Part shown: one piece after another, positions 1 through 64,000 of the stretch
Layout of the letters: each line of letters opens with the position of its first letter
Position numbering within the stretch: the first letter of the stretch is position 1
From: Caulobacteraceae bacterium
GTDB taxonomy: Bacteria > Pseudomonadota > Alphaproteobacteria > Caulobacterales > Caulobacteraceae
Direction: 5' to 3'
NCBI GenBank assembly: GCA_947475415.1
Contig: CANJLH010000004.1
Location: 186,001 to 250,000, forward strand
Length of the DNA stretch: 64,000 nucleotides
The notes under the pieces: model-generated
Databases searched by the model: none
Told to the model about the DNA's origin: nothing
What the model saw: only the letters and a program-made list of their open reading frames with translations
Made by a program: the position numbers and the translations under genes

Positions 1-441
1 CGTGAATTCCATGCGTACGCTGGCGCCCTCATCAAGCGTGCAGAGCACATGGTCACCGTTTAGAATTTCAATGTCGGCCGGGGCGTCGATTTGGCTGGCG
101 GTCACCGCCCCCGGACCCGTGGCGCGCAGGGTCATGCGCTTTGGGCCCTCAGCGTGCATGCGCACGGCCAGTTGCTTGATGTTGAGCACGACGTCGACGA
201 CGTCCTCGCGCACGCCCTCAAGCGAGGAGAATTCGTGCACGACCCCATCGATTTGCACGGCGGTCACAGCTGCGCCTTGCAGCGACGACAGCAGCACGCG
301 GCGCAGGCTGTTGCCCAACGTCACACCAAAGCCTCGCTCGAGCGGTTCGGCGACCAGCCGCGCCTTGCGCGCGCCATCACCGCCCAGTTCGATCATGGGC
401 TTTTCGGGACGAATGAGCTCGTTCCAGTTTCTCTCGATCAC
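1..441 (-). CDS. rpoA: RNA polymerase alpha subunit (partial, C-terminal part outside window)
   Basis: N-terminal 147 codons of RNA polymerase alpha, which dimerises to nucleate core enzyme assembly. The reading frame opens at a GTG (441-439) giving [16 protein letters not shown], the typical alphaproteobacterial start, then [17 protein letters not shown], the conserved alpha assembly motif. An AAGGGA Shine-Dalgarno lies 9 nt upstream of the GTG. The gene runs off the left edge. It follows rpsK, as in the classical alpha operon. Confidence 0.95.
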
Positions 442-517
442 GGATTGGCATCCCTTGGAACGCAGGATCGTCGGCCACAGAGGCGGGCCGCCGAATTGAA
501 TTTGGGCGGTCGGGTAC

Positions 518-907
518 TCAGACTCGCCGGCGCTTTGGCGGCCGGCAGCCGTTATGCGGAATCGGGGTCACATCGCGGATGGTGGTGATGGTCATGCCGA
601 CGGACTGCAAAGCGCGCAGAGCGGATTCGCGTCCAGATCCAGGACCCGAGACACTCACTTCCAGCGTCTTCACCCCATGCTCAGCGGCCTTGCGGCCAGC
701 GTCCTCAGCCGCCATCTGGGCAGCATAAGGGGTGGACTTGCGCGATCCCTTAAAGCCCATCGCACCGGCGGAAGACCAGGAAATGGTGTTCCCCTGTGCG
801 TCGGTGATGGTGATCATGGTATTGTTGAACGAGGCGTTCACGTGCGCCACGCCCGAGGTGATGTTCTTGCGCTCGCGACGTTTGACGCGCGCCGGTTCTT
901 TGGCCAT
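518..907 (-). CDS. rpsK: 30S ribosomal protein S11
   Basis: S11 lies in the platform of the 30S subunit near the mRNA exit. The 129-residue protein contains [14 protein letters not shown] near residue 25 and ends in [11 protein letters not shown], both diagnostic for S11. It sits between rpsM (15 nt upstream) and rpoA (76 nt downstream), and was probably transcribed with both from the promoter at 1396-1423. Confidence 0.97.
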
Positions 908-922
908 CAGACTTGACGCTCT

Positions 923-1291
923 CTACTTCTTCTTGCCGGCGATCGGCTTGGCCGGCCCCTTACGGGTCCGCGCATTGGTGTGGGTGCGCTGACCGCGAAC
1001 CGGCAGGCCCTTGCGGTGACGCAGGCCGCGGTAGCACGCCAGGTCCATCAGCCGCTTGATGTTGACCGCCGTCTCACGACGCAGGTCGCCCTCGACGGAA
1101 TAGTCACGGTCAATCGTCTCACGAATCTGCAGCACTTCGGCGTCAGTCAGCTGGTTGACGCGACGACCATCGTCGATACCAACCTTGGACACGATCTCGG
1201 CGGCCTTAGCCTTGCCGATGCCATGGATGTACTGCAGCGCGATAACGACGCGCTTGTTAGTCGGTATATTGACGCCTGCGATGCGGGCCAC
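923..1291 (-). CDS. rpsM: 30S ribosomal protein S13
   Basis: S13 forms intersubunit bridges in the 30S head. The 122-residue protein begins [14 protein letters not shown] and contains the family signature [16 protein letters not shown] with a basic C-terminal tail. It is the first gene after a 200-nt gap behind adk, with its own promoter candidate about 105 nt upstream, so it probably opens the rpsM-rpsK-rpoA transcription unit. Confidence 0.97.
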
Positions 1292-1395
1292 TTGGGATCT
1301 CTCCTGGTCACGCAGAGAAGCGCGAACGGCGCCCCGGCCATGCCTGCAAAGGCTTCGACCGGCGCGTCTTTCGCGCCCTTTCGCGGAAGCGCCCC

Positions 1396-1423
1396 GTTAT
1401 AGGGATCGAAACGCCCGCGTCAA
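1396..1423 (-). promoter_or_regulatory. sigma70-like promoter for rpsM-rpsK-rpoA
   Basis: On the minus strand TTGACG (1423-1418) and TATAAC (1401-1396) are separated by 16 bp, close to a housekeeping promoter. A start around 1389 would give a leader of about 100 nt before the rpsM ATG. It lies in the only sizeable gap (1292-1491) in this part of the locus. The gap also holds a GC-rich palindrome near 1457-1470 (GGGCCGCGCGGCCC). Assignment rests on sequence match only. Confidence 0.6.
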
Positions 1424-1491
1424 TGCGTTATGCGACGAATTGTTAAACCGTTTTGATGGGCCGCGCGGCCCTATCCGCGCGACGGCAAAAT

Positions 1492-2064
1492 CTATCGGTC
1501 GACCGGCTCCAACGCCCTGTCGATCGCCTGGGCGACAACCTCAATGGATCCCATGCCGTCCACTTCCGTCAGCTTCTTTTGGCCTTCGTAATAGGGCAGC
1601 AGTGGGGCGGTCTGATCGTTGTAAGCGGTCAGGCGAACCTTGAAGCTCTCCGGATTGTCATCAGGACGACCCGACTCCGCAAATCGGCCAGCGATCCGGT
1701 CGGTGAGCGCAGCATCATCGACCTTGAGCCGAATCACCATGTCGATGCGCGAGCCACGCCCCTTCAGCATGGCGTCGAGCGCCTCAGCCTGGGCGAGCGT
1801 GCGGGGAAAGCCATCGAAAATGGCGCCGCCGGCGTTCTCGGCCTCGGTCAGGCGTTCCTCGATCAGGGCGATTACAATGTCGTCGGAGACCAAGCCGCCT
1901 TCGGCCATGATTCCCTCAACCCGCTTGCCGAGCGCCGAACCAGACGCCACCGCAGCACGCAGCATGTCGCCGGTGGAGAGCTGAACCATGCCGCGTCCGT
2001 CGACCAGGCGCTTGGCCTGAGTCCCCTTCCCCGCAGCTGGCGGTCCGAACAAGATCAGATTCAC
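1492..2064 (-). CDS. adk: adenylate kinase (short form)
   Basis: Adenylate kinase interconverts ATP + AMP and 2 ADP in the cytoplasm. The 190-residue protein opens with MNLILFGPPAAGKGTQ, the P-loop, and has DGFPRTLAQA near residue 85, the AMP-binding loop. Its length fits the short form without the zinc-binding LID insert, usual in Alphaproteobacteria. It starts 34 nt after the secY stop, so the two are probably cotranscribed, as in other spc operons. Confidence 0.96.
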   Translation of the reverse strand: MNLILFGPPAAGKGTQAKRLVDGRGMVQLSTGDMLRAAVASGSALGKRVEGIMAEGGLVSDDIVIALIEERLTEAENAGGAIFDGFPRTLAQAEALDAMLKGRGSRIDMVIRLKVDDAALTDRIAGRFAESGRPDDNPESFKVRLTAYNDQTAPLLPYYEGQKKLTEVDGMGSIEVVAQAIDRALEPVDR

Positions 2065-2098
2065 GAGTACGCCCCCCTCAAGGCCCGGCCGTCGGCTG

Positions 2099-3451
2099 TC
2101 AGCGATTGCTGCGCCCGCCGCGCAATTTAGATTTCTTGATAAGCCCCTCGTACTGATGGGCCAACAGGTGCGACTGAATCTGCGTCACCGTATCCATGGT
2201 CACGCTCACCACAATCAGCAGAGAGGTGCCGCCGAGATAGAACGGCGCGTTGTAGAAGCCGATCAGCGCCTCAGGCAGCAAGCACACCACGGTGATATAA
2301 GCCGCACCGATAACCGTCAGGCGGGTAAGCACAAAATCCAAGTACTCCGCCGTGCGCTTGCCCGGCCGGATGCCCGGTAGGAAACCGCCGTACTTGCGCA
2401 GATTTTCCGCGGTATCCTCAGGGTTGAACACCACCGAGGTGTAGAAGAAACAGAAGAAGACGATCAATGCGCCGTACAGCAGCATGAACAGCGGCCGGCC
2501 ATGCTGAAGCTGGCCCACGGCGCCGGGCAGCCACTGGGCCCAGTTTGGCAGATTGGCGGTGGCAAGGAAGCCCATGACGGTGGCGGGCAGCAACAGCAAC
2601 GACGAGGCGAAAATCGGCGGGATCACACCGGAGGTGTTGATCTTCAGCGGCAGGAATGAGGTGTCTCCCCCAAACATGCGGTTGCCCTGCTGGCGCTTTG
2701 GGTACTGGACGAGAAGGCGGCGCTGCGAGCGCTCCATGAACACGATGGCGTAGACCACCGCGACAGCCAGGCCCACGATCAGCACCACCGCCACCGAGGA
2801 CAGCGCGCCCGTCCTGGTCATCGAGAACATCTGGGCCATGCCCCTGGGCAGGACCGCGACGATGCCGGCGAAAATGATCAGCGAAACCCCGTTGCCGACG
2901 CCGCGGCTGGTGATCTGCTCGCCCAGCCACATCATGAACAGTGTGCCGCCGGTCAAAGTGACCACTGTCGAGATCATGAAGAATGGCCCCGGGTTCACCA
3001 CCAGCCCAGGACTCGCCTGCAGGCTGGCGGCGATGCCGAAGGACTGGAACAGCGCCAGCACCACGGTGAGATAGCGCGTGTACTGGTTGAGCTGTTTACG
3101 CCCCGCCTCCCCGCCTTCCTTCCGCAGTTTCTCCCAGGGGGGATAGATGGTGCCCAGGAGTTGCACGATGATCGAAGCCGAGATGTAGGGCATGACGTTC
3201 AGCGAAAAAATCGCCATTCGCTGAACGGCGCCGCCGGAGAACATGTTGAACATGCCCAGAATTCCCTGCGACTGGCTGTCGAACGCCTTGGCGAACGCAA
3301 CCGAGTCGATACCAGGGATCGGAATGTGGGTACCCAACCGATAGACCACCAGCGCCATCAGGGTGAACCAGATTCGCTTGTGGAGTTCGGTCGCCTTTGA
3401 AAAGGCGCCGACGTTCAGGTTTGCGGCTAGCTGTTCGGCGGCCGAGGCCAT
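2099..3451 (-). CDS. secY: Sec translocase subunit SecY
   Basis: SecY is the pore of the SecYEG protein-conducting channel in the inner membrane. The 450-residue protein has ten hydrophobic segments and conserved SecY stretches such as LGTHIPIPGID near residue 40, MPYISASIIVQLLGT near residue 88 and PGIRPGKRTAEYL in the cytoplasmic C5 region. It sits 70 nt after rplO and 34 nt before adk. A small GC-rich hairpin (GCGCCT-GTC-AGGCGC) lies in the rplO-secY gap. Confidence 0.97.
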   Translation of the reverse strand: MASAAEQLAANLNVGAFSKATELHKRIWFTLMALVVYRLGTHIPIPGIDSVAFAKAFDSQSQGILGMFNMFSGGAVQRMAIFSLNVMPYISASIIVQLLGTIYPPWEKLRKEGGEAGRKQLNQYTRYLTVVLALFQSFGIAASLQASPGLVVNPGPFFMISTVVTLTGGTLFMMWLGEQITSRGVGNGVSLIIFAGIVAVLPRGMAQMFSMTRTGALSSVAVVLIVGLAVAVVYAIVFMERSQRRLLVQYPKRQQGNRMFGGDTSFLPLKINTSGVIPPIFASSLLLLPATVMGFLATANLPNWAQWLPGAVGQLQHGRPLFMLLYGALIVFFCFFYTSVVFNPEDTAENLRKYGGFLPGIRPGKRTAEYLDFVLTRLTVIGAAYITVVCLLPEALIGFYNAPFYLGGTSLLIVVSVTMDTVTQIQSHLLAHQYEGLIKKSKLRGGRSNR

Positions 3452-3521
3452 CTAGTTCCCCAAGGCAACGATCGCAACATACATAGGGTGTTCGCGCGCG
3501 CCTGTCAGGCGCCTGCGACCA

Positions 3522-4004
3522 TCAGGCCTCCGCAACGGCTTCCTTGCGCGTGGTGGTCACCTTGCCTCCGGCCTTTTCAACCGCGGCGCGGGCCGAGGCG
3601 GTGGCATGATGGACGGTGATATCGAGCTTGGACTTGCATTCGCCTTCGCCCAGCAGTTTCACCCCGTCATGGACCCGCCGCAGAACGCCGGCCGCCACCA
3701 GGACAGCGCCGTCGATAGGCTTCTTGGCATCGAGTTTTCCAGCCTCGATGGCCTGTTCGAGGCGCCAGAGATTCACTTCCGCATAGGTCTTGGCGTTGGG
3801 CTTGTTGAAGCCGCGCTTGGGCATACGCATGTGCAGCGGCATCTGGCCGCCTTCGAAGCCCGCGATAGCCACGCCTGAGCGGGACTTCTGGCCCTTCACG
3901 CCCCGACCAGCGGTCTTGCCCTTACCAGAGCCTGGACCACGGCCAACCCGCATACGGCCCTTAACGGAACCCTCGCGCGGGGCCAGTTCGTTGAGCTTAA
4001 CCAT
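3522..4004 (-). CDS. rplO: 50S ribosomal protein L15
   Basis: L15 is a late-assembly 50S protein that binds 23S rRNA. The 160-residue protein starts [13 protein letters not shown] and has the glycine/arginine-rich N-terminal arm [20 protein letters not shown] characteristic of L15. It lies downstream of rpmD in the usual spc order, with a 99-nt spacer. Confidence 0.97.
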
Positions 4005-4103
4005 GTTCGCCTCTCCTTTAAGAGATCTGGCGCCGGGCGAAGCCCGACTCGGCTGTTTTGTTCACTTATCGCGGACGTCGAAACGCCGGTCGCAAAGACC
4101 GAC

Positions 4104-4280
4104 CTAGTCAACGACCTCAAGCAGATGGCGCACCTTGGCGATCATGCCGCGCACCGCGGGCGTATCCTCCAGGGTGGAAGTTCGGCCAATACGGTTCAGG
4201 CCCAGGCCCACCAGGGTGGCCCGCTGATCCTTGGTCCGGCGGATCGGGCTGCCGGTCTGTCGCACCTTAATCTGCGCCAT
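4104..4280 (-). CDS. rpmD: 50S ribosomal protein L30
   Basis: A 58-codon gene found by direct translation: it starts [15 protein letters not shown] (ATG 4280-4278), contains [17 protein letters not shown] near residue 23 and ends HLLEVVD-TAG (4106-4104). Length and sequence are those of bacterial L30, a single-domain 23S rRNA-binding protein. It begins 5 nt after the rpsE stop. Confidence 0.95.
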
Positions 4281-4285
4281 AAGAC

Positions 4286-4864
4286 TTATCCTTCAGCGTC
4301 AGCGGCCGCGGCGCCCGCACCGTCGGCCCGACGACCGACGACTTCGGAAACCTTCTTGCCGCGCTTGGAGGCCACCTGGCGAGGCGAAGATTGAACCTTC
4401 AGAGCCTCAAAGGTGGCGCGCACCATGTTGTAGGGATTGGAAGACCCGACCGACTTACCCACCACGTCCTGGACCCCAAGGGTTTCCAGAACCGCACGCA
4501 TTGGTCCGCCTGCGATAACGCCAGTGCCGGGAGGCGCGGCGCGAACCATCACCTTGCCTGCGCCCCAGCGGCCATTTCCGTCGTGGTGCAGGGTGCGGCT
4601 CTCGCGCAAGGGAACGCGGATCATGGACTTTTTGGCTTCTTCGGTCGCCTTGCGGATGGCTTCCGGCACTTCGCGCGCCTTGCCATGTCCAAAGCCTACG
4701 CGACCCTTCTGGTCGCCCACCACCATCAGTGCGGCGAAGGAGAACCGACGGCCGCCCTTAACAGTGGCCGCAACCCGGTTGATGTGGACGAGCTTCTCGA
4801 CGATGTCGCTTTCGGCTTCGTCCCGTTGCCGGCGATCGCCGCGCTCTTCGTTCCTGCGAGCCAT
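4286..4864 (-). CDS. rpsE: 30S ribosomal protein S5
   Basis: S5 contributes to decoding accuracy and mRNA unwinding in the 30S body. The 192-residue protein has the S5 core [20 protein letters not shown] near residue 27 and [19 protein letters not shown] near residue 115. The C-terminus carries a short Ala/Asp-rich tail ([13 protein letters not shown]). It is 9 nt downstream of rplR. Confidence 0.97.
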
Positions 4865-4873
4865 TACGGTTCC

Positions 4874-5227
4874 TTAGAAATTCAAGCCGGCTTCGCGCGC
4901 GGCGTCGGCCAGGGCTTTCACCCGGCCATGAAAGAGGTATGAACCGCGGTCGAAGACGACGTCCTTGACGCCCTTTTCGATCGCGCGTTGAGCGATCAGG
5001 GCGCCGACCTTGGCGGCGGCGTCCTTGTCGCCGCCCTTCGACTTATCGGCCTCAAGCGTCGAGGCCGCGGCCAGGGTCACGCCGCGCTCATCATCGATGA
5101 CTTGCGCGTAGATGTTCTTCGAGGAACGAAACACCGACAGCCGCGGGCGGCCTGTGGCCACCGCACGAAGGCGGATGCGGACGCGCTGAGCGCGCTTCTT
5201 GGAAGCTTCACGGGGGGAGAGCGCCAT
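4874..5227 (-). CDS. rplR: 50S ribosomal protein L18
   Basis: L18 binds 5S rRNA together with L5 and joins it to the central protuberance. The 117-residue protein contains [18 protein letters not shown] near residue 29 and ends [19 protein letters not shown], both typical of L18. It is 3 nt after the rplF stop, suggesting translational coupling. Confidence 0.97.
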
Positions 5228-5230
5228 GAC

Positions 5231-5764
5231 CTACTTCTTCTTGCCTTCCTTGCGGCGGACCTGTTCGCCGGCGTAGCGCACACCCTTGCCCTTGTAGGGC
5301 TCCGGCGGACGCAGACGACGGATACGGGCGGCGACTTCGCCGACCAACTGTTTGTCGATGCCCTGGATCTTGATTTCGGTCTGCTTCGGCACCGCGAATG
5401 ACACGCCCGTTGGGGCGGGCATTTCGATGTCATGGCTGTAACCGAGTTGCAGGTTGAGGTTCTGGCCCTTCATGGCGGCGCGATAACCGACGCCGACCAG
5501 TTCCAGCGTGCGCTCATAACCCTCGGTTACGCCCGTCACCATGTTGCTGAGCAAGGTCCGCGAAAGCCCCCACATGGCGTGGGCGCGCGCAGTGTCCTCA
5601 CGCATGGCGAGCGTCAGTTGGCCAGTCTCCTGGGCGATGGTGACATCGTCCGGAACGGTCCAGCTCAGCTGGCCCTTTGGTCCCTTGACGTTGACCGTCT
5701 GTCCCTCGACGGCAAGCGTAACGCCGCTGGGGATGACGACCGGCTTCTTTCCAATGCGCGACAT
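5231..5764 (-). CDS. rplF: 50S ribosomal protein L6
   Basis: L6 lies near the factor-binding site of the 50S subunit. The ATG at 5764-5762 gives [15 protein letters not shown], the universal L6 start, and 177 residues. A longer open frame to 5800 would add 12 residues and overlap rpsH, so it was not used. The C-terminal signature [19 protein letters not shown] is present. Confidence 0.96.
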
Positions 5765-5765
5765 C

Positions 5766-6161
5766 TTAGTAGACCCGGCAAAGCACTTCGCCGCCAACAT
5801 TGGCGTCGCGTGCGGCGTTATCCGACATCACGCCTTTGGGCGTGGACAGAATGGAAATACCGAGACCGTTCTTCACCGGTTTCAAGTCGGAAATGGCGGT
5901 GTAAACACGCCGGCCCGGCTTGGAGACGCGGGAAATCTCGGCGATCACCGGCTGTCCGTCGAAATACTTCAGTTCGATCTCGAACTCAGGGAAGGCGCCT
6001 GGCTTCTGAACCAGATTGTAGCCGCGGATGTAGCCCTCCTCGGCCAAAACGTCCAAGACGCGCGCACGCATCTTGGAGGCCGGGGTGGATACCTTGCCGC
6101 GGCCGCGCATTCCGGCGTTCTTAATGCGGGCGATCAGATCGCCGATGGGGTCGTTGACCAT
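5766..6161 (-). CDS. rpsH: 30S ribosomal protein S8
   Basis: S8 binds the central domain of 16S rRNA early in assembly. In E. coli it also represses the spc operon by binding the rplE region of the mRNA; whether that holds here cannot be seen. The 131-residue protein starts [20 protein letters not shown] and ends with VLCRVY. It is separated by 1 nt from rplF. Confidence 0.97.
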
Positions 6162-6172
6162 CAGATCCTCCC

Positions 6173-6478
6173 TTACCAGCTCGACTTGACGAGGCCGGGG
6201 ATATGCCCCGCCGCACCAAGGTCCCGCAGCGCAATTCGGCTCATGCGCAGCTTGCGATAGTAGGCGCGTGGCCGTCCGGAAATCTCACACCGGTTACGGT
6301 AACGCACCGGCGAAGAGTTGCGCGGCAGCTCGGCCAACTTCAGACGGGCGTCGAAACGCTCCTCCAGCGGCAGGCTGTCGTCGCTGGCGATCGCCTTCAG
6401 GGCGGTACGCTTTTCGGCGTACTGCTTGATCAGGCGCTTCACGCGGTTGTTGCGGTTGACGGCGCTCTTCTTAGCCAT
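6173..6478 (-). CDS. rpsN: 30S ribosomal protein S14 (long, zinc-free form)
   Basis: S14 is a 30S head protein. The 101-residue product is the long form without the CxxC zinc motif. It begins [16 protein letters not shown] and contains [20 protein letters not shown], the S14 signature, near residue 60. It sits between rplE and rpsH in the standard order. Confidence 0.97.
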
Positions 6479-6496
6479 GTGCTTGTTCCTCTCCCG

Positions 6497-7057
6497 TCAC
6501 TGCGCCGTGAACGGGAACTGAAATTCTTTGAGAAGCGCGCGTGCTTCGTCGTCGGTCCCTGCCGTCGTGCAGACGATGATATCCATGCCCCAGATCTGAT
6601 CGATCTGGTCGTAGTTGATCTCCGGGAACACCAGATGTTCCTTCAGACCCATGGCGTAATTACCGCGGCCATCGAAGGATGTGGGCTTCAAGCCCCGGAA
6701 GTCCTTCACTCGCGGCAGTGCGATCGTGATCAGCCGGTCCAGGAATTCGTACATGCGGTCTTTGCGAAGGGTGACCTTTGCGCCGACCGTCATGCCCTCG
6801 CGCAGCTTGAACGACGCGACCGACAGGCGCGCCTTGGTGGGCGCGGGCTTCTGGCCGGCGATCAACGCCAGGTCCTTCATGGCGGACTGGATCTTCTTGG
6901 AGTCCGATACGGCTTCGCCGACACCCATGTTCAGGACAATTTTGTCCAGCCTGGGAATCTGCATCTCGTTGGAGTAGCCGAACTGCTCCTTCAGCCTGGC
7001 GCGAATCTCTTCGCGATAGACCGTCTTCATTCTGGGTTCGTACGCCTGCTCAGCCAT
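6497..7057 (-). CDS. rplE: 50S ribosomal protein L5
   Basis: L5 binds 5S rRNA and contacts the P-site tRNA. The 186-residue protein contains [16 protein letters not shown] near residue 34 and KGLKP-type basic motifs ([18 protein letters not shown]) near residue 127. The start overlaps the end of rplX by 8 nt, which suggests coupled translation. Confidence 0.97.
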
Positions 7058-7364
7058 TGATCACCTCACCGGTCGTCTTGGCGTAGCGCACCTTCTTACC
7101 GTCCTCGACGCGGAAACCGACGCGGGTCGGCTTGCCCTTTGAGTCAACGACGGCGACGTTGGAGACCTGCACCGGCGCTTCCTTGTGTTTGATGCCGCCC
7201 TGCGGATCCACTTGCGTAGGCCGCACGTGGCGCTGGACCATATTCAGCCCCTGGACCACGACCCGGCCTTCCTTGGGATTTACAGAAAGGACAGCGCCCT
7301 GCCTGCCCTTATCCTTGCCGGTTAGCAGGATGACCCGGTCACCCTTCTTGATCTTCGCCGCCAT
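7050..7364 (-). CDS. rplX: 50S ribosomal protein L24
   Basis: L24 initiates 50S assembly. The ATG at 7364-7362 overlaps the rplN stop as TGATG and gives [20 protein letters not shown], with the KOW motif at residues 5-35. A GTG one codon upstream is possible but less likely. The protein has 104 residues. Confidence 0.96.
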
Positions 7365-7732
7365 CACAGCACCTCAGGCGCAAGAGAGATGATCTTCATG
7401 TGGTTCTTGGCGCGCAACTCGCGCGGAACCGGTCCGAAAATCCGCGTGCCGATCGGCTCGCTCTGCTTGTTCACGATCACCGCAGCATTCTTGTCGAAGC
7501 GGATCACCGATCCGTCCTTGCGTTTGATCGCCGAGGAGGTGCGAACGACGATCGCTTGCAACACGTCACCCTTCTTCACCCGGCCGCGGGGAATTGCTTC
7601 CTTGACGGACACGACGATCTTGTCGCCGACGCTGGCGTAACGGCGCTTGGCTCCGCCCAGCACCTTGATGCACATCACGCGGCGCGCGCCGGAATTATCG
7701 GCCACGTCGAGATTGGTTTGCATCTGAATCAT
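7364..7732 (-). CDS. rplN: 50S ribosomal protein L14
   Basis: L14 lies at the subunit interface (bridge B8). The 122-residue protein starts [20 protein letters not shown] and ends [12 protein letters not shown]-like ([12 protein letters not shown]), the canonical ends of L14. Its stop codon is shared with the rplX start. Confidence 0.97.
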
Positions 7733-7744
7733 GGTTCAGATCCT

Positions 7745-7993
7745 TCAGGCTTGAGCCGCGCCGCCCTTAGGCAGCACTTCCCAGGTCTTGAGCTTAGACT
7801 TGGGCGCGCACTCGATGATCCGGGCCATTTCCCCGGCTTTGTAGGCATTGCCTTCGTCATGGGCATGATAGCGCTTGGAACGGCGCACGGTCTTCTTCAG
7901 CAATGGGTGCAGGAAGGTGCGTTCGACGCGCACGATCACCGTTTTGTCGCCCTTGTCGGAGACGACCACGCCTTCGAGAATTCGCTTTGGCAC
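7745..7993 (-). CDS. rpsQ: 30S ribosomal protein S17
   Basis: S17 is a primary 16S rRNA-binding OB-fold protein. The 82-residue product [20 protein letters not shown] contains [18 protein letters not shown] near residue 38, typical of the family. It is 12 nt after rpmC and 12 nt before rplN. Confidence 0.97.
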
Positions 7994-8005
7994 TTCGTCG
8001 TCTCC

Positions 8006-8200
8006 TTAAGCCTGAGCCTGACGGGCCCGGAGTGTCGTCTTGATGCGCGCGATATCCTTGCGCACCTCGTCGACCCGGTGGGTCTTCTCGATCTGCCCCG
8101 TGGCCTTCTGAAAGCGCAGGTTGAACTGCTCCTTCTTCAGGTTAAGCAGGCTCTCAGCCAGTTGGTCGGGCGTCATGCCCCGGATTTCGTCAATCTTCAT
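8006..8200 (-). CDS. rpmC: 50S ribosomal protein L29
   Basis: L29 lies near the polypeptide exit tunnel and, with L23, helps dock trigger factor and SRP. The 64-residue helical hairpin protein has [20 protein letters not shown] near residue 15, the L29 signature. Its start overlaps the rplP stop by 4 nt. Confidence 0.97.
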
Positions 8201-8628
8201 GCGGCGTGCTCCGCCAGGGCGTCGATGCGGGTCACGACGCGGGTTTTCACCGGAAGCTTGGCAGCCCCAAGGCGTAATGCCTCGCGGGCGATGTCGTCTG
8301 GCACCCCATCAATCTCGAACATGATGCGGCCAGGCGCCACGCGGGCGGCCCAATATTCCACCGCTCCCTTACCCTTGCCCATCCGCACTTCCGCCGGCTT
8401 GTCGGTGACGGGCACGTCCGGGAAGATGCGGATCCAGACCCGGCCCTGACGCTTCATCTGGCGGGTGATCGCGCGGCGAGCCGCCTCGATCTGACGCGCC
8501 GTGATGCGTTCAGGCTCCAGTGACTTCAGGCCGTAGGAGCCGAAGTTCAGCGCCGAGCCACCCTTGGTCATGCCATGGATGCGGCCTTTGAACTGCTTGC
8601 GGTATTTGGTCTTTTTCGGAGACAGCAT
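8197..8628 (-). CDS. rplP: 50S ribosomal protein L16
   Basis: L16 helps position A-site tRNA in the 50S subunit. The 143-residue protein begins [19 protein letters not shown] and contains [20 protein letters not shown] and [19 protein letters not shown], diagnostic for L16. It overlaps rpmC by 4 nt. Confidence 0.97.
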
Positions 8629-8638
8629 CAGCTAATCC

Positions 8639-9397
8639 TCACGCGGCCTGATCGCGGCGGTCGCGGCGCGGACCACGGTCGGGGCGATCGCCGGCACGGT
8701 CACGACCGCCGCCCTCGCCGGCCGGGCCGGATTCGGTCGCCAGACGCTTGTCGAGCGCCATTGGGTCGTGCTCCAGGACCTCGCCCTTAAACACCCACAC
8801 CTTAACGCCGATGATGCCATAGGTGGTCTTGGCCTCGGCAAAACCGTAATCGACGTCCGCGCGCAGGGTATGAAGCGGCACGCGGCCTTCCCGGTACCAT
8901 TCCATGCGGGCGATTTCGGCCCCGCCAAGTCGGCCAGAGACGTTTATCCGGACACCCTTGGCGCCCAGGCGCATAGCGCTCTGCATGGAACGCTTCATGG
9001 CGCGGCGGAATGCGACCCGGCGCTCAAGCTGCTGGGCGATATTCTCAGCCACCAGTTGGGCATCGGTCTCCGGCTTGCGGATCTCGATGATGTTCAGGTG
9101 CACCTCCCCCTCGGTGAGGGCCGAGAGATCCTTGCGGAGCTTTTCAATATCGGCGCCCTTCTTGCCGATGATCACGCCGGGGCGCGCGGCATAGATGGTC
9201 ACGCGGCACTTCTTGTGCGGACGCTCGATGACGATGCGCGAAACTCCGGCCTGATAGAGGCGCTTCTTGAGTTCGCGGCGGACCTTGATGTCTTCGTGCA
9301 GCAACCGGCCATAGTCGTTCCCATCGGCGAACCAGCGGGAATCCCAGGTGCGGTTGATGCCGAGGCGTAGCCCGACCGGATTGACTTTCTGACCCAT
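8639..9397 (-). CDS. rpsC: 30S ribosomal protein S3
   Basis: S3 surrounds the mRNA entry tunnel in the 30S head. The 252-residue protein starts [20 protein letters not shown], has a KH domain with [16 protein letters not shown] near residue 75, and an Arg/Asp-rich C-terminal tail ([19 protein letters not shown]) from about residue 225, long compared with enterobacterial S3. Its ATG overlaps the rplV stop by 1 nt. Confidence 0.97.
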
Positions 9398-9777
9398 CAG
9401 GCGGCCTCGCCAAGTTCACGAACGACGATGGTGAGTTCCGAAAACGGCTTCTCGATCCGTGAAGCACGGCCGCGAGCGCGGGCGGCGAAGCGTTTCATCA
9501 CCAGGTTCTTACCTACGAAGGCTTCGGCGACGACCAAAGAGTCGATGTCGAGGCTGTGGTTGTTCTCAGCGTTAGAAATCGCCGAATAGAGCGCCTTGCG
9601 CACATCCTGCGCGATACGCTTGTTGCTGAATTCCAACTCGTTCAGCGCCCGCTGAACCTTGAGGCCGCGGATAGACGCCGCGACCAGGTTCAACTTGCGC
9701 GCGCTGGTCCGCAGGGTGCGCACCTTGGCGACAGCCTCGGAAGGCGCGAGCCGGCGGGGTTTCGCTTGCTTGCTCAT
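9397..9777 (-). CDS. rplV: 50S ribosomal protein L22
   Basis: L22 lines the nascent peptide exit tunnel. The 126-residue protein has a short N-terminal extension ([20 protein letters not shown]), [20 protein letters not shown] near residue 68 and the beta-hairpin sequence [19 protein letters not shown] near residue 96, the L22 signature. It lies between rpsS (1 nt) and rpsC (1-nt overlap). Confidence 0.97.
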
Positions 9778-9778
9778 G

Positions 9779-10057
9779 CTACTTCCTTTTGGCCTTCTTG
9801 TCGGCCGCGTGGCCCGGGAAGTACCGGGTGGGCGCGAATTCGCCGAGCTTCATGCCAACCATGTCTTCGCTGACCGACACCGGGACATGCTTCTGGCCAT
9901 TATGAACGCCGAAGGTCAGGCCGACGAATTGCGGCATGATGGTCGAGCGGCGCGACCAGGTCTTGATCACGTCCTTCCGCCCGGAGTTCTGGGCGGTTTC
10001 GGCCTTCTTCAGCAGGTATCCGTCGACAAACGGACCCTTCCAGACAGAACGGGTCAT
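9779..10057 (-). CDS. rpsS: 30S ribosomal protein S19
   Basis: S19 is a 30S head protein that contacts tRNA and S13. The 92-residue protein starts [20 protein letters not shown] and has [20 protein letters not shown] and [11 protein letters not shown] at its end. It abuts the rplB stop directly. Confidence 0.97.
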
Positions 10058-10894
10058 CTAGCGAGCCTTCCTGGCATGGCGCGAGCGGATGATGAACTTA
10101 TCCGTCGCCTTGTTCTTACGGGTCTTGGAACCCTTGGTCGGCTTGCCTGTGGGGCTCACCGGGTGACGGCCGCCGGAGGTGCGACCTTCGCCACCGCCGT
10201 GGGGGTGATCGACCGGGTTCATGGCCACGCCGCGCACATGCGGGCGGAAACCCATGTGCCTGCGGCGGCCCGCCTTGCCCAATACCTCATTCATGTGGTC
10301 CGGGTTTGAAACCGCGCCCACGGTGGCCATGCAGCCGTCCAGAACCATCCGCAATTCGCCGGAATTCAGGCGGATCTGAGCATAACCTGCGTCGCGGCCG
10401 ACCAGTTGGGCGTAGGTTCCGGCGGAGCGTGCGATCTGGCCGCCCTTGAGGGGCTTAAGTTCCACGTTGTGGATGATGGTTCCGATCGGCATGCCGCGAA
10501 GGGGCATGGCGTTGCCCGGCTTCACGTCGGCCTTTTCGGCGGCGATCACCTCATCACCGACCTTCAGGCGTTGCGGCGCCAGGATGTAGGCGATCTCCGC
10601 GTCAGCATAGCGCACCAAGGCGATAAAGGCCGTACGATTTGGGTCATATTCCAGACGTTCAACGACGCCGGGGACGTCGAACTTGCGACGCTTGAAATCC
10701 ACCTTGCGGTACAGGCGCTTGGCGCCGCCGCCCCGGAAGCGCACGGCCACCCGACCGCCGCCGCCCCGGCCGCCCGACTTGGTCAGCCCTTCAACGAGGG
10801 ACTTTTCGGGCCGGCCCTTATGGAGCTCGGACTTATCGACCAGCACCAGGCCGCGGCGTGATGGAGAGGTCGGATTGAAATGCTTCAGAGCCAT
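10058..10894 (-). CDS. rplB: 50S ribosomal protein L2
   Basis: L2 is needed for subunit association and lies near the peptidyl transferase centre. The 278-residue protein contains the conserved [19 protein letters not shown] near residue 222, including the functionally important histidine region, and ends in a basic tail ([13 protein letters not shown]). It is in the standard S10 order between rplW and rpsS. Confidence 0.97.
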
Positions 10895-10898
10895 CGGA

Positions 10899-11198
10899 TC
10901 AGAGCCCCGTGGTGATGTCGATCGACTGGCCTTCGGCCAGCGTCACGATGGCTTTCTTGACGTCGGAACGACGGCCCTTGATGCCGCGGAACCGTTTGGT
11001 CTTACCCTTCACGTTCAAGGTGTTGACCTTGGTCACGCTGACCTTGAACAGGGTTTCGACCGCGTCGGCGATTTCCACCTTGGTGGCGTCGGCCGGCACC
11101 CGGAAAACGACCTTGTTCTGCTCAGAAAGCAGAGTGGCTTTTTCGGTGATGATCGGCGCCAGAATGGTGTCGTAATGACGAGGGGTAGGATCGCCCAT
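10899..11198 (-). CDS. rplW: 50S ribosomal protein L23
   Basis: L23 is the docking site of trigger factor and SRP at the exit tunnel. The 99-residue protein starts [20 protein letters not shown], has [19 protein letters not shown] near residue 29 and [19 protein letters not shown] near residue 64. It overlaps rplD by 1 nt. Confidence 0.96.
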
Positions 11199-11836
11199 TA
11201 CGCGGCCTCCTTTTCAGCGAAGCGCGCCTGGATCGCCTCGACGGCGTCGCGGGTCAGCACCAGCTTGTGGCGGCGCAGGACGTCATAAACGTTGAGGCCG
11301 GCATTCGGCAGCACGTCGATGTTCGGAATGTTGCGGGCGGCGAGCGCGAAGTTCGCGTCAACCTCGACCCCGGCGATAACCAGGGCGTTGGTGAGGCCGA
11401 GCTTGTCCAGCTGAGCCCGCAGCGTGGACGTCTTCACATCCTTGACAGCGGCCTTCTCGACGACAACCAGGGCGCCGTCTCGAACCTTGGAGGAAAGCGC
11501 ATGGCGAAGGGCCATGGCGCGGATCTTCTTGGGCAGATCGAAAGCGTGGCTGCGGACAACAGGGCCGTGAGCGCGGGCGCCGCCCACGAACTGGGCCGCC
11601 CGACGTGAGCCGTGGCGTGCGCCGCCGGTGCCCTTCTGCTTGTACATTTTCTTGCCGGTGCGAGAGACCTCGTTGCGCACCTGCACCTTGTGAGTGCCTG
11701 CGCGGCGCTTGGCGAGCTGCCAGGTGATCACCCGTTGCAGGATATCGCCGCGGATCTCTTCGATCCCGAAAATTGCGTCTGGGAGCTCAATGGAGCCGCC
11801 CTTGCCGCCGTCGAGGCTGATGACGTCGAGCTTCAT
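11198..11836 (-). CDS. rplD: 50S ribosomal protein L4
   Basis: L4 lines the exit tunnel through a long loop. The 212-residue protein contains [20 protein letters not shown] near residue 52 and [20 protein letters not shown], which form this loop. In gammaproteobacteria L4 also represses the S10 operon through its leader; no evidence for or against this can be seen here. It lies 4 nt after rplC. Confidence 0.97.
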
Positions 11837-11840
11837 GTCT

Positions 11841-12599
11841 TTAAGCCTCCTCGCCGCCGGCGTCAGCCGCAGGCGCTTCTTCGGCCGGAGTCTCGGCGGA
11901 CGTCGCCGCCGGGGTCGGGGCGCCGGACTTGCGGAAGGCGCCTGGCTTGGGGGCGTCCGCCGGGAGCGCAGACTTCACCGCATCACGCACCTTGACGAAC
12001 GAGCCCTCGGCGCCGGGAACAGCGCCACGAACCAGGATCAGGCCGCGCTCAGTGTCAATGCGCCAGATGGTGAGGTTCAACGTGGTGACGGTTTCCTGGC
12101 CATAATGGCCGGCCATCTTTTTATTCTTGAAGGTCTTGCCTGGGTCCTGGCGCTGGCCTGTGGAACCGTGGCTACGGTGGGAAAGAGACACACCGTGGGT
12201 GGCCCGAAGACCCCCGAAATTCCAGCGCTTCATGGCGCCGGCGAAGCCCTTACCGATGGTGGTGCCGGTGATGTCCACCTTCTGCCCGGGAAGGAAATGA
12301 TCAGCGGTGATTTCCGCGCCGACCTCAATGAGGTTTTCCTCAGATACCCGGAACTCCGCCAGCTTGCGCTTGGGCTCCACCTCGGCCTTTGCGAAATGAC
12401 CTCGCATTGCCTTGGTGGTGTTCTTGGCTTTCTTGGCCCCGGATCCCAGTTGCAGGGCGACATAGCCGTCCCGGTCCTTGGTTCGGTGGCCGGTGACCTG
12501 GCATCCCTCTAGGGCCAGCACGGTCACGGGCACATGGACGCCGGCTTCATCGAAGAAGCGCGCCATACCCAGTTTCTTGGCGATCACGCCGGTACGCAT
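11841..12599 (-). CDS. rplC: 50S ribosomal protein L3
   Basis: L3 is an early 50S assembly protein near the peptidyl transferase centre. The ATG at 12599-12597 gives [20 protein letters not shown], the family start, and 252 residues; an open frame to 12638 would only add unconserved residues that overlap rps[21 protein letters not shown] is the L3 signature near residue 140. The C-terminus has an Ala/Pro/Glu-rich extension of about 40 residues. Confidence 0.96.
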
Positions 12600-12612
12600 C
12601 GACCGATCCCCC

Positions 12613-12921
12613 TTAGAGCTTGATCTCGACATCCACACCGGCGGACAGGTCGAGCTTCATCAGCGCGTCCACGGTCTGCGGGGTGGGGTCGACGATATCG
12701 AGCACGCGTTTGTGCGTGCGGATCTCAAACTGCTCGCGCGACTTCTTGTCGATATGCGGCGAGCGGTTCACGGTGAATTTCTCTATGCGGGTCGGGAGCG
12801 GAATCGGGCCCCTGACGGTCGCTCCGGTGCGCTTGGCCGTATTGACGATCTCGCGAGTGGAATGGTCCAGCACGCGGTGATCGAAGGCCTTGAGCCGGAT
12901 CCGGATGTTCTGACGATCCAT
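12613..12921 (-). CDS. rpsJ: 30S ribosomal protein S10
   Basis: S10 is a 30S head protein and also the NusE partner of NusB in transcription antitermination. The ATG at 12921 gives [19 protein letters not shown] and 102 residues; a start 4 codons upstream (12933) is open but not typical. [20 protein letters not shown] near residue 40 is diagnostic. It heads the S10-spc transcription unit. Confidence 0.96.
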
Positions 12922-13245
12922 ATCGCTCTTCAATTCCTCTACAGACGGCGGTCCGCCCGCGTGATCTTGACCATTTCAAAGACCGACCCGGTCCCCTTGC
13001 GGGAGCCCGGACGCGTAAGTCCGCAAAAAACGATTTAGGCCCGCGCCGATCAGCGAGGGCCCTCCCCGAAACTCTGACAATAAGCACTGTCTCAGGTCGT
13101 TCTGCGATCCGCGTCTAGCCCCCGGTTTCAAGCGGGGCCTACAGCCGGTCCAACAGGAGGCGCGTAAATAGCCCCCGACTCGGAGTCGGTCAAGCCATTC
13201 AACCCCTTCACCGAGGAAAAATTGGCCCCGATCCTTTCGCCCACG
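12922..13245 (-). promoter_or_regulatory. promoter and long leader of the S10 operon
   Basis: Minus-strand TTGACC (13193-13188) and TATTTA (13170-13165) are separated by exactly 17 bp. The spacer holds the palindrome GACTCCGAGTC. Transcription would start near 13158 and give a leader of about 237 nt before rpsJ. The leader includes a GC hairpin near 13118-13139 (GCCCCG-loop-CGGGGC). No coding region is visible. Promoter assignment is by match; a regulatory role of the leader is inference. Confidence 0.55.
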
Positions 13246-13277
13246 AAAAGGGCCGCCGGGTTATGGCCCGGCGGCCC
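13246..13277 (-). terminator. rho-independent terminator of tuf
   Basis: An 11-bp perfect GC stem (GGGCCGCCGGG at 13277-13267 on the minus strand against 13260-13250) with a 6-nt loop is followed by TTTT (13249-13246). It lies about 30 nt after the tuf stop in the minus direction. It separates tuf from the S10 promoter downstream. Confidence 0.85.
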
Positions 13278-13306
13278 CAATTCGTCTCGTCGAGGCTTTG
13301 AACGGC

Positions 13307-14497
13307 CTATTCGATGATCTTAGCGACCACGCCGGCGCCCACCGTGCGACCGCCTTCACGGATCGCGAAGCGAAGACCCTGGTCCATGGCGATCGGCGTG
13401 ATCAGTTGAACGTCCAGCTCCGCGTTGTCGCCCGGCATGATCATCTCAACACCTTCGCGAAGCGTGATCACGCCCGTCACGTCCGTCGTGCGGAAATAGA
13501 ACTGCGGACGGTAGTTGGAGAAGAACGGCGTGTGACGACCCCCCTCCTCCTTCGACAGGATATAGGCCTCCGCCGTGAACTTGGTGTGCGGCGTGATCGA
13601 GCCCGGCTTGCACAGCACCTGGCCGCGCTCCACGTCCTCGCGCTTGGTGCCGCGAAGCAGCACACCCACGTTGTCACCCGCCTGGCCCTGGTCCAGAAGC
13701 TTGCGGAACATCTCCACACCCGTGCACACCGTCTTCTGCACAGGCCGGATGCCCACGATCTCAACTTCCTCGCCGACCTTCACAATCCCCTTCTCGATCC
13801 GACCCGTCACCACCGTGCCGCGGCCAGAGATCGAGAACACATCTTCCACCGGCATCAGGAACGGCAGGTCGATCGGACGGTCAGGCTGCGGGATATAGGC
13901 GTCAACCGCCGTCATCAGCTCCAGGATCGAGTTCTCCCCAATCACAGGATCACCCCCGTCCAGCGCAACCTTCGCCGAACCCTTCACAATCGGAATGTCA
14001 TCCCCAGGGAACTCATAGGAACTCAGCAGCTCGCGGACTTCCATCTCCACAAGTTCAAGCAGTTCCTCATCATCCACGAGGTCCACCTTGTTCATGTAGA
14101 CCACCAGCGCCGGAACACCCACCTGACGCGCCAGCAGAATGTGCTCCCGCGTCTGAGGCATCGGACCGTCCGCAGCACTCACCACCAGGATCGCCCCGTC
14201 CATCTGGGCCGCACCCGTAATCATGTTCTTCACATAGTCCGCGTGACCCGGGCAATCCACGTGCGCGTAGTGACGGTTCTGCGTCTCATACTCCACATGC
14301 GCCGTGTTGATCGTGATCCCTCGCGCCTTCTCCTCAGGCGCAGCATCAATATCAGCATAGGCCATCGACTTGGCCCCACCCGTCTTCGCAAGCGTATACG
14401 TAATCGCAGCCGTCAACGTCGTCTTCCCATGGTCAACGTGACCAATCGTGCCGATGTTGCAATGCGGCTTGTTGCGTTCGAACTTTTCCTTGGCCAT
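13307..14497 (-). CDS. tuf: elongation factor Tu
   Basis: EF-Tu delivers aminoacyl-tRNA to the ribosome in a GTP-dependent way. The 396-residue protein has the P-loop GHVDHGKTT at residues 18-26, DCPGHADYV at about 80-88 and NKVD near residue 135, followed by beta-barrel domains 2 and 3. It lies 35 nt downstream of tRNA-Gly, so it is probably cotranscribed with two tRNAs, similar to the tyrU-glyT-thrT-tufB arrangement of E. coli. A single tuf copy is seen in this window. Confidence 0.98.
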
Positions 14498-14532
14498 GGG
14501 GTCCTGCGGAGGTCTGGGGGCTAGAGGGGCGC

Positions 14533-14606
14533 TGGAGCGGGTAGCGGGAATCGAACCCGCATATTCAGCTTGGAAGGCTGCTGCTCTACCATTGAGCTAT
14601 ACCCGC
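14533..14606 (-). tRNA. tRNA-Gly (TCC)
   Basis: The minus strand folds as a 74-nt tRNA with acceptor stem GCGGGTA/TACCCGC, D-loop AGCTCAATGGTAGAGC, anticodon loop CTTCCAA (anticodon TCC) and T-arm GCGGGTTCGATTCCCGC. The CCA end is encoded. It is between tRNA-Tyr and tuf. Confidence 0.95.
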
Positions 14607-14647
14607 GGTCACGCTTCAGGCGTGGATTAAGTCTCATCTCTGAGGCG

Positions 14648-14734
14648 TGGTGGGGGAAGTAGGACTCGAACCTACGAAGCCATTACAGCAGCGGATTTAC
14701 AGTCCGCCCCCTTTGCCACTCGGGACATTCCCCC
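14648..14734 (-). tRNA. tRNA-Tyr (GTA)
   Basis: The minus strand folds as an 87-nt class II tRNA with acceptor stem GGGGGAA/TTCCCCC, anticodon arm GCGGACTGTAAATCCGC (anticodon GTA), a variable arm and encoded ACCA. It is the first gene of the tRNA-Tyr, tRNA-Gly, tuf unit. The 132-bp gap to the divergent methyltransferase gene must contain its promoter; no strong -35/-10 pair was found by eye. Confidence 0.95.
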
Positions 14735-14866
14735 AGCGCGCTCAGAGCCGAATAGGGCCGATGAAAAAGCCTCCGCCGACGGCCGCGCCCGGTGCTAACA
14801 GTGCGCCGCCGCATATGGTCGAAAGCGAAGGCCGAACGTCGGCCCCAATTTGGAGCGCGTCTTATA

Positions 14867-15664
14867 GTGTCCTCCCCCAGCGAACGCAACGCACCCCGGA
14901 AGGGGTGGAAACCAGGACCCGGCGGGCGCGGCGGACGCCGCGCGGAAGCCCCGGCTGACGACTGGATCTGGGGCTGGCACGCGGCGCTCGCAGCGCTGGC
15001 CAACCCCCTTCGTGAGCCGGCGGCGCGGCTGTTGGCGACCCCTGAACAGGCGAAGCGCCTTGAGGGGAGATTTGGGCGATTGACCGCCCTGGAGATCACC
15101 GACGGCCCCGCTATCTCCCGCGCCTTGCCCCAGGGCGCAGTCCATCAGGGCGTCGCCTTGCGCGCCGGAGCGCTGGAGGAGACAGCGCTCGCCGATCTGG
15201 CGCCCGCGCCCGGCGCTGTTCTTTTGATGCTGGACCAGGTGACCGATCCGCAAAACGTCGGGGCGATCCTGCGTTCGGCGGCCGCGTTCGGGGCGGCGGG
15301 CGTTGTGCTGCAGGACCGTCACGCGCCGCGCCTCACCGGCGCCCTGGCCAAGGCCGCCGCCGGTGCGGTGGACGCGATCCCAATCGTCAGGGTGGTCAAT
15401 CTGTCGCGAGCACTGGAGTCGCTTGAAGACGCGGGCTGGCGCGCGGTCGGCCTCGACGGGCGGGCCGAGCGCACTCTGGCCCAGGTGCTGGACGGCGGCC
15501 CGGTGGTGCTTGTCATGGGGTCCGAGGGCGAAGGCCTGCGCCCGCTGGTCGCAGAACACTGCGATGAACTGGCGAAAATTCCGATGCCCGGCGGATTTGA
15601 GAGCCTCAACGTATCGGCCGCTGCGGCGGTCGCCCTATACGAGGCGGTTCGACCGACAGGCTAA
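14867..15664 (+). CDS. rlmB: 23S rRNA (guanosine-2'-O-)-methyltransferase, RlmB/TrmH family
   Basis: A SPOUT-fold methyltransferase that probably methylates ribose in 23S rRNA. Motif 1 is LDQVTDPQNVGAILRS, motif 2 is VMGSEGEGLRPLV and motif 3 is GFESLNVSAAAAVALYE; together these are the SpoU signature. The preceding domain (WGWHAALAALANP) resembles the L30e-like N-domain of RlmB. I start at the GTG at 14867 (VSSPSERNAP), giving 265 residues, because the open frame further upstream runs into the tRNA promoter region. The exact nucleotide target cannot be read from sequence. Confidence 0.85.
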   Translation: MSSPSERNAPRKGWKPGPGGRGGRRAEAPADDWIWGWHAALAALANPLREPAARLLATPEQAKRLEGRFGRLTALEITDGPAISRALPQGAVHQGVALRAGALEETALADLAPAPGAVLLMLDQVTDPQNVGAILRSAAAFGAAGVVLQDRHAPRLTGALAKAAAGAVDAIPIVRVVNLSRALESLEDAGWRAVGLDGRAERTLAQVLDGGPVVLVMGSEGEGLRPLVAEHCDELAKIPMPGGFESLNVSAAAAVALYEAVRPTG

Positions 15665-15709
15665 AGCGCGGCGCTTGCGGCGCGGGCATGCTTGAAGCAT
15701 TCAGGCGTC

Positions 15710-16465
15710 ATGGATCTATCCTCCTTCCTCACCGTCCCCCAGGCCGGCGCGCTATCCGCGTTTTTTCAGGTCGTCATGATCGACGTGGCCCTGGCCGGCG
15801 ATAACGCCGTGGCGGTCGGTCTGTCCGCCGCTGGACTGCCGCCCAAACAACGCCGCACCGCGATCTTCCTGGGGCTGGGCGGCGCAGTGGTGATGCTCAT
15901 CGGCTTCGCCTTGATCACCGTTCAGCTGCTTCAGGTGGTGGGGCTGCTGCTGGCTGGCGGACTCCTGCTGCTGTGGGTCTGCTGGAAGATGTTCCGTGAC
16001 CTGGGCGCGCAGGGTCGTGAGCAGTTCGCCGAGGGTGAAGCCGCGCTGGAAGACGCCACCGGCGTCGATATCGGCGCGCAGCCCAGGAATGCCCCAAAGG
16101 CGAAAACCATGGGTCAGGCGCTACTGCAGATCCTGATCGCCGACCTGACCATGTCCCTGGACAATGTGCTGGCCGTGGCCGGCGCGGCGCGGGAGCATCC
16201 GCAAGTGCTGATCGTGGGCCTGTTGCTTTCGATCACCCTGATGGGCGTGGCGGCGACCTGGATCGCCAAGCTGCTGCATCGCTACCGCTGGCTGGGTTAT
16301 GTCGGCCTGGTCATCGTGCTTGGCGTCTCCCTGCGGATGATCTGGGAGGGACACCGCGCCGTGGTCATGGAAACCGACAGGGTCGCAGCCTACAACGCCA
16401 TGGCGCCTGGACTGTTGGACATCACGCCTGAGGAATTGGCGGAACACGCCCGCCGCGGCAGATAG
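15710..16465 (+). CDS. TerC/YjbE-family integral membrane protein
   Basis: A 251-residue inner membrane protein with about seven hydrophobic segments. The two TerC-type acidic motifs are present: VALAGDNAVAVGLSAAGL near residue 25 and ADLTMSLDNVLAVAGA near residue 145. Family members are linked to metal ion (Mn) export or tellurite resistance, so metal transport is a likely role, not proven. ATG at 15710 is preferred to the TTG at 15692. It converges on metG with a 3-nt spacer. Confidence 0.8.
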   Translation: MDLSSFLTVPQAGALSAFFQVVMIDVALAGDNAVAVGLSAAGLPPKQRRTAIFLGLGGAVVMLIGFALITVQLLQVVGLLLAGGLLLLWVCWKMFRDLGAQGREQFAEGEAALEDATGVDIGAQPRNAPKAKTMGQALLQILIADLTMSLDNVLAVAGAAREHPQVLIVGLLLSITLMGVAATWIAKLLHRYRWLGYVGLVIVLGVSLRMIWEGHRAVVMETDRVAAYNAMAPGLLDITPEELAEHARRGR

Positions 16466-16468
16466 GGT

Positions 16469-18280
16469 TCATGACCCGGCGGGCTCCGCCCCTCCGAAGC
16501 GGGCGACCCATTCGACGACCTGGGTCTCCTCGATCTTTCGGAACAGCACTTCGGGCGCCGCGACCTTGCGGCCAGGGGGAAGGATCTCGAGCGCGCCCTG
16601 CCCCTGCGGCCAGCGGCCGGGAAACGCCTCGCCCACGGCGGCGGCGATGGTCTGGGCGGTCGCGGGCATGAAGGGCTCTGAAACCTTGGCGAACAAGGCG
16701 ACCAGATTGAGCCCCGTGCGCACGGCCACGGCGGCGCGATCCGGATCGGTCTTGATAGCGGTCCAGGGCGCGGCCTCGGTGAGGTAACCGTTGCCCAGCA
16801 CCCAGAGCTGGCGCAGCGCCTGGGCCGACTTGCGGAACTCCATCGCCTCCATGAGCTCGGTGAGTTCGATGATCTTGGCTTGCACGTCCTTAGCCAATTG
16901 AATTTCGAGCGGCCCCGGTTCGCCGCCCGCTGGAACGGCGCCTTCGAAGCGTCCTTCGGCGAACTTGATGATCCGGTTGACGAAGTTGCCCAGGACGTCG
17001 GCCAGGTCGGCGTTCACCTGGGCGCGGAACTGTTCCCAGGTAAAGGTGGCGTCGGAGGTCTCCGGCGCGTTGGCGATCACCCACCAGCGCCAGTAGTCCG
17101 CCGGCAGCAGCTCCAGGGCGTGGTCCATGAACACCCCGCGCTGTTGCGAGGTGGAGAACTTCCCACCGTAGTAATCGAGCCAGTTGAAGCCCTTCAGCCG
17201 GTCGACCCGCTTCCAGGGCTTGGGGTTCGCGCTCGTCCATTGGCCCGCCGCGTCCAGCCGCTCGTTCACCCCGATCAGGGTGCAGGGGAAGCCCACGGTG
17301 TGAAAGGGCACGTTGTCCTTGCCCATGAACTGGACATAGGTGACGTCGTCCGCTTCCGGCGCGCGCCACCATTTCTCCCATTCCGAGGCCGCGGGCGGCC
17401 CCTTCCCCGCCGCCGCGGCCTGGGCGTCGGCCCACTCCCAGGTGGCGCCGATGTATTCGATCGGCGCGTCGAACCAGACGTAGAAAACCTTGCCCGCCAG
17501 GCCCTCGGCATCGGGCCGCAACCCGTCCGGGTTCGGGCCCCAGTCGGCGGCGTTCACCCGCACCCCCCATTCCAAGTCGCGGGTGATGCCCCGGTCCTGC
17601 AACCCCTCGTCCAGCCACTTGAGCGCGATGGAGGTGACCAGCAGCGGCCAATCCCCCTGCTTGGCGCCGATCATCGCCCGTAACCGGTCCGAGAACAGGC
17701 TCTGCCGCAGGAACAGGTGCTTGGAATCCCGGATCTCGATGTCGCTGGAGCCGGACACCGCTGACCGGGGTTTGATCAGGTCCGCCGGGTCCAGCACACG
17801 GGTGCAGTTCTCGCACTGGTCGCCGCGCGCGGCGTCATAACCACAGTGTGGACAGGTTCCGATCACATAGCGGTCGGGCAGGAAGCGCTGATCGGCGTTG
17901 GAATAGACCTGCTGGGTGACCCGCTCCTCCAGAAATCCGTTCTCCCACAGGGTCTGGGCGAACATCTGGGTGATGCGGTGGTTCCGCGACGACGAGGAGC
18001 GACCGAAGTGGTCGAACGACAGGCCGAAACGGCGGGCGAGATCGGCCTGGATCGCATGCTGTTCGGCGCAAAAGGTCGCCGGGTCCTGGCCGGCGGCGGC
18101 GGCCGCAAGCTCGGTCGGCGTGCCATGCTCGTCCGTCGCGCAGATGTACAGCGTATCGCGCCCCAGCGACCTCTGAAACCGCGCGAACACGTCAGCCGGC
18201 AGCATCGAGCCCGCCAGGGTGCCCAGATGCTTGATGCCGTTGATATACGGAAGGGCCGAGGTGATCAGAATGCGGGTCAT
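16469..18280 (-). CDS. metG: methionyl-tRNA synthetase
   Basis: Charges tRNA-Met in the cytoplasm. The 603-residue protein starts [20 protein letters not shown], the HIGH-type class Ia motif. It carries a zinc knuckle [17 protein letters not shown] near residue 143, and KFSTSQQRG near residue 375 in place of KMSKS. The C-terminal anticodon-binding helical domain is complete and there is no tRNA-binding C-terminal EMAP-like domain. The variant KMSKS motif occurs in related MetRS forms. Confidence 0.95.
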
Positions 18281-18444
18281 GGGGCTCGGGCAGGTGCGCG
18301 GGAAGCGGGCTTATAGGGCGCCCGGCGGCGAACGCCAAAGCCGCCGCGGACGATCAGGGCTTGCATTCACAGCCCAGACGCGGCGCCATGCGATATCAGA
18401 AGGCGGCCGCGGGTTTGAAAGGGCCGCCAGCAAGGGAGAGGCGC

Positions 18445-18870
18445 ATGTTGAAGGGCATCAACTGGATCGCCGTGGTTGTGGCGGTGGTGGTCAGCGAAGT
18501 GCTGGGTTACGTCTGGTATACTTACCTGTTCGCCGCGCGCTGGACCGCGGCGCTGGGCTATACGCCCGACCCGGCCAGGCAGGGCGCGATGATGGGCCTG
18601 GGCGTGATCACCACGCTGATCGCCGTGGTGGGCCTGGCCTGGCTGATCAAAAAACTGGGGGCGTCCAGCCTCAATCAGGCGCTGGGCGTGGCGTTGGCGG
18701 CATGGGTGTTCTTCAACTTCACCACCATGGCCATCGAGTACCTCTACCTGGGACACAAGGCGGAGCTGGTGATCATCAACATGGGCTTCCAGCTGGTGTT
18801 CTATCTGGTCTCTGCGGCGGTGCTGGCGCAGATGAGGCCGAAGGCGGCTACCGGGAACGGGGCGGTCTGA
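18445..18870 (+). CDS. DUF1761-type small membrane protein
   Basis: A 141-residue protein with four hydrophobic segments starting MLKGINWIAVVVAVVVSEVL. LGYVWYTYLFAARWTAALGY near residue 20 matches the DUF1761 pattern. The ATG at 18445 has a strong AAGGGAGAGG Shine-Dalgarno; the frame is open further upstream but without conservation. Function unknown. It stands alone between metG (divergent) and the toxin-like gene. Confidence 0.75.
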   Translation: MLKGINWIAVVVAVVVSEVLGYVWYTYLFAARWTAALGYTPDPARQGAMMGLGVITTLIAVVGLAWLIKKLGASSLNQALGVALAAWVFFNFTTMAIEYLYLGHKAELVIINMGFQLVFYLVSAAVLAQMRPKAATGNGAV

Positions 18871-19041
18871 GTGAGCACCGGCAGCAGAGCTGACCAGGCT
18901 CATGGGTGACGGAATGTGGCGCAAGCGCCAAACACACCCTGAGCGACGCGGATCAATGTTCTCGTTTTGTGCTTTATAAATTCGGGCAACTGTGCGAGAG
19001 TGTGAGGTGCGTACGGGTCATGTCCATAAAAGGAAAGCACT

Positions 19042-19803
19042 TTGGCGGGAACGGGATCATTTGCGCGGGGAAATCAACCTAGGTCAGTTCCAGATGACCT
19101 CCGGGACCCCTACGATGACATGGTGCGCCGCCAGCGCGCGCTGAATGCGCGACAGTCCGTAGAAATTGACCACCCGCAGACACCTATTCCCCCGACACTC
19201 GCAGGCGAATCTGGTCGAGGCGCGAACCGCGTTTCTCATCACGACGTCGACCACCCGGGCGCCCTTGAATCCATGATCCCGGTCTGGGGATCAGGAAAGG
19301 AGGCGCTGGCTGATTTCGAAGTCGGAAACTACGGCGGCGCAGCTTTTAACGCCGGCATGGCGGTCTCCGATGCCTTCCTCGCGAAGGCGGTGGCGAGCGG
19401 ATTGGCGAAGGGCGGACTGAAATTGGCTGGTCCGCATGTCTGGAGGACCAAGCCTTGGGAGGCTGGCCAAGGGGCGCGGCAATGGATGGGCAGGCAGGGG
19501 TTCGTCAAACCTGGTCAACCGGCGCATCATTGGATTTTTGAACAGAAATCCAGTGTTCCAGAATTCATCAAGAACCAGCCACCTTTCATTAAGGCCATGA
19601 AAGATGCACTTCAGCATGGGCGCATTCACGGCGCGTACACGAGCAAAGGGACTCGACTGCCGCCATTCAACCTAGCGCAAAGGCTTTGGTTCGGAACGCC
19701 TCAGTGGGCGAAAGCCGCCTATGTGTCGTCGGCAGGTCACGGTGGCACGGCCGCCGGGCGAGCGGTCGCGGAGAAAGATTCATTGTCCCTCCCCGGACGT
19801 TGA
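19042..19803 (+). CDS. polymorphic-toxin-like protein with HHW...HGRIHG C-terminal domain
   Basis: A 253-residue protein without a signal peptide. Residues 75-120 form a small-residue-rich pretoxin-like stretch (PVWGSGKEALADFEVGNYGG). The C-terminal part has GARQWMGRQGFVKPGQPAHH, then W, and IKNQPPFIKAMKDALQHGRI, then HG. This layout of conserved His, Trp and Gly resembles C-terminal nuclease-type domains of polymorphic toxins that I recall from memory; no catalytic assignment is certain. The TTG start at 19042 has AAGGAAAG as Shine-Dalgarno. An ATG at 19020 opens another frame that stops after 20 codons. The upstream gap is AT-rich for this genome, which fits recent acquisition. Confidence 0.6.
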   Translation: MAGTGSFARGNQPRSVPDDLRDPYDDMVRRQRALNARQSVEIDHPQTPIPPTLAGESGRGANRVSHHDVDHPGALESMIPVWGSGKEALADFEVGNYGGAAFNAGMAVSDAFLAKAVASGLAKGGLKLAGPHVWRTKPWEAGQGARQWMGRQGFVKPGQPAHHWIFEQKSSVPEFIKNQPPFIKAMKDALQHGRIHGAYTSKGTRLPPFNLAQRLWFGTPQWAKAAYVSSAGHGGTAAGRAVAEKDSLSLPGR

Positions 19804-19813
19804 GGATTGCGCA

Positions 19814-20374
19814 GTGGAAAGCCAGATCACATTCCCGGTGCTCGCGTTCTGGGCCTCGCGCGAGCCAGACGGTTCTTCGGCTGTCGAGCGCTTTCGCGCC
19901 TTCATCCAATTGTCGGACCTGAGGGAAGCAAGCCAGCGAGAACTCAAGCTTGACGAGAGGGTCGGCATGGTTCTGGCCGACAGCTCAGGCCAATGCTGGA
20001 CCATCCTAAAGGCATGGAGCATCGGCTATTGTGCGCCCCGGTGGCGCCGCATTCTTCAGACCCTGCTCAACGATGGCGACAATATTCGCCACCACGTCAG
20101 GCATGAAATCGAAGCGGGTGAGCGGACGCCGTTTCCCGAGGTGCAAGAGCGCGTATGCAGGGCGATCGACGGAGATCCCGAAGCCTGGATGGACGACGAG
20201 GTTCTGGCCGGCGAGAGTGGTCCCCCTCTATTGATTGAAGATGTGCTCAACGCACTCAAGGCGGCGGTGCGGCGCGCTGCGACCGTGCAAGAGATTTTGG
20301 ACGGTCTCGACCCCGAGCAGCATTATCCCGCGCTACAGGCTGCGGCTGCGGCGGAGTACGATCGCGAGGCCTGA
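19814..20374 (+). CDS. hypothetical protein, candidate immunity partner of the upstream toxin-like gene
   Basis: A 186-residue cytoplasmic protein, acidic in the C-terminal half (PEVQERVCRAIDGDPEAWMD). I do not recognise the family. The GTG at 19814 (V-ESQITFPVLAFW) has the Shine-Dalgarno GAGG overlapping the stop codon of the toxin-like gene, only 10 nt upstream. That spacing implies coupled translation, typical for toxin-immunity pairs. A longer in-frame extension upstream (to 19721) lies within the toxin gene and was rejected. Confidence 0.6.
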   Translation: MESQITFPVLAFWASREPDGSSAVERFRAFIQLSDLREASQRELKLDERVGMVLADSSGQCWTILKAWSIGYCAPRWRRILQTLLNDGDNIRHHVRHEIEAGERTPFPEVQERVCRAIDGDPEAWMDDEVLAGESGPPLLIEDVLNALKAAVRRAATVQEILDGLDPEQHYPALQAAAAAEYDREA

Positions 20375-20468
20375 CTTTCGAGGCTAGATTCGGGACAACC
20401 TCAAACGCCCCCTTGAACCCTGCAACGACCCCTATAACGTCGGGCTCGCAGGATTTGGAGCGGGCGAG

Positions 20469-21575
20469 ATGCGGGCTGGAGGACTGGCGTTCGTGGCTGC
20501 GCTCCTGTTGGCGGCCTGCAGCCAGGATGGCGGCCGGAAACCTGCGCGGGCGTCGGACACCCTGCACATCTACAACTGGTCAGACTACATCGACCCCGCC
20601 CTGCTCGCCGACTTCACGAAGAGGACGGGCGTCAAGGTGGTCTACGACACCTTCGATTCCAACGAGGTGTTGGAGACCAAGGTCCTGCAGGGGGACACGG
20701 GTTATGACCTGGTCGTGCCCTCCAACAACAATGTCGCCCGCTATATCCAGGCCGGGGCGATCGAGCCGCTGGATCGGGCGAGGCTTGCGGGCCTCGACAA
20801 GCTCGACGCGACGATCATGGCTCACATGGCGCCTTTCGATCCCGGCGCGAAATACACCGTCCCCTACATGTGGGGCACCGTCGGTATCGGATACAACGTC
20901 GACGCCGTGGCCAAGCGCCTGCCGGGCGTAAAGATCGACAGCTGGGCGATCGCTTTTGATCCCAAGTCATTGGCGAAGCTCAAGGACTGCGGCGTCTATT
21001 TCCTCGACGCCTCGGAGGACATGTTCGCCACCGCTCTGAACTTCCTCGGCAAGGATCCCAACTCAAAGTCCGCGGCGGATTATCAGGCGGCCACCGACCT
21101 GCTGCTGGCGGCGCGGCCCTATGTGCGCAAGTTCCACTCCTCGGAATATGTGGACGCCCTGGCCAATGGGGATATCTGCCTGGCGATCGGATACTCCGGT
21201 GACGTGCTGCAGGCCAAGGCCCGCGCCGACGAAGCGAAGAACGGCGTCAAGATCGCCTACGCTATCCCCAAGGAAGGCGGCCAGATCTGGTTCGACGTTT
21301 TCGTGACGCCCAAGGGCGCGCCGAACCCGGACGCCGCGTATAAATTTCTGAATTTCATGCTGGAACCGGCGACCATCGCCCGGGCGTCGAACTTCACTAA
21401 GTACGCCAACGCCAACGCCGCAGCGACGCCCCTGCTGGACGCGGAGGTGCGCGACAATCCGAATATCTATCCGCCGCCCGAGATCGCCGGGCGGCTATTC
21501 GTCACCACGGCCAAGGACCAGGCCCTGCTGCGCGACGTCAACCGGCGTTGGACACAGGTTCTGACCGGCCAGTGA
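20469..21575 (+). CDS. potF: polyamine ABC transporter, periplasmic substrate-binding lipoprotein
   Basis: A 368-residue PotD/PotF-type binding protein. It has a lipoprotein signal ending LLLAAC, with Cys17 as lipidation site. Next comes LHIYNWSDYIDPALLADF, the family start of mature spermidine/putrescine binding proteins, then GYDLVVPSNNNVARY and VPYMWGTVGIGYNVD. Its stop overlaps the start of the ATPase gene (GTGA). The family binds putrescine or spermidine; which one is bound here is unknown. Confidence 0.88.
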   Translation: MRAGGLAFVAALLLAACSQDGGRKPARASDTLHIYNWSDYIDPALLADFTKRTGVKVVYDTFDSNEVLETKVLQGDTGYDLVVPSNNNVARYIQAGAIEPLDRARLAGLDKLDATIMAHMAPFDPGAKYTVPYMWGTVGIGYNVDAVAKRLPGVKIDSWAIAFDPKSLAKLKDCGVYFLDASEDMFATALNFLGKDPNSKSAADYQAATDLLLAARPYVRKFHSSEYVDALANGDICLAIGYSGDVLQAKARADEAKNGVKIAYAIPKEGGQIWFDVFVTPKGAPNPDAAYKFLNFMLEPATIARASNFTKYANANAAATPLLDAEVRDNPNIYPPPEIAGRLFVTTAKDQALLRDVNRRWTQVLTGQ

Positions 21576-22723
21576 CTTCGCGCCAAAGCCTCGGCGCGGT
21601 GCGCTCAAGTTTCGCCCCATGGGCGGATCCAACCGCAACGCCCCTGGTCCGCTTCGAGGCGGTGACCAAGCGGTTTGGCGCTGAGACCGCCGTCAAGTCA
21701 GTCAGCCTGGACATCTATGAACGGGAGTTCTTCGCGCTTCTTGGCCCTTCGGGATGCGGCAAGACCACGTTGATGAGGATGCTAGCTGGGTTCGAAACGC
21801 CGGACGAGGGGCGCGTCACCCTGGAGGGTCAAGACCTCGCCGGGCTGCCGCCGCACCAGCGGCCGCTGCACATGATGTTCCAGTCCTATGCCCTGTTCCC
21901 GCACCTTTCCGTGGAGCGGAACATCGCGTTTGGTTTACAGCGACAGGGACTTGCCAAGGCCGAGATCTCTGACCGGGTGGCTGAGATGCTGGCCCTGGTG
22001 CGCCTGGAGGGCCTCGCCCGTCGCAAGCCTGACCAGCTTTCGGGCGGGCAGCGCCAGCGGGTGGCGCTCGCCCGGGCGCTGGCGCCCCGGCCCAAGGTGC
22101 TGCTGCTTGACGAACCGCTGGGCGCCCTGGACCGCAAGCTGCGCGAAGAGACCCAGTTCGAGCTGATGGCCCTGCAACAACGCCTGGGCATGACCTTCCT
22201 TGTGGTCACGCACGACCAGGAGGAAGCGATGGTCATGGCCGACCGCATTGCGGTGATGCGCGCCGGAGAGATCGTCCAGACCGGACCGCCCCCGGAGGTC
22301 TATGAGGCGCCCAACTGCCGCTATGTGGCGGACTTCATCGGCGAGGTGAACCTGTTCGAGGGGCAGGTGGAGACCGCTGACGGGCGGCTGGTTCGACTCT
22401 CGTCGCCGGTCTGCCCGCAGGGCCTTGAGGCGGCGGAGGATGATCCGTTGCCCAAAAGCGCCGCGGCCTGGTTCGCGGTGCGGCCCGAAAAGATGGTCCT
22501 GCATCCCACGCCGCCGCCGCCCGGGCCGAACCTGATGCAGGGCAAGGTGGCCGACATCGGTTACCTGGGGGACTGGACCACCTATGTCGTTGAGGTCGCG
22601 GGCGGGCAAACGGTGCGCGCCGCCCGCGCCAACGCCGCACGGGTCGTCGAGAACCCGGTGGATTGGGGCGACACCGTTTGGCTGACCTTCGCACGGGACG
22701 CCGCTGTGGTGCTCAGCCGATGA
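21572..22723 (+). CDS. potG: polyamine ABC transporter, ATP-binding protein
   Basis: A 383-residue ABC ATPase. Walker A is GPSGCGKT (about residues 58-65), the Q-loop follows in MFQSYALFPHLSVERN, the signature is LSGGQRQRVALARAL and Walker B is VLLLDEPLGALD. A C-terminal TOBE domain (residues about 260-383, with WFAVRPEKMVL) is typical of PotA/PotG. The GTG start at 21572 overlaps the upstream stop by 4 nt. Its own stop overlaps potH (ATGA). Confidence 0.9.
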   Translation: MTSRQSLGAVRSSFAPWADPTATPLVRFEAVTKRFGAETAVKSVSLDIYEREFFALLGPSGCGKTTLMRMLAGFETPDEGRVTLEGQDLAGLPPHQRPLHMMFQSYALFPHLSVERNIAFGLQRQGLAKAEISDRVAEMLALVRLEGLARRKPDQLSGGQRQRVALARALAPRPKVLLLDEPLGALDRKLREETQFELMALQQRLGMTFLVVTHDQEEAMVMADRIAVMRAGEIVQTGPPPEVYEAPNCRYVADFIGEVNLFEGQVETADGRLVRLSSPVCPQGLEAAEDDPLPKSAAAWFAVRPEKMVLHPTPPPPGPNLMQGKVADIGYLGDWTTYVVEVAGGQTVRAARANAARVVENPVDWGDTVWLTFARDAAVVLSR

Positions 22724-23604
22724 AACGCCGCAGCCTGGCCGCCATCGCGCCCTATCTGTGGCTGCTGGCGTTTTTCCTGTTCCCGTTTCTGCTGGTCGCC
22801 AAACTCTCCCTGTCCGACCAGGCCCTGGCCATGCCGCCCTATGCGCCCAGGCTCGACCTCGCGGCAGGCGTCGCGGGGATCGCTTCGTTCCTGAAAGCGC
22901 TGGACCTGGAGACCTACCTGCGGCTCGCCAGCGACCGGCTCTATCTGGTCTCCTATCTGTCCAGCCTGAAGTTCGCCGCAGTCGGCACGGTGATTCTGCT
23001 GCTGATCGGCTACCCCATGGCCTATGGGATGAGCCGATTTCCGCCGGCCGGACGCCAAGCCCTGTTGATGGCGGTGATTCTGCCGTTCTGGACCAGCTTC
23101 TTGATCCGCATCTACGCCTGGGTGGCGATCCTCAAGCCGCAGGGGCTGTTGAACGCCGCCCTCCAGGGGCTGGGCCTGCCGGCGCTGTCGATCCTGAATA
23201 CCGAGACAGCCGTATATCTCGGGTTGGTGTACGCCTATCTGCCGTTCATGGTGCTGCCGCTCTATGCGGTCCTGGAGCGGCAGGACCCGAGCCTGATGGA
23301 GGCCGCCGCCGACCTGGGCGCCTCACCGCTGCAGGCCTTCTGGCGGGTGACATTTCCGATATCCATGCCCGGGGTCGCAGCCGGCGCCCTGCTCTGCTTT
23401 ATTCCTATGGTGGGCGAGTTCGTCATCCCGGACTTGCTGGGCGGCCCCGGCACCCTGACGCTCGGGCGGACTCTGTGGACCGAGTTCTTCGCCAACCGCG
23501 ACTGGCCGGCCGCCTCGGCGGTGGCGATCGTGATGCTGGTGACTCTCGTGGCGCCGCTGGTGTTCCTGCAACGGCGCGCCTCGACCTTGGCGGCGGCGTC
23601 ATGA
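22720..23604 (+). CDS. potH: polyamine ABC transporter permease
   Basis: A 294-residue inner membrane permease with six predicted membrane segments and the cytoplasmic EAA loop EAAADLGASPLQAFWRVTFP near residue 195. The ATG at 22720 overlaps the potG stop, and the stop overlaps potI, both as ATGA. It pairs with PotI to form the translocation channel. Confidence 0.9.
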   Translation: MKRRSLAAIAPYLWLLAFFLFPFLLVAKLSLSDQALAMPPYAPRLDLAAGVAGIASFLKALDLETYLRLASDRLYLVSYLSSLKFAAVGTVILLLIGYPMAYGMSRFPPAGRQALLMAVILPFWTSFLIRIYAWVAILKPQGLLNAALQGLGLPALSILNTETAVYLGLVYAYLPFMVLPLYAVLERQDPSLMEAAADLGASPLQAFWRVTFPISMPGVAAGALLCFIPMVGEFVIPDLLGGPGTLTLGRTLWTEFFANRDWPAASAVAIVMLVTLVAPLVFLQRRASTLAAAS

Positions 23605-24389
23605 GGCCAGGCCCCAGCCTGTTCAACCGGATCGCGGTGGGCCTGGGCCTGCTGTTCCTCTATGCGCCCATCGTGCTGCTGGTGGTCTATTCCTTCAACG
23701 CCAGCAAACTGGTCACGGTTTGGGGCGGGTTTTCCACGCGGTGGTACCAGGCTCTTCTGCACGATGATCAGATGCTCGCCGCCGCATGGACGACGCTGCG
23801 GGTGGGATTGGCGTCAGCGACGGTCGCGACCGTGCTGGGGACCCTGGCCGCCTTTGCGCTGGTGCGTCATCCGCGATTCGCCGGCCGCACCCTGTTCACC
23901 GGCATGATCTATGCGCCGCTGGTGTTGCCAGAGGTGATCTTGGGGCTTTCGCTCTTGCTGCTGTTTGTCTCCCTGGGGCTGCCCCGCGGGTTGTGGACGG
24001 TGACGATCGGGCACGCCACGCTGACGCTCTGCTACGCCGCTGTGGTCATTCAAGCGCGGCTGTCGAGCTTTGACATCAGCCTCGAGGAAGCGGCGCAGGA
24101 CCTGGGTTGCACCCCGACCCAGGCTTTCCTACAGGTCACGCTGCCCAATATTGCGCCGGCCGTCGCGGCGGCCTGGATGCTGGCCTTCACACTCTCGCTC
24201 GACGACCTGGTGGTCGCCAGCTTCACCTCGGGGCCCGGCGCCACCACCCTTCCGATGCGCATTTACAGCCAGGTGCGGCTGGGCGTGAATCCTGAGATCA
24301 ACGCCGTCTCCACCCTGTTGATCGGCATGGTCGCCTGCGGGGTGATCGCTGCCTATGTTGGTCAACGCCGAAGCACGCAGCGACGATGA
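23601..24389 (+). CDS. potI: polyamine ABC transporter permease
   Basis: A 262-residue second permease with six membrane segments and the EAA loop EEAAQDLGCTPTQAFLQVTL near residue 156. The ATG at 23601 overlaps potH. The same reading frame is open upstream to 22758, but that part is the antisense-like shadow of potH and is not used. It is the last gene before the element junction at 24442. Confidence 0.9.
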   Translation: MRPGPSLFNRIAVGLGLLFLYAPIVLLVVYSFNASKLVTVWGGFSTRWYQALLHDDQMLAAAWTTLRVGLASATVATVLGTLAAFALVRHPRFAGRTLFTGMIYAPLVLPEVILGLSLLLLFVSLGLPRGLWTVTIGHATLTLCYAAVVIQARLSSFDISLEEAAQDLGCTPTQAFLQVTLPNIAPAVAAAWMLAFTLSLDDLVVASFTSGPGATTLPMRIYSQVRLGVNPEINAVSTLLIGMVACGVIAAYVGQRRSTQRR

Positions 24390-24441
24390 AAACACGGCTC
24401 CACGGTTGTCGCGAACGCCGCCCTGTGGCAACGCAGGCCCG

Positions 24442-24491
24442 CGGATAGCCGGCTTAGCTCAGTTGGTAGAGCAGCGCATTTGTAATGCGAA
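24442..24491 (+). repeat. attL: left 50-bp direct repeat of the integrated element
   Basis: These 50 bp are identical to 33240-33289, 8798 bp downstream. The repeat covers 6 bp before the tRNA and the first 44 nt of tRNA-Thr, through the anticodon stem. Identity ends at 24492 (T against G). It marks the left boundary of the element. Confidence 0.9.
24448..24491 (+). pseudogene. tRNA-Thr 5' fragment left by integration
   Basis: The sequence equals the first 44 nt of the complete tRNA-Thr at 33246, including the D-arm and the anticodon arm (loop TTTGTAA). It lacks the variable loop, T-arm and 3' acceptor strand, so it cannot form a tRNA. The chromosomal upstream region of the original tRNA gene is presumably still here. 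Confidence 0.88.
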
Positions 24492-24613
24492 TACCGTAGT
24501 GCGACAGCCCGCGACAGCCAATGACAGGTAAAAATTCAAGAGCGTGTAAACGCTCGACTTAATATCCTTGTGGCGCTTCCACTCGCGACATGCGACACCA
24601 AAGAGCGACAGCG

Positions 24614-24674
24614 ATCTGTGACCTATTTGCGCCCTGCGGATAGGTCACAGGTCACAGAAATTCTGAGGTGACCT
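24614..24674. promoter_or_regulatory. GGTCAC repeat cluster before the integrase gene (arm sites or operator)
   Basis: An 11-bp perfect inverted repeat CTGTGACCTAT (24616-24626) / ATAGGTCACAG (24640-24650) is followed by a second GGTCAC (24650-24655) and GTGACC (24668-24673). The last two form another inverted repeat around the integrase Shine-Dalgarno. ATCTGTGACCT at 24614-24624 recurs at the right end (33181-33191). No T-tract follows, so it is not a terminator. Integrase or excisionase binding is inferred. Confidence 0.5.
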
Positions 24675-24675
24675 C

Positions 24676-26049
24676 GTGCCAAGTCTGAATTTGACTTCGA
24701 AATTTCTGGAGGCGGTGAAGCCGACGCCCGGCCGACAGGTCGCCTACCCGGATCGGGTGGTTCGCGGTCTGGAAATGCGCGTGACGCCTGAGGGTCGGAA
24801 GGTCTGGTCGCTTCGCTACCGCACGCATCTTGGCAAACAGCGCCGGGTGACCCTTGGCGTGTTTCCTTCCGTCGATCTTGGCGATGCGCGCGACGCGGCC
24901 AAGAAAGTCGTGGCGGATGTCGCGGGTGGCGGAGACCCGGCCTCCGACGCACGGCGCGCCAAGCTGGCGGCCAAGGCGGAGCCGATCAAGACGTTCGACG
25001 ACCTCGCGGACGCGTACCTCCTGGCCTGCGAAACCGGCCTATGGAAACCGAGGCGGAAACAGAAACGGGAGCGGACCCTTGCCGATGAGCGGGGATCGCT
25101 CAAACGCCACATTCGCCCAGCGCTGGGGAAGTTCGCCCTGGAGGACATTACCCGAGCCGACGTGCGGCGGTTCCTGGAAAAGATGCACGCTTCCGGGATC
25201 GGCGCGCAAACCAACAAGGCCCATCAGGTCATCCGCATGTGCTTCGCCTATGCAATAGGCCAGGGTCGCGTCGAACTGAACCCCGCCACCGGCTTTGATC
25301 AGGTCGCCTTGGCCGGGAAGCGCGTTCGCGTGCTGACCGACGCGGAACTTCGCACCCTTTGGACCACGCTGATCAACCCCACCGCGCTGCGGCTTCCACC
25401 CAAGGATGGGGAGACAAAGGGCGTAGCGGTCTATGTCGGCCGTCCCATGCGGATCGCCGCGCAGCTTGCCTTGCTCCTCCTGCAACGTCGCGGTGAGATC
25501 GCCGGGATGCACATGTCGGAACTCGACCTTGATCACGCAACGTGGCTGATTCCGGCGGAGCGCATGAAGGGCGGTGCGCCGCACATGGTGCCGCTGCCCC
25601 CGATGGCTGTGGCGCTGATCCGTGAAGCCCTGGACCTCGGTCTCGCGGCCATGACCGATGATCAGCGCCGCGCGGCCCCCAATGACCGGCCCGTGTTCCC
25701 CTCCCCTCGCGACCCCGCCAAGAGCGTCAAACCGGACAGCCTCACCCATGTGGTGGTCAATCTGGCCACCGCGCTCGGCGTCACTGACGCCACCCCGCAC
25801 GATCTGCGCCGGACGGGCTCAACGCTGATGACATCCGAACGCCTGGGCGTGTCGCCCTTCATCCGGTCCAAGGTGCTGGGCCACTCGACCGACACCGGAG
25901 GCGGAGCCGCGGTGTCGTCGGCGCACTATGACGCGAATACCTACGCTGCGGACAAGCGCAAGGCCCTGGCGGCATGGGAAGGGCTATTGCTGGAGATCGT
26001 GGGGGAACCGGCGAAGGCGTCCCCCGACGCCGCCGCGCCTGTCCAATGA
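24676..26049 (+). CDS. int: tyrosine recombinase integrase (DUF4102 + phage integrase)
   Basis: A 457-residue P4-type integrase. Residues 1-95 are the DUF4102 arm-binding domain (MPSLNLTSKFLEAVKPTPGR, VTLGVFPSVDLGDARD). A SAM-like core-binding domain and the catalytic domain follow. The catalytic set is visible: Arg in LLQRRGEIAG, HDLRR, GHSTD and the Tyr in NTYAADKRKAL. It starts at GTG 24676 with GAGG upstream and is 185 nt inside attL, reading into the element. It should catalyse integration at tRNA-Thr. Confidence 0.93.
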   Translation: MPSLNLTSKFLEAVKPTPGRQVAYPDRVVRGLEMRVTPEGRKVWSLRYRTHLGKQRRVTLGVFPSVDLGDARDAAKKVVADVAGGGDPASDARRAKLAAKAEPIKTFDDLADAYLLACETGLWKPRRKQKRERTLADERGSLKRHIRPALGKFALEDITRADVRRFLEKMHASGIGAQTNKAHQVIRMCFAYAIGQGRVELNPATGFDQVALAGKRVRVLTDAELRTLWTTLINPTALRLPPKDGETKGVAVYVGRPMRIAAQLALLLLQRRGEIAGMHMSELDLDHATWLIPAERMKGGAPHMVPLPPMAVALIREALDLGLAAMTDDQRRAAPNDRPVFPSPRDPAKSVKPDSLTHVVVNLATALGVTDATPHDLRRTGSTLMTSERLGVSPFIRSKVLGHSTDTGGGAAVSSAHYDANTYAADKRKALAAWEGLLLEIVGEPAKASPDAAAPVQ

Positions 26050-26693
26050 CCTCCCCCGTCTTCAGCGAGGATCAACGCCACGACCTCCGTGCGTTGGGCG
26101 TACTGGATCGGCAATTGGAAAGATTGGAGACGGAGGCGTTACCCGGGTGCATCGCCCTGCTTTCCGCCAGTCCGACAATGACGGATGTTCGGACCGAACT
26201 TGACACCCTTGCCGCCAACATCCGAGCGACACACGCACAATTGGCGCGCATGGCGCGAAACCACGACGTTGGGGCAGCGGATAGAGAAGCGTTGGCGCGC
26301 TTCTATGGCGAAATGTCGGATGACGACATCTGCCCCGAAGATCGCAGCGATCCAAGCGCATTGTTGCGCCAATTGGACAATGCGCTTCGCGCCGCTGAGC
26401 GTGCGCTGTCGAGCCTTCCCCAGCAACAACGCCGGTACGCCGCAGCCTCCCCGGCTCCAATTCGGCGAATTGATGAGGCGCTAAAGCGCGGGTGGGCCGA
26501 CGCGAATTATACGATCCGCCTTGGCGACGAGCCCGTCACTTCCCGCGCAATTCCCGAACCATATCCGTTTCCCCCGTCAAGGAACGGTGCGTTCGCCGAC
26601 GTCATCCGCATCTGCTATGAGGTCGTGCTAGGCATACGCGACGCCGATCCAGCGCGCGCGGTGCGCGCCTATGTTGACGAAGTGAGGCGGTAA
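26046..26693 (+). CDS. hypothetical protein in integrase operon
   Basis: A 215-residue soluble protein of unknown family. It starts MTSPVFSEDQRHDLRALGVL at an ATG that overlaps the integrase stop (ATGA), so the two are translationally coupled. Residues 10-150 look helical with a charged heptad-like pattern (LDTLAANIRATHAQLARMAR). No motif with known function was seen. A start further upstream (25974) would lie in the integrase gene. Confidence 0.65.
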   Translation: MTSPVFSEDQRHDLRALGVLDRQLERLETEALPGCIALLSASPTMTDVRTELDTLAANIRATHAQLARMARNHDVGAADREALARFYGEMSDDDICPEDRSDPSALLRQLDNALRAAERALSSLPQQQRRYAAASPAPIRRIDEALKRGWADANYTIRLGDEPVTSRAIPEPYPFPPSRNGAFADVIRICYEVVLGIRDADPARAVRAYVDEVRR

Positions 26694-26734
26694 GACGCGG
26701 AGCGGCAACGGCCACTGTGAAGGAGCCTCACATT

Positions 26735-26801
26735 CTGGACGGCAGGTCTCCAAAATACCCAACCTGCCGTCCAGGAACACAGCGCCCTGAGCGCCTATAA
26801 T
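26735..26801 (+). promoter_or_regulatory. 13-bp inverted repeat and -10 element before alpA
   Basis: CTGGACGGCAGGT (26735-26747) and ACCTGCCGTCCAG (26762-26774) form a perfect 13-bp inverted repeat with a 14-nt loop. A perfect -10 box TATAAT lies at 26796-26801. The right arm of the repeat covers the position expected for the -35 element, and no TTGACA is present there. This is the layout of an operator at a promoter that needs an activator or is repressed. Alternatively the hairpin ends the integrase transcript, but there is no T-run. Confidence 0.5.
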
Positions 26802-26859
26802 TCGATCATTGAGCGACATGTAGAACAGCCGACGTCGCACCCGATGAAAGAATTAGCTC

Positions 26860-27108
26860 ATGGAACCCGGCCAACAAGCCAACTCCACCGGCGGTATCAA
26901 CACCGGACATCTGGAAATCTCTCCTCGTCTGCTTTCGCCAAGGGCGGTGGCCGCCCGCACATCGACGTCCTTCCGCACAGTCCAGCGTTGGGTCCGAGAG
27001 GGCTCGTTTCCATCGCCCGTGGCGATTGGCGCACAGCGGATCGGCTTCTATGAGGCGGAGGTCAACGCGTGGCTGGAAGCCCTACCGCGTGTGAAGGCGG
27101 TGGCCTGA
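26860..27108 (+). CDS. AlpA-like helix-turn-helix regulator / excisionase
   Basis: An 82-residue DNA-binding protein of the AlpA/excisionase type. The helix-turn-helix is SPRAVAARTSTSFRTVQRWV followed by the wing sequence REGSFPSP..GAQRIGFYEAEVNAWL. AlpA proteins of P4-like satellites activate integrase and excision genes. It heads a tightly packed operon (27108, 27425, 28393) and follows a promoter with a strong dyad. Confidence 0.75.
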   Translation: MEPGQQANSTGGINTGHLEISPRLLSPRAVAARTSTSFRTVQRWVREGSFPSPVAIGAQRIGFYEAEVNAWLEALPRVKAVA

Positions 27109-27428
27109 TGCGCAAGTATCGCTTCCTGACCATGGATGAGGTTGTGGCCGGTGCGCTGACGCCGACCAAGCTCACGAATGCCGAGCGCCGCGTCGTTGAC
27201 GTGGTCCGCTGGACTGACGGCGAAATTCGCCTGCATCTCATCTACGGCGATGACGGCCCGGCCGTAGAGTTGAAGGCGTTCATGCGGGCCACTCCTGACG
27301 GCCCAATAACGGCGTCATGGTGGCAATCTCTGACCGTGCCGGTCTCGAAGCTGATCGCCCTGAGCGCGGCGTGCGTTGAAGCCGAAGACCAAGCGCGGGC
27401 CAACGGCATGTTGGAAGGCTGCGAATGA
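27108..27428 (+). CDS. hypothetical protein
   Basis: A 106-residue protein starting MRKYRFLTMDEVVAGALTPT. Its ATG overlaps the alpA stop as TGATG, and its end overlaps the primase gene by 4 nt. I do not recognise the family. It appears soluble with mixed alpha/beta content. It is probably part of the element's replication or regulatory operon because of the coupling. Confidence 0.65.
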   Translation: MRKYRFLTMDEVVAGALTPTKLTNAERRVVDVVRWTDGEIRLHLIYGDDGPAVELKAFMRATPDGPITASWWQSLTVPVSKLIALSAACVEAEDQARANGMLEGCE

Positions 27429-28393
27429 CCGGCTTGGACTTCAACACCGCCGGCCCCCAAGGCGCGCCCTTCACCTATCGCGCCGCCAGCCGCCGGGAGC
27501 CCCAGCCCCCGCCCGATCTGCGTACGTTGCAGGATCGCCATGGCGGCGACCTGTACGACGGTGGGCGCAGCTTGATGATGCCGGGGCCGGGGCATAGCCG
27601 CACCGACCGATCTTTGTCCTTGAAGGTCACGCCGGAGGGCCGGCTGGTCTGGCATTCCTTCGCGGATGACCCGTTCCCCGCCATTGCCGCGTACATCGGC
27701 CTGGAAGCGGACCAAGGCGCGCGCCTGAGCCCGCGCGACGCCAAGCGGGAGCAGGAGGCGCGAATGCGCGCGGCGGCTGCGGAGCGGGCTCACAAGCTCA
27801 CATTCTGCGCCGCGACCTGGGCGGAGACCCTGCACGCGGCCGGCTCACCGGTCGAGGCTTACCTGCGGGGCCGTGGGATCACCGGCCCAGTCCCCGATGT
27901 GCTCCGGTTCCACCCGGCCGCGCCGCTCGGCTATCGCGGTGGTGCCGTTTACACGGCCATGGTCGCCATGGTGACCGGGCCGGACGACAAGTTCTGCGGT
28001 CTGCACGTCACGGCCATCAAGCCGGACGGCTCGGGCAAGGCCGACCTGGCGAACCCGCGCCGGATGTTCGGCGACATGGCCGGGGCCGCCGTGCGGCTTT
28101 CGGACGTGCCCGACAGCGGCGAACTGGCCGTTGGCGAGGGCCTGGAGACCATGCTGGCCTATCGCGACCTGACGGGTGCGGCGGTGTGGGCCTGCCTGTC
28201 CACAGGCGGCCTGCGGGGCTTCACGCCGCCGACCGGCCTCGTGCGCCTGACGGTGGCGGCGGACGGCGACGAGGGCGGGCTGGCCGCGGCCCACGCCCTG
28301 GTGGCGAGGGCGTCGCGCCGCTGCGCCTGCGCCATCGTGGCGGCCCCCGAGGGCAAGGACTGGAACGACGTGCTGATGGAGACGGCCCGGTGA
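27425..28393 (+). CDS. Toprim-domain primase-like protein
   Basis: A 322-residue protein resembling the DnaG/P4-type primase-Toprim proteins of mobile elements. The N-terminal half has SLSLKVTPEGRLVWHSFADD near residue 60 (primase-like fold without a clear zinc finger). The C-terminal Toprim domain shows AVGEGLETMLAYRDLTGAAV near residue 238 (catalytic Glu in GEGLE), VAADGDEGG (D-x-D) near 280 and GKDWNDVL at the end. It overlaps both neighbours by a few nt. Role inferred: primer synthesis for replication of the excised element. Confidence 0.78.
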   Translation: MTGLDFNTAGPQGAPFTYRAASRREPQPPPDLRTLQDRHGGDLYDGGRSLMMPGPGHSRTDRSLSLKVTPEGRLVWHSFADDPFPAIAAYIGLEADQGARLSPRDAKREQEARMRAAAAERAHKLTFCAATWAETLHAAGSPVEAYLRGRGITGPVPDVLRFHPAAPLGYRGGAVYTAMVAMVTGPDDKFCGLHVTAIKPDGSGKADLANPRRMFGDMAGAAVRLSDVPDSGELAVGEGLETMLAYRDLTGAAVWACLSTGGLRGFTPPTGLVRLTVAADGDEGGLAAAHALVARASRRCACAIVAAPEGKDWNDVLMETAR

Positions 28394-29655
28394 TGTTGGA
28401 TCTTAATTTGGCCGCGTCGCCGGCTGGACGTGTGCCCACCTACGATCCCGAGACAGATTGGGGCGAGGATGAGCGAGTAAACGCCGTCGAACCGGCGAGC
28501 GACATCGCCCGGTCGCCGGCCATCGCCGCCACAGTCTACCCCTTCCCGATTGCGCCGCTTCTGGAGGTACCGCGCCGGTCTAAATTCGAAGTTGAAGACT
28601 TCGACACCCTTGAGCCGCCGGCCATGGTGTGGCGGGTGAAGGGATTGTGGCCCTCAAGCGGCGTCTGCGTGGTCGCCGGTCCGTCGGGGTCGGGCAAGTC
28701 CTTCTGGGTGCTCGATGCCGGGGCCAGGGTCTGTCGCGGCCTCCAGGTGGTCGGGCGCAAGTCGAACACCTGCGGCGTCGTTTACATCGCCAGCGAGGAC
28801 GGTGCCGGCGTCAAGCTCAGGATCAAGGGCTTGCGTCTCGCGGTCGGGCTGTTGGGCCACCGCTTCGACTTCGTCGGCCAGGCCCCCGACCTGACTGATG
28901 TGGATGATATCGATGATCTGCGCGGGACGTTAATAGAGGCCAGTGCCCGGATGAAGTGCCACGGGCACGAGCTCGGCATCGTATTTATCGACACCCTGTC
29001 GGCTTCGATCCCCGGCGCGGACGAGAACACCGCGAAGGACATGAGCCCGGTCCTCGCGGCGCTCCAGACCCTCGCCCAGGACCTCGGCTTGCTGGTCGTG
29101 CTGGTCGCGCACACCGGCAAGGACGAGACCCGCGGCGTGCGGGGCTGGTCCGGTCTGCGCGCCAACGCCGATGGCCTGATCTTGTTCGAGGAGGGCAACG
29201 CCGAGGGCGTGCGCGTCGGCACGTTGACCAAGGTGAAGAACGGTAGCGCGGGCGACAAGTTCGCATTTACCCTGCGCCAAGTTCCGCTCGGCCACGACGC
29301 GGACGGGGACGAAATCAATACCTGCGTCGTGGACGAGGCCGACGTGCCCGTGACAAACGCGCCCGTGAAGCGGTTGAACGGCAACGCGCGGATCGTGGCC
29401 CAGGCGTTAGGCTATCTCATCGACAACAGTGTCACGCACCCCGCTCTCAACATGCCGGGGGTGAAGCCGGGGAAACGGTCGGTCGCGATGGAGGAATGGA
29501 AGGCGCGGGCCGGCGAAATGGGCCTATTCGTTCAAGGAGATACACCAGCAAATCGGCGACAGAAATGGCACCGAGCCGTCGTTGCCTGCCGTGACGCCGG
29601 CATGGTGCGTATTGAGGGGGAATGGGCGATCCCGTTACAGCGTGACGAGCTATGA
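28393..29655 (+). CDS. RepA/AAA_25-type replicative helicase
   Basis: A 420-residue RecA-fold ATPase. The Walker A is GPSGSGKS near residue 97, VYIASEDGAGVKLRIKGL follows, and Walker B is GIVFIDTLSASIPGADENT. VLVAHTGKDETRGVRGWSGL is a sensor/arginine region typical of RSF1010 RepA-like hexameric helicases. The ATG overlaps the primase stop as TGATG. The primase-helicase pair is the usual replication module of satellites and small integrated plasmids. Confidence 0.82.
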   Translation: MLDLNLAASPAGRVPTYDPETDWGEDERVNAVEPASDIARSPAIAATVYPFPIAPLLEVPRRSKFEVEDFDTLEPPAMVWRVKGLWPSSGVCVVAGPSGSGKSFWVLDAGARVCRGLQVVGRKSNTCGVVYIASEDGAGVKLRIKGLRLAVGLLGHRFDFVGQAPDLTDVDDIDDLRGTLIEASARMKCHGHELGIVFIDTLSASIPGADENTAKDMSPVLAALQTLAQDLGLLVVLVAHTGKDETRGVRGWSGLRANADGLILFEEGNAEGVRVGTLTKVKNGSAGDKFAFTLRQVPLGHDADGDEINTCVVDEADVPVTNAPVKRLNGNARIVAQALGYLIDNSVTHPALNMPGVKPGKRSVAMEEWKARAGEMGLFVQGDTPANRRQKWHRAVVACRDAGMVRIEGEWAIPLQRDEL

Positions 29656-29738
29656 CAGATCGTTTCTGTCACGCCAACGGGCATCCCAGAGGCCGTGACA
29701 CTCGTGACACACACCCTATGGGGTGGTCACGTTGTCAC
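29642..29738. repeat. GTGAC/GTCAC repeat cluster, candidate replication origin
   Basis: Six GTGAC or GTCAC pentamers occur in 97 bp (29642, 29668, 29695, 29704, 29726, 29734). They include the direct repeats GTGACACTC and GTGACACAC and a 7-bp inverted repeat TGACAGA/TCTGTCA (29653-29671). The same pentamer recurs in the integrase upstream region and near the right end. Its place directly behind the helicase gene suggests an iteron-like origin or a binding site; this is inference. Confidence 0.4.
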
Positions 29739-29852
29739 GCTACGCCCCACCGGCCAGGCGGCGAGACCATGACCACAATAATATCCGCTGACCCGTCCGG
29801 GCCAGCGGCAACACGCTCCGTCGAGAGACGCCGCTTTCTCCAGGACATATGA
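29652..29852 (+). CDS. small hypothetical protein, possible
   Basis: A 66-codon frame whose ATG overlaps the helicase stop (ATGA) and whose stop overlaps the next gene (ATGA at 29849). Two such couplings are some support. The N-terminal half has several Cys and His residues (FCHANGHPRGR, SRCHATPHRP) that could bind metal. The repeat cluster lies inside it, so the frame may instead be incidental. A shorter start at 29769 is possible. Confidence 0.35.
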   Translation: MTDRFCHANGHPRGRDTRDTHPMGWSRCHATPHRPGGETMTTIISADPSGPAATRSVERRRFLQDI

Positions 29853-30265
29853 TGAGCCAGTTCACTAGTGATCCAACCGTCTACCCCGGCAACACGGGGG
29901 GGCAAGAGCATCTCGAATTCGACATCGTGGATGTCGAGAGCGCCCACGCCGAGGGCTTTCGCAGCGGTTTCCGCTCCGGGATCGCTGCGGCGAGCCGCGT
30001 GCTCCGCAGCCACGCCTTCGATCGCTATGCGGCGGAAAACCCCAAGCTCGCCTGGGGCGTACGACCTGATTCGCGCAGCGGTGAGGCGCTCGCCCTCGAC
30101 GCGCACGCCGACCTCATCGACGCTCAACCGCGCGACGATGACTATGTCATGCACCACGAGAACTCGCTCGGGTACTGCACCATTGCCATGGAGGGGAAGG
30201 AGCGATGGGAAGCCGCGGCGGAGGCCCGAGGCGAGGCGGAGCGCGCCGCCGCCGGCTGGTACTAG
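29849..30265 (+). CDS. hypothetical protein
   Basis: A 138-residue acidic protein (MMSQFTSDPTVYPGN...). It contains FDIVDVESAHAEGFRSGFRS and a C-terminal helix EAAAEARGEAERAAAGWY. It is not recognised. It is the last gene of the forward operon that starts at alpA; the region after it is GC-rich and does not look coding on this strand. Confidence 0.6.
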   Translation: MMSQFTSDPTVYPGNTGGQEHLEFDIVDVESAHAEGFRSGFRSGIAAASRVLRSHAFDRYAAENPKLAWGVRPDSRSGEALALDAHADLIDAQPRDDDYVMHHENSLGYCTIAMEGKERWEAAAEARGEAERAAAGWY

Positions 30266-30857
30266 CCCGCGACCATACGCGCGCGCCCGCGCGCGAGGCC
30301 CCCGTGAGTACGGAACCCCAGATAGGCTTGGCTTCGTAGCCGATCACCGCAAGCACCTCGTTCGCGGCGCGCCATCGCCCAATGGACGGAACCCGGCCGC
30401 CCTCGCCCCCTGTGGCGGCCGGGGCGTTCGATGCCAAGCCAGCGCTCGGTGTCGTGTAAACGCGAGCCGCCACAGAAAAAGGTCGCCAGAGCGATACCCT
30501 GGCGACCCCTTCAGCGCGAAGATTAACGGCGACCGTGGTCAGGCCGCCAACGCCGCGCGCCGCGCGCGCCGCTAGTGCCCGCGCGCGAGGCCCCTGGGGG
30601 CACCCCCGGCGGTCAAGGCCCAGCTTCGGCCCCACGGTAGCCGGCCGCCCCCAGCCCGTCCCCTGGCCCGCCCTGGGGGCCGTCCGCGACCCATCCCCGA
30701 TCCGGGCCGCGGCCGAGGCGCACGAAAAAGGCCGCCGGGTGGTCACCTTGGCGGCCTGTTCGCGTCGGTTGATCGGGTCCGCGCCGTCGCGGCGGGCGCG
30801 ATAGAGCCCCCAGGCGAGCAAGAAGACGTGGCGGTGGGTGTTTGAGGCGATGGTCAT
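30147..30857 (-). CDS. weakly supported reading frame, second gene of divergent minus operon
   Basis: The ATG at 30857 has a strong GAAGGAG Shine-Dalgarno 6 nt upstream and lies 30 nt after the 86-residue gene. The first 35 residues (MTIASNTHRHVFLLAWGLYR) look like a real protein. After that the frame runs through a terminator-like hairpin (30725-30757) into low-complexity, Arg/Gly-rich sequence and overlaps the opposite gene. The true gene is probably much shorter or frameshifted; only the start is credible. Confidence 0.3.
   Translation of the reverse strand: MTIASNTHRHVFLLAWGLYRARRDGADPINRREQAAKVTTRRPFSCASAAARIGDGSRTAPRAGQGTGWGRPATVGPKLGLDRRGCPQGPRARALAARAARGVGGLTTVAVNLRAEGVARVSLWRPFSVAARVYTTPSAGLASNAPAATGGEGGRVPSIGRWRAANEVLAVIGYEAKPIWGSVLTGASRAGARVWSRASTSRRRRAPPRLGPPPRLPIAPSPPWQWCSTRASSRGA
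30476..30507 (-). terminator. rho-independent terminator-like hairpin (minus)
   Basis: On the minus strand GGTCGCCAG (30507-30499) pairs with CTGGCGACC (30489-30481) around a 9-nt loop and is followed by TTTTT (30480-30476). It is a perfect 9-bp GC stem. It lies within the 30.27-30.88 kb stretch that shows no convincing gene. Confidence 0.65.
30725..30757 (-). terminator. rho-independent terminator-like hairpin (minus)
   Basis: On the minus strand AGGCCGCC (30757-30750) pairs with GGCGGCCT (30736-30729), followed by TTTTT (30729-30725). It lies about 100 nt after the start of the frame at 30857, so a very short coding or non-coding transcript would end here. Confidence 0.6.
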
Positions 30858-30886
30858 GGCGGCTCCTTCGGGGTGATGGGGACGGG

Positions 30887-31147
30887 TCAAAGGCCAAGCC
30901 GGCTTGTGAGCCGGCCGGCTTCCCAGGCCTGCCGGCCGGCGTAGGGGCGGCCCGCGAGATTGCGACCGATCGGGCTGGAGGTGGTCGAGCGAAGAACCAT
31001 CACGCGGTGCTGGGGCGCAGCTTCCCAACGGTCGGTCGCGGCAGCGCGCTCGGCCTCGCCCTTGAGCCAGGCCCAGGAGTGGCGCAGCGCCGCGGCGAAT
31101 GTGACCGCGCCACGTTTGAAGCGGAATTTCGACCAGGCTCCGAGCAT
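30887..31147 (-). CDS. hypothetical protein, divergent from the XRE regulator
   Basis: An 86-residue basic protein starting MLGAWSKFRFKRGAVTFAAA with ALRHSWAWLKGEAERAAA near residue 20, a pattern I have seen in small mobile-element proteins but cannot name. The frame is open to a GTG at 31255, but a -10 box at 31190-31185 would place that start upstream of transcription, so ATG 31147 is preferred. It is read away from the regulator gene at 31282. Confidence 0.55.
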   Translation of the reverse strand: MLGAWSKFRFKRGAVTFAAALRHSWAWLKGEAERAAATDRWEAAPQHRVMVLRSTTSSPIGRNLAGRPYAGRQAWEAGRLTSRLGL

Positions 31148-31184
31148 GACGGCTTGGAGGAATGTGCGGCGGCTGTCGGTTATT

Positions 31185-31226
31185 ATTGTAAACCCCAGGT
31201 ATTTTTGGTGATACCTGTGGTACAAT
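31185..31226. promoter_or_regulatory. divergent promoter region with central operator
   Basis: TACAAT occurs at 31221-31226 on the plus strand and at 31190-31185 on the minus strand, 30 bp apart. Between them AGGTAT (31197-31202) and ATACCT (31211-31216) form an inverted repeat. A further AGGTAC half-site is just before the XRE gene start (31275). This is the layout of a repressor operator controlling two divergent genes, like the early control region of phages. No good -35 was found. Confidence 0.55.
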
Positions 31227-31281
31227 ATGCGCCGGCGTTGGGAAGCAACCCACACTGATATTTGTCTAGCCCTGAGGTACC

Positions 31282-31530
31282 ATGTTGCACGGTGAGCAGA
31301 TCAGGGCGGCGCGCGCGCTCGCCAGAATGGAACAGGCCGCTCTCGCGGCGGCGGCCGACCTATCGGTCCCTACCATCAAGCGCCTTGAGAAGATGGCCGG
31401 GCCGATCTCCGCCAACACCGGCACCGAAGCCGCGATCCGCGCCGCGTTCGCCGCGGTGGGCGTCATATTTCTCGACGCTGACAGCCAGGGACCGGGCGTC
31501 CGCCTGCGCCTGCCGCCCACATCGGCCTAA
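31282..31530 (+). CDS. XRE-type helix-turn-helix regulator
   Basis: An 82-residue protein with the XRE pattern GEQIRAARALARMEQAALAA, then ADLSVPTIKRLEKMAG and IRAAFAAVGVIFLD. The helix-turn-helix spans about residues 5-40. It is the likely ligand of the dyad upstream and may control the divergent minus genes and itself. It precedes terS by 46 nt. Confidence 0.75.
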   Translation: MLHGEQIRAARALARMEQAALAAAADLSVPTIKRLEKMAGPISANTGTEAAIRAAFAAVGVIFLDADSQGPGVRLRLPPTSA

Positions 31531-31576
31531 CCGGGTCGTTTACACGCTTCGCCGTTCACACCAAGGAACCCACGAC

Positions 31577-32203
31577 ATGGCCACCAACACCGGCAAGATC
31601 GACTACAGCCCCGAGCTGGGCGAGGCCATCGCCACCTTCGTTATGGAGGGGGGTACGGTGCGCGAGTTCTGCGCCCAGCCAGACACTCCGAACAAGAGCA
31701 CCGTGTTCCGTTGGCTCGATCGTCACCCCGAATTCGCTGCGCGTTACACCGCGGCGCGGCTAATGCAGGCCGACGCGCTTGCGGACGAACTGATCGACAT
31801 AGCGGACGGCACGGGGCTGAAGCCCGGCGAGGTCTACGACGCCCGCAGGGTTCGCCAGCAGCTTAGCAGCCGCATGTGGCTCGCCGAACGGCTCGCGCCC
31901 AAGCGCTACGGCGCGAAGCAGGCGCTGGAGCGTTCGGCTGGGTTGGCGACCACGACGGTGGTGGTGCGGGCGTATGCGGCCGGCCCGGCGGGCGGCGGCG
32001 AACAGCGCGACAAGCCGAAGATCACGCCGCGAAGCCAAACTGAGAAGCAAAAGAACAGGGCGGCTGAAATCCAGCCGGCAATGTTCGCCGCGGCGTCGGG
32101 CGCGCGCTCCGGTGTGTCGGTGCTGGGGGCCGGTTCACCTGGGTCAATGACCTCGAATTCCGCGTCGATGAAGTCGGGTTTAGGTGTCATTCGCCGGCCA
32201 TGA
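31577..32203 (+). CDS. terS: terminase small subunit-like protein (Sf6 gp1 type)
   Basis: A 208-residue protein. GEAIATFVMEGGTVREFCAQ, PNKSTVFRWLDRHPEFAARY and ADALADELIDIADG form the helix-turn-helix and oligomerisation core of Sf6-type small terminases, which select DNA for packaging. The ATG at 31577 has AAGGAA 8 nt upstream; the frame is open further upstream but overlaps the XRE gene. The C-terminal third is low complexity. No large terminase or structural gene is in the element, so it may redirect packaging by a helper phage (inference). Confidence 0.75.
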   Translation: MATNTGKIDYSPELGEAIATFVMEGGTVREFCAQPDTPNKSTVFRWLDRHPEFAARYTAARLMQADALADELIDIADGTGLKPGEVYDARRVRQQLSSRMWLAERLAPKRYGAKQALERSAGLATTTVVVRAYAAGPAGGGEQRDKPKITPRSQTEKQKNRAAEIQPAMFAAASGARSGVSVLGAGSPGSMTSNSASMKSGLGVIRRP

Positions 32204-32405
32204 TGTAGCGCAACGCCCGGCCAAAGACAGACGCGCTTACAATTGCCATAGGGAATTGGACACTGTCACGTTTTGGGGGCAGCTACGATACCAATGAACG
32301 AAAGGCCGAGTGCCACCAGTGTCCAATGCAGCACGTGGCTGAGTCGCTGGACGCCGTTCGGTTCCTCCAAGCCGATTTGTCCGTCGAACGGGGCAATCGA
32401 GATTG

Positions 32406-32633
32406 CTAATAGATCGTCCCCTTAACTGGGTAACAAAAGCCATCCCACCCGAAGATGGCCCCACATCCATGGCACAACCTTCCGGTCCCGCCAGTCGAAC
32501 GATGGAACAGCCGAATGTACGTTTGGCCGCAGTGGGGGCAGTCAGTCAATGAATAGGTGCGTCCGTTCGGCCCTGGAACCGTCCCGTGCAGCGTGAATTT
32601 CCGGCCGCGGGTCGTGCTGTACTCAATGGACAT
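32406..32633 (-). CDS. small zinc-ribbon protein
   Basis: A 75-residue protein with a CPHCG ... CHGCG zinc ribbon (residues about 33-58: CPHCGQTYIRLFHRS, then GRLCHGCGAIFG). It starts MSIEYSTTRGRKFTLHGTVP. Function unknown. It is on the opposite strand to terS, between two spacers of about 200-250 bp that show no genes, and so is likely element cargo. Confidence 0.6.
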   Translation of the reverse strand: MSIEYSTTRGRKFTLHGTVPGPNGRTYSLTDCPHCGQTYIRLFHRSTGGTGRLCHGCGAIFGWDGFCYPVKGTIY

Positions 32634-32886
32634 TGGCCAACACTAGGTGTCCTCCGTCATTGCGGGCCTCGCCAAAAAGTGAATTGAACATGCCCCCTGG
32701 CTGCAAGAGGACCGAAATTCCTGCCGACCGCATCGCCATAGCTTTCCAATACCTTACGGGGAACGGGCCCTGGGCACCTTTTTAGGTTGTGTCCAGCGTG
32801 GTGCTGGCGTTAGTTCGAACCGGCGCGCGACTGGATAGCTCGGCTGCCGGTGGTCCAGTCCGAACCTTGCGTTAGGGACCGACCAA

Positions 32887-33072
32887 ATGTTCGGACTAAG
32901 TTACGAAGATATGTTTGGTTGGGCCATCGGCATAGCCTGCGGCGTCGCTTACCTCACCCACATCGTCCACGGGCTGCGCGACCGCGAACTTATGTTGCTC
33001 CTGATCGGAGTATTCGTCTTTCCACTCGGCGTCATCCGAGGGTTCATGATATTGCTAGATCAGGACGGCTGA
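32887..33072 (+). CDS. small membrane protein
   Basis: A 61-residue protein with two hydrophobic segments: GWAIGIACGVAYLTHIVHGL (residues 11-30) and LMLLLIGVFVFPLGVIRGFM (residues 35-54). An AGGGA motif lies 10 nt before the ATG. The family is not recognised. Two-segment small membrane proteins at element ends are sometimes defence or superinfection exclusion factors, but nothing here shows this. Confidence 0.5.
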   Translation: MFGLSYEDMFGWAIGIACGVAYLTHIVHGLRDRELMLLLIGVFVFPLGVIRGFMILLDQDG

Positions 33073-33180
33073 AAGCACCTGTCCGCGCTCACGCCACGCA
33101 CCCACCGACAATCAAGGCTGAAGGCTGACAAGCGGTCCGATCCTCGCTAGAAGCCCTCTCGCGAATGCGTTTCGCGACCT

Positions 33181-33191
33181 ATCTGTGACCT
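33181..33191 (+). repeat. right-end copy of 11-mer ATCTGTGACCT
   Basis: ATCTGTGACCT occurs here and at 24614-24624, in the same orientation and within 60-175 bp of the two ends of the element. The preceding CGACCTATC also resembles the left dyad half CTGTGACCTAT. It is a candidate integrase arm-type or excisionase site. Confidence 0.4.
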
Positions 33192-33239
33192 GGAAACCAC
33201 GGCTAGATAGGTTAGGTTTGTTAAGTATCTGATTTTAAA

Positions 33240-33289
33240 CGGATAGCCGGCTTAGCTCAGTTGGTAGAGCAGCGCATTTGTAATGCGAA
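33240..33289 (+). repeat. attR: right 50-bp direct repeat of the integrated element
   Basis: Identical over 50 bp to 24442-24491. Here the repeat continues into a complete tRNA-Thr. The 5' half of the tRNA and its immediate upstream sequence at this end were therefore brought by the element, and the 3' half is chromosomal. Confidence 0.9.
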
Positions 33290-33318
33290 GGTCGCGGGTT
33301 CGAATCCTGCAGCCGGCG
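33246..33318 (+). tRNA. tRNA-Thr (TGT)
   Basis: The full cloverleaf is visible: acceptor GCCGGCT/AGCCGGC, D-arm AGCTCAGTTGGTAGAGC, anticodon arm CGCATTTGTAATGCG (anticodon TGT) and T-arm GCGGGTTCGAATCCTGC with one G-T pair. The base after the acceptor stem is G, and GCCG follows, so CCA is not encoded. The gene depends on element-derived upstream sequence for its promoter; an AT-rich stretch (TTAAAC, 33235-33240) lies there but no clear promoter. Confidence 0.9.
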
Positions 33319-33322
33319 CCGT

Positions 33323-34060
33323 TCAGGCCACATGCACCGTAAGATCGGGAGCGGACGTCTGGCTCAAGTCGACGATAATATAAGTCGCGCCGGCGCCGAC
33401 CATGTCGGTGGGCGAACCCGAGTAGGCCGCCGTTGTGGTCAGGCCAGTCAACTCCATCGCCGCGTGATGGTGACCAAGCGCCAGGTAATCGCAAGGGCTC
33501 GCCTCGACTTCATCACTTCGGATCGGCGATGAACGCCAGGACTGGCCGCCCTCGCCGACGTAGAGGCCGTGGCCCATCCCCAGGTACCAGCGCGCGCCCG
33601 CGGGCCGGTCCGGACAGCCGCTGAGCGGGCGGAAGTCGGGAGAGTGGTCGGCCATGCCTCGGCCCCACACCGCGACGTCCAGATCCGGCAGCCTCGCAAC
33701 CTCGCCGGCCTCATCGCCCAGGAAGCAAACGTTGGGAATCCGGCTGAAATCGTGGCGGCGGTAGATAGCGCCTTCCTCTAGACAGTCGTGGTTGCCCGGG
33801 ATCATCACAACGGGAAACGCCAACCGGCTCAAGGTTTCCATCGCCCATTGGATGGTCTCCACGGTGGCGGTGTTGGTGTCGAACAGGTCCCCCGCCAGCA
33901 GCATGAGATCTGGCCCGTGCGCGCTGATCGCGGCGAGCGCGGCCGCGAAGACCTCGCGCTGCTGGTCGCGCCGAGCCGGACCGCCGCCATAGGTGTCCGG
34001 GTCCAGATGGATGTCCGAACAATGGGCGATGCGCAGTCCCTGGGGCTTGATCAGTTCCAT
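33323..34060 (-). CDS. metallophosphoesterase (SbcD/Mre11-like)
   Basis: A 245-residue calcineurin-type phosphoesterase. Metal-binding motifs are in order: HCSDIHLD near residue 14, AGDLFDTN near 57, IPGNHDCLEE near 91 and LGHHHAAME near 200. It lacks the C-terminal capping domain of full SbcD. The substrate is unknown (nucleic acid or nucleotide). It is followed directly by the gene at 34061, whose stop lies 1 nt upstream of its start, so they probably form an operon. Confidence 0.8.
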   Translation of the reverse strand: MELIKPQGLRIAHCSDIHLDPDTYGGGPARRDQQREVFAAALAAISAHGPDLMLLAGDLFDTNTATVETIQWAMETLSRLAFPVVMIPGNHDCLEEGAIYRRHDFSRIPNVCFLGDEAGEVARLPDLDVAVWGRGMADHSPDFRPLSGCPDRPAGARWYLGMGHGLYVGEGGQSWRSSPIRSDEVEASPCDYLALGHHHAAMELTGLTTTAAYSGSPTDMVGAGATYIIVDLSQTSAPDLTVHVA

Positions 34061-35068
34061 TCAGAGCACCAGCGGATCGCGCCGCGCTTCCGGGAAGTAG
34101 CGTTCCGCGGCAGGTGGATAGGTCGCCAGCAGCATGTCTCGGAACCCACGATCCTCAAGCGGGTTGAGCGGCAAATTGAAGGCGATGCCGCGCGCACGAA
34201 GATCGTCGGCGAACACATCGACGATGATTTCGGCGGTGAGGTCGTCGGTATGCGCGTCAAAGACCGCGGCGGCCGCAGCATCCTTGAAAGCGTAGGCCTT
34301 CCACAGGATCGAGATCCGGACCTCATCTGCGCCGAAGCGACGCCGAACCGCGCCAAATTCCCGCATTTCCCAGGTATCGCCGGCCCAATGAAGCTCCTCG
34401 TGGCCGCTCATCGCGCCGACCTTGATCCATGAGGCTTGCGGGCCCACGGCGCAGGCTCTGTGGAACATGTATTCGTTGTCGCAGACCAGCGCGACATTCC
34501 ATGCCGGCATGTCAACGCGCCCACTGGGCCGGCCAGGACCGTCGGACCAGTATTCAAACCCGCCCCCTGCTCCGCGATAAAACCAGGTCAGAGCCGACGC
34601 CACCGGAACTGACCAGGCGGCGAACAACTCCGAGTGGTGCATGGCCACCGGGACCCAATGGGCGAAGTCCGCGTGGGTCGCGCCGCGGAAACGGCAGACA
34701 TCACGATGCTGCACCCCTGCCGCCATGGGCGCATTGAGGTTGAGCTTCATGCTCTCAGGCCGGACCACCTCGGCGTCGAACGACTCCTTCGCCGCGGCTA
34801 TAAAGCGCGGATTGTTGAAGAAGGGCTCGGCCGCAGGATTGCGCCAGTCTTTTGGCCCCTTCACCCACTGGCCTCGCGAACCGCGAAACCAAGGCTCGGC
34901 GCCGCCAGCCCGGGCGTAACCCTCGGCGCTGTAAAGCAATCCATAGGGTCCGCCGGACTTGACCAGCCCGACCACCGCATCGGGATCGTCGAACGCCGGA
35001 TCGACGAGCACCGGTTTGGCGATGATCTCTGCAGGTCGCGTGAGCGACTGCGCCAAGGCGGCGGCCAT
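34061..35068 (-). CDS. hypothetical protein, possible 2OG-Fe(II) oxygenase
   Basis: A 335-residue cytoplasmic protein. H121-R-D123 (AGVQHRDVCRF) and H203 (EYMFHRACAVG), 80 residues apart, resemble the HxD...H iron site of 2-oxoglutarate oxygenases of the phytanoyl-CoA type, and aromatic-rich sequence (LTWFYRGAGGGFEYWSDGPG) lies between them. The fold was not verified. It is cotranscribed with the downstream metallophosphoesterase. Confidence 0.5.
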   Translation of the reverse strand: MAAALAQSLTRPAEIIAKPVLVDPAFDDPDAVVGLVKSGGPYGLLYSAEGYARAGGAEPWFRGSRGQWVKGPKDWRNPAAEPFFNNPRFIAAAKESFDAEVVRPESMKLNLNAPMAAGVQHRDVCRFRGATHADFAHWVPVAMHHSELFAAWSVPVASALTWFYRGAGGGFEYWSDGPGRPSGRVDMPAWNVALVCDNEYMFHRACAVGPQASWIKVGAMSGHEELHWAGDTWEMREFGAVRRRFGADEVRISILWKAYAFKDAAAAAVFDAHTDDLTAEIIVDVFADDLRARGIAFNLPLNPLEDRGFRDMLLATYPPAAERYFPEARRDPLVL

Positions 35069-35125
35069 GGATCGCTCCTATGAAGGCCCCGTCGGCGCCG
35101 GCGTTTCACCGGCGCCAGACAAGTC

Positions 35126-36115
35126 CTAGGCCAGCAGGGAGGGAACCCGGATCCGCGCCAGATCCTCGGCCTGCTTCATAATGTTCCGCACCAGTTCCTT
35201 GCAGGTGGGGATGTCATGGATCAGCCCCTGGCTTTGTCCGGCGGTCCAGATGCCGCCATCGACGTCGCCGCCGGCCAGGACGTTCTCGCGGCCGCGCACG
35301 CCGGCCACCAGTTCGCGCACGTCCTCGATGGTCTTGGTGGTGTCCTGCTGGATGCGCACCACTTCCTCGGCGACGGCGTTGCGGGCCACCCGGGCGGTGT
35401 TTCGCAGGGTGCGGTTGATCAGCAACGTGTCACGCTCGGTGTTGGCGACGATCGCCTTCTTCACATTCTCATGGATCTGACATTCCTGGGTCGCCAGGAA
35501 CCGGGTGCCCATGTTGACCCCTTCTGCGCCCAGCATCAGAGCCGCCATCAGGCTGCGCCCATCGGCCATGCCGCCGGAAGCGATCACCGGGATGTCCCCG
35601 ATGGCCGCCAGGGCGTCCACCGTCGCGGGCAGCAGCACCATCAGAGTCACGTCGTCTTCGCCCGGGTGGCCGGCGCATTCGAAGCCGTCGATGGAGATCA
35701 CGTCCACGCCCAGCTTGGCGGCCGACACCGAGTGACGGGCCGAGGTGCACTTGTGGATCACCTTAACCCCGTTGGCCTTGAAGTCCGGCAGGTGGTCCAC
35801 CGGGTTGCGCCCGGCGGTCTCGACGATCTTGATTCCGGTCTCGCAGATCACCCGGCGGTATTCATCATATGGGATCGGGTTGAACGACGGCAGGATGGTC
35901 AGATTGATGCCGAAGGGCTTATCAGTGAGCGACCGCACCTTGGCGATCTCCTGCTCCAAGGCTTCGGCGGTGGTGAACATATGAGCGGTGAGGAAGGCCA
36001 GAGCGCCGGCATCCGCCGCGGCAGCCACCAGGGGTGCATAACCCACGCCGGTCATGCCGCCCATGCAGATGGGAGTTTCAACGCCAAACATCTCGGTAAT
36101 ACGGGTCTTGATCAT
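35126..36115 (-). CDS. nitronate monooxygenase-like FMN oxidoreductase
   Basis: A 329-residue TIM-barrel flavoprotein of the nitronate monooxygenase/enoyl-ACP reductase II family. MTGVGYAPLVAAAADAG near residue 20, GINLTILPSFNP near residue 68, SIDGFECAGHPGED near residue 140 and ASGGMADGRSLMAALMLGAE near residue 180 are the FMN-binding and substrate-site motifs. The ATG at 36115 is used; a TTG five codons upstream (36130) is possible. Its function may be oxidation of nitroalkanes or a related reaction. Confidence 0.82.
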   Translation of the reverse strand: MIKTRITEMFGVETPICMGGMTGVGYAPLVAAAADAGALAFLTAHMFTTAEALEQEIAKVRSLTDKPFGINLTILPSFNPIPYDEYRRVICETGIKIVETAGRNPVDHLPDFKANGVKVIHKCTSARHSVSAAKLGVDVISIDGFECAGHPGEDDVTLMVLLPATVDALAAIGDIPVIASGGMADGRSLMAALMLGAEGVNMGTRFLATQECQIHENVKKAIVANTERDTLLINRTLRNTARVARNAVAEEVVRIQQDTTKTIEDVRELVAGVRGRENVLAGGDVDGGIWTAGQSQGLIHDIPTCKELVRNIMKQAEDLARIRVPSLLA

Positions 36116-36480
36116 AGATCTTTCGTCCAATCCGTTGTCATTCGCGGCCGTTCTGGGCGTCCGCAGGTCGAGGGCCTCTGTCGTCGTCCGGTCAGCAGAT
36201 TGAACGGAGAGGCCCTGGCGTCACCCCGCCCGCGCTCGACGCCATACGACTCAAAACCATCGACGCGGTCAAGGTCGGCGCTCGCAAGCGGCTGTCCATT
36301 CGGCGACATTCAAGCCAGACCCGGCCGCCAAGGCGTCAGTCGGCGATCAAATCCTGACCGCGTCCTGGCCTTCCGCCGCCCAAACCGCCTCGTCACGAGC
36401 GTCATGCTGACGCCGTAGACATCCGCAGGACGAGGGATCAAATGAAAGAACAAGGGTGCGGATTCATGGGCGCGGGCGGT
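36116..36480. other. 365-bp intergenic region, no feature recognised
   Basis: The region lies between the nitronate monooxygenase-like gene and the end of the Sel1-repeat gene, both on the minus strand. Open frames here are short and without visible motifs. It must hold the promoter of the 35126-36115 gene. No strong terminator or repeat was seen. Confidence 0.5.
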
Positions 36481-37746
36481 TCAGGGCGAATTCGGAGCCA
36501 TTCCGAGAATTTGCAGAACAGTATCACTGTCAAAGCCCTGCTTGTCCGCGAGGTGGAACAATCGCTCAGCCTCTGACCTGTCTGCCTGGACCCCATCGCC
36601 GTTCAGATATTGGTAGGCGAGGTCGTAACTTGCCGCACCGTCTCCCAGATCCGAGGCCTTCTTGCGGTGGCTGGCGGCCTCCGCCTTGTCAATCGTTACG
36701 CCCTTGCCCTCGAAATACATCGTGCCCAAAAGACGGCTGGCCAGCGGGAATTGCTTTGGCTCAAGTTCGCGAAAAATACTGAGCGCCTTACCGTAATCCT
36801 GTGCGACGCCAATTCCTTCAAAGTAACACTGGCCAAGTTGCAGCCGCGCGGGCAACCGCCCCCTTTGTTCCGCGGCCTGCACCAGCTTTATGCCAGCCTC
36901 AACATCCTTCGGAACAGTGTCGGTCCCGTACAGTAGAATTCTACCAAGTAACAACTGCGCGAAAACATTCTCGTCGCTCGCCGACTCCCTCAAATATTTG
37001 ATCGCCATCTGCTTGTCGACTTCGACAGCGTAGCCAAACCAATACATCATATAGAGACCGAATTTCGACTGCGAATCATCCTTTGAAGCGCCGGCCTGGC
37101 ACCACTTCAAGGCTTCGGGGTCGCTCATAGCTACGCCGACACCGTAGAAATTCATGAGACAAAACAAACCATCCGCCTGGGCGTCGCCCTTCTTCGCCAT
37201 AGCGATGATCTTGTCCGCGCCGGTGTGTTCGACGATCTTCCGTGTCATCGGGACAAGTTCGAGCTCACTGAACTCATCCTGCGTCAGTCCAAAGCGCTGG
37301 TAGGGATAAGCCTCGTGTCGATTTGCAACGAGAATGGCAACCACGAGGATTGCAACGGCCGCCAGCGCCATCAGTCGGGCGCGTTTGTTTGCCATCAGGT
37401 GCTTAAGGACACTCTCGCGCGATCCGACCGCGGGGACGTCCAGATCGAGCACCCTCGCCCACGCCGTCACCGCCTCAGCAGCATATGACTCTGCGACGGC
37501 GTGCTCACGGGTGAGGAGTGCGCTCTCACGAGCAACCGCCTCGCGCGCAAATGCCGCCGGCGTCGATTTGAGACGCGCCGCCACGCCTGCTCGCAATGCG
37601 GTGACGGCGGCTGTGATTTGACCTCGTTGCTCGGGCAACCGGTCGGCCAGCAGCCCACGACAACGAATATCGTCAAAGAGCGCGCCTTCGCCGCCAAGGG
37701 TCTTCAGCTCTCGAAGCGCCGCCTCCAGGGTTATCTTCCCCGACAT
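36481..37746 (-). CDS. membrane-anchored Sel1-repeat protein
   Basis: A 421-residue protein. An N-terminal cytoplasmic region of about 125 residues is followed by one membrane segment (ARLMALAAVAILVVAILVAN). The C-terminal part has Sel1-like (TPR) repeats, e.g. LGQCYFEGIGVAQDYGKALS and LLGTMYFEGKGVTIDKAEAA. Sel1 repeats mediate protein interactions. The ATG at 37746 follows the vWA stop by 2 nt, so the two genes form an operon divergent from the kinase operon. It is probably a scaffold for the signalling module. Confidence 0.75.
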   Translation of the reverse strand: MSGKITLEAALRELKTLGGEGALFDDIRCRGLLADRLPEQRGQITAAVTALRAGVAARLKSTPAAFAREAVARESALLTREHAVAESYAAEAVTAWARVLDLDVPAVGSRESVLKHLMANKRARLMALAAVAILVVAILVANRHEAYPYQRFGLTQDEFSELELVPMTRKIVEHTGADKIIAMAKKGDAQADGLFCLMNFYGVGVAMSDPEALKWCQAGASKDDSQSKFGLYMMYWFGYAVEVDKQMAIKYLRESASDENVFAQLLLGRILLYGTDTVPKDVEAGIKLVQAAEQRGRLPARLQLGQCYFEGIGVAQDYGKALSIFRELEPKQFPLASRLLGTMYFEGKGVTIDKAEAASHRKKASDLGDGAASYDLAYQYLNGDGVQADRSEAERLFHLADKQGFDSDTVLQILGMAPNSP

Positions 37747-37748
37747 GT

Positions 37749-38456
37749 TCAACTATCCCAGATGAACGGATCAGGCGGATTGGCGGCTACGCCCGTTTGC
37801 AGAACATCGCGCAAGCTCCCCCGGCCGGCCGCCTGTATGGTTACTGTGCTTGCCCAGCGCATGCGATTGGCGAGTTCGCCAGCATCACGGGCGTCCAGTG
37901 GGGCTCCGCCATCGGGCCCTATAAACGCCTGCAGGATTTGCAGATCTGCGTCCGGTCCAATTGCGATAGCGATACGAACGGCTCCGGCGACGCAAAGCGG
38001 CGCTGATTCAAGTTTGGCGAAGCCCTCGCGGAAATCATCGGTTGGCTGTCCATCAGAAACCAGGATTAAGACCGGCGGCAGAATTCTTCCGGTCAACCGC
38101 GCAGGGTCGAGTTCCTCGGCGAGCAGACTGAGCGCGGCGCCCAAGTCGGTCAGGCCGGCAGCAGAGATGTCTTCCCACACCACGTCGTGGAGTGGTGTCG
38201 CCGGGCCGCGCCATGATGCGCCGTCAGAAAATGTAAGAACTCGAATGTAGACGTCGGCCTCTGGATTATCGTCAGCGGCCTTCTTCATAGCCGGTAACGC
38301 GCCGCGAACAGCATAGTTCAACGACTTTATCTTCTCACCCTGCATTGAATTCGAGCAGTCTATGATCAAAAACAGATACAGGCTCCGGCGCTGGACACCG
38401 AAGAAGTCGAACGTCTTTGCACCGCCGCTGACCGACGAAGTGGGATTTTCAGCCAT
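37749..38456 (-). CDS. vWA-domain protein, TerY-like
   Basis: A 235-residue protein with one von Willebrand A domain. The MIDAS metal site is complete: DCSNS at residues 33-37, Thr in LTDLGAALS near residue 126 and Asp in VSDGQPTDD near residue 150. The closest recalled relatives are the TerY proteins of TerY-P triads, which act with a kinase and a PP2C phosphatase. ATG 38456 has AAGG upstream. No signal peptide. Confidence 0.8.
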   Translation of the reverse strand: MAENPTSSVSGGAKTFDFFGVQRRSLYLFLIIDCSNSMQGEKIKSLNYAVRGALPAMKKAADDNPEADVYIRVLTFSDGASWRGPATPLHDVVWEDISAAGLTDLGAALSLLAEELDPARLTGRILPPVLILVSDGQPTDDFREGFAKLESAPLCVAGAVRIAIAIGPDADLQILQAFIGPDGGAPLDARDAGELANRMRWASTVTIQAAGRGSLRDVLQTGVAANPPDPFIWDS

Positions 38457-38611
38457 CAAGGAACCTTAACAGATGTTCCCGCCAGCACACTAGTCCACGC
38501 CCATTCCTGCCAACCTTTGGATCCACGAACCGAGTTCCGATTGACCAGAAGATCACTATCGTCGAGCGGCGCTGTAAATTAGCATCACACCTTGAAGATG
38601 GACCATGTGCG

Positions 38612-39925
38612 GTGGCTGACACTTTTCGCATTCTTCCGGTAGGCACAACGTTGCGGATCGGCCGCACCGGCCAACAATGCCGCATCCGCAGCTTCATGGA
38701 CTCGGGTTCGCAGGGTGCCGTCTATGAAGTGGATGTCGACGGCGAAAGATTTGCGCTGAAGTGGTATCATTCAATGATCGCGCGGGATGAACGCCTGCGC
38801 GAACGAGTCCGCCGGGCGGTCGAACGCGGCGCACCCGATAACCGTTTTCTTTGGCCGCTAGCCGCCGTGGAAGCTGGCGGCGGCTTCGGCTATTTGATGA
38901 ACCTTCGACCTAGCGGATGCGTCAAGTTCACGCGGCTGTTTTCCTCTCGGGCTTCGGACCGAGTTATTCTGCCGCTTCGAGACCGCGCCGCGGTCGGCGC
39001 GGAAATAGCTGAGGCCTTTTTTAGCCTTCACGCCAAGGGGCTGTGTTACCAGGACATCAACTTCGGAGCCATCTTCTTGGATCCGCAGCGCCTTTCAGTA
39101 TTGATCTGCGATAATGACAACGTCGATGTTGACGGACAGCCAGCGACCGTGGCCGGAACGCCTCGCTTCATGGCCCCAGAGATTGTGCGAGGCGATGCAC
39201 AACCCTCGGCCGATACGGATTTGCACTCGCTCGCGGTGTTGCTATTCTATCTCGTTTTCTTTCATCACCCACTGGATGACTTGACCGCCGCGAGTCGGCC
39301 GGTCTTTGCGCGCACCGACGAACTGGAAGTATTTGGCGAACATCCGTCCTTTGTGTTCGCTCCTGACGTCGATGTAGCTGAGTTGGAACGCCACGGACTT
39401 GGTCCTCAGCGGCGCCTCTGGGGCGAACTCGCGGAGCGGACGCAGCAACTGTTCATCCGCGCATTTGACGCCGGATTGAACGCGCCACGCGCTCGCGTCA
39501 TTGAAACCGAATGGATTGAGGCGCTGCGTGACTTGAGGGACAGCTGCATCGCCTGCGATTCATGCGGCTTTGAAATACCCTGGAAAAAAAGCTCCGGCCA
39601 AGCTGGTGATTGTTGCTGGTGCGGCGCACGCCTCCAGGCGTCGCCCCGCCTGCAGATCGGAGGTGCGCACATCGTACTTGCGCCGGGCGCGCGCATCTAT
39701 GGCTCTCGGCTGGGACTGCCCAGCGCACAGTTGAACAATGGCGTGGCCGGCGTCGTGGAGGGTGATCACAGCGAAATTCAGTTGAGAAACCTGACCTCGG
39801 CGACCTGGAGCATCCGTTGTCGAGACGGCAGGGTCCGTGCGGCATCGCCCGACTCATCCGTCGCCCTTGCCGTGGGCGACGTACTGGAGTTCGGCGGCCT
39901 GAAACTTGGAACGGTTGAAATTTGA
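38612..39925 (+). CDS. atypical Ser/Thr kinase with zinc ribbon and FHA-like C-terminus (TerY-P type)
   Basis: A 437-residue protein. The kinase domain (about residues 25-305) has the glycine loop DSGSQGAVYEV, Lys50 (RFALKWY), catalytic Asp148 in CYQDINF and D167-N-D169 (ICDNDNV) in place of DFG, a pattern I recall from TerY-P kinases. APE is at 188-190. A zinc ribbon (CDSCG ... CWCG, 315-338) and an FHA-like end (from about 345) follow. Start GTG 38612. The stop overlaps the phosphatase start. It lies divergent to the vWA gene across a 155-bp gap. Confidence 0.75.
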   Translation: MADTFRILPVGTTLRIGRTGQQCRIRSFMDSGSQGAVYEVDVDGERFALKWYHSMIARDERLRERVRRAVERGAPDNRFLWPLAAVEAGGGFGYLMNLRPSGCVKFTRLFSSRASDRVILPLRDRAAVGAEIAEAFFSLHAKGLCYQDINFGAIFLDPQRLSVLICDNDNVDVDGQPATVAGTPRFMAPEIVRGDAQPSADTDLHSLAVLLFYLVFFHHPLDDLTAASRPVFARTDELEVFGEHPSFVFAPDVDVAELERHGLGPQRRLWGELAERTQQLFIRAFDAGLNAPRARVIETEWIEALRDLRDSCIACDSCGFEIPWKKSSGQAGDCCWCGARLQASPRLQIGGAHIVLAPGARIYGSRLGLPSAQLNNGVAGVVEGDHSEIQLRNLTSATWSIRCRDGRVRAASPDSSVALAVGDVLEFGGLKLGTVEI

Positions 39926-40953
39926 GCCGCCGGGGCTCCAAACTTGTCGCGGTCAGCGTCCGTGGCGCCGGGCATATCCGTCGCGGGAGGCCTAACGAGG
40001 ACTTCGTCGGCGCTGAACCATTCGAGCCGGACGGTTGGGTAATCGCAGTCAGCGACGGTCATGGGGCCGAGTTGCACTCGCGTAGCAATATCGGTTCCCG
40101 ATTCGCCGTTGAAGCCGCGCTGGCCGAAATGCGCCGCATCAATTGGCAAACAGATTCGGTCAACAGCGCCGCGCCGTTGGTCAACGGACTGATCAACGCA
40201 ATCATTCAACTGTGGCGCGACAAGGTCGAGGCCGACCTGCAACACACGCCCCTGGATTCGGCCGCCGCCGCCGCCTCCGAGGCGGCGGGTCTTGGGCGGG
40301 TCGGCCCCTATGGCGCGACGCTATTGGCGGCGACTGCCCGCGGGGCTCAAATGCTGGTCCTGCAGATCGGCGACGGTGACTTTTTCATACGCGGTGATGA
40401 CGGCTCGATTATCCGACCATTGCCAGATGACCCCCGGGAAGGGGAGGAAACCGCTTCACTTTGCATGATCACGCCGGAAAGGCATGCTCGCTGGCGCATT
40501 CTGCCGCGGCCGGTCGCCGTACTGGCGGCGACCGACGGATTCAGCAAGTCCTTTGCTGACCCCAGTGAGGCTGCGCGGGCGATCGCGGCGCTCCTCGACC
40601 GGATGGCGGATGGTGAGGACGATCTGCAGACGGACCTCTCCGCTTTATCTGAACGAGGGAGCTCCGACGACATAAGCCTTGCGGCCTGGCTGCTCGATGC
40701 CGAGCAGGGGCGCCCAGCCTCGCATGAGGCGGCGCTTCCAAGGCCTCACCTGCCCTGGCTGCGTTTGATACTTCTTGCAGCCGCGGCCGCGTTCGCCGCA
40801 TTGATCGGTATTCAATTCGTAGGGTCTGCCGAACGCAATCCTGAAAAGCCCCGCGGGCGGCCCCACTTGACCGAACCGACGAGCACAGGTTCAGTGAAAA
40901 AGCCAAGTGGTGGGGCGGGTGATGGTCAATTCGACAGAGAACGGCCTAAGTGA
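39922..40953 (+). CDS. PP2C-type protein phosphatase with C-terminal membrane segment
   Basis: A 343-residue protein. The PP2C metal site shows RPNEDF (E26, D27), SDGHG (D45-G48), the LQIGDGDFF motif near residue 145, and ATDGFSKSF and SSDDISLAAWL in the last third. One membrane segment (LRLILLAAAAAFAALIGIQF) lies near residue 280 and the tail is short and polar. The catalytic domain is therefore cytoplasmic and membrane-tethered. The TTG start overlaps the kinase stop by 4 nt (TTGA), giving coupled expression with the kinase it probably opposes. Confidence 0.8.
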   Translation: MSRRGSKLVAVSVRGAGHIRRGRPNEDFVGAEPFEPDGWVIAVSDGHGAELHSRSNIGSRFAVEAALAEMRRINWQTDSVNSAAPLVNGLINAIIQLWRDKVEADLQHTPLDSAAAAASEAAGLGRVGPYGATLLAATARGAQMLVLQIGDGDFFIRGDDGSIIRPLPDDPREGEETASLCMITPERHARWRILPRPVAVLAATDGFSKSFADPSEAARAIAALLDRMADGEDDLQTDLSALSERGSSDDISLAAWLLDAEQGRPASHEAALPRPHLPWLRLILLAAAAAFAALIGIQFVGSAERNPEKPRGRPHLTEPTSTGSVKKPSGGAGDGQFDRERPK

Positions 40954-42424
40954 CGGTTATACCCGCCACGAATTGTATCCGTGGCTGAACGTCCGAGCCT
41001 CATTTGCTGAGAGCCGGAGTTTTTGGCTACTTGTCGGCGTAGTGGTTCTATCGGGCCTATTGTTCACCGCCAGAGACGCCCCCGCGGTTCTCGTCAACAG
41101 CTTGGCTGGCGTTGTATTGGTTGGATACGTTGTAGCCCTTCACGTATTCCTGCGCTCCAGCATGACGCTTGCCGCGTTATTCGGCGTATTTCTGTTGGTC
41201 ATTGTCCTGATGACCGTACCGCTAGTTCCTGTTCCGGGGGAAAAAGGGCTTCAGGCCCCCATGTGGCTGTGGTTCTGGTTCTGGCGTGACTTCCTGCCGG
41301 GGAACGCGCTCGCCCAGCACGGCCCATTCCCGCAGGCATGGCTGAATTCCTTCCTGTCGAACTTCCTATCGGCCGGTGTGGCGGAAGACACCTTCAAGCT
41401 CGCCCCGGTGGGCATCTTCATTCTGCTCAGCCAATGGCTGCGACGTCGCGCCGATCAAGGCAACGTATCAGCCGCGGTCTGGGCCGCGCGCTTTGACATG
41501 AGCCGGCCAACCACCGTGCTCATGACGGCCTTCGCGGCGGCGGCGGCCTTCGTCTATGTGGAGACCGTCTATTTGTATGTGCCACAGGCCCAGGCGAACG
41601 CCGCGCCGATCGCCCTGCAGGCCATGGCCGGGAGCGGGATCGATCCGGACACCGCGACGGCCATCGCGCGCGGTTTCGTCGGATACAAGGGCGTTGAGCT
41701 TCTCGTCCCTCGCCTACTGAGTTTCTTGATGGGGCACGGCGCCTATGCGGCGATCGTCGCCTACGGTGTAATTCTGGCTCAACGCCGCCCGAAGCAATGG
41801 CCTATCGCGTTAGGCAGCGCAGTCTTGCTTTCCGCCTTCGTCCACGGCTCCTGGAACACATTCGCCAATCTCCTGCTGATTTTGCCCATCAGTTTTGCTG
41901 GGGGCTACATATTGCTCGCGATTTGCGCTCGGGTGGCTGGGCTCGACCACGAAAGCGGCTATGCGCCTGCAGAGATCGTAGGGGAATCCATTGTGTCCGC
42001 GCGACGCCGGGCCACATCTGCCCCCCCAGCGCCCGAGGTCTACCAAGCCAGGCCGCTTCTCCCGGCGGCAGCCGAGCCACTGGCTCTGCAACCGCCCCCT
42101 TCACAGGTGGTGGGCGCCCTGACTGTCCAGTTGAAAGGCTCCCGTCCCAGAACTGTGTTGCTTCAGAGGGCGGCGGTCCTGACATTCACCGAAGAGGCAA
42201 AGTCGGATCCAACGCTTGAGGCTGTGCTGATCGAAGTCGTCGCCGACCCGAATAACCCGCGAAGATTGGGTCTGCGCAATGTTGGATCACTTTCGTTGCT
42301 CGCGACCGCGCCGGACGGTCGGCAAGTCGAACTCGCGACTGGGCGCACCATGAACCTGGTCACCGGAGCGCGAATTTCGGCCGGAGCTCTCGATTGCGAC
42401 GTCGTTGCTGTCGATAGTGACTGA
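40922..42424 (+). CDS. PrsW-like intramembrane protease with C-terminal FHA-like domain
   Basis: A 500-residue protein with about eight membrane segments. PrsW/CPBP-type motifs are visible: E155-D-x-x-K159 (GVAEDTFKL, where EExxK is usual), E214 in FVYVETVYLY, H272 in MGHGAYA and H308 in FVHGSWN. Residues from about 400 form a soluble domain with an FHA-like pattern (RLGLRNVGSLSLLATAPDGR). The ATG 40922 overlaps the phosphatase gene by 32 nt; a GTG at 40907 is an alternative. A role in processing a membrane-bound regulator controlled by the kinase module is inferred. Confidence 0.65.
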   Translation: MVNSTENGLSDGYTRHELYPWLNVRASFAESRSFWLLVGVVVLSGLLFTARDAPAVLVNSLAGVVLVGYVVALHVFLRSSMTLAALFGVFLLVIVLMTVPLVPVPGEKGLQAPMWLWFWFWRDFLPGNALAQHGPFPQAWLNSFLSNFLSAGVAEDTFKLAPVGIFILLSQWLRRRADQGNVSAAVWAARFDMSRPTTVLMTAFAAAAAFVYVETVYLYVPQAQANAAPIALQAMAGSGIDPDTATAIARGFVGYKGVELLVPRLLSFLMGHGAYAAIVAYGVILAQRRPKQWPIALGSAVLLSAFVHGSWNTFANLLLILPISFAGGYILLAICARVAGLDHESGYAPAEIVGESIVSARRRATSAPPAPEVYQARPLLPAAAEPLALQPPPSQVVGALTVQLKGSRPRTVLLQRAAVLTFTEEAKSDPTLEAVLIEVVADPNNPRRLGLRNVGSLSLLATAPDGRQVELATGRTMNLVTGARISAGALDCDVVAVDSD

Positions 42425-42608
42425 ATGCCGCCTGAGGACTAGTTTTCCGATCTGGCGCTAACCCCCCATGGTCACGGCGGGTGGCTCAATCAGTGTACCT
42501 ATTCATCCCGAATGACCTGCCGAGAGCGGTCGATTTCCGCCTTTATGGTAGTGCTGTTCCGGCATCAGAGGTATCCTGAACAAGTAAAAATTCCAGGATG
42601 CCGCGCGA

Positions 42609-44009
42609 ATGTCCGAAGACCTCACATGGCTGCCGGCTTGGCGCATTCGTGACCTGATCATCCGCCGGGAGGTCTCCGCCACCGAGGTGACAAAGCATTT
42701 CCTGAACCGCATCGAACAACATGATGGCAAGGTGAAGTCATTCGCCCATGTGGATCACGCCGGCGCCTCCGCCCAGGCGGCGCGGGCCGAAAAGGCGGTC
42801 GCCGACGGCGATCAACTCGGGCCGCTGCACGGTATACCGATGTCGGTGAAAGGGCACATCTTCATCAAGGGCCTGCCCAGCTTCGACATGGGATCGCTGA
42901 CCAATATCGCGGCGGCGCCGAGAGACGACGTGCAGGTTGAGCGGCTGCGGGCGGCCGGAGCGATCCTGCTCGGAACCAACACCCTGATGGGTTCGGGAGC
43001 TGATGTCTCCAAGGCCGCCGGCGACCCGGGGCGGATGTACAATTGGGATGTGGAGGCCCGCAATCCCTGGGACCCCACCCGCGTGCCAGGGTGGTCCAGT
43101 TCGGGCACCGCGGCGGCGGTGTGCGCCGGCCTGACGCCAATCGGCCTGGGCTCGGACGGGGGCGGCTCTACCCGCCTGCCCTCGGCCTATTGCGGCCTGT
43201 TCGGCATCGTCGCCACGCCAGGACGCATACCGTGGATCAATCCGACGTCGCCGGCCCTGGCGCTCACCGCCAGCACTGGACCCATTTGCCGCGACGTGCG
43301 GGACGGCGCCATCGCCACCCAGGCCATGGCTGGTCCGGACGGGCGCGACTACTACAGCCTGATCGACGAACCCGAGGACTATACCGCGGCCATCGACGCC
43401 GGTGTCGAGGGCATGCGCTTCGCATGGAGCGACGACCTGGGCTTCACCTCAATCTACGCCCAGGCGGAGAGCGGGCGGGTGATCACCGCGGTCCGGTCGG
43501 CGGCCGAGGGATTCCGCCAGCTCGGGGCCGTGGTGGAGCCCTGCGAGGAACGGTGGGACGACTTCTGGGATGGCTTCCAGATGATCAACCGGGCGTTCGG
43601 GGCCGGCGGGCGAGGCGCGAGCGTCATGCCGCCGCCGGACGAACTGTGGGCGTCGCTGGAGTCGCGCGGCAAAAATGTTAACTGTTTCAATAAATTATTT
43701 AAGGATTACGACGTCCTTTTGACGCCAACCACGCAATTGTTGCCGCGCGAGATCCAAGACTGGAACGCCTGCTGGACTCTCAACGGTTCAAGCTATGCCC
43801 ACGGATCTTTCGCGGGTGTCTATACAAGCCACGTCATGCTGTTCAACTGGCTGTCGATGCCGGCATTCTCGGTCCCTGCGGGGTTTGTCGACGGCCTGCC
43901 GGTGGGCCTGCAGATCGTGGGCAGGCCCGGCTCTGAAACCAAGATGTTCAAGATCGCCCAGGCCTTCCAGAAGGCTTTCCCCCGCAATGAGCGACCGCCG
44001 TCGTTCTAG
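42609..44009 (+). CDS. amidase signature family protein
   Basis: A 466-residue amide hydrolase. The Ser-cisSer-Lys triad is visible: K81 in PMSVKGHIF, the cis-Ser in PGWSSSGTAAAV and the nucleophile in GLGSDGGGSTRLPS near residue 180. The substrate is unknown; members hydrolyse aryl or alkyl amides and acyl amino acids. It is 39 nt upstream of a D-aminoacylase-like gene, so both may degrade the same amide compounds. Confidence 0.85.
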   Translation: MSEDLTWLPAWRIRDLIIRREVSATEVTKHFLNRIEQHDGKVKSFAHVDHAGASAQAARAEKAVADGDQLGPLHGIPMSVKGHIFIKGLPSFDMGSLTNIAAAPRDDVQVERLRAAGAILLGTNTLMGSGADVSKAAGDPGRMYNWDVEARNPWDPTRVPGWSSSGTAAAVCAGLTPIGLGSDGGGSTRLPSAYCGLFGIVATPGRIPWINPTSPALALTASTGPICRDVRDGAIATQAMAGPDGRDYYSLIDEPEDYTAAIDAGVEGMRFAWSDDLGFTSIYAQAESGRVITAVRSAAEGFRQLGAVVEPCEERWDDFWDGFQMINRAFGAGGRGASVMPPPDELWASLESRGKNVNCFNKLFKDYDVLLTPTTQLLPREIQDWNACWTLNGSSYAHGSFAGVYTSHVMLFNWLSMPAFSVPAGFVDGLPVGLQIVGRPGSETKMFKIAQAFQKAFPRNERPPSF

Positions 44010-44048
44010 GCTGCGGGGAAACACGGCCCCATCGCTAAAGGAACCGCC

Positions 44049-45773
44049 ATGTATGACCTCATCATTCGCAACGGCTCGGTGGTGGACGGCACGGGCGCTG
44101 CGGCTTTCCCCGGCGATGTGGCGGTCAAGGATGGCCGCATCGCCGGGATCGGACCCAATCTGCAGGGCCAGGCGCGCGAAACCATCGACGCCCGGGGGCT
44201 GATCGTCACCCCCGGCTTCGTGGATATCCACACCCATTATGACGGCCAGGCGACTTGGGATCCTCTGCTGGAACCCTCAACCTTACACGGGGTGACCACG
44301 CTGGTTATGGGCAATTGCGGCGTCGGTTTCGCGCCGGTGCGGCCAGGCTCGGAACCATGGCTGATCTCCCTGATGGAAGGGGTCGAGGACATCCCCGGCA
44401 CGGCGCTGACCGAAGGCATGAAATGGGGCTGGGAATCCTTCCCGCAGTACCTCGACGTCCTGGAGACCATGCCCCGCTCTGTCGACATCGCCGCCCTGGC
44501 GCCGCACGGACCGATCCGCGCCTACGTGATGGGCGATCGCGGATCTGACAATCAGCCGGCCACCCCTGGCGACATCGCGGCCATGAAAGCTATCGTCCGC
44601 GAGGCGCTGGAGGCCGGCGCGGTGGGTTTTTCAACTTCGCGCTCGATCCTGCACAAGGCCATGGACGGCAAGGTGGTGCCCGGCACCTTCGCCGCCGAGG
44701 ACGAACTGTTTGGCATTGGCGAAGCACTGCGCGAGCTGGGCCGCGGCCTCTATGAGCTGGCCCCCGCCGGCGCCTCGGGCGAGGACATCGTGGCGCCGGC
44801 CAAGGAGATCGACTGGATGTGCCGGCTGTCGGCCGCCATCGGCCGTCCAGTGACCTTCGCCCTGCTGCAGGTTGACGCCGCGCCCGAGCTGTGGCGCGAG
44901 ATGATGGAGAAGTCCCTGCTGGCTGTTCAGTCCGGCGCCCAGGTCTATCCGCAGATCTCGGGCCGACCCACCGGCGTATTGGTCGGCTGGCAGTCAAACC
45001 ATCCCTTCGCGGGCCGCGCCAGTTATGACGAGGTGGCGCGCCTGCCTCTGGCCGAGCGGGTCACGGCCCTTCGCGATCCGGCCCGCAAGGCGCGGATCCT
45101 TCAGGAGCCGATCGGCCCAAAGAACCGCATTTCCTGGGTGCTCAGCAACAATCTGGACCGGATCTACATCCTGGGAAATCCGCCCGATTATGACCCGGGT
45201 CCGGAGATGACCATCAAGGCGATCGCCGATCGCGAAGGCGTGGACGTGGCCGCCAAGCTCTATGACCTGATGCTGGAGGCCGATGGCCGGGCCCTGCTGA
45301 TGTTTCCGATCCTCAACTACAGTTACGGGGACAGCGCCGCGATCTTTGAGATGCTGCAGCACCCCATGGGCGCCGTGGGCCTCGGCGACGGGGGCGCCCA
45401 CTGCGGATCGATCTGCGATGCCTCGACACCCACCTGGATGCTGACCCACTGGGTGCGCGACCGGGTGCGTGGGCCCAGGCTTCCCTTGGAACAGGTAGTC
45501 CGCAAGCTGACCCATGACACTGCGCGCCTCTATGGCATGACGGACCGCGGAACCCTTGCGGTGGGCATGAAGGCCGACCTCAACCTCATCGACCTTGAGC
45601 GCCTGATTCTGCACCCGCCTGAAATGATCCATGACCTGCCCGCCGGCGGCCGCCGCTTCACCCAGCGCGCCAGCGGTTATGTGGCCACCGTGGTGAACGG
45701 CGACGTGGTTCGGCGGGGGGGCCAGGACACAGGGGCCCGACCAGGCCGCCTAATCCGCGCCGGACGAGCATAA
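44049..45773 (+). CDS. N-acyl-D-amino acid deacylase-like amidohydrolase
   Basis: A 574-residue metal-dependent hydrolase. The N-terminal MYDLIIRNGSVVDGTGAAAF leads to the HxH site FVDIHTHYDGQATWDP near residue 60, then TLVMGNCGVGFAP and GLGDGGAHCGSICDAS near residue 445. The GNCG and DGGAH motifs are typical of D-aminoacylases. No signal peptide, so cytoplasmic. It follows the amidase gene closely. Confidence 0.85.
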   Translation: MYDLIIRNGSVVDGTGAAAFPGDVAVKDGRIAGIGPNLQGQARETIDARGLIVTPGFVDIHTHYDGQATWDPLLEPSTLHGVTTLVMGNCGVGFAPVRPGSEPWLISLMEGVEDIPGTALTEGMKWGWESFPQYLDVLETMPRSVDIAALAPHGPIRAYVMGDRGSDNQPATPGDIAAMKAIVREALEAGAVGFSTSRSILHKAMDGKVVPGTFAAEDELFGIGEALRELGRGLYELAPAGASGEDIVAPAKEIDWMCRLSAAIGRPVTFALLQVDAAPELWREMMEKSLLAVQSGAQVYPQISGRPTGVLVGWQSNHPFAGRASYDEVARLPLAERVTALRDPARKARILQEPIGPKNRISWVLSNNLDRIYILGNPPDYDPGPEMTIKAIADREGVDVAAKLYDLMLEADGRALLMFPILNYSYGDSAAIFEMLQHPMGAVGLGDGGAHCGSICDASTPTWMLTHWVRDRVRGPRLPLEQVVRKLTHDTARLYGMTDRGTLAVGMKADLNLIDLERLILHPPEMIHDLPAGGRRFTQRASGYVATVVNGDVVRRGGQDTGARPGRLIRAGRA

Positions 45774-45836
45774 TGGCGTAGCTTATCCCCTCGGGATCGC
45801 TTCCCTGCCAGCCGGCCAACCTGTACCAGTGCGCCA

Positions 45837-46463
45837 ATGTCCTATCCGTTCTCAGCCACCTTCCGTGACCTGCTGGCCTCCGCCTGTGCAGATTTTCCGC
45901 GCATACCCTATGAGGGGCCCGAGCTGAAGCGCTCGGCGGTTGCAGTTGTGTTGACCCAGGCCGACGACGAGTCCGGGGAGACGGCGTTCCTGCTCACCCG
46001 TCGCTCACCACGGTTGAATGCGCATGCGGGCCAGTGGGCGCTGCCGGGCGGGCGACTGGACCCGGGTGAAACGCTTGAGGAAGCTGCGCTTCGTGAACTG
46101 CACGAGGAGTTGGGGCTGCGCCTTGAGCCGCAGCATATCCTGGGAGTTCTGGACGACTACGCCACCCGCACGGGCTATTCGATTTCTCCGGTTATCACCT
46201 GGCTTGAGGACGCCTCGGCGCTCGCCCCCAACCCGGCGGAGGTGGCGTCAGTGCACCACGTGCGCTTGGATCACATCGGTCGCCAGGAGTCAGTGGAGTT
46301 CTTTTCAATACCCGAAAGCGAGCGGCCGGTGATCCGCCTGCATTTTGACGGCAACAAGGTGCACGCGCCTACCGCGGCCCTGGTCTACCAGCTACGTGAA
46401 CTGATCGCCGGGCGGATCACCCGTGTGGCCGAGCTGGAGCAGCCGGTGTTCGCCTGGAAGTGA
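45837..46463 (+). CDS. Nudix hydrolase, CoA/nucleoside diphosphate type
   Basis: A 208-residue protein with a complete Nudix box: ALPGGRLDPGETLEEAALRE then LHEELGL (residues about 63-89), which binds Mg and cleaves diphosphates. The sequence LTRRSPRLNAHAGQWALPGG upstream is typical of CoA pyrophosphatases. The ATG at 45837 gives MSYPFSATF. It lies alone downstream of the amidohydrolase. Confidence 0.85.
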   Translation: MSYPFSATFRDLLASACADFPRIPYEGPELKRSAVAVVLTQADDESGETAFLLTRRSPRLNAHAGQWALPGGRLDPGETLEEAALRELHEELGLRLEPQHILGVLDDYATRTGYSISPVITWLEDASALAPNPAEVASVHHVRLDHIGRQESVEFFSIPESERPVIRLHFDGNKVHAPTAALVYQLRELIAGRITRVAELEQPVFAWK

Positions 46464-46475
46464 GCGTACCGAGCG

Positions 46476-46871
46476 TCAGGCCTTCAGCCGATCCCGGGCC
46501 TGATTGACGTCGATGAACAGGGCCATCGCCAGCACACGGCGGCCACGGCCCGGTTCAAACCCCACCTGGCCCGTGAATCCTTCGGGATTGTCGTAGGTCC
46601 CGGTCAGCATATCCCACCAGGTGATGTCGCCGAAATTGCGTGAATGGATTTCGCGCTCATGGTGCAGGCAGTGGGCTTCGGGGCGCTGAACCACCCAGCC
46701 AATCCAGCGGGGCGTCGCGACATTCCAATGCTGGAAGACGGCGAAGAAGAATCCCAGCGCGCCAGCGATCGCCGCGCCGCCCCCAGGAACAGAAAGTACT
46801 GCGCCGGTATCGCCAGCGTCGCCGCGTCCTCGATCGTCATGCCCGCCTCTTCGAACCGCGAAGACAGGCAA
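46476..46871 (-). pseudogene. sterol desaturase / fatty acid hydroxylase remnant
   Basis: Only the C-terminal part of a normally 270-300 residue membrane di-iron enzyme is left: FQHWNVATPRWIGWVVQRPE, HCLHHEREIHSRNFGDITWW and DMLTGTYDNPEGF. The final His cluster HxxHH is intact, but the earlier His clusters are missing. An adjacent frame holds MTIEDAATLAIPAQYFLFLG, so a frameshift or deletion lies near 46770-46800. The upstream gene (46934) leaves no room for the missing half. Confidence 0.65.
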
Positions 46872-46933
46872 ACGCCGACGCGGTGGCCTCTCCCTCCGGT
46901 GTTGATACGGCGTCAGCGCCAGGCCGGATGCGG

Positions 46934-49027
46934 TCAGACGACGACAATCCGCGCCGAAGCGAGGTTCTCCACCTGTCGTCGCGCGGCCGGGTCGCCATGT
47001 CGGTTCAGGCGGACGCGGGCGGTGGCGAAATAGGTTCCCGGCTGATCGTAGGCGTGCGCGGCTGAAAGACTGAGCGCAGTCTGGCCGGGCTCCACGGGGA
47101 CGCTGGTCGCGAACTGGCCGGAGCCGTCGAAGTCCCAGTGGACATGTGTGAAGGTCCCGGCGCCAGGGGGCGCCTCTGCCGACAGCGTCAGCGCGACCGA
47201 CTCGCCCGGTCTGGCGTCGGCCCTGAGCGCGCCCTTGGCGAGCACGGTGACCACCGGCTGTGTCCCGCCGCGGGCCTTGGCGTCCGCCGGCAGGCTAACC
47301 TTGCCGTCGACGAAATCGAAAGCGGTCTCCGCCGGCACGATCCCCTTCTCCACCCAGGCGGCGAGGTCGACAAGGCCCTGCTCAATCGAGGGCATGTAGT
47401 CGATCAGCCAGGTGGTGGTGGCGCGCTTTGGGTTGGACGGCAACAACATGGGCGGCACATGCTCAGCGTTCTGGGTCCACTGCAGGCGAAAACGTTCCCT
47501 GGCTTTTTCGGCTCCCTGGGCCTGCTCGACCGCGCGCTTGTAGATCACCCCTTGGGGCGGCCAGAGCGAGGCGTCGTGGGTGTGGTGGATCCACAACAGC
47601 TTGCCTTCGTACTGGCCGGAATATGGAATTCCCATCAGTGGCGACTGGGCCGGCAGGCCGTGCTGGGGATAAAGCGGCTGGCCATCCAGGCGCAGGAAGT
47701 CGTTCAAAGGGTCGTCGGAGATGTGGTGACGGTAGGAATAGCAGTAAGCCAGGAAGGCGTGGTTATCGACATGAACCATGTCGCCGGCCTTGGCCCCACG
47801 GAAGCGCAGGAGATTGGCCTCGGCGCGGCCGTCACAGAAGAACAGATCGCCCACGGGCTGTGTGCAGTAGAACTGTCGGCCCGCCGCCGCGCCGGTGGTG
47901 AGCTTCAGGCCCGCGCCGCGGCGGTAGCCGGCGCCGACGCCCTTGACCTCAACGGCGATGGGCAGATCCCACTGGCCGGTGGATGAGGCGATCATCATCG
48001 CCATTGGCTTGGCGTCATTGTACTCGGGGCCGGCGAAGTCCGGAGTCATCAGGTCCTGGGCGGTGATGATCCGGGTGATCGGCAAGGTGATATCGATCAG
48101 GTCGGGGACAACCGCCTCCGGCTGATCGTGGCCGACATAGCCGGGCTTGGTCCAGAAGGCCTTGAAGTAATCGGCGTCCTCCTCGAGCAGCATGTCGGCG
48201 ATCGACGACCACAGCCAGATCTGGCCCATGGGCTTGGCGATCATGAACTCGTCGCCGCGAGGATAGCCGAGGCGATAGAGATTGGAGAGTTCCTCGCGCT
48301 CATGGTTGCTCAGCCCCTCGAAGGGGTTGCCCGAGCCGCCCGGCTGCATGGCGTCAATGACGCCGTCCAGCTTGCCGTCGCGCAGCAATCGCTGGACGTT
48401 GAACATTGACCCGAAGGAAAGCGGCTGCTCGCTGCGCACGCGGATATTGGAGCCCTGAGGCGCGACGCTGCCGCCGCCCATGAACGGCAAGGCGCCGTCA
48501 TAGACTCCGCCGCCGTTCTCCAGACAGCCCGGCGAGCGCCGCCCGCCGCCGCTGCCGCCCCAGACATAGCTGTAATCAGGTTCGCGGCCGTAGATCTGTT
48601 TTGCGATGTGCTTGGAAAATCGCGCCGACTCCACGCTGGCCCGGTATCCATAGAGGCTGGGGTCCTCGCCGGCCCTCGGATCGACGTCGTCGCCGATATG
48701 CCCGGAGTTTGACTCCACCATATAGCCACCCAGTTTGACCATCATCTCCAGGCCGCCCAGCAGGGCGCCCATGGCGCCGGCGAAGGCTTCCTCGTGTCCG
48801 GCATGGGCGCCCTCCAACGGGTGGTACAAGCGCCCGCCCCATTCCGCCTTATCCGGGAAATAGAAGGTGAATCGGGTGTCCGTGTTGGCGAATCCGCCGT
48901 GGACGTTGCGGTGCGGATAGGGCGCATCGCGGTGTTCGTCCCGGTCGATATAAGGCTGACCAAAGTAGCTATCGCGCACTGCATAACTGGCCGTATCCAG
49001 GGTCGAGGCCATTGTCTTTTCGCTCAT
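46934..49027 (-). CDS. tannase-like alpha/beta hydrolase with C-terminal PKD-like domain
   Basis: A 697-residue protein. YVWGGSGGGRRSPGCLE near residue 150 has the GxSxGG nucleophile elbow of tannase/feruloyl esterase-type hydrolases. RFRLQWTQNAEHVPPMLLPS and TTTWLIDYMPSIEQGLVDLA follow in the second half. The last about 80 residues (FTHVHWDFDGSGQFATSVPV) resemble a PKD domain. I use ATG 49027 (MSEKTMASTLD); the frame continues to 49162 but without conservation. There is no signal peptide, which is unusual for a PKD-bearing enzyme. The substrate is unknown. Confidence 0.6.
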   Translation of the reverse strand: MSEKTMASTLDTASYAVRDSYFGQPYIDRDEHRDAPYPHRNVHGGFANTDTRFTFYFPDKAEWGGRLYHPLEGAHAGHEEAFAGAMGALLGGLEMMVKLGGYMVESNSGHIGDDVDPRAGEDPSLYGYRASVESARFSKHIAKQIYGREPDYSYVWGGSGGGRRSPGCLENGGGVYDGALPFMGGGSVAPQGSNIRVRSEQPLSFGSMFNVQRLLRDGKLDGVIDAMQPGGSGNPFEGLSNHEREELSNLYRLGYPRGDEFMIAKPMGQIWLWSSIADMLLEEDADYFKAFWTKPGYVGHDQPEAVVPDLIDITLPITRIITAQDLMTPDFAGPEYNDAKPMAMMIASSTGQWDLPIAVEVKGVGAGYRRGAGLKLTTGAAAGRQFYCTQPVGDLFFCDGRAEANLLRFRGAKAGDMVHVDNHAFLAYCYSYRHHISDDPLNDFLRLDGQPLYPQHGLPAQSPLMGIPYSGQYEGKLLWIHHTHDASLWPPQGVIYKRAVEQAQGAEKARERFRLQWTQNAEHVPPMLLPSNPKRATTTWLIDYMPSIEQGLVDLAAWVEKGIVPAETAFDFVDGKVSLPADAKARGGTQPVVTVLAKGALRADARPGESVALTLSAEAPPGAGTFTHVHWDFDGSGQFATSVPVEPGQTALSLSAAHAYDQPGTYFATARVRLNRHGDPAARRQVENLASARIVVV

Positions 49028-49277
49028 TATCCTGCGCCTTTTCGACCTGGGCGGATGCCCGTCTGATCCGATAGTGATCGATGCATTGCGTAGATGGAAC
49101 CGCCATTCGCGGACCAGCGGTCCCCTAGTCGGGGACATGCCGACGGCTTGCACGCCGCACACTTACGTTGACTTAGGGGCGCCCTTGGCCATATTGCCGC
49201 CGCGCGCCCGATCGCCGGCCGCGCCGCCGCGATTCGCGTGAGGCCTTCGCCCGCGTCCATCGCACAGACCAGCATAG

Positions 49278-50795
49278 ATGACCGAATTTTCCGACCTGGG
49301 CCTTTCGCCCGCAACTCTCAAAGCCGTCGCAGAGACCGGCTACACCACCGCCACCCCCATTCAGGCCGAGGCGATCCCAATAGCGCTGGCCGGCAAGGAT
49401 GTGTTGGGCATCGCCCAGACCGGCACCGGCAAGACCGCCGCCTTCACCCTTCCGATGATCGACCGACTGGCCGCCGGCCGCTCCAAAGCCCGCATGCCCC
49501 GCGCCCTGGTTATCGAGCCTACTCGCGAATTGGCCGACCAGGTTTCGTTGGCCTTCGAACGTTACGCCAAGGGCCAGAGGCTCTCCTGGGCGCTGTTGAT
49601 CGGGGGCGTTTCCTTCTCCGATCAGGAAGCGAAGCTTGACCGCGGGGTGGATGTGCTGATCGCCACACCTGGCCGCCTGCTCGACCACTTCGAACGCGGA
49701 AAGCTGTTGATGACCGGCGTTCAGATCATGGTGGTCGATGAGGCTGACCGCATGCTCGACATGGGATTCATTCCCGACCTGGAGCGGATTTTCAAACTGA
49801 CGCCGGTGAAGAAGCAGACGCTATTCTTTTCGGCCACCATGCCGCCGGAGATCACCCGGCTCACCAAACAGTTCCTGAACGACCCCATCCGCATCGAGGC
49901 CTCGCGCCCGGCCACGGCGGCGTCGACCATCGCCCAACTGATGGTGCGCATTCCCACCACCGACGCCAAGGCCAAGCGGACGGCGTTGCGGACCCTGGTT
50001 GGCCGCGATGACGTCAAGAACGGCATTGTTTTCTGCAATCGCAAAGTCGAAGTGGATATCGTCGCCAAGTCTCTGAAGACACACGGGTTCGATGCGGCCC
50101 CGATCCACGGAGACCTCGACCAGCAGACCCGCATGCGCACCTTGGAGGCCTTCCGAAAAGGCGAACTGCGCCTGTTGGTGGCCTCTGACGTCGCGGCCCG
50201 GGGATTGGACATTCCCGACGTGAGCCACGTGTTCAACTTCGACGTGCCCCACCATGCCGACGACTATGTGCACCGGATCGGAAGGACCGGCCGGGCTGGG
50301 CGGACGGGTACGACGTTTATGATCGTCACCCCTGCCGACAGCCGCAACTTCGACAAGGTGATCAAGCTGATCGGTTCGACCCCCGATGAACTGGTGCTCG
50401 ATATCGATTGGTCGGCGATTCCGGCCGATGCGCCCCGGCGTGGCGGCCCCAAGGATCGGGCGCGTCCGGCTGGCCGGGATCGTGACCGCTCTCGCGAACG
50501 CGGCGAACGCCCGGCGCGGGAGGCCGCGCTGATCGCCGGCGACCCCGTGCCAGCGCCCGTCGTGGCGAAGCCCAGACCGGCGTCGGTGGCTCCAGAGCCT
50601 GCGGCGGAGATCGCACCCCCAACCGCGCGCCGCGCGGAACGGCGCCCGCGCCGCGATGAACGGCCCCCGCCTCAGGCTGCGCCACCGCCGCGGACGCAGC
50701 GCGCCGATGAGGATAATGATCGAGTCAAAGGTTTCGGCTCAGAACTGCCGGCTTTTCTGGCCCGGCCGCCGCCGCGGATCGCCAGCGAAGACTGA
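49278..50795 (+). CDS. rhlE: DEAD-box RNA helicase, RhlE type
   Basis: A 505-residue ATP-dependent RNA helicase. Helicase motifs: Q motif near residue 25, AQTGTGKT, PTRELADQ, VDEADRMLDMGF (DEAD), FSATMPPE, DVAARGLDIPDVSHV and HRIGRTGRAGRTG. The C-terminal 120 residues are an Arg/Pro/Ala-rich unstructured tail (RDRDRSRERGERPARE), typical of RhlE. It is expected in ribosome assembly or cold response. Confidence 0.9.
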   Translation: MTEFSDLGLSPATLKAVAETGYTTATPIQAEAIPIALAGKDVLGIAQTGTGKTAAFTLPMIDRLAAGRSKARMPRALVIEPTRELADQVSLAFERYAKGQRLSWALLIGGVSFSDQEAKLDRGVDVLIATPGRLLDHFERGKLLMTGVQIMVVDEADRMLDMGFIPDLERIFKLTPVKKQTLFFSATMPPEITRLTKQFLNDPIRIEASRPATAASTIAQLMVRIPTTDAKAKRTALRTLVGRDDVKNGIVFCNRKVEVDIVAKSLKTHGFDAAPIHGDLDQQTRMRTLEAFRKGELRLLVASDVAARGLDIPDVSHVFNFDVPHHADDYVHRIGRTGRAGRTGTTFMIVTPADSRNFDKVIKLIGSTPDELVLDIDWSAIPADAPRRGGPKDRARPAGRDRDRSRERGERPAREAALIAGDPVPAPVVAKPRPASVAPEPAAEIAPPTARRAERRPRRDERPPPQAAPPPRTQRADEDNDRVKGFGSELPAFLARPPPRIASED

Positions 50796-50860
50796 CGCGC
50801 CAAGTCTCCGTCCGCTTTTCAGCAGACGGAGATGATGTGACGTCAAAGGTCGCGGCGCCC

Positions 50861-51196
50861 TTAGGCGGCCGGTTTCACCAACTGGTTCTTGGTGAGGTTG
50901 AAGAGGGAAATCGCGACCGCCACCAAGGCGCCTGCGGTCAACACGGACCCGAAGTTGGTGAAGATGCTGGTCAAATAGGAGCCAGCGGCGGGAATCGCGT
51001 CGAGGCTCTTTGCGCCGACAGTGAGCAGAACCGCCGACGCGATCAGGCGCGGCCGCATGTCTGCATCAACGCTGAGACCGCCCACAGCTCCGGCCACCGT
51101 CAGGATGATTGCGGCATAGGGAATGTTGGCGAAGGCGGCCACGATGGCGACCACCAGTCCGATCAGGACTGCAATCGCAGAGACTTTGCTTAACAA
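50861..51196 (-). CDS. small membrane protein
   Basis: A protein with three hydrophobic segments: VSAIAVLIGLVVAIVAAFAN, AAIILTVAGAVGGLSV and VLTAGALVAVAISLF. The ATG at 51211 has no Shine-Dalgarno, whereas the TTG at 51196 has GGGAGGA 7 nt upstream, so the TTG start (111 residues) is preferred. Function unknown. It converges on the DEAD-box gene; an imperfect 11-bp hairpin without T-run (50805-50832) separates them. Confidence 0.55.
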   Translation of the reverse strand: MLSKVSAIAVLIGLVVAIVAAFANIPYAAIILTVAGAVGGLSVDADMRPRLIASAVLLTVGAKSLDAIPAAGSYLTSIFTNFGSVLTAGALVAVAISLFNLTKNQLVKPAA

Positions 51197-51353
51197 GGTT
51201 TTTCCTCCCATTTCGTCGCCACGTCTTCGCGGGCGATCCATGGTGAAGCTTGACCCCTAAGCGCGGCCGGTCAAGCGAATAGTTGCACAACAATTAGGCA
51301 AGGCAATTGTCGGCGGCTCGCCGTCCTGGTTGGGGCGAACGTTGCGGGAGCAA

Positions 51354-51443
51354 TGGCGGTGACGCAGGGATTCGAACCCTGGATACGCTTTCACGTATGA
51401 CGATTTAGCAAACCGTTGCCTTCAGCCACTCGGCCACGTCACC
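51354..51443 (-). tRNA. tRNA-Ser (GCT)
   Basis: The minus strand gives a 90-nt class II tRNA: acceptor GGTGACG/CGTCACC, long variable arm (CATACGTGAAAGCGTAT), anticodon loop TTGCTAA (anticodon GCT) and T-arm CAGGGTTCGAATCCCTG, with GCCA encoded. A short open frame over it (DVAEWLKATVC) is an artefact. Confidence 0.95.
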
Positions 51444-51613
51444 TTTGATTTTCAGCGGGTTTTCTCCCGGTCCCGGGTATTGGCTCCGGGGGTCGCACTC
51501 CATAGCCGAATTCGGCGCGCAAGAGCAACGGGGTCGAATGACCACCAGTGTTAACGGGGTGCTCAGACCGCCGTGCGACATTGCAGCCAATCCGATTGCG
51601 ACACTGCGAGAAT

Positions 51614-53116
51614 ATGGCCCTCGTCACCTCCCTGAATCCGGCCGCGAGCAAGCGCGAACGCCGTAAGACACCGCGCGCGGAAGCGGCGCCTGATCGGCGC
51701 GGACCCATGCGTCCCGGCAAGCTCGTGCCCACAAGGGCCAGGCTCCGCGGCCGACTTGTCGCGCACACGTTCATGGCTGCGGATATCGTTTTGGTCCTGT
51801 CCTGCGCGCTGGCCGCATGGTCGATCGCGCCCACCAACGCCAATCCGTCGGTGTTCTTTGCAGCCCCGCTGGTCCTGATCGGCGGCCTGTTCGTTTTCCG
51901 CGCCTACGCCTTCGGTCGTCATGAGACGCTCGCACAGCATCTTGGCCGGCTGGCGGCGGCCACCGTCGCCGCCGCAGCGGTGACTGCGTTAGCGCTTTAC
52001 CCCTTCGCGCCCTACCCCGACTTTCGCGCCGCCATCGGGACCTGGGCGCCGTTGACCTTCGCCATCCTGGGCGCGCTGCATATATTCTGGTGGAGTTGCG
52101 TGCGCGGCTGGCGCGAGTCCGGCCGGCTTACCCCCAATATCGTGGTTGTCGGCGCAACCGGCGCCGCCGAGCGACTGGTCGCCCAGGCGCTGAAGCAGCG
52201 TGATGCGAACATTCTCGGTGTGTTTGACGACCGCAAGGGCCGGTCGCCCGGATCCGTGCGCGGCGTACCGACGCTCGGTGACACTGGGGCGTTGATCGCC
52301 CACCGGATCATGCCGTTTGTCGACCGGATCGTCATCACCGTGCCGTCGCAGGCCCGGGAACGGGTGGGCGAATTGATCGCCCGCTTGCGGGTGCTGCCCA
52401 ATGAAATCGTGTTGCTGCTCGACGGCGAGGATGAAGCCTATGAATCCGCGGCTATCTCGCGGATCGCCGATGTGCCCCTCGCCCATATCTCCGGGCCGCC
52501 ATCCGATGAAACCCGCGCCGCGGTCAAGCGCGCCCAGGATCTGGTGGTGGGGACCGTGGCCCTGATCATCTGCGCGCCGCTGATGCTGCTGATCTGGCTC
52601 GCGGTGCGGCTGGATTCGCCAGGTCCCGGCCTGTTCCGCCAGCGGCGGCACGGGTTCAACAACGAAGAGATCGTGATCTGGAAATTCCGCTCCATGCGGA
52701 CCGACTGCGCGGACCCCACGGCGTCGCGCCAGGTCGAAGCGGACGACAAGCGCGTGACCCGGATGGGCCGCCTGATCCGCGGATCCCGCCTCGATGAGCT
52801 GCCGCAACTGATCAATGTCCTGAAGGGCGAGATGTCCCTGGTGGGACCAAGACCACACGCGGTGGGTATGCGCACCGGCGAGGTGGAGTCGGCGCGACTG
52901 GTGCAGGAATACGCTCATCGCCATCGCATGAAGCCCGGCCTCACCGGCTGGGCCGCGATCCATGGCTCCCGCGGGCCCGTGGATACGCCCGAACTGGTGC
53001 GCCGGCGTGTGGCGCTCGACGTCGAATACATCGAGCGCCAGTCCTTCTGGCTCGACATCTACATTCTGGCCATGACGCTCCCCTGCCTGCTCGGGGATCG
53101 TGACGGCGTGCGCTAG
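51614..53116 (+). CDS. hfsE: polyprenyl glycosylphosphotransferase (holdfast initiation)
   Basis: A 500-residue WbaP/PssY-type transferase that loads the first sugar phosphate on undecaprenyl phosphate. It has four to five N-terminal membrane segments, a Rossmann-like CoA-binding region (NIVVVGATGAAERLVAQALK) and the catalytic C-terminus with LFRQRRHGFNNEEIVIWKFR, RGSRLDELPQLINVL and MSLVGPRPHAVGM. ATG 51614 (MALVTSLNP) is used. It heads the hfsE-F-G-H group. The gene name rests on locus order compared with Caulobacter. Confidence 0.85.
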   Translation: MALVTSLNPAASKRERRKTPRAEAAPDRRGPMRPGKLVPTRARLRGRLVAHTFMAADIVLVLSCALAAWSIAPTNANPSVFFAAPLVLIGGLFVFRAYAFGRHETLAQHLGRLAAATVAAAAVTALALYPFAPYPDFRAAIGTWAPLTFAILGALHIFWWSCVRGWRESGRLTPNIVVVGATGAAERLVAQALKQRDANILGVFDDRKGRSPGSVRGVPTLGDTGALIAHRIMPFVDRIVITVPSQARERVGELIARLRVLPNEIVLLLDGEDEAYESAAISRIADVPLAHISGPPSDETRAAVKRAQDLVVGTVALIICAPLMLLIWLAVRLDSPGPGLFRQRRHGFNNEEIVIWKFRSMRTDCADPTASRQVEADDKRVTRMGRLIRGSRLDELPQLINVLKGEMSLVGPRPHAVGMRTGEVESARLVQEYAHRHRMKPGLTGWAAIHGSRGPVDTPELVRRRVALDVEYIERQSFWLDIYILAMTLPCLLGDRDGVR

Positions 53117-53134
53117 GCTCGCGGGATCGATCTC

Positions 53135-54580
53135 ATGTTCTGGAGAGGCGTCCTAGGATATCTGCCGGCCAATCTCGTTCAGGCTGCGGTGGGTCTACTG
53201 ACGATCGTCGTTTTCACCCGGCTGCTGAGCCCCGCCGAGTTTGGCGCATACGCCCTGGGCTTTTCGGTGATGAGCCTGACTCACACCTGTCTGTTCACCT
53301 GGAATGAAGCCGCGATGGCGCGGTTCTGGGCCGGTGAAGCCGACAAGGGTCAGGCGCCCGCGCACCTGGCGACAATCTACAGGCTGTGGATGACCCTCCT
53401 GCCCGGACTGGGCTTGGCGTTGGGTGTGGTGGCGGTCTGGCCGCTCAATCCGGCGGTCAAGCTAGCCGCCCTCGCGGGATTGGCCATGGTGCTGCCAAAG
53501 ACCCTGGCCAAGCTCGCCCAGGAGCGGCGTCGCGCCGCCGGCGAGGTCCGGGGCGCGGTGGCCCTGGACATTGGTCAGTCCCTCGGGGGCTTCCTGGTGG
53601 GAGCGGCGCTCGCCTGGGCGGGATTGGGCGGCGCCGCGCCCTTGCTGGGGGCCGGTGCGGCGACCGCCCTGTGCGTCGCATTCGCCACACCTCGCGAATG
53701 GCGGCTGTTTCGCGGTGGCGCATTCGAAAGTGACCGAGCCCGGAAATATGCGGCCTATGGCGTCCCGGTCTCTCTGTCGTTGATCCTGGCCCTGGTGCTG
53801 TCCACCACCGACCGCTTCCTGCTGGCGGCCTTTCTCGATGAGGCGGCGGTGGGCGTCTATCATGCTGGCTACAGCCTTGCGAACCGCACCCTCGATGTCG
53901 CGTTCATCTGGCTGGGGGCGGCCGGGGGGCCGGCGCTGATCATGGCGCTGGAACGCGGCGGCCCGGCCGCCATGCGCGACGCCGCACGCGAGCAGGGCGG
54001 CTTCATGCTGTTGGTCACCCTCCCCGCCGCGGTTGGGCTGGCGATGGTGGCGGCGCCCCTCGCGGAGGTCTTGGTTGGCCCCGGACTTCGCGCTGGCGCG
54101 GCGCACGTCACGCCCTGGATCGCCGCAAGCGCCTTCTTCTCAGGACTCTCCACCTATTATTTCAGCCAGTCCTTCACCCTGGCGCGGCGCACGGGCCGGC
54201 TCATGGCGGCGATGGCTATCCCCGCAGCGGCCAATATCGGCCTCAATCTCGCGCTGATCCCGCACTTCGGCCTCGACGGCGCCCTGGCCGCCACCGTAGC
54301 CAGTTATGCGCTTGGCCTCGCAGCGTTCCTGGTGATGGGTCGTGGCGCGACAGCAATGCCGATTCCCTGGCGAACCCTGGCCTGCGCCGGCGCCGGCGCA
54401 GCGTTGATGGCCCTGGCGGTGAGCCAAGTCCCGGCGGTTGGCGGCATTGCCGAACTTATCCTCAAGGCCGGCGCGGGCGCGCTGGTCTACGGCGGCGTTG
54501 TTTGGGCGCTGGATGCTGGCGATCTGCGCAGCCGCGCTGGTCAGGCGTTCAGCCTGCTACGGGCCAGGACCGCGACATGA
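53135..54580 (+). CDS. hfsF: polysaccharide flippase (Wzx/MATE type)
   Basis: A 481-residue membrane protein with about 12 to 14 hydrophobic segments, starting MFWRGVLGYLPANLVQAAVG and containing FTRLLSPAEFGAYALGFSVM near residue 25. These are features of O-antigen flippases of the MOP superfamily, which move lipid-linked repeat units across the inner membrane. Its stop overlaps hfsG (ATGA). Confidence 0.85.
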   Translation: MFWRGVLGYLPANLVQAAVGLLTIVVFTRLLSPAEFGAYALGFSVMSLTHTCLFTWNEAAMARFWAGEADKGQAPAHLATIYRLWMTLLPGLGLALGVVAVWPLNPAVKLAALAGLAMVLPKTLAKLAQERRRAAGEVRGAVALDIGQSLGGFLVGAALAWAGLGGAAPLLGAGAATALCVAFATPREWRLFRGGAFESDRARKYAAYGVPVSLSLILALVLSTTDRFLLAAFLDEAAVGVYHAGYSLANRTLDVAFIWLGAAGGPALIMALERGGPAAMRDAAREQGGFMLLVTLPAAVGLAMVAAPLAEVLVGPGLRAGAAHVTPWIAASAFFSGLSTYYFSQSFTLARRTGRLMAAMAIPAAANIGLNLALIPHFGLDGALAATVASYALGLAAFLVMGRGATAMPIPWRTLACAGAGAALMALAVSQVPAVGGIAELILKAGAGALVYGGVVWALDAGDLRSRAGQAFSLLRARTAT

Positions 54581-55500
54581 GCGGTGAAGCCCTCATCGAC
54601 AACGCCGCGTGGGGCCGTGGCGGCGCGGCGCTTTCCGTGTTGATCCCGTTCAAGGGCGACGATCCATCGAGCCTGATCGCCATGCTCGGGCGCGAACAGG
54701 TCGCCGCCGAAATCGTGCTGCTTGATGACGGGTCTGCGGATCCGGCTCTCACGAGACGTGTCGCCGCCGCAGTCGAAGCCTGCCCGCTGCCGGCCCGGCT
54801 GGCGACGATCGAGGTAAATCAGGGAAGGTCCAGCGGACGCAACCGCCTGATGGGGCACGCCCGTTCGGACCAGTTCTTGTTCCTGGACGCCGACATGGCG
54901 CCCGACGATGCGCGGTTCCTTACCCGTTGGCTTGAGTTGATCCGTTCGCAGACGCCGGCCGTCGCCTTTGGCGGGTTCTCACTGATCCAGATTCCCCCGC
55001 ATCGGGATCAGGCGCTTCACCGACAGATGGCGGCCCATTCCGATTGCCTGAGCGCCGAACAGCGACGCCTGGCGCCCGAAAAACATGTGTTCACGTCAAA
55101 CCTGCTGGTGCGCCGCGACGTATTCGAGCTGGAATCCTTCGATGAAGGCTTCGCCGGCTGGGGTTGGGAAGATGTCGAGTGGGGCATGCGGGTGGCGCGC
55201 CGCTGGCCCATCGTCCACATCGATAATACGGCGACCCATCTGGGACTGGACAGCGCCCGGACCCTGGCGGCGAAGTATGAACAGTCGGCGGCCAATTTCG
55301 CCCGTGTTGTCGCGAGCCATCCGGAGGTGGTGCGCACCTATCCCAGTTACCGGGTGGCGGCGCTGCTCAAGCGCGCGCCGCTTCGGCGCCTGTGGCGGCC
55401 CTGGCTGAAAGCGTTCGCCATCGCAGACCTCGCCCCAATCGCCGCCCGGGCGTTCGCCATGCGCCTTTACCGCGCCGCGCTCTACGCGGAGGCGATTTGA
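54577..55500 (+). CDS. hfsG: family 2 glycosyltransferase (holdfast)
   Basis: A 307-residue GT-A glycosyltransferase. ALSVLIPFKGDDPSSL near residue 14 and EIVLLDDGSADPALT give the nucleotide-binding part, FLFLDADMAPDDARF the DxD motif and GWGWEDVEWGMRVARR the ED acceptor motif near residue 200. It overlaps hfsF and hfsH by 4 and 1 nt. It should extend the holdfast repeat unit; the sugar is unknown from sequence alone. Confidence 0.88.
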   Translation: MSGEALIDNAAWGRGGAALSVLIPFKGDDPSSLIAMLGREQVAAEIVLLDDGSADPALTRRVAAAVEACPLPARLATIEVNQGRSSGRNRLMGHARSDQFLFLDADMAPDDARFLTRWLELIRSQTPAVAFGGFSLIQIPPHRDQALHRQMAAHSDCLSAEQRRLAPEKHVFTSNLLVRRDVFELESFDEGFAGWGWEDVEWGMRVARRWPIVHIDNTATHLGLDSARTLAAKYEQSAANFARVVASHPEVVRTYPSYRVAALLKRAPLRRLWRPWLKAFAIADLAPIAARAFAMRLYRAALYAEAI

Positions 55501-56261
55501 TGGACCACGCCAGCGCCTATCAGGCTGACCGCACTTTGCGAGGCAAGATTCGCCGGCGGCTGGTGCGACTGGCGGCCACCCGCCCCCTGGCCAATGGCCC
55601 CGAGCGAGCGATGGTATCCTTCAGCTTCGATGACGCGCCGCAGACCGCTGTGGTGTCGGGCGCCCAGGCGCTGGAGACGCGCGGCGCGCGTGGAACCTAT
55701 TTCGTGTCCGCGGGCCTATGCGGCGCCGAAGCGCCGATGGGCGTCTGCGGCCGTGCAGATGACTACCAGCGCCTGTCCCAGGCTGGACATGAAATCGCCT
55801 GCCACACCTATTCGCACCTCGATTGCGGCCGTGCTGACAGCGGTGAGGCGTTCGCGGATGTTGAACGCAACGCCATGGTGATGTCCGGTTGGGGCGTGCC
55901 CGCGCCAAAGACGTTCGCTTACCCTTATGGTGATGTCGCCGTCGGCCCCAAGGCGGCCCTGGGCGGCCGCTTCTCGGTGCTGCGAGCCCTTCATCACGGC
56001 CTGATCGAAGCCGGATGTGACCTTAACCAGGCCCCGGCGGTCGGCATTGAGGGACCGGATGGAGAGATCCTCGCCAACCGCTGGATCGACTTGGCGGTCA
56101 GCCGATCAGCCTGGTTGATATTATATACTCACGACGTGCGCACGGCGCCTTCGGTTTGGGGCTGCGCGCAGGACGTACTCGCCCGATTGATTGACCGGGC
56201 CCAGGACTCTGGCGCAGACGTGGTGACCGTTGGAGAGGGCGCGCGCCGGTTGGGACTGTGA
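55500..56261 (+). CDS. hfsH: polysaccharide deacetylase (holdfast)
   Basis: A 253-residue NodB-type carbohydrate esterase family 4 protein. Motif 1 is SFSFDDAPQ (catalytic Asp pair), motif 2 is CHTYSHLDC (metal His), motif 3 AYPYGDVAVG and motif 5 LILYTHDV. HfsH of Caulobacter removes acetyl groups from holdfast N-acetylglucosamine. ATG 55500 overlaps the last base of the hfsG stop. It ends 3 nt before the end of hfsC, which converges. Confidence 0.9.
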   Translation: MDHASAYQADRTLRGKIRRRLVRLAATRPLANGPERAMVSFSFDDAPQTAVVSGAQALETRGARGTYFVSAGLCGAEAPMGVCGRADDYQRLSQAGHEIACHTYSHLDCGRADSGEAFADVERNAMVMSGWGVPAPKTFAYPYGDVAVGPKAALGGRFSVLRALHHGLIEAGCDLNQAPAVGIEGPDGEILANRWIDLAVSRSAWLILYTHDVRTAPSVWGCAQDVLARLIDRAQDSGADVVTVGEGARRLGL

Positions 56262-56264
56262 CGC

Positions 56265-57533
56265 TTATGTCCCGATGCGTTCGTCCGGCCACGCCAGTTT
56301 GACCGCCACCACCACGAACAGCACCCAGCGGAGGTCGTGATAGATCACGCCGACGCTCTCGGTCAGCGACATCAGTGTGTAGACCACAAGGATCGGCGCG
56401 GCGAGCAGAGCGCCTGGGTGTCGGAACACCGAGACCAGCGCCAGGACGAACGCCTGTGCGAGCATCAGGCCAAAGGCCCAGACCCCGACCAGACCTTGGC
56501 CCAACCACTGTTCGATCCAGGCGTTGTGGGCATGCTGCGGCTTGAACCCGGCTTCCTTTACGATTTGGGCGAGCGGCGCCCAGTTTCCCTCTTCGGTCCA
56601 CACCACGCCATAACCAAAGCCCGTCCATGGTCGCTGGGCGATCTGGCGCAGGGCGGCGGCCCAGATCTGGGTGCGACCGGTAAAGGTCGCGTCCTTGCCG
56701 AGCAGTGAGAAAAACTGATCCGGCGCGAACAGGGCGACGCCAGCCACCAAAGCGGCCCCCAGGACGCCGGTCCATACCACCGCCACCGCGGCGGCCGGTC
56801 CGCGCCGGGCGAAGGCCGCCGCGCCAATGACGCCCATGCCCAGCATCGCCGACACCAGCGAGGTCTTGGATGTCGACATCAGCACCAGGCCCAGCGCCAA
56901 TGCGGCGAAGGCGGCCCAGATCAGCGCACGCCGGGGATTGAGAGCCGCCGCGGCGAACATGATGATGCAGCCCAGGGCCATATTGCCGCCGAAAGCGTTT
57001 TTTTCCGCCCATAGCCCGCGCCATGCGCCGGGAAATATCTCGTGCATCACGCCGATGGAAGGCGCCGCCAGGCAGACGACGAGGGAAAGGACGGCCAGGC
57101 TCGCGAAACAGGTCCCGATGATTTCCGCCATTTGCGCCCATCGGTACCGCACCGCGATCGCAACCCCGCCCAGGGTGGTGAAATAGACGGCGACGGCGCG
57201 GCGCAAGGTCTGGTCGGGTGCGATTGACCAGGCATAGGACAAGGCCACCATCGCCAGCACCAGCAACAGGAACGGCTGGCGGGCCAATGCGGCCAGGAAG
57301 GACAAGGGCGCGCCGGCGACCAACACGAGGCCAATGATGTAGGCCGGCAGATAGATCGCCCGGATCACCCCGCTGGCGGCCACAATCCCCGGCCCGTCAC
57401 CGAATATCGGAAACACGAAAAACTGGCTGTAGAGCGCCAGCATCCCCACAGACATCGCTGCGACCGCGAAACCGGGCGTCGATGCGTGTCGCGTTTCTTG
57501 CGGCCTGGACAGGTTCCAGGCGGCGGCGCTCAC
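56265..57533 (-). CDS. hfsC: O-antigen ligase/polymerase-like protein (Wzy type)
   Basis: A 422-residue membrane protein with about ten hydrophobic segments and the periplasmic loop of Wzy/WaaL proteins: FTGRTQIWAAALRQIAQRPW, TGFGYGVVW and AGFKPQHAHNAWIEQWLGQG near residue 300. Family members polymerise repeat units. The GTG start overlaps the hfsB stop by 4 nt, giving an hfsA-B-C minus-strand unit. Confidence 0.85.
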   Translation of the reverse strand: MSAAAWNLSRPQETRHASTPGFAVAAMSVGMLALYSQFFVFPIFGDGPGIVAASGVIRAIYLPAYIIGLVLVAGAPLSFLAALARQPFLLLVLAMVALSYAWSIAPDQTLRRAVAVYFTTLGGVAIAVRYRWAQMAEIIGTCFASLAVLSLVVCLAAPSIGVMHEIFPGAWRGLWAEKNAFGGNMALGCIIMFAAAALNPRRALIWAAFAALALGLVLMSTSKTSLVSAMLGMGVIGAAAFARRGPAAAVAVVWTGVLGAALVAGVALFAPDQFFSLLGKDATFTGRTQIWAAALRQIAQRPWTGFGYGVVWTEEGNWAPLAQIVKEAGFKPQHAHNAWIEQWLGQGLVGVWAFGLMLAQAFVLALVSVFRHPGALLAAPILVVYTLMSLTESVGVIYHDLRWVLFVVVAVKLAWPDERIGT

Positions 57534-58231
57534 GACACCAGGCCGCGCAGGAATCCGGGCTGTCTCACCACGGCCCGGTTGAAGAACAGGCCGGCGACAT
57601 GACCGCCGACGCCATCGATTGCGTCTCGCAGCAGCGCCGTGCGGCGCGGTTCCCCGCGCTCCGCGGCCACGACCAGGACCGACTGGTCCACAAAGGGCGC
57701 TATGGTCACCGCCGCCTGCGACCGGTCTGCGGCGGGCGCATCGACGATCACCAGGTCGGCGTGACGGCGCAAGGCGTTCCAGTAATCAGGTCTGGCCAGC
57801 ACATGCACGGACTGGCCGGCTTTTAGCGCATCGCGCCGGAACCGCGTCACCCAAAGCCGGCTGGACCCCACCCTGTGGCCCGCCAGATAGGCCGCATCGG
57901 GGATCGGCGCGCCGTCGGGCGCCTTCGCCGTCGGCCGCACTGTGAAAAACATCGAGCCGTCGGGGGTGGCGACCACTGCGCCGCCTAGGTCGCCGAACCG
58001 CGCGCGTTCAGCGCGGATCGCCTCATGTTGCGGCGATGCCAGCAGGTCAAGGTCGACCAGCCAGACTGTCCGACGTGCGCCCTTGGCCGCGTAGAGGGCC
58101 AGTTCACGCGCCACCGTCGAGGTCCCCTCCCCCTCGGTCGCAGCCACAACCTGTATTACCCGCGGCCGCCCTGGCGCAGGCGGCCCCAGGGAGGTCCACA
58201 GCTCAGAAATCTCGGCGCTTAAGTCCACCAT
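57530..58231 (-). CDS. hfsB: BY-kinase-like ATPase partner of chain-length protein, degenerate Walker A
   Basis: A 233-residue protein of the Wzc/CpsD ATPase type. The Walker A region reads AATEGEGTSTVA, with Thr where GK(S/T) is expected, so the catalytic Lys is absent. Walker A' is VWLVDLDL and Walker B is LVIVDAPAAD. No C-terminal tyrosine cluster is seen. It lies 76 nt after hfsA and overlaps hfsC. It probably acts with HfsA in polymer length control; kinase activity is doubtful. Confidence 0.8.
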   Translation of the reverse strand: MVDLSAEISELWTSLGPPAPGRPRVIQVVAATEGEGTSTVARELALYAAKGARRTVWLVDLDLLASPQHEAIRAERARFGDLGGAVVATPDGSMFFTVRPTAKAPDGAPIPDAAYLAGHRVGSSRLWVTRFRRDALKAGQSVHVLARPDYWNALRRHADLVIVDAPAADRSQAAVTIAPFVDQSVLVVAAERGEPRRTALLRDAIDGVGGHVAGLFFNRAVVRQPGFLRGLVS

Positions 58232-58307
58232 TGTCGAATCGCCGCAACCGCAGGAACTGCGCAGCCTACCTCATCCGCCGGAGCCGCGCGCAGCGGTGTT
58301 TCGCCGC

Positions 58308-59807
58308 TCAGGCCTTCATCGGCGCGGCGCCCAGAACCGGGAGATTGAGCGTTCGCGACGCGGCCCGCGCGGTGGGCAGGCCTGGGCGCGTGAAGGCGCG
58401 CAGAAAGCCCGCGCATAGTCCGGTGAAGGCGGCGAACAGGAAGGCCAGTACGAATGCCGGCTTCTTCAGGCTCACGCCCTTGGTCGGAGCCGTGGCGCGT
58501 TCGACGATGCGGATGGAATCGTTGGAATAGGCCGCGATCTCCTGGGCCGCGCGGCTTTGCTGTTCCCGCACCGTGAAGTCGCGCACGTTTGCCTGCAGAA
58601 CGTCCCGGTTGAGGCTGAGTTCCTGGAACGACGGCTCCAGGGACGCCAGCCTGAGCCGGCGCTCGGTGATCTCGCGCAACTGGCGCTCCATCTCGGCGTA
58701 GGACTGGCGCAGGGCCTGCACCTCGGCGGCCAGCTGGATGCGTTCGGTCTGCACGGTCTGGAACACCGGATTGACACCGATGCGCCTGGCGCCCTCCCCC
58801 TGGGCGCGGCCGGCGGCCACAGCCGCCTCAAGCTGGGCGATCTGAGCCTCCAGGTCCTGGACCGGGCGCGCATCGGGCCGATAGCGGCTGAGCAGGTCCT
58901 CGCGCTGGATCTTCATCTGCACCAGACGGTCGGAGGCGGTGTTGTTCTGGTCGCGGTAGAGGCTGATTTCCGGCGATACCAGGCCCAGCTGGCGGTCCAG
59001 GGCGCCCAGGCGACCGACCCGGTCCTGAAGCTGGGCCTCGGTCTGCAGCGCCTGTTGCTCGATCTGCGCCTGCAATTGGCTCAGCGAGGCCTTCTCGGCC
59101 ACGAAATCGCCGATGCGGTTGGAGTTGAGGAAGTTCTGATATGCCTCGTCCGCCTGGGCCAATTGGCCCTCGAACCGCTGCCGCTGGGCGACCAGGGCCG
59201 GTGAGGTGACCTCGGTCAGCACATTGCGGCGATAGACCAGATATTCCTCCAACAGTGTGTTCAGCACCTTGGCCGCCACGTCGCGGTTCTTGTTGGCGTA
59301 GCTGATGCGGATGACCGGCGTGTCCGGCGCCGTCGCCACTTTGGTGGCGCGGGTCATGGCCAGCAGGGCTTCCCCCATGATCTTGCGTTTGCCCGGCGGA
59401 TCGGCGGCGGCGTATTTCTCGGCCAGGTCAGGATAGACCGAGGCCAGGCCCAGCTTTTCGATCACCCGCTGCTTCAGGTGCTGGCTGGACAGGATCTCCG
59501 TCTCCGCCTGGATCACCGAATCGGAGTCCGGCACGGCGCCGCGTCCGGCGTCACCCGCGCGGGGTTCGTAGACATACTCCTGTCCCAGGCGGACCAGGAT
59601 GCTGGAGTTGGCGGCAAACGTCTTGGGCAGGGTGAACGCCAGGGCCGCGCCCAGTAGGAACAGTGGCACGAACACCGCCAGCATGAGCAGGCGCTCCCGC
59701 CAGAGCATCGCGGAGAAATCCGACCAGTGGTAGCGCACGCGCACCGGCCCCGCCGGCGGCGGTGGCGGCTCCTGCGGTCGAGTTCTCCAAGCGCCCTGCG
59801 CCGACAT
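58308..59807 (-). CDS. hfsA: polysaccharide co-polymerase / chain-length protein (Wzc type)
   Basis: A 499-residue inner membrane protein. It has a Pro-rich N-terminus, membrane segment 1 (LLMLAVFVPLFLLGAALAFT), a long periplasmic coiled-coil region (about residues 80-440) and segment 2 (ALKKPAFVLAFLFAAFTGLC) near the end. There is no kinase domain, which is the separate gene hfsB. I use ATG 59807; a GTG at 59840 would add 11 residues. It diverges from hfsD. Confidence 0.85.
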   Translation of the reverse strand: MSAQGAWRTRPQEPPPPPAGPVRVRYHWSDFSAMLWRERLLMLAVFVPLFLLGAALAFTLPKTFAANSSILVRLGQEYVYEPRAGDAGRGAVPDSDSVIQAETEILSSQHLKQRVIEKLGLASVYPDLAEKYAAADPPGKRKIMGEALLAMTRATKVATAPDTPVIRISYANKNRDVAAKVLNTLLEEYLVYRRNVLTEVTSPALVAQRQRFEGQLAQADEAYQNFLNSNRIGDFVAEKASLSQLQAQIEQQALQTEAQLQDRVGRLGALDRQLGLVSPEISLYRDQNNTASDRLVQMKIQREDLLSRYRPDARPVQDLEAQIAQLEAAVAAGRAQGEGARRIGVNPVFQTVQTERIQLAAEVQALRQSYAEMERQLREITERRLRLASLEPSFQELSLNRDVLQANVRDFTVREQQSRAAQEIAAYSNDSIRIVERATAPTKGVSLKKPAFVLAFLFAAFTGLCAGFLRAFTRPGLPTARAASRTLNLPVLGAAPMKA

Positions 59808-59855
59808 GCTGATTCCGGAATCTGGATGTTCAAAAGGCACCCTGGAAGGGCGCGA

Positions 59856-59883
59856 TTAACGATCCGTTACCCATTCTCCTTAA
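59856..59883. promoter_or_regulatory. CtrA-like half-sites between hfsA and hfsD
   Basis: TTAA (59856-59859), seven bases, TTAC (59867-59870), then TTAA (59880-59883) lie in the 86-bp divergent region. The first two match the CtrA consensus TTAA-N7-TTAA with one mismatch. CtrA is the cell-cycle regulator of Caulobacteraceae. The match is weak and by eye only. Confidence 0.35.
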
Positions 59884-59893
59884 CCTTCCGGCC

Positions 59894-60631
59894 ATGGACG
59901 TTCGCCTTCGCCTGACCCGTCGCCTGGTGATCTTCGCCGGGCTTGCGCTGAGCGGTTGCGCCACCGCTGCGCCGGACGCCCGCCCGCGCATCGCCCCCGG
60001 CGAATTCGCCGACATCCCCTATGCGGACTGGTCGGAGGACGAGCCGCCCTACCGGCTCTATCCCGGCGACGAGGTGGAAGTGGCGGTGCTGTCGGCGCCG
60101 GAGCTCAACAAGACCGTGACGGTTCAGCCCGACGGACGCATCTCCCTGCCGCTGATCTCGCCGGTGATGGTCACCGACCGGACCCTGGACGAGGTGCGCC
60201 AGAACCTGATGCAGGCCTATTCAAGCCAGCTCCTGCGCCCCGACGTCAGCGTGGCCCCGCGGGCCGCGGCGCTGAGAGTCTTCGTGGGCGGCGAGGTGAC
60301 CAATCCCGGCGTGTTCGAGATGCTCGGCGACACCGACGCCCTGCGCGCCATCATGCAGGCAGGCGGCTTCCGCCCGTCGGCCGACCCCCGGCGGGTGGTG
60401 ATCCTGCGCCGGGGCGCGGGCGGACGCGGCATGATCCGCGAGGCCAATCTGGGACTGGGCCTGAAGACGCCCGGCGCCGACCTGGTGCCCCTGCGCCGCT
60501 TCGACATCGTCTTCGTCCCCCGCAGCGGCGTCGCCAAGGCGGGCCTGGCGGTCCAGCAGTATTTCCGCGACCTGACACCGATCTCGGTGGGCTTCAGCTA
60601 TGCGCTGGGGAACGGGAACGGGAATAACTAG
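59894..60631 (+). CDS. hfsD: polysaccharide export lipoprotein (Wza type)
   Basis: A 245-residue outer-membrane export protein. A signal with lipobox LALSGC (Cys about residue 21) is followed by a Poly_export domain (EVEVAVLSAPELNKTVTVQP, DGRISLPLI) and an SLBB-like repeat (LRVFVGGEVTNPGVFEM). It lacks the C-terminal amphipathic helix region of long Wza proteins. It is on the opposite strand from hfsA-B-C. Confidence 0.88.
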   Translation: MDVRLRLTRRLVIFAGLALSGCATAAPDARPRIAPGEFADIPYADWSEDEPPYRLYPGDEVEVAVLSAPELNKTVTVQPDGRISLPLISPVMVTDRTLDEVRQNLMQAYSSQLLRPDVSVAPRAAALRVFVGGEVTNPGVFEMLGDTDALRAIMQAGGFRPSADPRRVVILRRGAGGRGMIREANLGLGLKTPGADLVPLRRFDIVFVPRSGVAKAGLAVQQYFRDLTPISVGFSYALGNGNGNN

Positions 60632-60984
60632 GGAGGCGGTCGCCCTCGGGACTACCGGGACATTAGCGGTTGCAAGTGCGACTCCTGGGTAGGAGTCCCT
60701 GACGGGAACCTGAAACCGGAACGCGTACACATTCCTGCACCGCACCCTGGAATTGGAAATTGCAGTGTGCCTGTCCCGGTTGGCCGGGCTTTTTCCCCAC
60801 CTGAAAACCCGCTGATTACCGCTCACGCCCCCACGTCAATTCCGGACGTTTCCAAGGTGCATGGCATTGATCCTCGAATAATTGAACCCTGGGGTAAATT
60901 TTCAGCCCAAACGCCGATTTCGGGCCCGGACCTGCGCCGCGACGCCCCCTTGCATCCGTCCTCGCGCCCTGCCCTCCTACGCGG
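60632..60984. other. 353-bp intergenic region after hfsD
   Basis: It contains a hairpin GACTCCT-GGGT-AGGAGTC (60680-60697) without T-run, and the terminator at 60775-60794. No convincing coding frame is visible. The promoter of the Lgt-like gene must lie in its right half. Confidence 0.5.
60775..60794 (+). terminator. rho-independent terminator after hfsD
   Basis: A 5-bp GC stem CCCGG (60775-60779)/CCGGG (60784-60788) with a 4-nt loop is followed by CTTTTT (60789-60794). It lies about 145 nt downstream of the hfsD stop on the plus strand. The stem is short, so the call is moderate. Confidence 0.5.
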
Positions 60985-61767
60985 ATGATCCACGTCCCCA
61001 CCGCCCCCATCGCCCATCTGGCGTTCGACCTGACCGCCTGGGCCGGCGGCATGGGGCTGGGGGCGGCGCTGCACCGGTGGCGGCTGGGCGCGGCGGCGGA
61101 GGCCATCGCGGGCAAGGTGGGCGGGGGTTATTTCGCCGCGCTGGCGGCGGGGGCGGTGGCCGGCGCCTGGCTGATCGGCTCGCTGAACACGCTGCGCGCA
61201 GCCCAGCCGGCGCTGTCGCACAGCGTGGCCGGGGCGCTGGCGGGCGCCATCGTCTGCGTGGAGATCTACAAGCGCTTGCGCGGGATCACCGGCTCCACCG
61301 GGGCGGTGTTCGTGGGGCCGTTCGCGTTGGGCGTCGTGATCGGGCGGCTGGGATGCTTTTTCGCGGGGCTGGCCGACGCCACCTACGGGCGCCCGACGAC
61401 CCTGCCTTGGGCGGTGGACCTGGGCGACGGGATCGGCCGCCATCCGGTGCAGCTCTATGAGAGCGCGGCCATGGCGGCGTTCCTGGCGGTCTATCTTTGG
61501 GCGCTGGCCGGGCGGCGGGCCTGGGCGTTGCGGCGGGGGTTCTATGCGCTCTGCATCGTCTACGGCGCACAGCGGTTCGCCTGGGAGTTCCTAAAGCCCT
61601 ATCCGCCGCTCCTCGGACCGTTTAACCTGTTCCACTTCCTGTGCGGGGGGTTGGTCGCCTATGGATGGATCTACTGGCGCGCGGACCTTGCCCGGGATCG
61701 TCGGGCGCAAGAGCGCGCCCTATCTGTTCCTGGGTCAGACCACCAGCCTTTGCGAGACCTGCCTTAA
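60985..61767 (+). CDS. Lgt-like integral membrane protein (prolipoprotein diacylglyceryl transferase family)
   Basis: A 260-residue protein with six to seven membrane segments. GRLGCFFAGLADATYGRPTT near residue 118 and IGRHPVQLYESAA near residue 150 match the Lgt family, but the Lgt signature GRxGNF has Cys in place of Asn. It is therefore likely a paralogue, not the essential Lgt. Its 3' end overlaps the radical SAM gene by 107 nt, so the two are coupled. The lipid-modifying function is inferred. Confidence 0.7.
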   Translation: MIHVPTAPIAHLAFDLTAWAGGMGLGAALHRWRLGAAAEAIAGKVGGGYFAALAAGAVAGAWLIGSLNTLRAAQPALSHSVAGALAGAIVCVEIYKRLRGITGSTGAVFVGPFALGVVIGRLGCFFAGLADATYGRPTTLPWAVDLGDGIGRHPVQLYESAAMAAFLAVYLWALAGRRAWALRRGFYALCIVYGAQRFAWEFLKPYPPLLGPFNLFHFLCGGLVAYGWIYWRADLARDRRAQERALSVPGSDHQPLRDLP

Positions 61768-63103
61768 GCTGGTGCCGGCCAAGGTGATCGCCGAGGACCA
61801 GTCGGTGTTCTACCTGAAGCGCTGCCGCGAGCACGGCGTCCAGAAGACCCTGATCGCCGATGACCTCAACTATTGGAAATCGCAGCAGGACTGGCTGAAG
61901 CCCGGCGACCGGCCGCTGGCCGTGCAGACCCGCACCGATCACGGTTGTCCCTATGACTGCGGCCTGTGCCCCGACCACGAACAGCACTCCTGCCTGGCCA
62001 TCGTGGAGATCAATGAGGCCTGCAACCTCTCCTGCCCGGTGTGTTTCGCCGACTCCTCGGTGAAGCGCGAGGCGCACCGGCCGCTGGCCGAGGTGGCGCG
62101 GATGCTGGACATATTGGTGGAGTCCGAGGGCGAGCCGGACCTGGTGCAACTTTCCGGCGGCGAGCCCACCCTGCATCCGCAGTTCTTCGAGATCCTTGAC
62201 GCCGCCAAGGCCCGCCCGATCCGCCACCTGATGCTCAACACCAACGGCCTGCGGATCGCTCGGGAGGCCGGGTTCGCCGAGCGACTGGCGAGCTACATGC
62301 CGGGGTTCGAGGTCTATCTGCAGTTCGACAGCCTAAAGCGCGAGGCGCTGATGAACCTGCGCGGCGCGGATCTGGTGAAGGTGCGCACCCAGGCTCTGGA
62401 AGCCCTGGAGCGCAACAACATCTCCACCACCCTGGTGGTGACGCTGAAGAAAGGCGTCAATGACGATGAGGTCGCCGACATCATCCGTCACGCGCTCACC
62501 TGGCGGTGCGTGCGCGGGGTGACATTCCAGCCGATCCAGGACGCAGGGCGCAATGACGGCTTCGATCCGCGCGCCCATCGCATGGTGTTGACGCAGATCC
62601 GCCGGCGCATCGCCGAAGCGGGGGTGTTCGCGCTCGAGGACCTGATCCCCCTGCCCTGCAATCCCGACCAGATCTGCATCGGCTATGGCCTGCGCCAGGG
62701 CGAGACGGTGACGCCGGTGACGTCGATGTTGCCCCGGGAATTGTTCGTGGCCGCGGCGCCCAACACGGTGACATTCGAAGGCTATCCTGAACTCAAGCGG
62801 CAGGTGTTCGACCTGTTGTCTCTGTCCACCGCCCAAGCCGACACATCGGAGAAACTGGCCGGACTGCTCTGTTGTTTACCTGAGGCCGCGATCCCGCAGG
62901 AGATCGGCTATGAGCACACCTTCCGGGTGGTGATCAGCCAGTTCCTGGACCGGTTCAATTTCGATCTGGGCGCGGTGAAGCGCTCCTGCGTGCACTTCGT
63001 GCAGCCGGACGGGCGGATCATTCCCTTCGACACTTTCAACACCTTCTATCGGCCAGGCGCCGCCGGGGCGGGCGCGCTGGCGCGGGGGCGCGGCGAGACA
63101 TGA
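61661..63103 (+). CDS. radical SAM enzyme, tetraether lipid synthase (Tes/MJ0619)-like
   Basis: A 480-residue protein. A Cys cluster at the N-terminus (C31xxC34, C55) precedes GCPYDCGLCPDHEQHSC (C96, C100, C103, C111), followed by the radical SAM cluster ACNLSCPVCF (C121xxxC125xxC128) and LSGGEPTLHPQFFEIL. The combination of CPYDCGLC with a radical SAM motif is as I recall it in MJ0619-type enzymes that join lipid tails. The C-terminus lacks a known domain. It is cotranscribed with the Lgt-like gene. Function in lipid modification is inferred. Confidence 0.7.
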   Translation: MDGSTGARTLPGIVGRKSAPYLFLGQTTSLCETCLKLVPAKVIAEDQSVFYLKRCREHGVQKTLIADDLNYWKSQQDWLKPGDRPLAVQTRTDHGCPYDCGLCPDHEQHSCLAIVEINEACNLSCPVCFADSSVKREAHRPLAEVARMLDILVESEGEPDLVQLSGGEPTLHPQFFEILDAAKARPIRHLMLNTNGLRIAREAGFAERLASYMPGFEVYLQFDSLKREALMNLRGADLVKVRTQALEALERNNISTTLVVTLKKGVNDDEVADIIRHALTWRCVRGVTFQPIQDAGRNDGFDPRAHRMVLTQIRRRIAEAGVFALEDLIPLPCNPDQICIGYGLRQGETVTPVTSMLPRELFVAAAPNTVTFEGYPELKRQVFDLLSLSTAQADTSEKLAGLLCCLPEAAIPQEIGYEHTFRVVISQFLDRFNFDLGAVKRSCVHFVQPDGRIIPFDTFNTFYRPGAAGAGALARGRGET

Positions 63104-63378
63104 CGATGGAACCTGAACGTCCACTCGGAACGCTGGTGCGGCTCTGGGGGGCCCTCCTGGTGACGGTGGGGGCGATTGTGGCGGCGACCTGCGGCGGCTG
63201 TACGGCGCTGTTTGTGTTTGCGATCCTGGCGGACGCAGTCTCGCGCGGAAACACCGGCGACCTCGGAATGCTGGTGCTGTCGCTGCTTGGACTCATTCCA
63301 ACGGTGATCGGGCTGTTACTGTTCCGCGCCGGAATGGCGCGACTGCGCAGATCGTCGGAGGCCGCGTCAGATGAGTGA
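63100..63378 (+). CDS. small membrane protein, paralogue 1
   Basis: A 92-residue protein with two membrane segments around LVTVGAIVAATCGGCTALFV near residue 20 and SLLGLIPTVIGLLLF near residue 61. The start overlaps the radical SAM stop (ATGA), so it belongs to the same operon. It shares GAIV..TCGGCT and the second segment with the next gene. Confidence 0.65.
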   Translation: MTMEPERPLGTLVRLWGALLVTVGAIVAATCGGCTALFVFAILADAVSRGNTGDLGMLVLSLLGLIPTVIGLLLFRAGMARLRRSSEAASDE

Positions 63379-63646
63379 TACGCCACCCCAGCAAGCGACC
63401 GCCGCGCAGAAATTCTTTGGCGGCCTGATGATGGCCATCGGCGCGATCGTGACCCTGACCTGCGGCGGCTGCACGATCGCACTCATCGCGACCGGAATGC
63501 CGGAGCTCCTGAAGGAAATCAGCCGCGGCCAATTCGGGATGCTGGCGAGCCTGCCCATCCTTCTGATCGGCATTGTGCCGGCATTGGTAGGCGTGCTCAT
63601 CTTCCGCGCCGGCCTCAGCCAGTTCAGGCCGCCGCGGCTGAAATAG
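63371..63646 (+). CDS. small membrane protein, paralogue 2
   Basis: A 91-residue protein, MSDTPPQQATAAQKFFGGLM, with segments IGAIVTLTCGGCTIALIAT and SLPILLIGIVPALVGVLIF. The shared TCGGCT motif and FRAG tail (IFRAGLSQF versus LFRAGMARL) show a tandem duplication with paralogue 1. It overlaps it by 8 nt. Function unknown. Confidence 0.65.
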   Translation: MSDTPPQQATAAQKFFGGLMMAIGAIVTLTCGGCTIALIATGMPELLKEISRGQFGMLASLPILLIGIVPALVGVLIFRAGLSQFRPPRLK

Positions 63647-63658
63647 CTGTGGTTGCGG

Positions 63659-64000
63659 TCAGGCCTTCACCATTCCCTCGAGCAGGCTCTGGACCAGGAC
63701 GGCCAGCAGGACGTTCGGTTCCGCCCAGTTGAAATGCGGTCGCGCGATCAGCATGGCGATCACACCATGAACCGCCATCCAGGTCGCCTGAGCCACGGCA
63801 TCCGGTTCGTCGCTGCGCAGCCGACCGGCCGCGGCGAGTTCGCGGACCAGTTCCAGATAGATGAAAAAGGCCTGGTAGCTCAGATCGGCGTTTTCCTGCG
63901 TCCACATCTCGGCGCCGACGCGGGATTCTATGTAGACGAGGCGGTAGGCGTTCGGATGCTCCAGGGCCCAGCGGATATAGAACTCACCGATCTGGACCAT
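63659..64000 (-). CDS. TetR-type regulator, C-terminal part (cut by right edge)
   Basis: The 113 residues visible (MVQIGEFYIRWALEHPNAYR ... QATWMAVHGVIAMLIARP) form a helical ligand-binding domain of the TetR/AcrR kind; the WMAVHG helix is typical of the WHG-type C-domain. The N-terminal HTH lies outside the window. It converges on the small paralogues, with 12 nt between the stops. Confidence 0.65.
   Translation of the reverse strand: MVQIGEFYIRWALEHPNAYRLVYIESRVGAEMWTQENADLSYQAFFIYLELVRELAAAGRLRSDEPDAVAQATWMAVHGVIAMLIARPHFNWAEPNVLLAVLVQSLLEGMVKA

Follow-up and report, generated by a model that had tools for sequence, protein, structure and literature searches.

The window, the whole 64,000-nucleotide stretch of DNA that was analysed, was found to encode a set of proteins whose sequences support a TerY-P-like triad (vWA protein, kinase and PP2C phosphatase), together with a PrsW-type intramembrane protease and a predicted membrane-anchored partner. 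The protease and the kinase had homologous C-terminal tails, and the partner carried a domain, here called NTD, that recurred on other proteins of related loci.

Organization of the locus

An ORF check showed all five frames at 36481-42424 to be intact and located as given in the initial annotation, and the Pfam matches of all five proteins exceeded the curated cut-offs. The features of the locus were as follows:

36481..37752, minus strand: NTD-TM-Sel1 protein, 423 aa, predicted membrane-anchored partner or substrate (Pfam Sel1 2e-25; NTD profile)
37414..37752, minus strand: NTD, residues 1-113, low-confidence helical prediction (recurs on the partners in related loci; search of Pfam and NCBIfam models without a match)
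37324..37380, minus strand: single predicted transmembrane (TM) helix of the Sel1 protein, residues 125-143, inferred candidate region for PrsW cleavage (Kyte-Doolittle 2.68)
37749..38459, minus strand: TerY-like vWA protein, 236 aa, complete MIDAS (Pfam VWA 9.5e-6; DCSNS...T104...D136)
38460..38611, no strand: divergent intergenic region, 152 bases, presumed site of both promoters (no sigma-70-like match found)
38612..39925, plus strand: Ser/Thr kinase-like protein, 437 aa, with kinase domain, zinc ribbon and predicted FHA-fold tail (Pfam Pkinase 3.5e-11; motifs)
39545..39622, plus strand: kinase zinc ribbon, C312/C315 and C334/C337 (two CxxC pairs)
39623..39922, plus strand: kinase C-terminal tail, residues 338-437, a homologue of the tail of PrsW (reciprocal profile matches)
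39922..40953, plus strand: PP2C phosphatase, 343 aa, with C-terminal predicted TM helix (Pfam PP2C_2 9.2e-33; metal-site motifs)
40907..42424, plus strand: PrsW-type intramembrane protease, 505 aa, with predicted C-terminal FHA-fold tail (Pfam PrsW-protease 1.7e-10; E/H residues)
42089..42421, plus strand: PrsW C-terminal tail of predicted FHA fold, residues 395-505 (AF2 pLDDT 73.7, pTM 0.63; VIA Z 9.7 to MDC1 FHA)

The Sel1 and vWA genes lay on the minus strand and the kinase, PP2C and PrsW genes on the plus strand. Within each strand the genes overlapped, as had been noted: by 4 bases at the Sel1/vWA and kinase/PP2C gene ends, and by 47 bases between PP2C and PrsW at the listed GTG, with an in-frame ATG 15 bases further in. 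The triad had been described as fused to the protease module, which is correct for the gene neighbourhood but not in the sense of a protein fusion. A sigma-70-like promoter site was sought in the divergent region and none was found. The flanks of the window module contained no repeat pair of note.

A TerC gene was present at 15692-16465 (TerC 1.3e-42), 20 kb from the module, as the initial annotation had pointed out; nothing was found that ties it to the module and it was rejected as a part of the system. Six genes flanking the module were scanned with PADLOC, three of them also with Pfam, and included no ter or restriction gene.

The triad

The vWA protein had the full MIDAS attributed to it (DCSNS, T104 and D136), and the PP2C phosphatase carried the metal-site motifs DGHG, TDG and GSSDD and one predicted TM helix (residues 282-300, bases 40765-40821), consistent with its description as membrane-tethered. 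In the kinase the motif CDNDN, the DND variant already noted, replaced DFG. Its zinc ribbon lay at the C-terminal side, the TerY-P arrangement, though the active-site Asn was absent. In a Bartonella ter locus, profiles of the triad matched the kinase (2e-30) and the vWA protein (6e-25); their matches to E. coli YegL, PphC and YegI were weaker (2e-7, 6e-10 and 2e-9). This bears out the earlier assignment to a TerY-P-like triad.

The PrsW protease and the shared tail

The protease matched Pfam PF13367 at 41.2 bits against a cut-off of 23.5. The relevant residues in the window were E160-D161, E219, H277 and H313; E160, E219, H277 and H313 were invariant across four PrsW sequences, and the EE motif was ED in the window and in a Hyphomonadaceae relative. 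A stricter pattern for the E219 motif gave no match.

The C-terminal tails of kinase and PrsW were homologous, the profile of each finding the tails of the other (11/11 PrsW tails at 6e-9 to 7e-23; 16/16 kinase tails at 3.5e-4 to 1e-17). An AF2 model of the PrsW tail built from four rows had the pLDDT and pTM listed above. In Foldseek the best 23 listed rows were FHA proteins, TIFA and OdhI among them, with a best E-value of only 0.011, and row 24 was a SMAD MH2 domain. Among the matches listed by VIA the best was the MDC1 FHA domain (Z 9.7, rmsd 2.7, 97 aligned residues), with MH2 rows at 7.7-7.9. The phosphothreonine site of FHA domains has the signature GR, SxxH and N. In the tail alignment L18, N57 and G86 were the only invariant residues, none of ten tails matched the Pfam FHA models at E 10, and a search of PDB chains with the tail profile found no FHA chain. 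By its model, the tail of PrsW and kinase is thus predicted to be an FHA-like fold without the FHA sequence signature. The FHA-like end proposed for the protease holds at the level of the modelled fold but not as a sequence family, and the kinase has a homologous domain. As the signature is absent, phosphopeptide reading is doubtful, and a classical phosphopeptide-binding FHA end was rejected.

NTD and its cargos

The Sel1 protein was membrane-anchored by prediction, as annotated, with four K/R residues before its single TM helix and two after. An NTD profile built without this protein matched it at 9e-14, and an alphaproteobacteria-only NTD profile matched it at 2.9e-10, the best among 362 window ORFs. 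No Pfam or NCBIfam model was found for the NTD, and on that basis its reading as a known domain was rejected. Its AF model was helical with a pLDDT of 62.9 and for this reason unfit as a structure-search query. The kinase, vWA, PP2C and PrsW proteins of the scanned loci did not match the NTD profiles.

In all nine other complete PrsW loci the partners were a rhodanese protein (9/9) and a protein without a Pfam family (9/9). Sel1 repeats were absent from all 18 NTD proteins of these loci, which excludes them as a constant output; among PrsW loci they were seen in the window and in a Hyphomonadaceae MAG. The overall range of NTD cargos was Sel1, rhodanese, Tim44-like, Clp_N, ClpX zinc finger and FGE-sulfatase, including cargos beside related triads outside PrsW loci. 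A Methylomonas locus without PrsW combined Clp_N, ClpX zinc finger, Tim44-like and also Sel1. Judged by sequence, the NTD is the constant part and the Sel1 repeats are one of several putative C-terminal cargos.

A segment of TM strength followed the NTD in 18 of the 20 NTD proteins of PrsW loci (hydropathy; positions read with Pfam), of which four calls were marginal (1.63-1.71) and no stronger than three in-domain segments of the comparison set (1.61-1.91). Between NTD and cargo such a segment was seen in none of nine NTD proteins of loci without PrsW. The presence of PrsW correlates with TM-anchored NTD partners, an association drawn from few lineages.

Distribution and conservation

In each of the 11 other genomes that were found to have this PrsW, kinase and PP2C genes adjoined it, and PrsW and the kinase belonged to the same gene run in all 12 genomes seen. 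The order kinase-PP2C-PrsW-vWA-NTD-NTD, in the same direction, was found in nine of the 11, the kinase being cut by the contig end in one. In the Hyphomonadaceae MAG, vWA-NTD-Sel1 lay on another contig, and in one genome the contig ended in PrsW. This conservation rules out a chance neighbourhood. The co-occurrence check suggested with the initial annotation therefore came out in its favor: other genomes of alphaproteobacteria also combine PrsW with membrane-anchored partners, so the objection that the genes do not co-occur elsewhere fails. The window proteins were 40-66% identical to those of a relative of another family, and the identities of five protein sets covaried across loci (Spearman 0.84-0.96, shared ancestry uncontrolled). 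Broken frames in the assemblies affected PrsW in locus L030 and vWA in locus L027.

Searches for PrsW, for PP2C and for the NTD, each in a sample of 200 genomes from the order, found them in the same two genomes. Counts from the class and phylum scans are lower bounds, because only the first three or four candidates per genome were scored; several genomes were also fragmented. Of two contig scans one returned the Hyphomonadaceae MAG only and the other nothing. A search of plasmids found no PrsW, and the Methylomonas NTD matched only its own record there. Related triads did occur on plasmids, and one contig that carried a related kinase was phage-like.

Two loci of one genus matched over 6.9 kb corresponding to the six genes and outside these only in one 338-base match and short repeats. 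In another family, loci from two genera matched only within the module, apart from 55 bases, and different genera had the module at different sites. Within two genera the module flanks were also alike, and the module is therefore not freely mobile there. Overall it appears rare or sparse, accessory and mobile-looking.

Proposed mechanism and alternatives

The reading that we favor, still tentatively, is that a TerY-P-like phospho-switch recruits NTD-tagged membrane partners and that PrsW cuts or spares them depending on phosphorylation state. The core, made up of the vWA adaptor, the kinase with its zinc ribbon and PP2C, would sit at the inner membrane face and act on partners bearing the NTD as a common docking domain. 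In the alphaproteobacterial branch studied here the partners would be single-pass membrane proteins with the variable part (Sel1 repeats or rhodanese) probably periplasmic. The FHA-fold tail common to the kinase may bring PrsW to the same complex, where kinase and PP2C would set the phosphorylation state and this state would decide whether the partner TM helix is cut. PrsW, as a putative activity, probably cleaves the membrane-anchored NTD proteins. The cut would set free either the NTD half in the cytosol or the half in the periplasm, with an envelope-stress or defence response as the output. The sequences establish the gene set, its conservation elsewhere, the common tail, the common NTD and the correlation of PrsW with TM-anchored partners; topology, complex formation, phosphorylation, cleavage and output are what we infer for the module. 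The signalling role proposed for PrsW fusions (PMC3482391) and the reported activity of the analogous E. coli kinase and phosphatase (PMC13232886) also favor this reading. Against it stand the Ala at the catalytic-loop Asn position in the kinases of the window and of the Hyphomonadaceae MAG, the degenerate glycine loop of the window kinase, the missing FHA signature of the tail, and the few lineages and marginal calls behind the TM match.

A wider interpretation, possible if somewhat doubtful, is that the NTD is the portable address tag of an undescribed family of phospho-gated systems with swapped cargo, in which a TerY-P-like core would recognise every protein bearing the tag, and which PrsW with the docking tail of the kinase joined once cargo was membrane-bound, giving phosphorylation-gated intramembrane cleavage of a system-encoded substrate by a system-encoded protease. 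We know of no substrates of TerY-P-like triads in ter, restriction or defence loci. If the NTD marks partners, it would supply a directly testable substrate list for a triad class and a domain to search with; the PrsW branch would then be an example of intramembrane proteolysis gated by Ser/Thr phosphorylation in which a single cluster encodes the protease, its substrate, the kinase and the phosphatase.

An anti-phage or conflict system is conceivable, although we lean against it; here the triad would sense or gate, the NTD fusions would be interchangeable effectors, and PrsW would kill or release, damaging the envelope of the infected cell. TerY-P has been reported active against T7-like phages (PMC7699616) and to accompany restriction systems (PMC11090510). 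The sparse distribution, different sites across genera, low GC of the window module (60.4% vs 64.4%), the plasmid-borne related triads, the related kinase of the phage-like contig, and the pairing of a constant domain with changing cargo also fit such a role. The window kinase matched the PADLOC defence kinase model PD-T4-6 (9.9e-14) over the kinase domain, but the PADLOC kinase matches look generic, being spread over many models and lying mostly within the kinase domain. The window vWA, PP2C and PrsW, and two vWA and two PP2C proteins of relatives, had no PADLOC match. Of the six flanking window genes, two matched candidate models in PADLOC (PDC-S10, 1.2e-4; PDC-S07, 6.8e-11, a NUDIX protein). 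Sel1 and rhodanese, moreover, do not look toxic.

We consider it unlikely that the locus is an envelope-stress or protein-quality module in which the NTD proteins are modified by kinase and PP2C but not cleaved, the target of PrsW being a chromosomal anti-sigma factor or some other unlinked membrane protein. An unlinked target of PrsW is conceivable, as the prototype B. subtilis PrsW is reported to make the site-1 cut of RsiW (PMC3482391), and the Clp_N, ClpX zinc-finger and Tim44-like cargos of Methylomonas point to protein quality control; however, the PrsW tail is common to the kinase, both are in the same gene run in 12 genomes, and TM-bearing NTD proteins co-occur with PrsW. Least probable is that the window locus is degenerate or its kinase a pseudokinase scaffold, with phosphorylation no longer the signal: the catalytic-loop Asn is Ala in the window (YQDINFGA, bases 39047-39070) and in the Hyphomonadaceae MAG, the window glycine loop is degenerate, so that the kinase may be weak or dead, and both genomes have the EE to ED change in PrsW, but the five frames are intact and similar to those of another family, K50, D148 and D167 are retained, and E. 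coli YegI, without conserved motifs according to a paper title, is reported to autophosphorylate (cited in PMC13232886).

Comparison with known systems

The TerY-P triad (Anantharaman 2012) is described as a TerY-like vWA protein, a PP2C and a Ser/Thr kinase with a C-terminal zinc ribbon (PMC11090510, PMC4978471), the same cluster as in the window and homologous by profile. The partners that the available text names for it are components of tellurite, restriction, helicase, nuclease and type VII secretion systems (PMC11090510, PMC4978471), whereas the window adds PrsW, NTD-fused membrane partners and the predicted FHA-fold tail on the kinase. E. coli yegL-pphC-yegI likewise groups a vWA, a PP2C and a kinase gene in a single small locus, and its kinase-phosphatase pair is reported active, YegI autophosphorylating and PphC dephosphorylating it (PMC13232886). 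YegI is itself reported to be membrane-bound, unlike the window kinase; the tail profile found nothing in YegI, and no PrsW was among the annotated genes of that stretch. The kinase/PP2C/vWA theme of GAP1-N2 is described as centred on a GTPase and GAP1 proteins and as confined to actinobacteria, with no mention of PrsW or NTD in the available text (PMC7159879).

PrsW fused to FHA, PilZ, cNMP or Zn-ribbon domains has been proposed as a signalling peptidase (PMC3482391). The window PrsW likewise combines protease and signalling domain; its tail differs in lacking the sequence signature and being common to the kinase, and the available text of that account mentions no triad or NTD partner. In its fusion to varied partners the NTD may resemble effector-associated domains, small non-enzymatic domains found across different effectors at either protein end (PMC7159879). 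These are by definition also present on core proteins, whereas an NTD copy was found on no core protein of the scanned loci; as far as the available text describes it, GAAD, an adaptor on effectors only, is closest in logic (PMC7159879). In the literature searched, with the main ter survey (Anantharaman 2012) outside its scope, no paper visibly paired PrsW with the triad. The comparison suggests that PrsW and NTD-tagged membrane partners are an addition to the known TerY-P-like triad theme.

Gene content of the TerY-P-like module

The module at window 36481-42424 is a real and conserved variant, new, of the TerY-P-like kind. The five open reading frames claimed by the initial annotation were found, and the overlap of genes within each strand was borne out. 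Pfam assigned all five products: Sel1 and VWA on the reverse strand, and Pkinase, PP2C_2 and PrsW-protease on the forward strand. Motif checks confirmed the complete MIDAS site of the vWA protein and the substitution of CDNDN for DFG in the kinase, which has two CxxC pairs beyond the kinase domain; the metal-site motifs of PP2C and the E/H residues of PrsW were also found by motif checks. The membrane tethering proposed for the Sel1 protein and PP2C agrees with one predicted transmembrane (TM) helix in each. A TerC-family membrane protein was indeed present 20 kb off (window 15692-16465, Pfam 1.3e-42), but showed no sign of a link to the module. At window 45837-46463 there is a NUDIX protein (Pfam 3.6e-21), which matches the candidate defence model PDC-S07 at 6.8e-11 and is perhaps an ordinary pyrophosphatase.

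In the window kinase the catalytic-loop sequence YQDINFGA (39047-39070) has Ala in its last place. Asn occupies this position in each of the 14 other kinases whose loop could be read. The same Ala is present in the kinase of G157, a Hyphomonadaceae MAG, on a contig that starts at that residue. The glycine loop of the window kinase reads DSGSQG. These features count against a phosphorylation switch: the window kinase may have little activity, or act as a scaffold.

Distribution and mobility

In samples of 200 genomes from the window's order, searches for PrsW, for PP2C and for the N-terminal domain (NTD) of the Sel1 protein all led to an identical pair of genomes, namely the one that holds the window and G157. 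With few candidates scored per genome, the class and phylum samples gave lower bounds: PrsW in at least 3 of 385 genomes of the class (the window's genome counted in) and at least 1 of 398 of the phylum (the window's own), and a kinase profile gave at least 5 of 398. Sampling of the orders of two other genomes gave PrsW in 2 of 25 (order of G538) and 8 of 76 (order of G383). This PrsW was obtained from 11 genomes besides the window's. The gene set, which the initial annotation had put forward as a unit, recurs in them: in 9/11 (loci L010, L011 and L024-L030) the kinase, PP2C, PrsW, vWA and two NTD proteins follow in this order on a single strand, L010, L011 and the window having served as profile-building sequences. 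The kinase of L029 is truncated by the contig end, the frames of vWA in L027 and of PrsW in L030 are broken, and the contig of L031 stops within PrsW. G157 holds the set on two contigs, one with the kinase (cut by the contig end), PP2C and PrsW together, and a different one with vWA and an NTD-Sel1 protein in its interior. Thus the forward-strand and reverse-strand halves of the window module can be separated and still be present in one genome, with binning error possible in this MAG.

The GC content of the module was 60.4%, compared with 64.4% for the window and 60.3% for the lowest stretch of equal length, and third-position GC was 0.62-0.70, compared with 0.75-0.85 in four neighbouring genes. 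Both low values suggest that the module was acquired by horizontal gain. Comparison of L010 with L024, from one genus, showed a 6.9 kb match containing the six genes of the module, outside of which only one 338-base match and short repeats were found. Between L025 and L028, which belong to different genera of the same family, the match was confined to the module plus 55 bases. Within genera of that family the flanks also match (L011/L025, L025/L026, L026/L027 and L028/L029/L030/L031), a likeness that counts against free mobility of the module. When loci are compared in pairs, sequence identity covaries among the five sets of proteins (Spearman 0.84-0.96); joint inheritance by itself would produce the same. 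Direct repeats of ~115-130 bases lie on both sides of the six-gene module in L010 (6463-6574 and 13459-13571) and L024 (6705-6831 and 13721-13846), which are two species of one genus, and further copies occur elsewhere in L010. The repeats are possibly a transfer route, or a mere dispersed intergenic repeat.

A shared N-terminal domain with variable cargo

Both membrane proteins of the other loci begin with a region homologous to the N-terminal ~110 residues of the Sel1 protein. A profile of 18 alphaproteobacterial NTD copies, excluding the window, placed the window protein at the top of 362 window ORFs (2.9e-10; next 0.1), with 34.8 bits against a maximum of 9.2 among 1000 shuffles. The same profile matched copies from Methylomonas at 4e-7 to 8e-4 and copies fused to FGE-sulfatase at only 0.0025 to 0.09, and with a Methylomonas profile the E-values of the FGE copies were 5e-10 to 1e-7. 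The window NTD was not convincingly matched by the Methylomonas profile alone (0.018) or the FGE profile alone (0.32). No model for it was found in Pfam and NCBIfam, and the NTD is a shared domain without a name in these libraries. In a search of 12 genomes or records, 23 of 25 matches were at module or triad loci, including the second contig of G157; the other two were weak (0.003 and 0.008), and one of them lay in what appeared by eye to be an NtrC-like regulator.

Sel1 repeats form the cargo in the window, G157 and Methylomonas. In complete PrsW loci, the first NTD protein has a C-terminus without Pfam family (9/9) and the second carries rhodanese (9/9); for two rhodanese proteins scanned with NCBIfam, the nearest model was CxxCW-type, under cut-off. 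On the Methylomonas sp. AM2-LC plasmid (CP157007.1), kinase, vWA and PP2C are followed by five neighbouring NTD genes (11888-16424) with closely similar NTDs and Sel1, an unnamed part, Tim44-like, Clp_N and ClpX zinc finger as cargos, the NTD being C-terminal in the last two. Loci of a further family of the phylum (f199) have NTD-FGE-sulfatase after the kinase in all four cases where that side is present. NTD-FGE-sulfatase-like genes were observed downstream of the triad kinase in four genomes of one genus (L044 8981-10078, L045 4880-6001, L046 4786-5901 and L047 4970-6112), with an mfd-like helicase gene after the NTD-FGE gene (by Pfam in L044 and L046). In the Methylomonas, f199 and other non-alphaproteobacterial loci, several of them on short contigs, the PrsW profile matched kinase tails only and no PrsW gene.

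With a TM threshold of hydropathy ≥1.6 over 19 residues, 18 of 20 NTD proteins of PrsW loci had such a segment beyond the NTD (range 1.63 to 3.33, with four at 1.63-1.71). The two exceptions, the first NTD protein of L010 and that of L024, each have a 15-residue segment (2.45 and 2.62). In loci without PrsW, three of nine exceeded the threshold (1.61-1.91), with segments that lie inside Clp_N or overlap the FGE domain, and none of the nine had a TM segment between NTD and cargo. The contrast is clearest for Sel1, anchored in the window (2.68) and lacking such a segment in Methylomonas. Since lineages are few and some TM calls marginal, the association of PrsW with TM-anchored NTD partners appears as a correlation rather than proof. 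For the window and several other NTD proteins the charge pattern weakly suggests that the NTD is inside and the cargo outside, many first NTD proteins being ambiguous.

An FHA-fold tail shared by kinase and PrsW

Kinase-tail profiles matched all 11 PrsW tails (6e-9 to 7e-23); the reverse search, with profiles of PrsW tails, matched all 16 kinase tails (3.5e-4 to 1e-17). The FHA-like end ascribed to PrsW held at the level of fold, but not of sequence. In a tail model with a pLDDT of 73.7, whose four input rows came from the window and L004 alone, the best 23 Foldseek rows were FHA proteins, a few of which we take to be such, at modest E-values (best 0.011). The best VIA match was the MDC1 FHA domain (Z 9.7; rmsd 2.7 over 97 residues); rows for SMAD MH2 domains scored 7.7-7.9. 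Pfam FHA models matched none of 10 tails, and a PDB profile search with the tail gave no FHA chain. Because the fold matches without a sequence match, we call the tail an FHA-like fold, one unlikely to recognise phosphothreonine in the canonical way; it is interpreted as a docking domain. A related triad on the Prevotella sp. E2-28 plasmid (8600-19215; kinase with FHA-fold tail, vWA and PP2C) adjoins a TerY_C protein, an FGE-family protein, an exonuclease and FtsK (as annotated), a DNA-processing setting.

Relation to known systems

A literature search found, among the matches listed, no paper pairing PrsW with the triad, a key ter survey lying outside its coverage. In published descriptions, TerY-P consists of a TerY-like vWA, a PP2C and a kinase that bears a zinc ribbon at its C-terminus (PMC11090510; PMC4978471). 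The core fits this description, as initially annotated, and its profiles match ter-locus proteins, among them the kinases of Bartonella (2e-30) and Aromatoleum (3e-25). A kinase of the triad family was also seen at the contig edge of IMGVR_UViG_3300009826_001449 (1-1296; 44% identical to the first row of the query), upstream of genes resembling, by eye, phage terminase and portal. By profile comparison, yegL-pphC-yegI of E. coli is a more remote relative; there YegI is reported to autophosphorylate and to be dephosphorylated by PphC (PMC13232886). Actinobacterial GAP1-N2 loci are reported to contain a kinase-ZnR-beta-domain protein with PP2C and vWA (PMC7159879). Fusions of PrsW with signalling domains, FHA among them, have been described as likely signalling peptidases (PMC3482391). 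A putative link to intramembrane proteolysis is plausible for the module studied here.
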